Both the position numbers and the translations under genes were made by a program. From positions 1-38,221 of the forward strand of contig JAFIEG010000040.1 of NCBI GenBank assembly GCA_020832665.1: a stretch of DNA of 38,221 nucleotides. The letters run 5' to 3'. The stretch comes from Pararhodobacter sp. (GTDB lineage Bacteria; Pseudomonadota; Alphaproteobacteria; Rhodobacterales; Rhodobacteraceae). Shown here piece by piece: positions 1-38,221 of this stretch (within the stretch, counting starts at the first letter, position 1; each line of letters begins with the position of its first letter). The notes beneath the pieces were generated by a model, which was given only the letters and a program-made list of their open reading frames with translations, was not told where the DNA came from and did no database searches.

Positions 1-199
1 GCGGCCGTGGGGGGGGGGGGGGTTGGATGGTGTATGGGTGGTGGAACCCCGGCCTTCATTCGGGGGTTTTGCCTGTTGGGGGGGGACCCCCCCGCCCTCG
101 CGTTTGTTCGAGCACGGGCAGCCTCGGCCCGGGTGGGCGCGCAAGCGCCCTCGCCGTACCGCAGGCACGCCTATGGCGTGGTCGTGCCGCAGGCTTCTC
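1..199. other. Left-edge non-coding stretch with G-run and hairpins
   Basis: No convincing gene is present. A run of 14 G occupies 9-22. At 45-70, AACCCC and GGGGG arms are followed by TTTT, which would suit a rho-independent terminator for a plus-strand gene lying outside the window. At 78-93, eight G, one A and seven C form a self-complementary block. At 166-180, CACGCC and GGCGTG flank TAT, 20 bases after the dnaB stop. That hairpin could help end dnaB transcription, but it has no U-tract. Short open frames here are low-complexity and have no plausible ribosome site. Confidence 0.5.
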
Positions 200-1696
200 T
201 CAGAAACCCTCGCCCGAGCCCCGCTGCCAGGGCTGAACCAGATTGCCGAAGCGGGTGAACTGGCCCTCGAAGCTCAGCTCGACCGAGCCGATGGGGCCGT
301 GGCGCTGCTTGCCGATGATCACCTCGGCCTTGCCATGGACCTTTTCCATGACCTCCTGCCATTTCGCCATGGCTTCGAGATCATGGTCGCCCGGCTTCTC
401 GCGTTCGCGGTAATATTCCTCGCGGAAGACGAACATGACGACATCGGCATCCTGCTCGATCGAGCCCGATTCGCGCAGATCGGACAGTTGCGGGCGCTTG
501 TCGTCGCGGTTTTCCACCTGGCGCGAGAGCTGCGAAAGCGCAATCACCGGGATGTTCAGCTCCTTGGCGATGGCCTTGAGCCCCTGGGTGATCTCGCTGA
601 CCTCCTGCACGCGGCTTTCTTTCGTGGAGCCGCGCAGAAGCTGCAGATAGTCAACCATCAGCACATCCAGCCCATGCGTGCGCTTGAGCCGGCGCGCGCG
701 CGCCGCCACCTGCGCCATCGGCAGCGCCGGGGTGTCGTCGATGAAGAGCGGGCAGGCCTCCAGCGCCTTGGCGGCCTCGACGAAGCGGCGGAATTCCTCT
801 TCGGTCATGTCGCCGCGGCGAATCTGCTCGCTGGGCACTTCCGCCGCTTCCGACAGGATGCGCGCGGCCAGCTGCTCGGCCGACATCTCGAGGCTGAAGA
901 AGCCCACCACGCCACCATTGACCGTGCCCTCGGTGCCATCGGGGCGCGTGCCGCGCTTCCAGGCGCGGGCGATGTTGAAGGCGATATTGGTGGCCAGCGA
1001 GGTCTTGCCCATCGAAGGCCGGCCGGCGAGGATGATCAGATCCGACGGGTGCAACCCGCCCAGCTTGCGGTCAAGATCGGCCAGCCCGGTGGAAATACCC
1101 GCCAGCCCGCCATCGCGCTGATAGGCAGCATTGGCCACATTCACCGCCTCGGTCACCGCCTTGAGAAAAGACTGGAAGCCGCGCTCGGCCACGCCCTGCT
1201 CGCCCAGCTTGTAGAGCGCCTGCTCGGCCTCGACGATCTGTTCCTTGGGTTCGCTGTCGACATCGACCTGCGCGGCGCGCGCCGAAATGTCGCGGCCAAG
1301 GCGGATGAGATCGCGCCGCACCGCCAGATCATAGATCATCTGCGCATAGTCGCGCGCCGCCCAGGACGAGATCGCCGCGCCCGCCAGCCGCACCAGATAG
1401 GCCGGCCCGCCCAGCTCGGCCAACCCCTCGTCGCCCTCCATGAATGCCTTGAGCGTCACCGGCGAGGCCAGCGCATTCTTCTGGATGCGCGCTGCCGCGA
1501 TCTCGAAGATGCGCTGATGGACGGGCTCGAAGAAATGCTCGGCCTTCACCAGGGCCGAAATGCGGTCATAGACATCGTTATTGGTCAGCACTGCGCCAAG
1601 AAGCTGCTGCTCGGCCTCGATATTGTGCGGCAGCGCCTCGGGCTCGGCCGGGGTTGGAGCCGTGCCGCCCGGGCGAATCGGGGTGATTTCGCTCAT
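200..1696 (-). CDS. dnaB: Replicative DNA helicase DnaB
   Basis: DnaB is the hexameric, ATP-driven 5'-3' helicase that unwinds DNA at the replication fork and recruits primase. The 498-residue product has the usual N-terminal helical domain (about 20-125) beginning with LPHNIEAEQQLLGAVL, then the RecA-like motor. Walker A is GRPSMGKTSL (225-234), Walker B is VLMVDYLQLL (345-354), and the DNA-loop/arginine-finger region is around LSQLSRQVENRDDKRP (388-402). The frame is open further upstream, but ATG at 1696 is preceded by AGGGAA and gives the family's normal N-terminus. The length is normal for the family. The gene stands alone, downstream of pyrE on the same strand and separated from it by a terminator-like palindrome and a DnaA-box motif. 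Confidence 0.97.
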   Translation of the reverse strand: MSEITPIRPGGTAPTPAEPEALPHNIEAEQQLLGAVLTNNDVYDRISALVKAEHFFEPVHQRIFEIAAARIQKNALASPVTLKAFMEGDEGLAELGGPAYLVRLAGAAISSWAARDYAQMIYDLAVRRDLIRLGRDISARAAQVDVDSEPKEQIVEAEQALYKLGEQGVAERGFQSFLKAVTEAVNVANAAYQRDGGLAGISTGLADLDRKLGGLHPSDLIILAGRPSMGKTSLATNIAFNIARAWKRGTRPDGTEGTVNGGVVGFFSLEMSAEQLAARILSEAAEVPSEQIRRGDMTEEEFRRFVEAAKALEACPLFIDDTPALPMAQVAARARRLKRTHGLDVLMVDYLQLLRGSTKESRVQEVSEITQGLKAIAKELNIPVIALSQLSRQVENRDDKRPQLSDLRESGSIEQDADVVMFVFREEYYREREKPGDHDLEAMAKWQEVMEKVHGKAEVIIGKQRHGPIGSVELSFEGQFTRFGNLVQPWQRGSGEGF

Positions 1697-1876
1697 CGCT
1701 GTCTTTCCCTGTCCGGTTCGGTTCGTGCGGCGATTGAAACGCCTGTCCTGTTTTTGTCTGACATTATCGCTCACGGTGGTTCTGGCCCGGCAACGGGCAT
1801 CGCAACGCCCCGCAACCCTTCCCCACGTCGCCCCTGCTATGCCAAATCGCGGCGCTGCGCGCAATCTGGGTAAAGC

Positions 1877-1885
1877 TGTGGATAA
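1877..1885 (-). promoter_or_regulatory. Perfect DnaA-box sequence upstream of dnaB
   Basis: The minus strand reads TTATCCACA, the full nine-base consensus DnaA box. It lies 181 bases upstream of the dnaB ATG in a non-coding stretch. In many bacteria DnaA binds such boxes in promoters as well as at the origin. Direct control of dnaB by DnaA is an inference. Only one perfect box is present, so this is not an origin by itself. Confidence 0.5.
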
Positions 1886-1974
1886 GCTGGGGACAACCTC
1901 TGAACCACATCATATCGCGGATCAGTGCCCTTGTCGCCCCATATCTGCGCGAATCGTGACGTCAAGAAAAACAA

Positions 1975-2006
1975 CAAAAGTCAAACAATCGATTGTCTGA
2001 CTTTTG
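1975..2006 (-). terminator. Near-perfect 32-base palindrome, probable pyrE terminator
   Basis: Each 16-base half is the reverse complement of the other except for one pair; the left half is CAAAAGTCAAACAATC. The palindrome starts 33 bases after the pyrE stop. On the minus strand it is followed by TTGTTTTTC, giving a stem plus U-rich tail as in a rho-independent terminator. The stem is AT-rich for this genome, so a protein-binding operator for dnaB is the alternative reading. Confidence 0.6.
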
Positions 2007-2038
2007 CCGGACCCTGCCAAGGACAAAAACCTGTGCCG

Positions 2039-2737
2039 TCAACCCGAGGCCGGCGCCCAGTCATGCGGGGCGTTGAGGAACGCCTCGACCGCATCAAGCG
2101 TGGCGGTGTCGAAATCGTCGCCACGGCGGGCCTCGGCCAGCACATCCCACCATGTGCACAGCCGGTGCAGGGAAATGCCCGCCTCGGCCAGTCGCTCCTC
2201 GGCTTGCGGGAAAATGTCGTAGAAGAAGATCACCGCGGTGTGGTGGCAAGTGGCGCCGGTGTCGCGAATCGCCTCGACGAAGCTGAGCTTCGAGCCGCCA
2301 TCGGTGGCCAGATCCTCGACCAGCAGCACGCGCTGGCCCGGCGCCATCTCGCCCTCGATGCGCGCATTGCGCCCGTATCCCTTGGGCTTCTTGCGCACAT
2401 AGCTCATCGGCAGCGCCATGCGCTCGGCGACCAGCGCGGCGAAGGGAATGCCCGCGGTCTCGCCGCCGGCAATGTTGTCGAAGGCCTCGAAACCGGCCGC
2501 CGCCATCACCTTGCAGGTGAGGAAATCCATCAGCGTGGCGCGGATGCGCGGATAGGAGATCAGCTTGCGGCAATCGATATAGGTGGGCGCGCGCAGCCCC
2601 GAGGCGAAGGTGAAGGGCTCGGTTGCGTTGAAATGCACCGCCTTGATGTCCAGCAGCATGCGCGCGCTTAGCCGGGCGATGGTGGCGGGGTCGGTATGGG
2701 CGGTGGGGATCAGGCGGGGGCTCCGGGGTTGGGGCAA
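2039..2737 (-). CDS. pyrE: Orotate phosphoribosyltransferase
   Basis: PyrE transfers phosphoribose from PRPP to orotate to make OMP, the fifth step of UMP synthesis. The product has the substrate loop [10 protein letters not shown] (115-124), the PRPP-binding motif [13 protein letters not shown] (137-149), and the conserved stretches [12 protein letters not shown] and [16 protein letters not shown]. The start is uncertain. The longest frame begins with TTG at 2737 (232 residues) and has no good ribosome site. Homologues as I recall them begin close to LIPT, which would correspond to a CTG at 2713 with GGAG upstream. The next ATG, at 2659, is too late because it removes conserved sequence. The gene is single, 139 bases downstream of the hisG end. 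Confidence 0.93.
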
Positions 2738-2876
2738 GAGCGGCGATAGCGAGTTTGGCGAAGCGGGGCAACCGGTCGGATACTACGCCACAATGCCCTT
2801 GCGACTTTAGGTTGATCATTTCCGCTGGCGAACGTTTCCCGCCCGTGCGAACCAACGCGGTCAACCCGCTTCAGCA

Positions 2877-3584
2877 TCACGCCGCCGGCGGCGGCAATGC
2901 CACCCCCAATCGCCCCGCCACTGCCGCCGCCGCGTCCCGGCACCCTGTCCAATCGGCCGCGCGCGCGGCAAAGAGCGTGGCCTGCGAGCGCAGCACCGGC
3001 GGCGCCGACAGGATCTTCAGATGATTGGCGCGCAGCGTCTCGCCGGTCGAGGTGATATCGGCGATCGCCTCGGCGGTCAGGTTGCGAATCGTGCCCTCGG
3101 TGGCGCCCTGGCTGTCAACGAGCTGGTAATCGGCCACGCCGTGGCGCTTGAGATAGTCGCGCACCAGCCGGTGATACTTGGTGGCAATGCGCAGTCGGAA
3201 ACCATGCGCGGCGCGAAACCCCGCCGCCGCGGCATCGAGATCATCCAGCGTATCGACATCGACCCAGGCGGCGGGCACGGCGATGACCAGATCGGCGTGG
3301 CCAAAACCCATCGGCGCCAGCTCGGCCACGCGGCCGGGCCAGCCGGCCAGCTTCTCGCGCAGAAGATCGGTGCCGGTAACGCCCAGATGGATGCGCCCGG
3401 CGGCCAGCTCGCGCGGGATCTCGGCCGCCGACAGCAGCACCAGCGACACCCCCTCCAGCCCCTCGACGGCGCCGGCATATTCACGCTCGTTGCCGGTGCG
3501 GCGCAAGGTGATGCCGCGCGCGGCGAACCAGGCAAAGCTCTGATCCATCAGCCGGCCCTTGGATGGCACGCCGATCTTCAGCAT
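2877..3584 (-). CDS. hisG: ATP phosphoribosyltransferase catalytic subunit (short form)
   Basis: HisG joins ATP and PRPP in the first, feedback-controlled step of histidine synthesis. The 235-residue product starts [13 protein letters not shown] and carries the PRPP-binding loop region near SQGATEGTIRNLTAEA (158-173) and DITSTGETLRANHLKIL. It ends without the C-terminal ACT-like regulatory domain of long HisG. It is therefore the short form, which needs HisZ to be active, and hisZ is directly upstream. The ATG at 3584 forms a TGATG junction with the hisZ stop. A GTG one codon earlier (3587) is also possible. Confidence 0.95.
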   Translation of the reverse strand: MLKIGVPSKGRLMDQSFAWFAARGITLRRTGNEREYAGAVEGLEGVSLVLLSAAEIPRELAAGRIHLGVTGTDLLREKLAGWPGRVAELAPMGFGHADLVIAVPAAWVDVDTLDDLDAAAAGFRAAHGFRLRIATKYHRLVRDYLKRHGVADYQLVDSQGATEGTIRNLTAEAIADITSTGETLRANHLKILSAPPVLRSQATLFAARAADWTGCRDAAAAVAGRLGVALPPPAA

Positions 3585-4693
3585 CACGCGCCCCCCTTCA
3601 GCGCCACCACCAGTTCGGGCCGGATCACCCCGCCCACCGCCGGGATCGAGCGCCCCTGCCCCAGCACCGCGGTGAGCGCGTCATAGCGCCCGCCCGAGGC
3701 CACCGGCGGCAGATCGGGCCGCGCCTCGGCGTAAAGGCCGAAGACGAAACCGTCGTAATATTCCATCGATGTGCGGCCATAGCTTGCCTCGAAATCGAGC
3801 GTGGCCACCTCGATACCGCGCGCCTCAAGCGCCCCAAGCCGCGCCGCCATGCCGCGCACGGCGTCAGCGATCCAGGGCATGGCGCGGGCGCTTTCTTGCA
3901 GCATTTCAAGCGCCTGCGGGGCCTTGGCGCTAATTTCCAGCATCATTTCCAGCGCATCGACCGGCGCGCCGGGCAAGGGCGGCGCGCCGGCATCCTCGGC
4001 CAGCCGGTCGAGCCGGGCATTGATCTCGGCGCGGCTGCGCAGCCCGATATGCGGGGCGGGGCTTTGCGGGCGCTCGCCGCGCCCCAGCGCGGTCAGTAGC
4101 GCCGCGCGCTCGGGCGGCACCGGCGCGCGCCCGGCGTAACGTTCTAGCAGCGCGCGAAAACGCTGCGGGCGCCACAGATGGCGCATCAGCGCCGCCTTGC
4201 GCGGCGCGGTGGTGGGCAGCCCGGCAACGGCAGCGCGCAAGATGCCAATATCGCCGATGGCAGCGCGCAGCCCCAAGGGCGCCAGCAGCCCGTGGATGAG
4301 CGCAAACACCTCGGCATCGGCGCCGGCGCGGTCGGCACCGTCAAAGACCTCATAACCCGCCTGCAGATACTCGCTGGCGCGCGCCGTGCCGGGCTCTTCC
4401 TGCTTGCGGAAAACCCGGCCCAGATAGCAATAGCGCGCCGGCTCGGCGCCCTCGGCCATATGCGCCTGCACCACGGGCACGGTGAAATCGGGGCGCAGCA
4501 TCATCTCGCCGGCAAGCGGGTCTTGCGTGACATAGGCGCGCGCGCGGATGTCCTCGCCATAAAGGTCGAGCAGCACCTCGGCAGGTTGCAGCACCGGGGT
4601 TTCAACCTGTTGCGCGCCGGCGCTGGTGAAGGCGGCGAGCAGCGCCTGCCCCTCGGCGCGGGCACCGGCGGGATCGGCGCGCAGCGGGCTCAT
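3584..4693 (-). CDS. hisZ: ATP phosphoribosyltransferase regulatory subunit HisZ
   Basis: HisZ resembles the catalytic core of histidyl-tRNA synthetase but does not charge tRNA. It binds short HisG to form the active, histidine-sensitive complex. The 369-residue product shows class II synthetase-like remnants: [25 protein letters not shown] and ASGGRYDAL near the C-terminus. It lacks the anticodon-binding domain. The frame extends upstream, but the ATG at 4693 overlaps the hisS stop as ATGA and gives the usual N-terminus. Translational coupling within hisS-hisZ-hisG is likely. Confidence 0.93.
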
Positions 4694-6192
4694 CCCTGCC
4701 CGCCCGCTTTCTGCACGGCGAGTATCTCGCGCACCGCCGCCACCAGATCGGCGCGCTTCACCTCGCGCTGGGCGGGCTGTGCCTTCCATTCCTCGTGGCT
4801 GGCCTGTTCGGCGATCTGCGCGCCCAGCAGCAGATCCTTGATCTGCACCACGCCGCGCGCGGCCTCGTCCGCGCCTTCGATAATGGCGATGGGAGAGCCG
4901 CGTTTATCGGCATATTTCAACTGGTTGCCGAAATTCTTGGGATTGCCCAGATAGGCCTCGGCGCGGATGCCGTTGTTGCGCAACTCGCCCACCATGGCGA
5001 AGTAATCTGCCATGCGCGCGCGGTCCATCACCGTCACCACCACCGGGCCGGGCTCGGCGGCGCCCGCCTGCCCCTTCGCGGCCAGCGCCGCCAGCAGCCT
5101 GTCCACACCGATGGAAACCCCGGTCGCCGGAACCGCCTGCCCGGTGAAGCGCTTGACCAGATCATCATAGCGCCCGCCGCCGGCCACCGAGCCGAACTGG
5201 CGCTTGCGGCCCTTCTCATCAAGGATTTCGAAGGTCAGCTCGGCCTCATAGACCGGGCCAGTGTAATAGCCCAGCCCGCGAACCACCGAAGGGTCGATGA
5301 CGATGCGTTCAGGGCCGTAGCCTTGGGCATCGAGCAAAGAAGCGATTTCTTCAAGTTCATCAACGCCTTCCAGGCCGATCTTCGAGCCCTTGACGAGATC
5401 GCGCAAGGCCGCCGCCGTGGCCGCGCCGCTGTCGCGCCGCGCATTGGTGAAAGCCAGCACGATATCGGCCTGCGCCTGCCCCAGCCCCGCGCCCTTGGTG
5501 AAATCGCCGCTTTCATCCTTGCGCCCCGCACCCAGCAGCGCGCGCACGCCGTCCTCGCCCAGCCGGTCGAGCTTGTCGATGGCGCGCAGCACGATGCCGC
5601 GTTCCTCGGCGAAGCGGTCGGGGTCTGTCGGGTCGAGGATGCCGGCAGCCTCCATCACGCCATTCAAGACCTTGCGGTTGTTGACCCGCACCAGGCAGGC
5701 ATCGCCCAGCCCCAGCACGGCGAAGACATCAACCAGCATGGCGCAGATCTCGGCATCAGCGGCCACCGAAGCCGCCCCCACCGTATCGGCATCGCATTGA
5801 TAGAACTGGCGAAACCGCCCCGGCCCGGGCTTTTCGTTGCGCCAGACCGGGCCCATCGCAAAGCGCCGGTAGGGGCTGGGCAGATCGTTGCGATATTGCG
5901 CCGCCACGCGGGCCAGCGGCGCGGTCAGATCGTAGCGCAGCGCCAGCCAGTCGCCCTCTTCCTGCCAGGCGAAGACGCCGGCATTGGGCCGGTCGACATC
6001 GGGCAGATACTTGCCCAGCGCGTCGAGCGTTTCCACGGCGCTGGTTTCCAGCGGCTCGAAGCCATAGGCGTGATAGACCTCGCCGATCTGCGCCAGCATT
6101 CGCTGGCGCGCGCGCAGCTCGGCGCCGAAATAGTCGCGAAACCCCTTGGGCGTTTCGGCGCGGGGGCGGCGGGGGGCTTTGGGTTTGGCCAT
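4690..6192 (-). CDS. hisS: Histidyl-tRNA synthetase
   Basis: HisS charges tRNA-His with histidine. The 500-residue product is a class II synthetase with motif 2 in [20 protein letters not shown] (114-133), the histidine-specific stretch [14 protein letters not shown], motif 3-type sequence [12 protein letters not shown], and a C-terminal anticodon-binding domain (from about residue 400). It is longer than the roughly 420-430 residues of E. coli-type enzymes. Its motif 2 end, FYQCDAD, is closer to the eukaryotic and divergent alphaproteobacterial type as I know them. The ATG at 6192 begins a basic, Pro-rich leader. hisS is first in hisS-hisZ-hisG and divergent from slyX, with 75 bases between them. 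Confidence 0.96.
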
Positions 6193-6267
6193 GTGCTTGA
6201 TGCTCGTCTTGCGCTCGCGTGTGGTCTAGCCCATGGCTTGGCAGGGGGCAAGCAGCGGAGGTCAGGC

Positions 6268-6486
6268 ATGAGCAAGGATAGCGATGAACGGCTGCAGGCG
6301 AGCGAGGAGCGCATCGCGCATCTGACGCGCACAGTAGACGATCTGTCGGACCTGCTGCGCGAACAGGGGCGGCAGATCGAACGGTTGCAGGCGCAGCTGG
6401 CGCATCTGATCGAACGCGAGGCCGAGCGCGAGGCCGAATCCGGCGCCTCGGTCACGCTGGGCGACGAGAAGCCGCCGCACTGGTAG
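6268..6486 (+). CDS. slyX: SlyX family small coiled-coil protein
   Basis: The 72-residue protein is almost entirely helical: ERLQASEERIAHLTRTVDDL is followed by heptad-rich sequence to about residue 53. It ends in PPHW, matching the PPHY/W tail typical of SlyX. The molecular function of SlyX is not established. A strong GGAGG at 6257-6261 sets the ATG at 6268, although the same frame stays open far upstream across the hisS antisense strand. It is divergent from hisS and lies 92 bases before purB, possibly in the same transcript. Confidence 0.85.
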   Translation: MSKDSDERLQASEERIAHLTRTVDDLSDLLREQGRQIERLQAQLAHLIEREAEREAESGASVTLGDEKPPHW

Positions 6487-6494
6487 GCCCCCCA

Positions 6495-6523
6495 GCCCTT
6501 GCCAAGGCCCCCGGCCCTTGCCA
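6495..6523 (+). repeat. Short direct repeat between slyX and purB
   Basis: GCCCTTGCCA occurs at 6495-6504 and again at 6514-6523. The first copy also forms the small palindrome CCTTGCCAAGG. No U-tract follows. I see no clear role; it may be a weak terminator or chance GC-rich repetition. Confidence 0.3.
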
Positions 6524-6578
6524 GCCCACTACCCCCGGTCTATCAGGCGCGCAAACCCCGACAGCCGAGGAAAAAGCC

Positions 6579-7886
6579 ATGATCCCCCGCTATTCGCGCC
6601 CCGAGATGGTGGCCATCTGGTCGCCCGAGACGAAGTTTCGCATCTGGTTCGAGATCGAGGCGCATGCCTGCGATGCGATGGCCGATCTGGGCGTGATCCC
6701 ACGCGCGAATGCGCAGGCGCTGTGGAAGGCAAGGGATACCGAATTCGATGTCGCGCGCATCGACGAGATCGAGGCGGTGACGAAGCACGATGTCATCGCC
6801 TTTCTTACCCATCTGGCCGAAATCGTGGGCAGCGACGAGGCGCGCTTCGTGCATCAGGGCATGACCTCATCGGATGTGCTGGACACGACGCTGAACATCC
6901 AGCTGGTGCGCGCGTCTGATCTTCTGCTGGCGGGGATGGACCGGCTGCTGGCGGCGCTGAAGGCGCGCGCGCTTGAGCACAAGGATACGCTGCGCATCGG
7001 CCGCTCGCATGGTATCCATGCCGAGCCAACCACCATGGGGCTGACCTTCGCGCGGTTCTACGCCGAGATGGCGCGCGGGCGCAAACGACTGGAAGCGGCG
7101 CGCGAGGAAGTGCGCACGGGGGCAATTTCGGGCGCGGTGGGGACATTTGCCAATATCGACCCGGCTGTCGAGGCGCATGTCTGCGAAATGCTCGGCCTGA
7201 TCCCCGAGCCGATTTCCACCCAGGTCATTCCGCGCGACCGGCACGCGATGTTCTTTGCCACGCTGGGGGTGATAGCCTCGTCGATCGAGAATATCGCGGT
7301 GGAGATCCGCCACATGCAGCGCACCGAGGTGCTGGAGGGCGAGGAATACTTTTCTGCCGGGCAAAAGGGCTCGTCGGCGATGCCGCACAAGCGCAACCCG
7401 GTGCTGAGCGAGAACCTGACCGGGCTGGCGCGGCTGGTGCGCTGCATGGTGGTGCCGGCGATGGAAAATGTGGCGCTGTGGCATGAGCGCGATATCTCGC
7501 ACAGCTCGGTCGAGCGCATGATCGGCCCCGATGCCACGGTGACGCTTGATTTCGCGCTGCACCGGCTGGCCGGCGTGATCGAGAAGCTGGTGGTCTACCC
7601 CGAGGCGATGCTGGCCAACATGAACCGCTTTCGCGGGCTGGTGATGAGCCAGCGCGTGCTGCTGGCGCTGACCCAGGCCGGCGTGAGCCGCGAAGATGCC
7701 TACCGGCTGGTGCAGCGAAACGCGATGAAGGTCTGGGAAGAGGGCAAGGATTTCAAGACCGAGCTGCTCGGTGACGAAGAGGTGCGTGCGGCGCTCTCGG
7801 CCAAAGAGATCGAAGAAAAGTTCGATCTGGCCTATCACACAAGGCATGTGGACACGATCTTCGCGCGGGTGTTCGGCGCGGGCTGA
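6579..7886 (+). CDS. purB: Adenylosuccinate lyase
   Basis: PurB releases fumarate twice in purine synthesis, from SAICAR to give AICAR and from adenylosuccinate to give AMP. The 435-residue product has the fumarase/aspartase superfamily signature SSAMPHKRNP at 265-274, the substrate loop region HQGMTSSDVLDT near residue 90, and GRSHGIHAEPTT around 145, which holds a catalytic His. The ATG at 6579 follows CGAGGA. The length is typical of the short PurB type found in alphaproteobacteria. Its TGA abuts the stop of the converging unknown gene. Confidence 0.97.
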   Translation: MIPRYSRPEMVAIWSPETKFRIWFEIEAHACDAMADLGVIPRANAQALWKARDTEFDVARIDEIEAVTKHDVIAFLTHLAEIVGSDEARFVHQGMTSSDVLDTTLNIQLVRASDLLLAGMDRLLAALKARALEHKDTLRIGRSHGIHAEPTTMGLTFARFYAEMARGRKRLEAAREEVRTGAISGAVGTFANIDPAVEAHVCEMLGLIPEPISTQVIPRDRHAMFFATLGVIASSIENIAVEIRHMQRTEVLEGEEYFSAGQKGSSAMPHKRNPVLSENLTGLARLVRCMVVPAMENVALWHERDISHSSVERMIGPDATVTLDFALHRLAGVIEKLVVYPEAMLANMNRFRGLVMSQRVLLALTQAGVSREDAYRLVQRNAMKVWEEGKDFKTELLGDEEVRAALSAKEIEEKFDLAYHTRHVDTIFARVFGAG

Positions 7887-8267
7887 TCAGCCTTCGTCCA
7901 CCTCGATCCGGTCGGCGATTTCGGGGGCAATGAGGCCCGCATGCAGCGCCAGAAGCACGATCCTGGCATCAAGCGAATCGCCCTCATTGATGGCGCCCTC
8001 CAGCCGCTGCGCGGCGCGCTCAGCGGCATCGGCGCCGTTGCTGGTGCCGAATTGCTCATGCCCGAGCATGCAATAGCAAAACAGCTGCGCGGCCTCGCCA
8101 TAGGCGGCATCCCTGCCCTTTTCCGCTGCCGCCTGCTTGTGCAGCCGCACCAGCGTCAGCTTCACGCCATCGGGCACCAGAAGCGGGTGCACCCCGGCGG
8201 CGCGCAGCGCGCCATCGAGCGCATTCAGCGCCGCCGACTGGCCGAACAGATCGAAGAAGCGCAACAT
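7887..8267 (-). CDS. Conserved hypothetical protein, 126 residues
   Basis: I do not recognise a named family. The protein starts MLRFFDLFGQ from ATG 8267; a TTG two codons earlier is less likely. It looks soluble and mostly helical, with a central Cys pair (QLFCYCMLGHEQF) and an acidic C-terminus EIADRIEVDEG. Codon use matches its neighbours, and the reading frame is intact with no signal peptide. Its stop directly touches the purB stop. It is probably transcribed with, or downstream of, the MarR gene on the same strand, 60 bases away. Confidence 0.75.
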   Translation of the reverse strand: MLRFFDLFGQSAALNALDGALRAAGVHPLLVPDGVKLTLVRLHKQAAAEKGRDAAYGEAAQLFCYCMLGHEQFGTSNGADAAERAAQRLEGAINEGDSLDARIVLLALHAGLIAPEIADRIEVDEG

Positions 8268-8327
8268 GGCCAAAGCGTAGCAGGTCTCATCGCCGGTTCC
8301 ATCTCAAATCGGCGCTGGCGCGCGGGT

Positions 8328-8837
8328 TCAGGGCGCATCGACTGCCTTGTCATCGCGCTCGCCCACCGCGAGCGGGCGCAGTTCCTCGCCGCCGGGAAAG
8401 GGCGTGGTGTCCTCGGCATCGAAAAGCGAGGCCAGCCTTTCCGAGACGGCCAGCAGCATGGCCTGCTCCCACGCCGGCAAGGTCTCGAAGCGCCGCGTGA
8501 AGCGCTCATGCAGCGGGTCCGGGGTCTGGTCGATGAGGACGCGCCCTGCATCGGTCAGAATCACCCAGATTGCCCGCCGGTCTGAATGACGCCGCTCGCG
8601 CCGGACAAGCCCGCGCGCCTCCAGCCGGTCGATCTGCAACGAGATCGTCGCCTGGCCCACCCCCAGTGTGCGGGCGATGTCGCGCGGCATCTCCTGGCCG
8701 TTGCGCGACAGCGTGTGCAGCACCAGAAGCTGCGCCTGCGTCAGACTCGACGCCTTGGCCATCGCGCGGGCATTGGTTTCCAGCGCGTGCACGATGCGGC
8801 GCAGCGCAATCAGCGTTTCGGACGAACGATCTGCCAT
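8328..8837 (-). CDS. ectR: MarR-family regulator, probable EctR
   Basis: The 169-residue protein is a winged-helix regulator. The recognition region is PRDIARTLGVGQATISLQID (51-70), followed by the wing RRERRHSDRRAIWVILTDAG (79-98), with flanking helices for dimerisation. It is divergent from ectA. MarR-type EctR proteins sit in the same position in other ectoine producers and repress ectABC until salt rises. The family is clear from sequence; the EctR role is inferred from context. ATG 8837 gives the normal N-terminus (ADRSSETLIALRRIV); an in-frame extension reaches further upstream but has no support. Confidence 0.85.
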   Translation of the reverse strand: MADRSSETLIALRRIVHALETNARAMAKASSLTQAQLLVLHTLSRNGQEMPRDIARTLGVGQATISLQIDRLEARGLVRRERRHSDRRAIWVILTDAGRVLIDQTPDPLHERFTRRFETLPAWEQAMLLAVSERLASLFDAEDTTPFPGGEELRPLAVGERDDKAVDAP

Positions 8838-8929
8838 GAAGCCGTCACCAGCGGGAACTCCGGGGCCACCACGATGCACAAGCCATGCGCCCTGCACAAG
8901 CCCGCCAACTCCGCGACTGTGAAGCATTA

Positions 8930-8944
8930 ATTTGATAGACAAAT
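8930..8944. promoter_or_regulatory. Candidate regulator-binding dyad ATTTG-N5-CAAAT
   Basis: A perfect inverted repeat, ATTTG ATAGA CAAAT, overlaps the likely -10 box of ectR. Its size suits the core of a MarR-type operator, so autorepression by the EctR-like protein is plausible. This is inference from position and symmetry only. Confidence 0.4.
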
Positions 8945-8970
8945 CATAAATACTGAAGATTTTGATGTAA
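8943..8970 (-). promoter_or_regulatory. Candidate ectR promoter
   Basis: On the minus strand, TTACAT (8970-8965) and TATGAT (8948-8943) are separated by 16 bases, resembling sigma-70 -35 and -10 boxes. The start would fall around 8936, about 100 bases before the ectR ATG. The -35 is imperfect. Confidence 0.4.
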
Positions 8971-9023
8971 CTGCCCGCGAATCGTGCAGCGAAATAACTT
9001 CTAATAAGTTGATTTTATTTATT

Positions 9024-9052
9024 TTGTCACAGGTTGGCAGAAAAATTATATT
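9024..9052 (+). promoter_or_regulatory. Sigma-70-type promoter for ectABC-ask
   Basis: TTGTCA (9024-9029) and TATATT (9047-9052) are spaced by exactly 17 bases in an AT-rich stretch. The predicted start near 9059 leaves a leader of roughly 57 bases before the ectA ATG. This is the best promoter match I found in the window. Confidence 0.6.
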
Positions 9053-9072
9053 TTGGGTTGCAAAACATTTCC

Positions 9073-9090
9073 GCAGAGAACATATTCTGC
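9073..9090. promoter_or_regulatory. Dyad in the ectA leader
   Basis: GCAGA and TCTGC flank eight bases (GAACATAT), 25 bases before the ectA start. It could be a downstream operator or a weak leader hairpin. No known site is matched. Confidence 0.3.
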
Positions 9091-9115
9091 ACAACGAAGC
9101 AACTTGCACAGGCAC

Positions 9116-9673
9116 ATGACCCATCATTCGCTGACACTGCACAACCGGACCGAAACCGACCAGACCAGAACCGGCCTGCACATGCGCAAGCCCACCAAGG
9201 AAGACGGGGCGGCCGTGTGGCAACTGGTGGCAGATTGCCCGCCGCTGGACCGCAATTCGATGTACATGAATGTCGTCCAGTGCGATCATTTCGCCGATAC
9301 CTGCATCCTCGTCGAGCGCGACGGGCAGGTCGTGGGCTGGATCTCGGGCCATATCCGCCCCGAGGCGCCCGACACGCTGTTCATCTGGCAGGTGGCGGTG
9401 CACGAATCGGCGCGCGGGCTGGGGCTGGGCAAGCGCATGCTCTCGGCGCTGGTGGCGCGGCCCGAATGCGCAGGCGTGCGGCAGATGGAAACCACCATCA
9501 CCCGTTCCAACAAGGCCTCATGGGCGCTGTTTCAAAGCTTTGCCCAGGCCATGGGCGGCGATCTGAGCGATGCGCCGCATTACGAGCGCGACGCGCATCT
9601 TGGCGGCAAGCACGCGACCGAATACCTGGTCTCGATCTCGCTGCCCCGCAAGCGGCTGCGCGCCGCCGCCTGA
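9116..9673 (+). CDS. ectA: Diaminobutyrate acetyltransferase
   Basis: EctA acetylates L-2,4-diaminobutyrate with acetyl-CoA to give N-gamma-acetyldiaminobutyrate, the second dedicated step of ectoine synthesis. The 185-residue GNAT-fold protein has the acetyl-CoA-binding motif RGLGLGK (100-106) after IWQVAVHESA, and the family stretch VWQLVADCPPLDRNS. ATG 9116 follows CACAGG and gives a length within the family range. A TTG at 9053 would extend the frame through the promoter region, and ATG 9182 has no ribosome site. It is first in ectA-ectB-ectC-ask. Confidence 0.95.
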   Translation: MTHHSLTLHNRTETDQTRTGLHMRKPTKEDGAAVWQLVADCPPLDRNSMYMNVVQCDHFADTCILVERDGQVVGWISGHIRPEAPDTLFIWQVAVHESARGLGLGKRMLSALVARPECAGVRQMETTITRSNKASWALFQSFAQAMGGDLSDAPHYERDAHLGGKHATEYLVSISLPRKRLRAAA

Positions 9674-9703
9674 GCGCACGCCCCTTCCCTTGCAGATACC
9701 GCG

Positions 9704-9722
9704 CCCGGCACACGCTGCCGGG
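9704..9722 (+). other. Hairpin between ectA and ectB
   Basis: CCCGGC and GCCGGG flank seven bases in the 84-base ectA-ectB gap. There is no U-tract, so it is more likely an mRNA-stability or attenuating hairpin than a strong terminator. Confidence 0.35.
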
Positions 9723-9757
9723 CCGTTGCCCACTCATCAACCGAAAGGCTGAAAGCC

Positions 9758-11038
9758 ATGAAAACCGGTTCTTCGAAAGACATCTATGCACGCCGCGAAA
9801 GCGAAGCGCGCAGCTATTGCCGCTCGTTCCCCGTGTCCTTCACCGCGGCGCGGAACGCCACGCTGAGCGATGCCGAGGGGCGGCGCTATATTGACTTCCT
9901 CGCCGGCTGCTCGTCGCTCAATTACGGCCATAACGACCCCGACATGAAGGCGGCGCTGATCGAATACATCTCGCGCGACGGCCTGGCGCACGGACTCGAC
10001 ATGCACACCGATGCCAAGGCGGCATTCCTGGAAAGCTTCGAGAAGCTGATCCTGGCACCGCGCGACATGGATCACAAAGTCATGTTCACCGGCCCCACCG
10101 GCACCAACGCCGTCGAGGCGGCGATGAAGCTGGCGCGCAAGACCACCGGGCGCGACACGATCATCGCCTTCACCAATGGCTTTCACGGCATGACGCTGGG
10201 TGCGCTGGCAGCCACGGGCAATGCCGGCAAGCGCGCAGGGGCAGGCCGGGCGCTGACAGGCGTGGTTTCCATGCCCTATGAAGGCGCCGTCGAGGGTGTC
10301 GATTCGCTGGCACTGCTGAAGGCGATGCTCGAAAACCCCTCAAGCGGTATCGATGCGCCGGCTGCCTTCCTCATCGAATCGGTGCAGGGCGAAGGCGGGC
10401 TGAACGCGGCCAGTGGCGAATTCCTGCGCGGGTTGCAGGAGCTTGCCCGCACGCATGGCGCGCTTCTGATCGTCGATGACATCCAGGCCGGGATCGGCCG
10501 CACCGGGCCCTTCTTCAGCTTCGAGGGGATGGGCATCAAGCCTGACCTGATTCCGCTGGCGAAATCGCTTTCCGGCATGGGGCTGCCCTTCGCAGCGCTG
10601 CTCATCCGCCCCGATCTCGATGTCTGGAAGCCGGCCGAACATAACGGCACCTTCCGCGGCAATGGCCATGCCTTTGTCACCGCCCGCGCCGCGATCGAGA
10701 AGTTCTGGGCCGATGACGGCTTTCAGCGCCAGATCGAGGCCAAGGCGGCCTATCTGAGCGAACGCCTGACCGACATTGCAGCCGGCGTGCCCGGCGCGGT
10801 GCTCAAGGGCCGCGGCATGATGCAGGGCATTGATCTGGGCAGCGGTGAACTGGCGGCCTCGGTCTGCGCGGCGTGTTTCGACAACGGCTTGATCATCGAG
10901 ACCTCGGGCGAGCATGACCAGGTGGTCAAGGTGCTGGCACCGTTGACCACCCCGCAGGAACAACTGGCCGAGGGGCTGGATATTCTGCATGCGGCGGTGC
11001 AATCCTGTCGCGCACAAACCCAGATGGCAGCGGAGTGA
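9758..11038 (+). CDS. ectB: Diaminobutyrate-2-oxoglutarate transaminase
   Basis: EctB converts aspartate semialdehyde to L-2,4-diaminobutyrate using glutamate as amino donor, the first dedicated step of ectoine synthesis. The 426-residue class III PLP aminotransferase shows the cofactor-binding [16 protein letters not shown] (112-127), [13 protein letters not shown], the pyridine-nitrogen Asp region [13 protein letters not shown] (238-250) and the Schiff-base Lys269 in [11 protein letters not shown]. Its length and N-terminus ([20 protein letters not shown]) are typical of EctB. ATG 9758 follows GAAAGGCTGAAAG. ectC starts four bases after its stop. Confidence 0.97.
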
Positions 11039-11042
11039 GCCC

Positions 11043-11429
11043 ATGATTGTTCGCGACTTTCACCAGGAAAAGAAAACCGACCGGCGCGTGGCCGACAAGC
11101 AATGGGAATCGGTGCGCCTGCTTCTGGCCGATGACGGGATGGGATTTTCCTTTCACATCACCACCATCGCCGCCGGCAGCGAGCACACTTTCCATTACAA
11201 GAACCATTTCGAGAGCGTCTATTGCATCTCGGGCGAGGGCACGATCGAGGATCTGGCCACCGGCGAGGTTCATGAACTGAGCCCGGGCGTGATGTATGCG
11301 CTTGACCAGCACGACAAGCACACGCTGCGCTGCCGCACCGAAATGGTGTTCGCCTGCTGCTTCAACCCGCCGATCACCGGCAAGGAAGTGCATCAGGCCG
11401 ATGGTTCCTATTCGCTGGAAACCTCCTGA
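11043..11429 (+). CDS. ectC: Ectoine synthase
   Basis: EctC cyclises N-gamma-acetyldiaminobutyrate to ectoine. The 128-residue single-domain cupin begins [16 protein letters not shown] and has the metal and substrate pocket regions [19 protein letters not shown] and [12 protein letters not shown]. The Tyr, His and Glu of these stretches match known EctC metal-ligand positions as I recall them. The length matches the family. It starts four bases after ectB, so translation is probably coupled. No ectD follows it. Confidence 0.97.
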
Positions 11430-11454
11430 ACACTGCAAACCAACCGAAAAGGGC

Positions 11455-11480
11455 GGGCAGGCGTGAAAAGCGACCTGCCC
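11455..11480 (+). other. Hairpin immediately upstream of ask
   Basis: GGGCAGG and CCTGCCC form a 7-bp stem around 12 bases, ending 11 bases before the ask ATG. The stem covers the place where a ribosome site would lie, and no Shine-Dalgarno sequence is visible. It could lower ask translation relative to ectABC. Confidence 0.45.
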
Positions 11481-11491
11481 CGACACACACA

Positions 11492-12955
11492 ATGTCCCAT
11501 ACCGTGGAAAAGATCGGCGGCACCTGCATGAGCAGGGCGCGCGAACTGGTGGACACGCTGTTCATCGGCAGGCGCGGCAAGGCCGAAATCTATAACCGGG
11601 TTTTCGTGGTCTCGGCATTCGCCGGAATCACCAACATGCTGCTTGAGCACAAGAAAACCGGCGAACCGGGCGTTTTCGCGCAATTCGCCAATGATGATTC
11701 CGGCGCCGGCTGGCTGGCCGGGCTTGACCGCACGGTGCAGGCGATGGGCGAGCTCAACGCGCAGATTCTCAGCGATTCGGGCGACCGCGAGCGCGCCGAT
11801 GCCTTTGTGCGCGACCGTATCGAGGGCGCGCGCGCCTGCCTGCATGATCTGCACCGGCTTGGCTCTTACGGGCATTTTCGCATCGATCAGCAGTTGCAGA
11901 CGGTGCGCGAGCTGCTTTCGGGGATGGGCGAGGCGCATTCGGCCTTCGTGCTGGCGCTCTTGCTGCAGCGCCACGGCGTGAATGCGCGTTTCGTCGATCT
12001 GTCGGGCTGGCGCGACGAGGCCAACCCGGCCCTGCAAGAGCGGCTGCAACAGGCGATGGCCGATATCGACCTGAGCGCCGAGTTGCCCATCGTCACCGGC
12101 TATGCCCATTGCACCGAGGGGCTGATGGGCGAATACGACCGGGGCTATTCCGAGGTGGTCTTTGCCCATCTCGCCGCGCTCACCGGTGCTGCCGAGGCCA
12201 TCATCCACAAGGAATTTCACCTGTCCTCGGCCGACCCGAAAATCGTGGGGGTGGAAAACACCGTCAAGATCGGGCGCACCAGCTACGATGTCGCCGATCA
12301 GCTTTCGAATATGGGGATGGAGGCGATCCACCCCCATGCCGCGCGCGTGCTGCGTCAGGCCGATGTGCCGCTGCGCGTCAAGCACGCCTTCGAGCCCGAA
12401 GACCCCGGCACGCTGATCGGCCCCGAAGGCGGCGCGGCGGGCCGGGTCGAGATGGTCACCGGCTCGCCGGTGCATGCCTTTGTGGTGCACGAGCCTGACA
12501 TGGTGGGCGTCAAGGGCTATGACGCGTGCATCCTGCAGGCGCTGACCCGCCACAAGCTGCGCATCGTGTCGAAGCAATCGAATGCCAACACGATCACGCA
12601 CTTCCTTGATGGCTCGCTCAAGGCGATCCGGCGCGCCGAGCGCGAGGTGCTGGCCGCCTATCCTGGCGCCAGTATCGAGGTGCGCCCGCTGGCGATGATT
12701 TCGGTCATCGGCTCCGATCTCAGCGATCTGGCGGTACTCTCGCGCGGGCTGGTCGCGCTGGCCGAGGGTGGCGTGCGCCCGCATGCGGCGCAGCAGGGGC
12801 TGCGGCGTGTCGATGTGCAGTTCGTGGTTGAACGCAACACCATGAATGACGCCGTCATGCTGCTGCACCGCCAGCTGGTCGAGGGCTCTTGCGCACAAGA
12901 GCCGCAAGCAGCCCCCGAGAAGCTGAGCGCACAACCCCGCGCCCGGGCGGCCTGA
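11492..12955 (+). CDS. ask: Ectoine-specific aspartate kinase
   Basis: Aspartate kinase phosphorylates aspartate, and this specialised form raises the supply of aspartate semialdehyde for EctB. The 487-residue protein begins MSHTVEKIGGTCMSRARELV and contains YNRVFVVSAFAGITNMLLEHKK, the Ask_Ect hallmark. GYSEVVFAHLA, EAIIHKEFHLSSADP and C-terminal ACT-like segments (from about 330) follow. In Ask_Ect the first motif is normally KIGGTS; here the codon is TGC, giving Cys. It is the last gene of the operon, 62 bases after ectC. A palindrome shared with the nuo operon lies downstream. Confidence 0.93.
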   Translation: MSHTVEKIGGTCMSRARELVDTLFIGRRGKAEIYNRVFVVSAFAGITNMLLEHKKTGEPGVFAQFANDDSGAGWLAGLDRTVQAMGELNAQILSDSGDRERADAFVRDRIEGARACLHDLHRLGSYGHFRIDQQLQTVRELLSGMGEAHSAFVLALLLQRHGVNARFVDLSGWRDEANPALQERLQQAMADIDLSAELPIVTGYAHCTEGLMGEYDRGYSEVVFAHLAALTGAAEAIIHKEFHLSSADPKIVGVENTVKIGRTSYDVADQLSNMGMEAIHPHAARVLRQADVPLRVKHAFEPEDPGTLIGPEGGAAGRVEMVTGSPVHAFVVHEPDMVGVKGYDACILQALTRHKLRIVSKQSNANTITHFLDGSLKAIRRAEREVLAAYPGASIEVRPLAMISVIGSDLSDLAVLSRGLVALAEGGVRPHAAQQGLRRVDVQFVVERNTMNDAVMLLHRQLVEGSCAQEPQAAPEKLSAQPRARAA

Positions 12956-12995
12956 TACAGAAATCCGGCTGATCGCCTGGCGAGCGCCGGACTGA

Positions 12996-13021
12996 CAGGA
13001 CGGGCAGTATTGCCCATCCTG
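12996..13021. repeat. Palindromic repeat after ask (copy 1)
   Basis: An 11-bp stem with one mismatch and a 4-base loop. Its core, GGGCAGTATTGCCCATCCT (13002-13020), is identical to 26226-26244 inside the nuo operon. It lies between the convergent ask and NeuD-carrier genes, so it may act as a bidirectional terminator. There is no U-tract on either side. It behaves like a REP-type dispersed element. Confidence 0.7.
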
Positions 13022-13047
13022 CGCCGGTTGGGGCGCTGGCAGGCGTG

Positions 13048-14001
13048 TCAGCCCCGCCTTGCCCGGCGCCGGCGGATCAACTCTGCCCGGCCCGGTTGCG
13101 CGGGCGGGCCTGCCCCGGCGAACAGATGCGCGGCAAGCCGGGCCGGGCTTGGATACCGGAAGATATCGACGATCGATACCGCAACGCCCAGCCGCTGCCC
13201 CAGCAGGCGCTGCAACTCCAGCGCCAGCTTCGAATTGCCGCCCGAATCGAAGAAACCGGCATCGCCGCCGACGGCGGGCAGGCCCAGCACTTCGGCAAAG
13301 ACCGCGCGCACCTCGTCTGCCGATGCCGCGTCGCCACCGCAAGGCGCTGGCGCCACTGCCGCGCCCATGTTCCCGCCCATTATCTCGGCAGGCACGCCAA
13401 GCGCGGTGCACCCGGCCGGCACATCGCCAACCACCGCCGAACAGGCGCTTACCGTGGCATCTTCGCCCACCGCCAGATCGGGCAGCACCGCGGCATTGGT
13501 GCCGATATAGGCGCGCGCGCCCACCCGCACCCGCGCATTGACCACCGCCCCAGGCGCCAGCGTCGCGCCTGCACCCAGCGAAGCCCCGTGCCCGAGCACC
13601 GCGCGGGTAAAAACCACCGCATGATCGCCCAGGCTGGACAGCGCCGAGATCACGCATCCTTCATAAAGGGTTACCGCCCTGCCCAGCGTGGCACCGCGTA
13701 GATTGACGGTGGGGTGGATCAGGCTGGCCAGCGAAATGCCGAAACCCTCGATCTTCGCGCGCGCCCCGTCGCGGCCCCTTGCGGTGCGCGCCACCAGATT
13801 CACTGCCTCGTCGCCGGGCTCATGGCCGGCCAGCGCCGCGAAGGGCCCCACCACGCGCACGCCCAGAATCTCCTGCCCGTGCAGGGAAGGCTCGTCATCA
13901 AGCAGCACGATGCGCTGCCAGCGCCCGGCGGCCTCGTTCACCTCCAGCGCCAGGCGCACCCCCTCGGGGTTGCCCGCCGCGCACAGATAGAGCGTGCTCA
14001 T
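13048..14001 (-). CDS. NeuD/PglD-like acyltransferase fused to a carrier-protein domain
   Basis: The 317-residue protein has three parts. Residues 1-60 resemble the nucleotide-sugar-binding N-terminal domain of NeuD/PglD transferases. Residues 95-208 are hexapeptide repeats of a left-handed beta helix, with His138 in LGHGASLG at the position of the catalytic His of PglD. After an Ala/Gly-rich linker, residues 226-295 form an acyl/peptidyl carrier domain with GFFDSGGNSK (249-258). Ser257 is the expected phosphopantetheine site, and DIFRYPSPARLAAHL is the usual carrier tail. Family members normally use acyl-CoA and lack a carrier. The natural reading is transfer of a carrier-bound acyl group to an amino sugar; substrate and product are unknown. 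ATG 14001 overlaps the radical SAM stop as ATGA. Confidence 0.85.
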   Translation of the reverse strand: MSTLYLCAAGNPEGVRLALEVNEAAGRWQRIVLLDDEPSLHGQEILGVRVVGPFAALAGHEPGDEAVNLVARTARGRDGARAKIEGFGISLASLIHPTVNLRGATLGRAVTLYEGCVISALSSLGDHAVVFTRAVLGHGASLGAGATLAPGAVVNARVRVGARAYIGTNAAVLPDLAVGEDATVSACSAVVGDVPAGCTALGVPAEIMGGNMGAAVAPAPCGGDAASADEVRAVFAEVLGLPAVGGDAGFFDSGGNSKLALELQRLLGQRLGVAVSIVDIFRYPSPARLAAHLFAGAGPPAQPGRAELIRRRRARRG

Positions 14002-14954
14002 CGCGAAGAACCCAGGCTGTCGCGATGCACCGCCTGCCCGGGGCGGAGCTTCAGCGAGGCGCCGGTCTTCCAGTCGGTGCAATTGTCGCAGCGCGCGGGC
14101 AACTCGCCAAAGCGGCGCTCAAGGTGCAGCTGGCGATAGCTTGCCAGCCTGCCCCACAGATCGACCAGGCTGTCATCCCAGGCATTGCCCGCGCTTTCCT
14201 CGCCCTCGGTGTCGCCGGGGCAGCGCGGCACCCTGCCATCCCAGAACATGTGCATCATGGTGATCGCCCAGGGGCAGGGAATGCGCTCTTCTTCGGCGAT
14301 CTCGATGGCGGTTTCGAACTTCCCGCCCCAGCTCAGCTGCCGGCGCAGCTTGACCGTGGCGCCAAGCCCGAGCCAGTAATCGCGATAGCGCTCGAACTCG
14401 GTGATATTGTCATCCATCTCGATGAACTGCACCATGATCTCGGGCCCGCTTTCGCGCCGCGCGCGTTCTTCCAGCAGATAGCCGGCATTGGCATAGACGC
14501 GGTCACGATCGCCAAGAACGCGATATTTCTCATAGGTTTCCCTGGTGAAGCCGTCGATCCCGATGACGATATTGGAAAGGCAGGTATCAAGCAGGCCCCG
14601 CGCCACCTCGCGACTCAGCCGCATGCCGTTGGTGTTGAGATTGAGCGAGCGCAGCCCGACGCTTTCGCCGTATTTCAGCATCTCGATCAGCCGCTCTGGC
14701 ATCAGGAGCGGCTCGCCGCAAAAGGAAAACCAGATATTGGTCGCCGGCGCGATGGCCGCAATTTCATCGGCGCATTTGCGCCAAAGCGGCATCGGCAGGT
14801 TTCCCTTTGGCCGCTGCATCCGGTCATGATGGCACATCGAGCAGTTGAGATCGCAATCGGCACAAAGTTCAACGGCGAATATCTTGGGGAAACTCGGGTT
14901 CTTCAGGCCAGAGGCGGTACGCTCCAGCTCGGCCTTGTGGTTGGCGTGTTTCAT
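13998..14954 (-). CDS. Radical SAM protein with SPASM-type C-terminus
   Basis: The 318-residue enzyme has the radical SAM cluster motif C34-x3-C38-x2-C41 (CDLNCSMC), the SAM-binding FCGEPLL (78-84), and LNTNGMRLS. C227, C245, C289 and C292 (CPWA, RCPGD, CDNC) follow as SPASM-like ligands for an auxiliary iron-sulfur cluster, with DGRVPRCPGD being typical. Such enzymes use 5'-deoxyadenosyl chemistry on peptides, sugars or small molecules; the substrate cannot be read here. It overlaps the carrier-fused acyltransferase by ATGA, so both probably act in one pathway. It is divergent from the epimerase across an AT-rich region. No small precursor peptide gene is evident next to it. Confidence 0.88.
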   Translation of the reverse strand: MKHANHKAELERTASGLKNPSFPKIFAVELCADCDLNCSMCHHDRMQRPKGNLPMPLWRKCADEIAAIAPATNIWFSFCGEPLLMPERLIEMLKYGESVGLRSLNLNTNGMRLSREVARGLLDTCLSNIVIGIDGFTRETYEKYRVLGDRDRVYANAGYLLEERARRESGPEIMVQFIEMDDNITEFERYRDYWLGLGATVKLRRQLSWGGKFETAIEIAEEERIPCPWAITMMHMFWDGRVPRCPGDTEGEESAGNAWDDSLVDLWGRLASYRQLHLERRFGELPARCDNCTDWKTGASLKLRPGQAVHRDSLGSSR

Positions 14955-15303
14955 GCCTGTGTTCCCGGTCTGTCGGTTGCGTGAATGGCACCGATAGCGG
15001 GGATCGGTGCAAATTGAGCGAAACCGGAATAGATACGCATTCTGGCGATTCTTTGTTCTTGCCGCTGGAAAAATGGCGACTTTGACAGCATAATTGCCAG
15101 AAAGCCGGAAATAAAAATGTATCGGAGAGACAATTTAATCCAAACCTCAAAGCAATATTAAATTTCCGGCATCAGCAGGGAAAAAATCAAACATGTGGAT
15201 AATTCATTTTTCAAATCTGCCTGTTTTGATTTCCGAATGGTTTTGACTGTCATCGGAAAGCAGGTGTTTCAGGAAAGCGAATGGTGATCGGGGGAATGGC
15301 GGC
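14955..15303. other. AT-rich divergent intergenic region (349 bases)
   Basis: The stretch is clearly richer in A+T than its surroundings, most strongly between about 15040 and 15270. It contains a perfect DnaA-box sequence on the minus strand (15194-15202, TTATCCACA), two TTTTGA direct repeats near 15224 and 15241, and an eight-codon open frame at the end (15281-15307). Promoters for both flanking genes must lie here. I see no match good enough to call, and no gene of normal size. Confidence 0.6.
15194..15202 (-). promoter_or_regulatory. Second perfect DnaA-box sequence
   Basis: TTATCCACA on the minus strand, alone in an AT-rich non-coding region. It may be chance, a DnaA titration site, or a control site for the flanking genes. 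No cluster of boxes or other origin feature is present. Confidence 0.35.
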
Positions 15304-15307
15304 TTGA
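15281..15307 (+). CDS. Possible 8-codon leader frame upstream of the epimerase
   Basis: ATG 15281, preceded by AGGAAAG at 15271-15277, encodes MVIGGMAA. It stops at TGA 15305-15307, which overlaps the TTG start of the epimerase (TTGA). It could couple translation of the TTG-start gene. It could equally be chance, since GGGGGA at 15290-15295 is itself an acceptable ribosome site for the TTG. Confidence 0.25.
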   Translation: MVIGGMAA

Positions 15308-16227
15308 GGCGGGAAAGAATTCTTGTGACCGGGTCAGACGGTCTGATCGGCACGGCGCTTTACGCCGAGCTGCAGGCGCGCGGCCACGCCTTGCGCCGCT
15401 TCGACATCGCCGACAGGCAAGCCGGCCCTGGCGATATTCTGGCGCCGGCTGCGCTGGCAGCGGCGATGAAGGGCTGTTCGGGCGTCATTCATCTGGCGGC
15501 GGTCTCGCGCGTGGTCTGGGGCGAGCGCGACCCGAGAAAATGTCTGGAAACCAATGTCACCGGCACGCGCAACGTCATCGAGGGCGTGCAAGCGCGCGCA
15601 CCGCAACCCTGGCTGATCTTCGCCAGCAGCCGCGAGGTGTACGGCCAGAGCGCCATGCTGCCGGTGAGCGAGCGCAGCCCGCTGCGCCCGATGAACCATT
15701 ATGCGCGCTCGAAAGTTGCGGGCGAGCGCGACGTGATGAAAGCAAGCGATGACGGCATCCGCGCCGCGATCCTGCGCCTTTCCACGGTTTACGGATCGAC
15801 CGGCGATCATGCAGACCGGCTGGTTCCGGCCTTTTGCCGCGCGGCGGTCGGCGGCCTGCCGCTTCGGGTCGAGGGGGCGCGGAACAGCGTCGATATCACC
15901 CATGTCGCCGATGTCGCGGCCGTAATCGCCAATGTCGCCGAGGCGCTGGCGGCGGGTCAGAGCTTCAGGCCGATGCATCTGACCACGGGGCGGGCAACAT
16001 CCCTTGCCGGGCTGGCGCGGCTGGTGGTGCGGCTGGCACGAAGCGAAAGCAGGATCGTCACGGCGCTGCCGCGCGATTACGATGTCTCGAACTTCAACGG
16101 CGACCCGGGATTGGCACAGGCGCAAATCGGCTGGCGCCCGCGCGTTTCGCTCGAAGCCGGATTGGCGGAACTGATCGCCCGGTTCCGGCAAGAATGCGGG
16201 CAATCCGCCAAGCGCCTCACGGGATAG
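15304..16227 (+). CDS. NAD-dependent epimerase/dehydratase (extended SDR)
   Basis: The 307-residue protein is an extended short-chain dehydrogenase of the nucleotide-sugar epimerase type. It has the NAD-binding motif TGSDGLIG (9-16), VIHLAAVSRV, FASSREVYG with Ser109 or Ser110, and the catalytic pair Tyr133 and Lys137 in MNHYARSK. VDITHVADVA and a C-terminal substrate domain follow. The exact sugar nucleotide cannot be told. TTG 15304 is the only start in frame near the beginning of homology; upstream ATGs are in another frame. Its divergence from the radical SAM and carrier-acyltransferase genes suggests a joint role in making a modified sugar, which is inference. Confidence 0.85.
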   Translation: MRRERILVTGSDGLIGTALYAELQARGHALRRFDIADRQAGPGDILAPAALAAAMKGCSGVIHLAAVSRVVWGERDPRKCLETNVTGTRNVIEGVQARAPQPWLIFASSREVYGQSAMLPVSERSPLRPMNHYARSKVAGERDVMKASDDGIRAAILRLSTVYGSTGDHADRLVPAFCRAAVGGLPLRVEGARNSVDITHVADVAAVIANVAEALAAGQSFRPMHLTTGRATSLAGLARLVVRLARSESRIVTALPRDYDVSNFNGDPGLAQAQIGWRPRVSLEAGLAELIARFRQECGQSAKRLTG

Positions 16228-16244
16228 CGGGCGGCGCTTGGCGG
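16205..16244 (+). terminator. Strong hairpin across the epimerase stop
   Basis: CCGCCAAGCGCC (16205-16216) and GGCGCTTGGCGG (16233-16244) are perfectly complementary, giving a 12-bp GC-rich stem with a 16-base loop that includes the TAG stop. No U-tract follows. It may stabilise the mRNA end or act as a terminator with Rho. It also faces the converging FliM-like gene. Confidence 0.5.
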
Positions 16245-16374
16245 GCCCTGGCGGTTGCGGCAGGCCACATCGGCTGCAGCACGGGCGCGGTGGCATTGCG
16301 CCCCTGCGCTCGCGTCAGCCCATTCCCACCCAGCCTCCCCGACAGGCGCGGGCGTCTGGTGGGGCAGCGCCGGA

Positions 16375-17475
16375 TCAACCGGTATCGGCGTTCGCGGAAA
16401 GCGGATCATCCTGCGCCATCGCGGGCGCCGGCATCGGTGCCGGCGGCAGCGCCGGGCCGGCAAGCATTGGCCCCATATGCGCCCCTTCCGGCATCGCGGT
16501 CAGCCGCAGCGCGCGCATGCCCCGATACTGGCCAAGCCGCGCCAGCGCCAGCAGGCGGCAATCGCCCGATTCCAGGCGCACCTCCTCGAGCTGCCCGATC
16601 GGCAGGGTCAGGCACCTGTCCGGCACCAGCTGCAGCGCCTCTTCAAGCGGCAGGCTGACCCGGCCCAGAACGGCGCGAAGCTCGGTCGGCACCGCCATGA
16701 CCATGGCTTCGACCCGCCGTTGCCATTCTTGCTGTTGCGCCGGCGGCGCACCGCCGCCGACACCGGCGCCTGTGTCATTGCCCGCCACGTCCGCGGCGGC
16801 GGCCGGCACGGGCAGCCCCAGCAGCAGCCGCCCGCTGCGCTGCTCGCGGCCAAGGCTGATCGTGATATCCAGCTGCTCCAGCGTGAACGCCCCCTCTTCC
16901 AGCAGCACCGACAGCAGCCTTGCATCGGCAACGAAGCGCCCGCGCTGCCAGGGTGCCAGGGCGCTGGGGCCGGCGGCGCCGCTTCCCTGCCTTTCGAACT
17001 CCTGCTGGCGCAGCAGGAGCAGCCCGTCGACGAAATCGCACAGCAGCGCGTCATCGGTGGGCGTGGCGCGCCGCGGCGGGCGCGCGCTGGCCGAAAGCCG
17101 GCCGGTAGTGAGGATCTCGACCAGCGCCATGAAGGCCCCGCGATCGAGCGCCAGCAGGCCCGCTGCCGCCTCGTCCGGCGCATCGTCTTCCCCGGCGGCG
17201 CCGGCGGGCGCCAGCAGGGTGAGAAACCCCTCGGGCTCGACCAGTTCCAGCAGCTCGGCCTGCCCGACTTCGCGCGCGGCACTAAGCCTGGCGCTGGCGT
17301 GCAGCCCGCCGCCAATGGCCGCGCAGGCACGCGCCAGCGCGCGCTCGAAAGGGTGGGCGCGCGGGTTGCTCGCCCCGGCTTCGCCCTCGCCCTCGGCGGG
17401 CGGTTGCACCCGTTTCCTGGCCAGCTTGCGCCGCAACACCGGCTGCGCCTGCGTCAACCTTTCCGATCGCTCCAT
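16375..17475 (-). CDS. FliM/FliN-type SpoA-domain protein
   Basis: The 366-residue protein has a basic N-terminus (MERSERLTQAQPVLRRKLAR), a long helical and Ala-rich middle, and a C-terminal SpoA domain of about 65 residues (262-326). That domain contains SLPLEEALQLVPDRCLTLPI, ESGDCRLLALARLG and RGMRALRLT. SpoA domains build the FliM/FliN part of the flagellar switch and the type III secretion C-ring. The N-terminal FliM-type CheY-binding motif is not recognisable, and the C-terminal 40 residues are Ala/Pro-rich. No flagellar gene is nearby. The longer TTG start at 17568 is less likely than ATG 17475. Confidence 0.7.
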   Translation of the reverse strand: MERSERLTQAQPVLRRKLARKRVQPPAEGEGEAGASNPRAHPFERALARACAAIGGGLHASARLSAAREVGQAELLELVEPEGFLTLLAPAGAAGEDDAPDEAAAGLLALDRGAFMALVEILTTGRLSASARPPRRATPTDDALLCDFVDGLLLLRQQEFERQGSGAAGPSALAPWQRGRFVADARLLSVLLEEGAFTLEQLDITISLGREQRSGRLLLGLPVPAAAADVAGNDTGAGVGGGAPPAQQQEWQRRVEAMVMAVPTELRAVLGRVSLPLEEALQLVPDRCLTLPIGQLEEVRLESGDCRLLALARLGQYRGMRALRLTAMPEGAHMGPMLAGPALPPAPMPAPAMAQDDPLSANADTG

Positions 17476-17513
17476 GCCCCGCCACTCCGACTTCCGGGGC
17501 CAGACTCGCAGGG

Positions 17514-17531
17514 AAGGGTAAAGGAACCCTT
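17514..17531 (-). other. Hairpin between rnj and the FliM-like gene
   Basis: AAGGGT and ACCCTT flank six bases in the 96-base gap after the rnj stop. It is short, with no U-tract. It may weakly separate the two genes. Confidence 0.3.
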
Positions 17532-17571
17532 GCCGGCGCTCCCGAAGCAGTCCTTGCCGGCCTGCCAAGCC

Positions 17572-19242
17572 CTATTCGGCAAGCCGGCTGACAACCACCG
17601 TCACCTCGGGCTTCTTGCCGATCTCGTCGAGGCAGCATTGCCGCACCCGCCGCTTGAGGGTCTCGATCAGCTTGTCATCGTCATCGAGCGTCTTGCGGTT
17701 TATCCGCTCCAGCTCGGTGGCAAGCTCGTCTTCTATGGCCTCGTTCAGCGGCTTGTGAGAGCGCCCCTCGCGCGGCAGGCCCTGGCAATCGGCCCAGGGA
17801 TCGCCCAGCGGCGCGCCGTCCTCGTCGATGATCAGCGTCACCAGCACCAGCCCGTTGAGCGCCATGCGGATACGATCGCGCACGATGCCGTCCTGGCTGC
17901 CATAAATGGCGCTGCCATCAAGATAGAGCCGCCCGGTTTCCACCTTTTCGGCCACCCCCGGCACATCGCCGGTCAGATCGAGCATGGTGCCGTTGGGCGC
18001 GATGGCGGTGGCGATGCCGCGCGCGGTGACCAGGCGCGCATGCTCGCGCAGATGGCGGTGCTCGCCATGCATGGGAATCACCATTTTCGGGCGCAACAGC
18101 TCGTGCATGCGCTCCAGATCGGGGCGGTTGGCATGGCCCGAGACGTGATACGCGCCCGAGCTGTTATCGACCACATCGACGCCCTTCTCGGCCAGCTGGT
18201 TGACCACGCGCAGGATACCGCGCTCATTGCCCGGAATCATCATCGAGGAGAACAGGAACAGATCGCCCTCCTTCAGCGACAGGCCCATATAGTTGCCCCG
18301 CGCCAGCTGCGCCGAGGCCGCGCGGCGCTCGCCCTGGCTGCCGGTCACCAGAAGCATCACCTTCTCGCGCGGCAGGTCAGCGGCTTCCTCGGGGGTGATG
18401 GTGGCGGGAAAATCGTGCAAGAGCCCGGCCTCGGTGGCGGTGCGCACCATATTGTGCATCGCCCGGCCCAGCAGGCAGACCGAACGCCCCGCCGTGCGCC
18501 CGGCCTGCGCCAGCGTGCGCAACCGCGCCACATTCGAGGCAAAGGTGGTGGCCACCACCATGCCGGGTGCTGCGCGCACCAGATCGGTGATCGCCATGGG
18601 CAGCGACGATTCCGAACGCCCCGGATGCAGCGAGAAGATATTGGTCGAATCGCAGACCATGGCCTTGATGCCCTGCTTGCCCAGCCGCTCGTAAAGCGCC
18701 TCGTCAAAGGGCTCGCCCACCCCCGGCGCCAGGTCGAGCTTGAAATCGCCCGTGTGCAGGATCCGCCCCGCCGGGGTTTCGATCAGCATCGCCGAAGCCT
18801 CGGGCAGCGAATGCGAAACGGGAAGGAACTGCACGGCAAAGGGCCCGGCCTCGACCGTCTCGGGGGCGGGCGCCACGGTCTGCACCTGATCGGCGGGTTG
18901 GCCGGCCTCGGTCATCTTGCGCTGCGCGATGCGGGCGGTGAAATTGCGCGCGAATACCGGCGCGCGCAGCCGCGACCACAGATGCGCAACCCCGGTGAGA
19001 TGATCTTCATGCGCATGGGTGATGAAGATCGCCTCCAGCCGGTCGCGGCGCGCTTCCAGCCAGGCGATGTCGGGCATGATCAGATCAACCCCCGGCGTGC
19101 CGTCCATGTCGGGGAAGGTGACGCCCAGATCGACCAGAATCAGCCGCTCGCGCCCCTTCGGCCCGTAGCCATAGACATAGGCATTCATGCCCACCTCGCC
19201 GGCGCCGCCCAGAGGCAGATAGATCAACCTGTCGCCGCTCAT
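17572..19242 (-). CDS. rnj: Ribonuclease J
   Basis: RNase J is a metallo-beta-lactamase/beta-CASP nuclease with 5'-3' exo- and endonuclease activity in mRNA decay and rRNA maturation. The 556-residue product carries HAHEDHLTG (76-84), the zinc-binding core, then VSHSLPEA, HTGDFKLD and the beta-CASP stretch LLGRAMHNMV. SGHANRPDL and MHGEHRHL follow in the C-terminal part. The length is typical. Its ATG overlaps the coaX stop as ATGA, and birA-coaX-rnj probably forms one transcription unit after the nuo operon. Confidence 0.95.
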   Translation of the reverse strand: MSGDRLIYLPLGGAGEVGMNAYVYGYGPKGRERLILVDLGVTFPDMDGTPGVDLIMPDIAWLEARRDRLEAIFITHAHEDHLTGVAHLWSRLRAPVFARNFTARIAQRKMTEAGQPADQVQTVAPAPETVEAGPFAVQFLPVSHSLPEASAMLIETPAGRILHTGDFKLDLAPGVGEPFDEALYERLGKQGIKAMVCDSTNIFSLHPGRSESSLPMAITDLVRAAPGMVVATTFASNVARLRTLAQAGRTAGRSVCLLGRAMHNMVRTATEAGLLHDFPATITPEEAADLPREKVMLLVTGSQGERRAASAQLARGNYMGLSLKEGDLFLFSSMMIPGNERGILRVVNQLAEKGVDVVDNSSGAYHVSGHANRPDLERMHELLRPKMVIPMHGEHRHLREHARLVTARGIATAIAPNGTMLDLTGDVPGVAEKVETGRLYLDGSAIYGSQDGIVRDRIRMALNGLVLVTLIIDEDGAPLGDPWADCQGLPREGRSHKPLNEAIEDELATELERINRKTLDDDDKLIETLKRRVRQCCLDEIGKKPEVTVVVSRLAE

Positions 19243-20027
19243 GCCTGCTCCTTGCTGCTTGTCATGCTGTTATAGTCGTGAATCACGCGAAGGCCATGCA
19301 TGGTCAGGTCTTCCTCGACCAGATCGAACAGCCCGTTGCCCTGGGCAAAGAGCGGAGCCAGACCGCCGGTGCCGATCACCTTCATGGGCCGGCCGTATTC
19401 GGCCTTGATGCGCGATGTGATACCCTCGATCAGCCCGGTATAGCCCCAGAACACGCCCGACTGGATGCATTGCACCGTGTTGATGCCGATCACCCGCTCG
19501 GGGCGCGAGATATCGACATGCGGCAGCGCCGCCGCGCCCTGATGCAGCGCCTCGAGGCTGAGATTGACGCCGGGCGCGATCACCCCGCCGACATAGGCGC
19601 CATCCTCGGCGACGACATCGAAATTGGTGGCGGTGCCGAAATCGACCACCACCACATCGCCGCCATGGCGCTCATGGGCGCCGGCGGCATTGGCCAGCCG
19701 GTCGGGGCCCGGGCGCACCCCGGGCTCGACGCGCGGCGGCACCGGCAGCAGGCATTCGGGCTTGCCCACCACCAGCGGGCGGCAGCCGAAATAGCGGTCG
19801 CACAGCACGCGCAGATTGAACACCACGCGCGGCACGGTCGAGGAAATCACCACTTCCGAGATGCGCATCTCGATGCCCTGAAGCTGCATCAGCGTGGACA
19901 GCCAGACATAATACTGATCGGCGGTGCGCTGATGTTCGGTCGAGGCACGCCAGGTGGCAAGGAAACGGGTGCCGTCCCAGACGGAAAAGACGGTGTTTGT
20001 GTTGCCGCAATCGATGCATAACAGCAT
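19239..20027 (-). CDS. coaX: Type III pantothenate kinase
   Basis: CoaX phosphorylates pantothenate, the first step of coenzyme A synthesis. The 262-residue product has the ASKHA-fold phosphate-binding DCGNTNTVFSVWDG (5-18), VVVDFGTATNFDVV, and the substrate region GGVIAPGVNLSLEAL. The family needs a monovalent cation and is not inhibited by CoA. ATG 20027 follows GGAGGTGCC and gives the normal N-terminus MLLCIDCGNTN; the longer frame is not supported. It lies between birA (25 bases) and rnj (ATGA overlap). Confidence 0.95.
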   Translation of the reverse strand: MLLCIDCGNTNTVFSVWDGTRFLATWRASTEHQRTADQYYVWLSTLMQLQGIEMRISEVVISSTVPRVVFNLRVLCDRYFGCRPLVVGKPECLLPVPPRVEPGVRPGPDRLANAAGAHERHGGDVVVVDFGTATNFDVVAEDGAYVGGVIAPGVNLSLEALHQGAAALPHVDISRPERVIGINTVQCIQSGVFWGYTGLIEGITSRIKAEYGRPMKVIGTGGLAPLFAQGNGLFDLVEEDLTMHGLRVIHDYNSMTSSKEQA

Positions 20028-20052
20028 GGGCACCTCCGGGTCGCTGACAGCG

Positions 20053-20790
20053 TCAGGGAAAGAAGATATCGGCCGCCGGCAGCACCAACCGCCCCTCTGG
20101 TCTGGCCAACACCAGCGCACCGCTTTCGTCTATCGTCTCGAAGACGCCGCAATACGCCTCGCGCGGGGTGCGCGCAACCACCTGCTCGCCCAGCCGCGCC
20201 ACCCGCGCCAGAAAGGCGCGCCGCGCGGGCGCGAAGCCCTGCGCGGCAAATCGGCTTTCCCATTCGGCGTAATGCGCGGCCAGCGCGTCGAACAACGCCT
20301 CGGGGGCAATGTCGAAACCGGTGGCGGCGCGCAGGCTGATCGGGGGATGAGCCGCGCCCGGGTCGGCCGGTGGGGTGGTGCGAAGATTCACCCCCACCCC
20401 CAGCGCCAGAGCGCCCTCTTCCGCGCTCTCCAGCAGGATGCCCGAAAGCTTGCCCCCCTCGATGAGCACATCATTGGGCCATTTCAGCGCAAAGGCGCCC
20501 TCCAGCCCGGTCAGCGCCTCCAGCGCCTCGTCCAGCGCCAGCGCGGCCAGAAACGAGCGCAACGCCAGACGCGCCGGCGGCTCGCCCGTGCGCATGGCCA
20601 GCGTGGCGGCAAGATTGCCCGGCGGGTCGGACCAGGCGCGCCCGCGCCGGCCGCGCCCGGCCAGCTGCCGCCGCGCCATGATCCACAAGGGCCCGGCCAG
20701 ATCGGGCATCCGGCGCAGCGCCTCGGCATTGGTGCTGTCGACCTCGTCCAGCACCAGCCGGCCATAGCCATCGGGCCAACGCGCCGTCAT
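20053..20790 (-). CDS. birA: Biotin-[acetyl-CoA-carboxylase] ligase, no DNA-binding domain
   Basis: The enzyme activates biotin as biotinyl-AMP and attaches it to the carrier lysine of biotin enzymes. The 245-residue product has the biotin/ATP loop QLAGRGRRGRAWSDPPGNL (42-60) and KWPNDVLIEGGKLSGILLE (103-121), with a small C-terminal SH3-like domain. It begins directly with the catalytic domain and lacks the N-terminal helix-turn-helix of E. coli BirA. It should therefore be a ligase only, not a repressor. It is the first gene after the nuo terminator region. Confidence 0.93.
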   Translation of the reverse strand: MTARWPDGYGRLVLDEVDSTNAEALRRMPDLAGPLWIMARRQLAGRGRRGRAWSDPPGNLAATLAMRTGEPPARLALRSFLAALALDEALEALTGLEGAFALKWPNDVLIEGGKLSGILLESAEEGALALGVGVNLRTTPPADPGAAHPPISLRAATGFDIAPEALFDALAAHYAEWESRFAAQGFAPARRAFLARVARLGEQVVARTPREAYCGVFETIDESGALVLARPEGRLVLPAADIFFP

Positions 20791-20814
20791 CCGCCCTGCC
20801 CCTTCATCTTGCAG

Positions 20815-20872
20815 AAAAAACGCCGGGGGGTGACTTGCGCCGCAGGTGCAAGAGGGGGGCAGCGCCCCCCGG
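20815..20872 (-). terminator. nuo operon terminator with an alternative hairpin
   Basis: Read on the minus strand after nuoN, CCGGGGGG (20872-20865) pairs with CCCCCCGG (20830-20823). An inner CTTGC/GCAAG stem lies between them, and CG plus six U (20820-20815) follow, a classic intrinsic terminator. The same GGGGGG tract can instead pair with the nearer GCCCCCC (20860-20854) in a 7-bp hairpin with a 3-base loop. The two folds are mutually exclusive, so read-through into birA may depend on which forms first. Confidence 0.75.
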
Positions 20873-20901
20873 CCCCTGCCCTCGCCGCCAGCCGGCGCGG
20901 C

Positions 20902-22344
20902 TCAGCGCACAAGCGCCTGCGCCGCGATCGCCGCCGCGCCATCGACGCCGAAAAGGTTGAGCACCCCCAGCACCATCGCCGCCGCCGCCCCCATTAACAG
21001 CACCCGCTCGACCACGCCCATGTCGTTGTCGAGCGCCTCGTCGCGCGCCTCGCCGAAATACATGTAATAGACGATGCGCAGATAGTAGAAGGCGCCGATC
21101 ACCGAGGCCAGAACGCCTGCCACCGCCAGCCAGATCAGCCCCGCGCCCACCGCCGCGGCCAGCACCGAGAACTTGGCCCAGAACCCCACCAGCGGCGGCA
21201 CCCCGGCAAGCGAGAACATCAGGATAAGCATCGCCAGCGCCGCCGCGGGCTGCGAGCGCGAAAGCATGTGCAGATCGCTGATCTGTACCACCGGACGGCC
21301 CTCGCGGCTCATCGACAGGATGAAGGCGAATACGCCGATGTTCATGGCGACATAGATTGCCATGTAAAGCAGCATCGCCTGCACCCCGGCGGCATTGCCC
21401 GCCGCCAGCCCGACGAGCGCGAAGCCCATATGCGAGATCGAGGAATAGGCCATCAGCCGCTTGATGTCGGTCTGCATCAGCGCGCCGATGGCGCCCACGA
21501 ACATCGACGCCGCCGCCAGGAAGGCCAGTATCTGCGCCCAGTCGCCCGGTGCGCCGCCAAAGGCGTCATGCACCAGTCGCGCCAGCAATGCCATCGCAGC
21601 CACCTTGGGCGCGGTGGCGAAAAAGGCGGTCACCGGCGTGGGCGCGCCCTGATAGACATCGGGCGTCCACATGTGGAAGGGCACCGCCGAAACCTTGAAG
21701 GCCAGCCCCGCCAGCATGAAAGCCAGCCCCATGAGCAGGCCGAGGGAAAGCTGGCCATCCTGCATCGTCGAGGCGATGCCCTCGAAGCGCGTGGTGCCTG
21801 CAAAGCCATAGACCAGCGAGGCACCGTAAAGCAGCAGGCCCGAGGCCAGCGCGCCGAGGACGAAATATTTCAGCCCGGCTTCGGTCGATCGGGCGCTGTC
21901 GCGGCGGAAGGCGGCCATGACGTAAAGCGCCAGCGATTGCAGCTCCAGCCCCAGATAGAGGGTGATCAGGTCGCCCGAAGAGACCATCACCATCATCCCC
22001 ACCGTGGCCAGCGCCACCAGGATCGGATACTCGAAGCGCAACAGGTTCTGGCGCAGCATGTAACCCTGCCCCATCAGCAGCACCGCCGCCGCCGACAACA
22101 GGATCAGGATGCGCGCGAAGCGCGAGAAATAGTCATCCACCATCAGCCCGCCAAAGACCGGGCGCGGATCGCCGGTGCCCACGCCCACGACAATGGCCAG
22201 CAGCACCATCAGCCCCGCCGTCAGCCACAGGATCATCGGCGCGACGCGGTCCTGGCCGAACCAGACCCCGCCCAGAAGGGCCGCCATGGCAAAGATCGCC
22301 AGCAGGATCTCGGGCAGCGCCAGGGTAAGATCGAGCGATGTCAT
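20902..22344 (-). CDS. nuoN: NADH-quinone oxidoreductase subunit N
   Basis: NuoN is one of three antiporter-like membrane subunits of respiratory complex I and takes part in proton pumping. The 480-residue product is a multi-spanning membrane protein with the conserved Glu134 in [13 protein letters not shown], the Lys-containing [20 protein letters not shown], and [12 protein letters not shown]. Length and order are standard. It is the last nuo gene, starting 14 bases after the nuoM stop. Confidence 0.97.
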
Positions 22345-22358
22345 CGCGAATCCGCCTT

Positions 22359-23900
22359 TCAGTTCCGGGCCAGGCCGCCGGCTGCCTCATGGGCGGCCAG
22401 CGCGGCATCATAATGGGAAACGAGCGCCGCCACCGAGGGGCCGATGAGATCGATCACCAGCGCCGGATAGACACCCAGCAGCACCACCATCACCACCAGC
22501 GGCGCAAACAGCGCCCGCTCGCGTCGGTCCATGTCGGCCAGCCCCTTCAGGCTGTCCTTGATCATCGGGCCGAACACCACCCTGCGGTAGAGCCACAGCG
22601 CATAGCCCGCCGAGAATACCACCCCCGTCGCCGCCACCAGCGCCACCCAGGTATTGACCTGGAACACCGCCATGAAGGTCAGGAATTCGCCCACGAAGCC
22701 CGATGTGCCGGGCAGGCCGACATTGGCCAGGGTGAACAACATGAAGACCAGCGCATAGACCGGCATCCGGTTCACCAGCCCTCCATAGGCCGAGATTTCG
22801 CGCGTGTGCATGCGGTCATAGATCACGCCGACGGCAAGAAAGAGCGCGCCCGAGATGAAGCCGTGGCTGATCATCTGGAAGATGGCACCATCAAGCCCCT
22901 GCTGGGTGGCGGCGAAGATGCCCATGGTGACGAAGCCCATATGCGCCACCGAGGAATAAGCCACGAGCTTTTTCATGTCCTCCTGCACCAGCGCCACCAG
23001 CGAGGCATAGACGATGGCGATGGCCGAAAGCCACAGCACGAAGGGCGCGAAGATATCCGATGCCACCGGGAACATGGGCAGCGAAAAGCGCAGGAATCCG
23101 TAGCCGCCCATCTTCAGCAGCACGGCGGCCAGGATTACCGAGCCAGCGGTGGGCGCCTGCACATGCGCATCGGGCAGCCAGGTATGCACCGGCCACATCG
23201 GCATCTTCACCGCAAACGAGGCAAAGAAGGCCAGCCATAGCAGCGTCTGCATGCCGCCCATGATCTGCCAGCCAAGCAGGTTCAGCGGCCCGGCGCTGAA
23301 CTCATGGGTCAGAAGTGTGGGAATGTCGGTGGTGCCGGCATCCATGAACATGGCGATCATCGCCACCAGCATCAGCACCGAGCCGAAGAAAGTGTAGAGG
23401 AAGAACTTGAAGGTGGCGTAGATGCGCTCCTTCCCGCCCCAGATGCCGATGATCAGGAACATCGGGATCAGCCCGGCCTCGAAGAACAGGTAGAACAGCA
23501 CCAGATCCAGCGCCACGAAGACGCCGATCATCAGCGTTTCCAGGAGCAGGAAGGCGATCATGTATTCCTTCACCCGGTGGGTGACGTTCCAGCACGCGCC
23601 GATGGTGATGGGCATCAGGAAGGTGGTCAGCATCACAAACAGGATCGAGATGCCGTCAACGCCCAGCTTGTAGTTCAGGCCCAGGATCCATTCGCGCTCT
23701 TCGACGAACTGAAAGCCGGTATCGTGCGCATCGAAACCGAAAAGCAGGATCAGCGAGATCAGGAAGGTGGCCGAGGTCGCCACCAGCGCCAGCCATTTGG
23801 CGTTGCGCTGCGCCGCCTCGTCGTCGCCGCGCAGGAACACCGCCAGGATCAGCGCGGCCACGGCGGGGGTGAAGGTAATGATGGACAGAAGGTTCAGCAT
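22359..23900 (-). CDS. nuoM: NADH-quinone oxidoreductase subunit M
   Basis: This is an antiporter-like proton-pumping subunit of the complex I membrane arm. The 513-residue protein has Glu141 in [10 protein letters not shown], Lys232 in [20 protein letters not shown], and Lys263 in [10 protein letters not shown], the conserved charged residues of the proton channel. About 14 membrane segments are visible. Its ATG overlaps the nuoL stop as TGATG, indicating coupled translation. Confidence 0.97.
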
Positions 23901-25864
23901 CAGCGCGCCCCCCCGGTCAGCGTGACCCAGGTAACCAGCAGCGCAATGCCGATCACCATGGCGAAGGCGTAGTGGAACACATAGCCCGACTGCACGCGCC
24001 CATAGAGGCGGTTGAGCATCGGCATCACGCCCATGGCCAACCCGTTGAGGAAGCCGTCGATGACGCGCCCGTCACCCATCTTCCACAGGAAGCGGCCGAT
24101 GGCGATGGCCGGGCGGGTGAACACCGCGTCGTAGATCTCATCGAAATACCACTTGTTCAGCAGGAAGTTGTAGAGGATGGGCTGGTTGGCGGCCAGCTTG
24201 CCGGGCAGGTCGGGCCGGCGGATATAGAAATGCCAGGCCAGCAGCAGCCCGCCCAGCATGGCGATAAAGGGCGCGGCCTTCACCCAGTTCGGCACATAAT
24301 GCGCCTCGGTGATCAGGTTGTTGCCCTCGGCCATGTGGATCGAGGCGCCGAACCATTCGGCCACCCGCTCGGTCGAGCCGAAGAAGGGGCCATACCAGAT
24401 CATGCCGGCAAAGACCGAGCCCACCGCCAGCACCGCCAGCGGGATCAGCATTGTGGGCGGGGATTCATGCGCATGCGCATGGGTGTGGCTGTCGCCGCGC
24501 GGCGTGCCCCAGAAGGTCAGGAACATCAGCCGCCAGGAATAGAAGCTGGTCATCGCCGCGCCCGCCACCAGGATGACGAAGGCATAGGTGGCGCCGGCGG
24601 CATAGGTGCTTTCGATGATCGCATCCTTTGATACGAAACCGGCGAAACCGATCATGGTCAGCGGGATGCCCACGCCGGTTATGGCCAGCGTGCCGATCAG
24701 CATCGCCCAAAAGGTATAGGGGAATTTATGGCGCAGCCCGCCATAATTGCGCATGTCCTGCTCGTGATGCATGCCGTGGATCACCGAGCCGGCGCCCAGA
24801 AACAGCATCGCCTTGAAGAAGGCATGCGTGAGCAGGTGGAACATGGCCACCGAATACACCCCCACCCCTGCGGCGACGAACATGAAGCCCAACTGCGAAC
24901 AGGTGGAATAGGCGATCACGCGCTTGATATCGTTCTGCACCAGCCCCACCGAGGCAGCGAAAAGCGCGGTGAAGGCACCGATGAGCACGATGAAGGCGGT
25001 GGCGGCCTCGGCATATTCCATCAGCGGCGAGAAGCGCGCCACCAGGAACACGCCCGCCGTGACCATGGTCGCGGCATGGATCAGCGCTGAAACCGGCGTG
25101 GGGCCTTCCATGGCGTCAGGCAACCAGGTGTGCAGGAAAAGCTGCGCCGATTTGCCCATCGCGCCGATGAACAGGAAGAAGCAGATCATCTCGATGGCGT
25201 TGAGCTGCATCCACAGGAAGGGCACAGTGGTTTCGGCCAACTGCGGCGCGGCGGCGAAGATGTCGTCGAAGCGGATGGAATCGGTCAGGAAATAGATCGC
25301 CATGATGGCGATGATGAAGCCGAAATCGCCCACCCGGTTGACGATGAAGGCCTTGATCGCGGCGGCATTGGCGCTGGCCTTGCGGTAATAGAAGCCGATC
25401 AGCAGATACGAGGCAACGCCGACGCCCTCCCAGCCGAAGAAGATCTGCACCAGATTGTCGGCGGTGACCAGCATCAGCATGGCAAAGGTGAAGAAGGACA
25501 GATAGGCGAAGAAGCGCGCCTTGTAATGTTCGCCCTCCTTCCAGTTCTCGTCATGCGCCATGTAGCCGAAGCTGTAGAGATGCACGAGCGCCGAGACGGT
25601 GGTGACCACGATCAGCATCACCGTGGTCAGCCGATCAAGCCGGAATGCCCAGTCGCCCACCAGCGAGCCGCTGTCGATGAAACGCAGTATCTGGATAGTC
25701 TGCGGCGTGCCGTCATAGGTCAGGAACATGATCCATGACAGCAGCGCCGAGAGAAACAGCAGCGCCGTGGCGATGACCATGGCGGCTTTCTCGCCAAAGA
25801 GCCGCCAGCCGAACCCGGCCAGAAGGGCGCCCAGAAGCGGGGCGAAAAGAAGCGTGCTCGCCAT
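23900..25864 (-). CDS. nuoL: NADH-quinone oxidoreductase subunit L
   Basis: NuoL is the distal antiporter-like subunit of complex I. The 654-residue protein carries Glu146 in [13 protein letters not shown], Lys238 in [20 protein letters not shown], and [15 protein letters not shown] (260-274). It has the long C-terminal part expected for the lateral helix, with a His-rich loop [12 protein letters not shown] that may bind metal or simply be a flexible loop. It starts four bases after the nuoK stop and overlaps nuoM. Confidence 0.97.
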
Positions 25865-25868
25865 TGCC

Positions 25869-26174
25869 TCAGCCTTTCATCACGTTGACGGCTTCAACAT
25901 CGATCGTGCCGCGGTTGCGGAAGAAGCAGACCAGGATCGCCAGCCCGATGGCGGCCTCGGCGGCAGCGACGGTGAGGATGAAGAAGGTGAAGACCTGCCC
26001 CACCAGATCGCCCAGATGGGCGGAAAAGGCCACCAGGTTGATGTTGACGGACAAGAGGATCAGCTCAATCGACATCAGGATGACGATGACATTCTTCCGG
26101 TTCAGGAAGATGCCGAAGATGCCGATGACGAACAGCGCCGCCGCCACGGTCAGGTAATGTTCCAGTCCCACCAT
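25869..26174 (-). CDS. nuoK: NADH-quinone oxidoreductase subunit K
   Basis: A small three-helix membrane subunit of complex I in the proton path. The 101-residue product ([20 protein letters not shown]) has the two conserved membrane glutamates, Glu37 in MSIELILL and Glu73 in [14 protein letters not shown] 26174 follows a strong GGAGGG and gives the normal length. The frame remains open into the palindromic repeats upstream, but that extension is not protein-like. Those repeats separate it from nuoJ. Confidence 0.96.
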
Positions 26175-26220
26175 CCAGGTTCCCTCCGGGCGCTTTGGCC
26201 CGTTTTCGTTCTCGTTCCTC

Positions 26221-26244
26221 AGGATGGGCAGTATTGCCCATCCT
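26221..26244. repeat. Palindromic repeat in the nuo operon (copy 2)
   Basis: AGGATGGGCA and TGCCCATCCT form a perfect 10-bp stem with a GTAT loop. Bases 26226-26244 are identical to the palindrome after ask at 13002-13020. It lies upstream of the nuoK ribosome site. Confidence 0.75.
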
Positions 26245-26245
26245 A

Positions 26246-26261
26246 CGGGCGTCGATGCCCG
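26246..26261. repeat. Small palindrome in the nuoJ-nuoK repeat cluster
   Basis: CGGGC and GCCCG flank GTCGAT. It sits between the two larger palindromes and completes a row of three hairpins. Confidence 0.5.
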
Positions 26262-26273
26262 CTCATGCGTCTG

Positions 26274-26305
26274 CCGTAGGGTGGGCAATCCTGCCCACCC
26301 TACGG
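26274..26305. repeat. Large palindromic repeat after nuoJ
   Basis: CCGTAGGGTGGGCA and TGCCCACCCTACGG form a perfect 14-bp stem with an ATCC loop, starting four bases after the nuoJ stop. The GTAGGGTGGGCA type is a dispersed palindrome in many proteobacterial genomes as I recall. Its TGGGCA/TGCCCA core is shared with the neighbouring copy. Confidence 0.75.
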
Positions 26306-26309
26306 AGCA

Positions 26310-26924
26310 TTACAGCCCCTGCCCCGGTTTCACGTCCTTCAGCTCCATCGCCTTGGCCGGGTCGCGATACATCTGTTTCAGCACGTCCTGGCGCTTGACA
26401 TTGGTGCGGTGGCGCAGGGTCAGCACGATGGCGCCGATCATCGCCACCAGCAGGATCAGCCCGGCCAGCTGGAAGGCCAGGAAATACTGGTCATACAGGA
26501 TCAGCCCCAGCGCGCGGGTGTTCTCGACCTCGGCCATGTCGGGCGTCACCGCCGCGCGCAGCCCCAGCGCGCCCTCGGCCTGCTCCCAGTTGCCGAACAA
26601 GAGGCCCAGCTGCATCAGGATTACCAGCCCGATCAGCGAGGCGAGGGGAAAGTAGCGCGCCATTTCGGCCTTGAGCGCGGCGAAATCGATGTCGAGCATC
26701 ATCACCACGAACAGGAAGAGCACCGCCACCGCGCCAACATAGACGATGAGCAAGATCATCGCCAGAAACTCGGCGCCCAGAAGCACGAACAGCCCCGCCG
26801 CCGAGACGAAGGCGAGGATAAGCCACAGCACCGAATGCACAGGGTTGCGCGCGATCACCACCATGAGCCCGGCCAGCACGATCATCAGCGAGAAGAAATA
26901 GAAGGCAAGATCGGCAACGCTCAT
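26310..26924 (-). CDS. nuoJ: NADH-quinone oxidoreductase subunit J
   Basis: NuoJ is a membrane subunit of complex I near the quinone/proton junction. The 204-residue product has five hydrophobic segments, including the conserved region [20 protein letters not shown], which corresponds to the helix with the pi-bulge. A soluble C-terminal tail [18 protein letters not shown] follows. Its ATG overlaps the stop of the carboxymuconolactone-decarboxylase-like gene as ATGA. It is followed by three palindromes before nuoK. Confidence 0.96.
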
Positions 26925-27331
26925 GCGTCATTCTCCTTCATTTCGGCAAAGACCGACTGGGCGATTTCCAGCGCCTTCTGCATCGCCGGCAGGCCCCCGA
27001 ACATGCTCATCTGCCAAATCACCTCGGCGATCTCGCGCTCGCTGGCGCCGGCCTCGCGGGCATGGCGCACGGTCAGGCGGATCTGCGGCTCGGCCTGCGC
27101 GCCCAGCGCCGTCAACGCGGCCAGCGTGACCAGAAGCCGCGTGCGGGCATCCAGCCCCTCGCGGTTGAAGGTCTTGCCGAACCACAACTCCAGCATCTCG
27201 GCCGGCATGGTGGGAAACACCGTGTCGAACCCCCTGATCTGGTTCTTCTCCAGCGACGGGTTGAAGGCGCGCAGCATCTGCTGGCTGCTCTCCATCATCT
27301 GCTGCATCATGCGGGTGAAGGGGTCGTTCAT
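26921..27331 (-). CDS. Carboxymuconolactone decarboxylase-like protein in the nuo operon
   Basis: The 136-residue protein has an amphipathic, Met/Gln-rich N-terminus ([16 protein letters not shown]). A CMD/AhpD-like helical domain follows, with [35 protein letters not shown] and [15 protein letters not shown]. It has no cysteine at all, so it cannot do the CxxC peroxidase-type chemistry of AhpD. Its role is unknown. ATGA overlap with nuoJ and nine bases from the nuoI stop tie it to the operon. An assembly or binding role for complex I is inference. Confidence 0.8.
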
Positions 27332-27340
27332 GGCGATGCC

Positions 27341-27832
27341 TTACCTGTAGGGCGCGTCGATTTCGATGTTGCGGGCGATCTCGGCTTCCCAGCGATCGCC
27401 ATTGGCCAGCAGGCGCTCCTTGTCGTAGAACAGCTCTTCGCGCGTTTCTGTGGCGAATTCGAAATTCGGGCCCTCGACAATGGCATCGACCGGGCAGGCC
27501 TCCTGGCAGAAGCCGCAATAGATGCATTTGGTCATGTCGATGTCGTAGCGCGTGGTGCGGCGCGAGCCGTCCTCGCGCGGCTCGGCGTCGATGGTGATCG
27601 CCTGCGCCGGGCAGATCGCCTCGCACAGCTTGCAGGCGATGCAGCGTTCCTCGCCATTCGAATAGCGGCGCAGCGCGTGCTCGCCGCGAAAGCGCGGGCT
27701 CAGCGGGCCCTTCTCATGCGGGTAGTTGAGCGTGGCCTTGGCGCGGAAGAAATACTTGAAGCCCAGCCCGAAGCCCCGGATGAAATCCGTCAGCAGGAAG
27801 TAGCCGACAGCGCGGCGCACGTCGATTTCCAT
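27341..27832 (-). CDS. nuoI: NADH-quinone oxidoreductase subunit I
   Basis: NuoI carries the two 4Fe-4S clusters N6a and N6b that pass electrons towards NuoB. The 163-residue product has two ferredoxin motifs, C64-x2-C67-x2-C70-x3-C74 ([11 protein letters not shown]) and C103-x2-C106-x2-C109-x3-C113 ([11 protein letters not shown]). The N-terminal amphipathic stretch [17 protein letters not shown] anchors it to the membrane arm. ATG 27832 lies one base after the nuoH stop; the longer frame starting inside nuoH is rejected. Confidence 0.97.
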
Positions 27833-27833
27833 G

Positions 27834-28871
27834 TCAGCCCCCGATCGCCCAGCGGGCATAGGCGCCGCCGAACAGTTCGAATTTCGCGAAGAAGGCGACC
27901 AGCACCACCCAGCCCAGGCTGAGCGGCAGGAACACCTTCCAGCCGATGCGCATCAGCTGGTCGTAGCGGTAGCGCGGCACGATCGCCTTCACCATTGCGA
28001 AGAGGAAGAAGAAGAAGGCCATCTTGGCGATCATCCAGTGCGGCCCGTCGGGCAGGAAGGGCACCGGCGAAAGCCAGCCGCCGAAGAACAAGAGCGAGAT
28101 CAGCGCGCACATCAGGAAGATGGCGATATATTCCCCGGCCATGAACAGCAGATAGGGGGTGGATGAATATTCCACCATGAACCCCGCCACCAGCTCCGAT
28201 TCGGCCTCGGGCAGGTCGAAGGGCGGGCGGTTGGTCTCGGCCAGGCAGGAGATGAAGAACAGCACCACCATGGGCAGATGCGGCAGCCAGTACCAGCCCA
28301 GCATGCCCCAGCCGGTATCCTGCGCCGCGACGATGACGGAAAGGTTCATGCTGCCGGTGGTGATGATGACGCCGATGATGATGAGCCCCAGCGACACCTC
28401 GTAGGAGATCATCTGCGCGGCCGATCTGAGCGAGCCCAGAAAGGCGTATTTCGAGTTCGACGCCCAGCCGCCCATGATCACGCCATAGACTTCCAGCGAA
28501 GCGATGGCGAAGACGAACAGGATGGCGACATTGATATCGGCCAGCACCCAGCCTTCGTTGAAGGGGATCACCGCCCAGGCCAGCACCGCCAGGATGAAGC
28601 TCAGAAGCGGCGCCAGAAAATAGACCGGCCGGTCAACGCCCGCCGGGATCACCACTTCCTTGACCACGAATTTCAGCGCATCGGCCACTGATTGCAAAAG
28701 CCCCCAGGGGCCCACCACATTCGGCCCGCGCCGCATCTGCACCGCCGCCCAGACCTTGCGGTCGCCATAGACGAGGAACAGCAGGCTGATCATCACGAAG
28801 GCGATGACCAGCAGAGACTGTGCCACGATCAGCACGAAGATCCCCAGCCCGGTATCAAGAAATTCTGCCAT
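27834..28871 (-). CDS. nuoH: NADH-quinone oxidoreductase subunit H
   Basis: NuoH forms much of the quinone-binding cavity and links the peripheral and membrane arms. The 345-residue product has eight or nine membrane helices, the conserved [19 protein letters not shown] (48-66) with KFVVKE, and the acidic loop [18 protein letters not shown] that lies over the quinone channel. Length and order are standard. It follows the second lipoprotein gene by 14 bases. Confidence 0.97.
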
Positions 28872-28885
28872 CTTGCCTCTCGTCC

Positions 28886-29314
28886 TCAGACCGTCGGTAT
28901 GCCCTGTTCAATGCAATCGGCGACGGTCACCTCGGCGTCGATCGTCCGTATGCCGCGCGGCAGGGCGGGCGAGACGGTATAAACCGCATCCGCCTGCCAG
29001 ATGCCACCCCGTTCATCGACATTCGTGCGTACATGCCGCGCAAAGCCGAAACCGCGGATGAGCGCGTATTGCGCCGCCGCGCAGCGCGCATAGGCGATCA
29101 CGTCGTCACGGTCGCGCGCGCCTTCCATGCGGGCGGTCAGATTGACCATGTCTTCTTCGAGCAGCCGCGTTTCGACCCCGCGATAGACCGCATCCTCGGG
29201 CGCGCCCGACACCGCGCGCTCGCCGTTCGGCGCCGATGCCGGCGCGCAGCCGGCCAGCGCCAGCCCCGAAAGGGCTGTCAGCGCGGCAAGAAGGGGGCGG
29301 TGTGGTTGCATCAT
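28886..29314 (-). CDS. Predicted lipoprotein between nuoG and nuoH
   Basis: The 142-residue protein has a signal peptide and a lipobox LALAGC near residues 18-23, so it should be attached to a membrane on the periplasmic side. The mature part has Asp/Arg-rich sequence [20 protein letters not shown] and a final [13 protein letters not shown] with a second and third Cys. I do not recognise a named family. It begins four bases after the nuoG stop (ATGATG, two possible starts) and ends 14 bases before nuoH, so it is part of the operon. A role on the outer face of complex I is inference. Confidence 0.78.
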
Positions 29315-29318
29315 GGCC

Positions 29319-31328
29319 TCATTCCGCCGCCATCGCCGCGCCGCCGCGCGCGGCAGCCCGCGCCGACAGCTCGGCCATCAGCTGCGAGGCGCGCGCGATC
29401 GGGTTGGTGAGGTAGAAATCACCGATGGCGGGGGCGAAATCGCCCTTGCCCGGCTTGCCCGCCGGCAGGGGCTGCCATTCGTTTTCGGGCACCGTGTCGA
29501 TTTCTTCCAGATGCGGCACCGCCTTGACCAGCTCGCGGCGCAGGGCGATCTGGCTGTCAAAGGGCAGCACCGCGCCCAGCGTGCCCGAAAGCGCGCGCAG
29601 GATGGCCCAGTTTTCCTTGGCCTCGCCCGGCGGGAAGCCCGCGCGCAGCGCCAGTTGCGGCCGGCCCTCGGTATTGACGAAGATGCCGCCCTCTTCCGTC
29701 CAGGCCGCGCCGGGCAGGATGATGTCGGCGCGATGCGCGCCGCGGTCGCCATGGCTGCCCTGATAGATGACGAACGCGCCCTCGGGCATGTCCACCTCGT
29801 CGGCGCCCAGATTGTAGATCACTTCCGCCCCGTCGAGCGCGGCAGCCATGCCGCCCTCGCTGACGCAGCCCGCATCCATCGCGCCCACGCGCCCGGCGGC
29901 GGTATGCAGCACCAGCAAGCGTCCGCCCAGCTTTTCGGTCAGCGCCATCGCCTGGCCCAGCACCGAATCGCCATCTTCGCCGGTCAGCGCCCCCTGGCCA
30001 ACGATCACCAGCGCCTCTTCGCTGGGCTTGGCCTCTTTCACCGCCTTGAGAAGCGCGGCGCTGTCGGTGCCGAACTCCTTCACGTCATAGCTCAGATCTT
30101 CCGCCGCGCCGATGCGGTGCACCACGGCACCTTCCAGCCACGCCTTGCGGATGCGCGCATTCAGCACCGGCGCCTCACGGCGCGGATTGGTGCCGATCAG
30201 CCAGATGTTGCGCGCATAATCGATATCCTCGATCGCGGCGGTGCCGACATAGGCCGAACGGTTGCCCACGGGCAGCTTCGCGCCATCGACGCGGCATTCA
30301 ACCTTGCCGCCCTGCCCCTCGACCAGCAGCTTGAGCGCAAAGGCGGCCTCGACCGGGGCCAGATCGCCCACCAGGCCGACAACCTGCTTGCCCTTCATCG
30401 CCTCGGCGGCGGCCTTGAGCGCCTCGTCCCAGCCCGCCGGCTTGAGCTTGCCATCCTTGCGGATATAGGGCCGGTCAAGCCGCTGGCGGCGCAGCCCGTC
30501 CCAGACAAAGCGCGTCTTGTCGGAAATCCATTCCTCGTTCACGCCGTCATGGTTGCGCGGCAGGATGCGCATCACCTGCCGGCCCTTGGTATCGACGCGG
30601 ATATTCGAGCCCAGCGCATCCATCACGTCGATGGTTTCGGTCTTGGTCAGCTCCCACGGCCGGGCGGTGAAGGCATAGGGCTTGGACACCAGCGCGCCGA
30701 CCGGGCACAGATCGATGATATTGCCTGACAATTCGCTTTCGATCAGCGCGCCGAGATAGGTGGTGATCTCGGCATCCTCGCCGCGCCCGGTCTGGCCCAT
30801 GACGGTGACGCCGGCCACTTCCGAGGTGAAGCGCACGCAGCGGGTGCAGGAGATGCAGCGCGTCATGTGGGTTTCGATCAGCGGGCCGAGATCAAGATCT
30901 TCCACCGCGCGCTTGGGCTCGCGGTAGCGCGAGAAATCGACGCCATAGGCCATCGCCTGATCCTGCAGGTCGCATTCGCCGCCCTGATCGCAGATCGGGC
31001 AGTCAAGCGGGTGGTTGATGAGCAGGAACTCCATCACCCCCTCGCGCGCCTTGCGCACCATCGGCGAATTGGTGCGCACCACCGGCGGCTGGCCCTCGGG
31101 GCCCGGGCGCAGATCCTTGACCTGCATCGCGCAGGACGCCGCCGGCTTGGGCGGCCCGCCGACGACTTCGACAAGACACATGCGGCAATTTCCGGCGATC
31201 GACAGCCGCTCGTGATAGCAAAAGCGCGGAATCTCGATGCCTGCCTGCTCGCAGGCCTGTATCAGCGTCATGCGCGGATCGACCTCGACCTCGGTATCGT
31301 CGATGATGATCTTGCGAAGCTCAGCCAT
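29319..31328 (-). CDS. nuoG: NADH-quinone oxidoreductase subunit G
   Basis: NuoG is the large iron-sulfur subunit of the NADH-oxidising arm. The 669-residue product has a 2Fe-2S set (C37, C48, C51, C66), the His-ligated cluster N5 (H106, C110, C113, C119 in [14 protein letters not shown]) and cluster N4 (C158, C161, C164, C208). A molybdopterin-oxidoreductase-like domain without its cofactor follows. The extra N7 cluster motif of E. coli-type NuoG is not visible, fitting the Paracoccus/mitochondrial type. It starts three bases after the DUF5333-like gene. Confidence 0.96.
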
Positions 31329-31331
31329 GAA

Positions 31332-31784
31332 TCACCTTTCTGTCAGCCGCCGGCCCACCGGGCTGCGGGCGGCAATCTCGGCCCGGCCCAGCGCGCAGAC
31401 GCTGGCCGGATCATCGGGGCGGGCGCCGGTGCTCTCGATATAACGGTACACCTCGGCCTCGAGCCGCGCCTGTTCGGCCTCATCCTCGACAAAGGCCTCG
31501 ATCTGCGCCCGCGACGCGCCCATCCGGCGCGCGTGGTTGTAGAGCGGCAGGAAATAGGCGCGCCGCGCAAATCGCGAAGGCCCTTCGATATGGTCGCACT
31601 CGCGCACGATATGGGCGATGATCGCGGCGTTGAGCAAACCGCCCCACACCCGCTCGTCGCTGCGCAACAGCGCGTTGGCCTCTTGCTGGCTCATGGCCAG
31701 CGCCGGGGCGGCTGGCGCAAGCGCCAGCGCCATGAACATGGCCAGCGCCGCAGCCGCCCGCGTGATGGTGCTTGCCGCTACCAT
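31332..31784 (-). CDS. Exported DUF5333-like protein in the nuo operon
   Basis: The 150-residue protein has an N-terminal signal peptide (ITRAAAALAMFMALALAPAA, cleavage probably after ALA). A helical mature domain follows, with AIIAHIVRECDHI, YFLPLYNHARRMG and YRYIESTGARPDDPASVCALG; its two Cys could form a disulfide. It resembles the rhodobacterial DUF5333 family as I remember it, of unknown function. ATG 31784 is chosen over GTG 31793. Either start overlaps the end of the lipoprotein gene. The stop lies three bases before nuoG. Confidence 0.75.
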   Translation of the reverse strand: MVAASTITRAAAALAMFMALALAPAAPALAMSQQEANALLRSDERVWGGLLNAAIIAHIVRECDHIEGPSRFARRAYFLPLYNHARRMGASRAQIEAFVEDEAEQARLEAEVYRYIESTGARPDDPASVCALGRAEIAARSPVGRRLTER

Positions 31785-32167
31785 CCCCGGCACGCCGTCG
31801 GAAAGTAAAGCCCGCCACGGTTGAGGAAGCTGCCGCGCGCGTTCGGATCGAAATAGAGCGCCCCGTCACGCCTGCACAGGGCACGGGCGGCACCGATGGC
31901 CGCGTCGCGGTCGCTTTCGGTGATCATCTCGCCGTCGCGGGTGTAGATCGTGATCAAGCGGGTGCCGCCCCACATATCCATCTCCACCTCGCCATCGCGA
32001 CCGACGGATGCGCGCGGCTGGACATGCAGGTGATAGCCATAGGTGCTGCCCTCGTGATCGAAATGGCGCACGGCGCGAAGCCCGTGTTCATCGACCGGCT
32101 CGCAGGCGGCCAGAACCAGGCCAAGGCCCAGGGCGGTGCAGATTGCGGGTAGGAGCTTCAGGCGCAT
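31778..32167 (-). CDS. Predicted lipoprotein between nuoF and nuoG
   Basis: The 129-residue protein has a signal peptide ending in a lipobox (GLGLVLAAC, Cys22). The mature domain contains RHFDHEGSTYGYHLHVQPRA, ESDRDAAIGAARALCRRDG and a final YFPTACRGW. Two further Cys may pair. No named family is recognised. It starts seven bases after the nuoF stop and overlaps the next gene, so it is clearly co-transcribed with nuo. It is probably anchored in a membrane facing the periplasm. Confidence 0.78.
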   Translation of the reverse strand: MRLKLLPAICTALGLGLVLAACEPVDEHGLRAVRHFDHEGSTYGYHLHVQPRASVGRDGEVEMDMWGGTRLITIYTRDGEMITESDRDAAIGAARALCRRDGALYFDPNARGSFLNRGGLYFPTACRGW

Positions 32168-32174
32168 GTCATCC

Positions 32175-33473
<1,299 letters not shown>

Positions 33474-33510
33474 CGGCTGTATCCCCAGTCTGCCCCGCAG
33501 TTGCGGGCCT

Positions 33511-33735
33511 TCAGTTGTTGCGTCGCGCCCGCCACAGGCGGAAGGTCACGATCAGCGCCCAGGCGAAAGCCGCCAGCGCCGCGAAATCGATCAGGAAGGC
33601 AAAGCGCGTGGGCCAGCCATAAAAGCCGCCGGCCCAGCTTAGAAACATCCACAGCACCATGGTTGCCACCAGAACGATGGCGACAAGGCGAACCTGCCTT
33701 GCATGGGCGCGCTCCTGCTGCTCGTCCCGGGCCAT
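33511..33735 (-). CDS. Small membrane protein (DUF5337-like) in the nuo operon
   Basis: The 74-residue protein has a charged N-terminus ([16 protein letters not shown]), two membrane segments (about 17-36 and 43-65) and a basic tail LWRARRNN. It matches the rhodobacterial DUF5337 type as I remember it, always near nuoE and nuoF; the function is unknown. ATG 33735 is preferred over a GTG two codons upstream. It starts 12 bases after the helix-hairpin-helix membrane gene and precedes nuoF. Confidence 0.75.
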
Positions 33736-33747
33736 GATCACGCCTGC

Positions 33748-34455
33748 CTACTCCTGCTCGCCGGCGCCGCCGGCGGCCAGCGCCCTTGCCTGGCCCACCC
33801 AATCGTCGCGGGCGATCCTGCCGCGGCCGTTGAGCGCCTCGTCGAAGCGCGCGATGTCGGCCTCGCTCCAGCCGGCGATCTGGTGGAAATGCTGCACGCC
33901 CATGGCGTTGAGCTTTTTCTCGATCACCGGGCCCACGCCGTTGATCCGCTTCAGATCATCGGGCGCGCGCGGTGTCATCTCGGGCTGCGGGGCGGCGGGG
34001 GCAGCGGGGGGTGCAGCGGCGGGTTCGACAGGCGACGCCGGGGCGGGTGTTTCCGCAGGTGGTTCGGGGGCGCGTGCCTCAGGGGCGCTGGCGGGCCCGG
34101 TCGGCTCGCCCGGCGCGTCTTCCTCGTTGGCCGCGGGCCTGGGCCCGTCCTGACTGGTCACCCCCGAAAGCGGCGTGGCCACCGGCGCTGCGGTAGCCGG
34201 CGGCACCGTGGCCGAAGGCGGCTTCGTCGCCGAGGGCATCCGCTCGCCCGCGCCGACCGGCGCGCCCGCATCGCCCGACTGCATCCGCGACATGATCACG
34301 AAGACAACAACCCCGATCACCAGCCCGAGGATGAACGCCAAGAGGTAATTGACCGAAAAGCCCAGCCAGAGAAGCAGGAACGCCACGATACCGGCCGCCG
34401 CCGCAACCACGCGCACCATCGCCCCCGGCGAATTGCCCTGATCTGTCCCAGCCAT
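33748..34455 (-). CDS. Membrane-anchored helix-hairpin-helix protein
   Basis: The 235-residue protein has two membrane segments (about 14-56), a long Pro/Ala/Glu-rich linker (60-162), and a C-terminal helix-hairpin-helix domain (165-228) with DDLKRINGVGPVIEKKLNAM and GRIARDDWVGQARALA. That domain is clearly related to the C-terminal extension of NuoE encoded just upstream ([36 protein letters not shown]). Helix-hairpin-helix modules usually bind DNA or proteins; a protein-protein role at complex I is the simpler inference. It starts 57 bases after nuoE. Confidence 0.85.
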   Translation of the reverse strand: MAGTDQGNSPGAMVRVVAAAAGIVAFLLLWLGFSVNYLLAFILGLVIGVVVFVIMSRMQSGDAGAPVGAGERMPSATKPPSATVPPATAAPVATPLSGVTSQDGPRPAANEEDAPGEPTGPASAPEARAPEPPAETPAPASPVEPAAAPPAAPAAPQPEMTPRAPDDLKRINGVGPVIEKKLNAMGVQHFHQIAGWSEADIARFDEALNGRGRIARDDWVGQARALAAGGAGEQE

Positions 34456-34512
34456 CGCTTTGATCCCTCTTCACAGGGGCAAGACGCCACCGGCGCCCCC
34501 CTTGTTGCGGTG

Positions 34513-35700
34513 TCAGCTTTCTGCCTTGTCGTCTGCCTGCCTCTTGCTTGATCCATTCGCGCTGTTTTCGGCCAGCGCACTCGCCTGTGCGACCCAGTCA
34601 TCGCGTTCAATCCGGCCCTTGAAATTCAGCCGGTCATCGACCCAGGCCACCTCTTCAGGCCCCCAGGCGGCGATCTGCCTGTAATGCCAGATGCCCAGTT
34701 CGTTGAGCTTCTGTTCCAGCTTGGGGCCTACGCCCTTGAGCTTCTTCAGATCATCCGCCGCGCCCTCGGGTTTTTCCATCAGCGAAGGCGCGCGCCCGGC
34801 AACAGCTTCGGCGGGCTCGTCGGGTGCCTTGTCATCGGGCTCGACCATCGGCGGGGCGGCCACCTTGGCCTTCGGCTTGGCCTTGGTGCGCGCGCGGGCC
34901 TCCTGCTCGCTCACGCCGGTGCCGTTGACCGGCTTGCCGGCAGCGGGGCGGGGGTCATGCGCGGCGCCCTGGCGCGCGCCCTTCGGCTCGGCCGGCTTGC
35001 CCTGCCAGGGGGTGACGAGCGGAACCTCGCTGCCATCGATGCGCTTGACGGTATCGCCCAGCGCCGTGGCCAGCGCCAGCGAGGCGTTGTGCTTTTCACT
35101 CGCCCTGGCGCCGGTCAGGCTGGTCAGCCCGCCCGCCGGTTCACTGGCAAAACGCCCCTCTTGCGGCCCCGGCGGCGGTACGCGGCCGGCGGCCAGTTCA
35201 TCGAGTATCCAGCCCAGTTTTTCGGCACTCAGATCCTCGAAGTAATCCTTGCCGATCTGCGCCATCGGCGCATTGGCGCAGGCGCCCAGGCATTCGACCT
35301 CTTCCCAGCTGAACCTGCCATCGGCGGAAAGCTGATGCGGCTTGTCGGCGATCTTCTCGCGGCACACGGCGACCAGATCCTCGGCGCCGCAGATCATGCA
35401 GCTCGTCGTGCCGCAGATCTGGATATGGGCAACGGAACCAACGGGTTGCAGCTGGAACATGAAGTAGAAGGTGGCCACTTCCAGCGCCCGGATATGAGCC
35501 ATGCCCAGCATGTCGGCGACATGCTCGATGGCGGGGCGGGAAAGCCAGCCCTCCTGCTCCTGCGCGCGCCACAAAAGCGGAATGATGGCGCTGGCCTGCC
35601 GGCCCGGCGGATATTTGGTGATCTGCGCCTCGGCCCATTTCAGGTTTGCGGGCGTGAAGGCGAAGCTCTCGGGCTGCTCGGGGTGAAGGCGGCGAAGCAT
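34513..35700 (-). CDS. nuoE: NADH-quinone oxidoreductase subunit E with C-terminal extension
   Basis: NuoE holds the 2Fe-2S cluster N1a beside the FMN site. Residues 1-172 are the normal 24-kDa subunit, with ligands C96, C101 (CGTTSC), C137 and C141 (CLGAC). The protein then continues to 395 residues, about twice the standard length. The extension is a charged, Pro/Ala/Lys-rich linker (about 180-312) and a helix-hairpin-helix domain (315-377). Related extensions occur in rhodobacterial NuoE proteins as I recall. The ATG shares a base with the nuoD stop (TAATG). Confidence 0.95.
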
Positions 35701-36923
35701 TAGCGGTCAATCTCTCCAAACACGACATCCATGGTGCCGATGATGGCCGCGACATCGGCCAGCAGATGGCCGCTGGCGACATGATCCATCGATTGCAGAT
35801 GCAGAAAACCCGGCGCGCGAATCTTGGCGCGGTAGGGCCGGTTGGTGCCATCGGCCACCAGATAGACGCCGAACTCGCCCTTGGGCGCCTCGACGGCGGC
35901 GTAAACCTCGCCCTCGGGCACGTGAAAGCCCTCGGTGTAAAGCTTGAAATGGTGGATCAGCGCTTCCATCGAGGTCTTCATCTCGCCGCGCTTGGGCGGG
36001 CCGATCTTGCCGCGCGCGATCACGTCGCCCTGCCCCTCGGGGGCGCGCAGCTTGGCGATGGCCTGATGGATGATCTTCAGGCTTTCGCGCATCTCGGCCA
36101 TGCGGCACAGGTAGCGATCATAGCAATCGCCGTTCTTGCCCACGGGAATGCGGAAATCGAACTCGTCATAGCATTCATAGGGCTGCGCGCGGCGCAGATC
36201 CCAGGCCATGCCCGAGCCGCGCACCATGACGCCGGAATAGCCCCAATCCAGCGCCTCCTGCTCGGTGATGACGCCGATATCGGCGTTGCGCTGCTTGAAG
36301 ATGCGGTTTTCGGTCAACAGCCCGTCAAGATCGTCGAGCACCTTGGGAAATTCCTCGCCCCAGGCCTCGATATCGTCCAGAAGCGCCGGCGGCAGATCCT
36401 GATGCACCCCGCCGGGGCGGAAATAGGCGGCATGCAGCCGCGCCCCGCAGGCGCGCTCGTAGAAGACCATCAGCTTCTCGCGCTCCTCGAACCCCCAGAG
36501 CGGCGGGGTCAGCGCGCCCACATCCATCGCCTGCGTGGTGACGTTGAGCAGATGGTTGAGGATGCGCCCGATCTCGGAATAGAGCACGCGGATGAGCGAA
36601 CCCCGGCGCGGCACCTCGACGCCGGTGAGCTTTTCAATGGCCAGGCACCAGGCGTGCTCCTGATTCATCGGCGCGACGTAATCAAGCCGGTCGAAATAGG
36701 GCAGGTTCTGCAGATAGGTGCGGCTTTCCATCAGCTTCTCGGTGCCGCGATGCAACAGCCCGATATGCGGGTCGCAGCGCTCGACCACCTCGCCGTCAAG
36801 CTCCAGCACCAGCCGCAAGACGCCATGCGCGGCAGGGTGTTGCGGGCCGAAATTGATGTTGAAGTTGCGGATTTTCTGCTCGCCCGTCTGGGCGTCATCG
36901 AAACCCTTGGCGCCGTCCTTCAT
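35700..36923 (-). CDS. nuoD: NADH-quinone oxidoreductase subunit D
   Basis: NuoD is the 49-kDa subunit that forms the quinone pocket with NuoB. The 407-residue product has [20 protein letters not shown] near the N-terminus with the quinone-site His pair, [14 protein letters not shown], and the C-terminal stretch [20 protein letters not shown] perfect AGGAGG (36936-36931) lies seven bases before the ATG, inside the last codons of the preceding small gene. nuoD overlaps that gene by ATGA and nuoE by one base. Confidence 0.97.
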
Positions 36924-37219
36924 TTCGCGGCCTCCTTTGGCGCTCTAAGGCGACGAATAACAATCGAAAGCAAAGCACCTACTATTGCCGCCGAAAAAAA
37001 CGGAACAATGGCCTCTGCTACCGATGGTGGGGGGCTACCAATATCCGACATCATTCTACTGACCGCCAAGAAGTTAAAACTTGAATAGACTAGCCCAGAA
37101 ATTGCGCCGGAAAAAATGCTTGGTATGGGTAGCAATGCTGCCGCAATAGCGGTCAGCCAAAGTTCCCAAGCGAGCAGATGCGCGGCTGTCGTGCCAATTA
37201 CATAACCAAGCAGCATCAT
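36920..37219 (-). CDS. Unknown low-G+C membrane protein nested between nuoC and nuoD
   Basis: The 99-residue protein has three likely membrane segments (about 4-30, 33-53, 67-88) and a basic tail [12 protein letters not shown] recognise no family. By hand count 36961-37200 is 50% G+C, far below its neighbours, with codons rare in the rest of the window. Yet it is joined precisely: its ATG overlaps the nuoC stop (ATGA), and its stop overlaps the nuoD ATG (ATGA). A second ATG follows at once. nuoC and nuoD are normally adjacent or fused, so this looks like an acquired gene fixed within the operon. Its role is unknown. Confidence 0.75.
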
Positions 37220-37824
37220 TTCTTAGTTTCCCGCTTCTCGTCACCGGGCAGGATGTATTCGGCCCCCTCCCAGGGCGACATGAAATCGAACTGGCGGTAT
37301 TCCTGCACCAGCTTCACCGGCTCATAGACCACGCGCTTGAGCGCCTCGTCATAGCGCACTTCGGTGTAGCCGGTGGTGGGGAAATCCTTGCGCAGCGGAT
37401 GGCCACGAAAGCCGTAATCGGTAAGGATGCGGCGCAGATCGGGATGGCCGGAAAAGAGGATGCCGAACATGTCGAACACCTCGCGCTCGAACCAGTTGGC
37501 GGAGGGGTGCACATCGGTGATCGAGGGCACCATCTCGTCCTCGCGCACCGCCGCCTTCAGCCTTATGCGGTGGTTTCGATACATCGACAGGAAGTGATAG
37601 ACGACATCGAAGCGCAGCTTGCGCGCCGGCCAGTCCACGGCGGTGATATCGACCAGCGTGGAAAAGCGGCAGCTCTCGTCATCGCGCAGAAAGCGCACCA
37701 GCGCCGGCAGCGAGCCCGGCACCACTTCGAGGGTCAGCTCGCCATGAGCGATGCTCGCATCCTTCACCGCATCGGGCTGCTTGCGGCTGATCAGCGCGGC
37801 GAGTTCTTCGAGATAGTCAGACAT
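37216..37824 (-). CDS. nuoC: NADH-quinone oxidoreductase subunit C
   Basis: NuoC is the 30-kDa peripheral-arm subunit. The 202-residue product contains the family signature [20 protein letters not shown] followed by [18 protein letters not shown], and a typical N-terminal domain with [11 protein letters not shown]. It is separate from NuoD, unlike the fused E. coli form. It starts 14 bases after the nuoB stop and overlaps the unknown membrane gene. Confidence 0.96.
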
Positions 37825-37838
37825 GCTACCTGGCCCCT

Positions 37839-38221
<383 letters not shown>

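Follow-up and report, generated by a model that had tools for sequence, protein, structure and literature searches.

On the minus strand of the window (the whole 38,221 nt stretch of DNA analysed here), a single gene encodes a protein of 317 aa in which a NeuD/PglD-like acyltransferase is joined to a complete carrier domain. The fusion is best read as a one-chain version of the split pair of PglD homologue and acyl carrier protein (ACP) predicted in Flavobacterium, probably for use on an amino sugar. Carrier-fed members of the NeuD/PglD family have been proposed before; the new element is the fusion, as feeding of the WfpG/WfpD type is already predicted (PMC6519341). The gene, the parts of its product and the two neighbouring genes that accompany it are as follows.

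13048..14001, minus strand: NeuD/PglD-like acyltransferase and carrier domain fusion, 317 aa, ATG start
13750..14001, minus strand: N-terminal nucleotide-binding-like part (residues 1-84), with an AAGNP loop instead of GxGGH, Asp35-Asp36 kept
13375..13749, minus strand: left-handed beta-helix (residues 85-209), with His138 at 13588-13590 and GVPAE as residues 202-206
13324..13374, minus strand: linker (residues 210-226), of variable length, 23% identical over 15 pairs
13123..13317, minus strand: carrier (PP-binding) domain (residues 229-293), with Ser257 at 13231-13233
13051..13116, minus strand: basic C-terminal tail (residues 296-317)
13998..14954, minus strand: radical SAM protein with a SPASM/twitch-like C-terminus, the gene end overlapping the fusion start by 4 nt
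15304..16227, plus strand: divergent SDR of the NDP-sugar epimerase/dehydratase/reductase type

A sequence-only reading of this DNA had described the acyltransferase and its carrier, with a phosphopantetheine-site Ser257 in FFDSGGNSK and His138 at the PglD catalytic position, and these assignments are borne out. The Pfam PP-binding model PF00550 matches residues 229-293 along its full length (profile positions 1-67 of 67; E 1.4e-14, 54.5 bits against a cut-off of 20.8), so that the domain search suggested for the 317 residues gives a significant carrier match in the region proposed (226-295), and Hexapep matches at 1.1e-11. FFDSGGNSK is present in the minus-strand translation of 13048-14001, a strand that the reading had left unmentioned, together with the conserved radical SAM and SDR neighbours. 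The match to NCBIfam TIGR03570 (NeuD_NnaD; E 1.9e-36, 125.6 bits) is below the curated cut-off of 160.8. The nearest solved relatives are perosamine N-acetyltransferase (4ea7, presumably PerB), the pilin-glycosylation protein 4m98 and VioB. The first of these matches residues 17-210 (7.6e-20), its HD histidine aligning with His138, and the hexapeptide beta-helix can be aligned along PerB/PglD. In an AlphaFold2 model built from four sequences (mean pLDDT 47.2) the carrier is the confident part and the helix scores below 50. The fusion itself is the single PP-binding match on its contig.

The fusion is kept in six distinct genomes: the window's own (G000), G003, G102, G352, G372 and G379. An assembly join or a chance frame is thereby ruled out. 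The five other copies are 64-72% identical to that of the window. A search of 40 relatives gave one full-length copy (G003) beyond the window's own genome, and six loci came from a peptide-pattern scan of a species-genome collection. Three are full-length: L026 from an Aliiroseovarius MAG, L027 from a Rhodobacteraceae MAG and L028 from Roseobacter sp. SK209-2-6, which are the same genomes as G102, G003 and G372, respectively. In a survey of the family (394 genomes, 1e-20) seven genomes matched, five of them, the window's included, across both domains; in the class (385 genomes, 1e-25) four matched, with the carrier present only in the window's own genome. The fusion is thus rare (5/394 family genomes and 1/385 class genomes). 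No relatives of it were found among 47 matching stretches of viral contigs, and none of the six matches in 72,556 plasmid records covered 80% of the query. No other NeuD-carrier fusion was seen; a check of another 17 genomes in which long NeuD frames occur placed every PP-binding match outside the listed NeuD frame. Nor was the fusion found described in the literature searched, which included few subscription papers.

Ser257, the GGxS attachment residue of the carrier, and His138 are invariant in all six fused copies, as are Asp35 and Asp36. Identities over the 15 pairs of copies are 77% for the helix, 55% for the carrier, 40% for the tail and 23% for the linker, which drifts. Differences at codon positions 1, 2 and 3 (0.17, 0.11 and 0.54 in the helix; 0.34, 0.26 and 0.57 in the carrier, over the same pairs) are mostly at third positions, and this is consistent with purifying selection on both domains.

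Alignment of NeuD-like frames (56 rows, of which eight without a readable His138 or Ala205 were dropped) allowed six fused copies to be compared with 42 unfused ones, a small set that includes at least two serine-acetyltransferase-like rows. Position 139, following the catalytic-position His, is Gly in 6/6 fused copies and Asp or Glu in 40/42 unfused rows; the two exceptions, L017 and L031, look to be of the serine-acetyltransferase type. Position 206, following GxPA, is Glu in every fused copy and Lys or Arg in 39 of the 42 unfused rows, the others having Glu (L132), Val (L037) or Ala (L146). The loop at residues 8-12 reads AAGNP in all fused copies and is of the GxGGH type in 31/42 unfused rows; six are unreadable here, and none of the 36 readable loops is AAGNP. 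In the two nearest unfused relatives the loop is GANNP (L037) or GAKNP (L045), and so the NP loop may predate the fusion.

A structural study provides a context for these residues. When CoA binds to Pcryo_0637 or PglD, a conserved proline switches its trans form for cis, with re-ordering of the coil that follows; uracil is bound by an Asp, the Asp pair (Asp35/36 of PglD) being common to both enzymes (PMC8040287). Judged by motif, this proline would correspond to the GxPA turn of the fusion, placing residue 206 in the CoA-re-ordered coil, where it may touch CoA. With the Asp pair retained, the fusion may still bind a nucleotide sugar through its base, and the other changes suggest a different sugar and an altered donor side. 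Glu206, Gly139 and AAGNP would fit a donor borne on a carrier instead of CoA, without proving one. Gly139 might reflect a different chemistry; loss of the acid beside His138 was dropped as proof of inactivity, since VioB (7txp) also reads HG.

The best putative split analogue found here lies at L147 (G1046:C1, ~4748-12783), where a row of genes on one strand encodes a NeuD-type hexapeptide protein, an SDR, a Rieske oxygenase, a 76-aa ACP and two KAS III proteins, near flagellin and DegT genes. The NeuD-type protein may use the separate ACP, and the locus could encode an acyl-sugar pathway for flagellin glycosylation. Its NeuD-type protein reads GHD and GNPAK. A change from Lys to Glu is therefore no general mark of a carrier donor and Glu206 is not claimed as proof of one; the argument from this residue is weakened, while the split analogue, whose genes are confirmed by Pfam, strengthens the case for NeuD-type enzymes working with carriers.

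PerB, PglD, 4m98 and VioB are CoA-dependent. They resemble the fusion in fold, as judged from sequence, and in the catalytic-position His, but lack a carrier and have an HD dyad (HG in VioB); in PerB, 4m98 and VioB the residue after GxPA is Lys, where fused copies have Glu. Carriers replace CoA as donors for LpxA and LpxD, acyl-ACP-dependent beta-helix acyltransferases to which the fusion shows sequence matches; these differ in using a separate fatty-acid ACP, in having different N-terminal parts and in not being known as fusions. In butirosin biosynthesis, an aminoacyl group borne by the ACP BtrI is transferred to an aminoglycoside amine by the acyltransferase BtrH, which is not known to be a hexapeptide protein, and the pathway includes a radical SAM enzyme, BtrN. 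The likeness to the fusion and its neighbours lies in an ACP-borne aminoacyl group passed to an amine and in the presence of a radical SAM enzyme, only a weak match to BtrN being seen here; the butirosin pathway makes an antibiotic and has no known fusion.

The sequence-only reading had stated that known NeuD and PglD enzymes take acetyl-CoA. This fits the characterized ones seen here, including the CoA-dependent Pcryo_0637 and PglD (PMC8040287), whose Asp pair at the nucleotide site is also present in the fusion. It does not extend to the O-polysaccharide locus of Flavobacterium psychrophilum, where the PglD homologue WfpG is predicted to be fed by a dedicated ACP, WfpD, with a UDP-amino sugar as acceptor (PMC6519341). 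As in the window protein, a PglD-type acyltransferase has a dedicated carrier, but WfpG and WfpD are not joined in one chain, and their O-antigen cluster also contains ketosynthase and reductase genes. The fusion is a single chain with radical SAM and SDR neighbours, outside any glycan cluster seen, and acyl-building ketosynthase or reductase neighbours of the WfpG/WfpD type were absent from the 30 window ORFs scanned.

The radical SAM and SDR neighbours are conserved. A survey of genomes for the fusion and its surroundings, as the sequence-only reading had proposed, places the radical SAM gene beside the fusion in 6/6 loci and the divergent SDR gene in all four loci that extend far enough on that side, L026 and L027 ending before it. 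The 4-nt overlap between the radical SAM gene and the fusion is constant in the six loci when the start is taken as the Met homologous to that of the window; longer frames are also open in L027 and L028, and the radical SAM frame of L027, close to the start of its contig, is incomplete. The five full-length radical SAM copies share CxxxCxxC (residues 34, 38 and 41) and invariant Cys 227, 245, 289 and 292, and the solved matches include, weakly, the sugar or cyclitol enzymes BlsE and BtrN. The SDRs of L028 and L044 are of the same kind as that of the window and 60-61% identical to it. In L043 the divergent gene (7662-8648) encodes an SDR of another kind, which shares 28% identity with that of the window and has Epimerase and GDP_Man_Dehyd Pfam matches, hinting at a changed sugar.

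Of the two nearest unfused relatives of the fusion, L073 has a DegT sugar aminotransferase gene directly before it and L071 has one ~6 kb away. A survey of the phylum with a radical SAM profile (398 genomes, 1e-30) gave 13 matches including the window's, and the loci of six of the other twelve were read (G810, G797, G817, G892, G886 and G874). DegT or asparagine-synthase genes are present in five of these six: DegT in G797, G892 and G886 by Pfam and in G817 by eye, and asparagine synthase in G797, G817 and G810; G892 also has a hexapeptide protein. In the sixth, G874, no DegT, asparagine synthase or hexapeptide gene was seen by eye. The G810 locus (L065; G810:C68, 466-6011) is a short operon-like row of an asparagine-synthase gene in alternation with two related radical SAM genes, preceded by what by eye is a nucleotidyltransferase-like gene.

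No adenylation or ketosynthase gene was found in a Pfam scan of 30 window ORFs (part of the window genes, and some shadow frames), and among the AA-adenylation matches listed for the genome none is on the window's contig, C108, in agreement with the sequence-only reading. Its conclusion that the loading partner is missing holds for the window but not for the genome, which has two PF01648 (phosphopantetheinyl-transferase-type) genes that could arm the carrier, as well as 42 matches to the AA-adenylation model that include an NRPS. A frame of ~2,150 aa with a PP-binding match is present in all six fusion genomes, and is a PKS by Pfam in G000 and by reading in four others. A frame of ~1,530 aa with an AA-adenylation match above the cut-off is present in five of the six, G003 showing only a partial NRPS frame beside the long frame. 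The NRPS of G000 comprises a formyltransferase, an adenylation domain with a nested luciferase-like monooxygenase domain, and a carrier, and adjoins GT2 and phosphopantetheinyl transferase genes. The set of PKS, GT2-like gene and NRPS recurs in L112 (G000:C36, 6512-19330) and L113-L116, with domains taken from L112 only; a phosphopantetheinyl transferase gene follows it in L112, L113 and L114 (Pfam), as does a similar short gene in L115, and a further gene following in L113 matches Wzz weakly, below the cut-off.

The fusion is probably a carrier-fed acyltransferase with an armed Ser257, an outside loader and an arm that replaces CoA, the acceptor most likely being an amino sugar. A phosphopantetheinyl transferase would arm Ser257, and an enzyme encoded elsewhere would load an acyl or aminoacyl group onto the arm. 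Through the flexible linker, the arm could then swing into the inter-subunit cleft of a presumed beta-helix trimer, in place of CoA, and His138 would aid transfer of the group to its acceptor, most likely an amine on a nucleotide-linked sugar. Making or tailoring of that sugar may involve the SDR and the radical SAM enzyme, in whichever order. The sequence-only reading had likewise taken the built-in carrier to imply transfer of its load in cis to a sugar amine; delivery by the carrier, which may be in cis, is the most economical reading, and a sugar amine is a candidate acceptor: Asp35/Asp36 are kept, but the Gly-rich loop is replaced.

Carrier feeding is favoured by the significance of both domains, the invariance of Ser257 and His138, the codon-position pattern of helix and carrier, Glu206 in place of Lys/Arg, the DegT genes of near relatives, the DegT or asparagine-synthase genes in five of the six loci read for distant radical SAM relatives, and the precedents of WfpG/WfpD (predicted) and the split set of L147. 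Against it stand the Lys of L147, Gly139 and AAGNP; moreover, in the fusion loci that were read, neither an aminotransferase nor a loading enzyme was found next to the fusion. The helix might instead still use acetyl-CoA or another acyl-CoA, the carrier being a tether, a docking module or a late addition without a part in feeding the site. The clear match to a CoA-dependent perosamine N-acetyltransferase, the faster evolution of the carrier than of the helix (55 vs 77% identity) and the Lys kept by the NeuD protein beside a separate ACP, which allows Glu206 another meaning, would all suit this; it is nonetheless unlikely, given that carrier and Ser257 are kept in every fused copy and that Glu206 separates these from nearly all unfused ones. 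Loss of acyltransferase function, leaving the helix as a scaffold or binding protein, could be argued from Gly139, which departs from 40/42 unfused rows, and from AAGNP, which none of the 36 readable unfused rows has, two of them reading GAKNP and GANNP. With His138 in 6/6 copies and a helix that is 77% identical over 15 pairs, this is very doubtful. Alternatively, the carrier could be a workbench that holds a substrate for the radical SAM enzyme or the SDR, the helix releasing or transferring the finished group. The constant 4-nt overlap with the radical SAM gene and the presence of both genes in all six loci point in that direction, but five of the six loci read for distant radical SAM relatives look like glycan loci and the solved matches of the enzyme include, weakly, sugar or cyclitol enzymes; such a role is improbable.

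One special case of carrier feeding, and compatible with it, would have the NRPS encoded with the PKS and GT2 gene as the loader; this is a weak candidate and rather unlikely. The NRPS is found in 5/5 sampled fusion genomes and in 142/394 genomes of the family (hypergeometric 0.0058, a post hoc value, the association having been noticed before it was tested, that ignores phylogeny and uses a profile built from those five genomes). It is also the only AA-adenylation match above the curated cut-off in G000, G102, G372 and G379; G352 has one more, and the partial frame of G003 counts against the association. The basic C-terminal tail of the NRPS resembles that of the window protein (score reached by 2/5000 shuffles) and of L027 (15/5000), but the other four fused tails do not beat shuffles (1216-1294/5000), and a shared docking tail is accordingly not claimed. 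Fused and NRPS carriers are 28-42% identical, compared with 47% between the window's carrier and one from Kribbella; the NRPS of the same genome is not clearly preferred, and the NRPS carrier is not supported as direct ancestor of the fused one. Nor are the two genes linked, being ~50 kb apart on one contig in G379 and on separate contigs elsewhere.

If carrier feeding is correct, the fusion is a single-chain acyltransferase with its donor arm inside the enzyme, a compact tool for attaching unusual acyl or aminoacyl groups to amino sugars, and it may reveal what alters in a beta-helix enzyme once CoA gives way to a tethered donor. The case would further illustrate how a tiny cassette, without a surrounding glycan cluster, could alter a surface sugar. 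Across five genera the fusion (64-72% identity) and the radical SAM protein (77-85%) are more alike than the NRPSs of the same genomes (49-57%), which suggests horizontal spread of the cassette; its flanks differ between loci. In the most far-reaching version, a mobile three-gene cassette would take a formylated or oxidized aminoacyl (or extended) group from the widespread NRPS/PKS line onto its carrier, and the helix would place it on an amino sugar tailored by the radical SAM enzyme, rewriting the surface glycan of the host with a nonribosomal product. This version is a long shot and weakly supported.

In the window, the cassette is flanked by ectABC-aspartokinase on one side and, on the other, by a FliM/N-like gene, beyond which lie RNase J, coaX, birA and nuo genes. 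The ectoine operon (8328-12955) has a MarR-type regulator divergent from ectA, ectB, ectC and the aspartate kinase gene, the last of these running towards the fusion gene in convergent orientation. A minus-strand gene (16375-17568) located between the cassette and RNase J encodes a protein of 397 aa with a C-terminal FliM/FliN match (8e-08). In Roseobacter sp. SK209-2-6 (L028), identical inverted copies of 1,226 nt (5175-6400 and 11141-12366) flank the SDR, radical SAM and fusion cassette; each encodes an integrase-core protein, an arrangement like that of a composite transposon.
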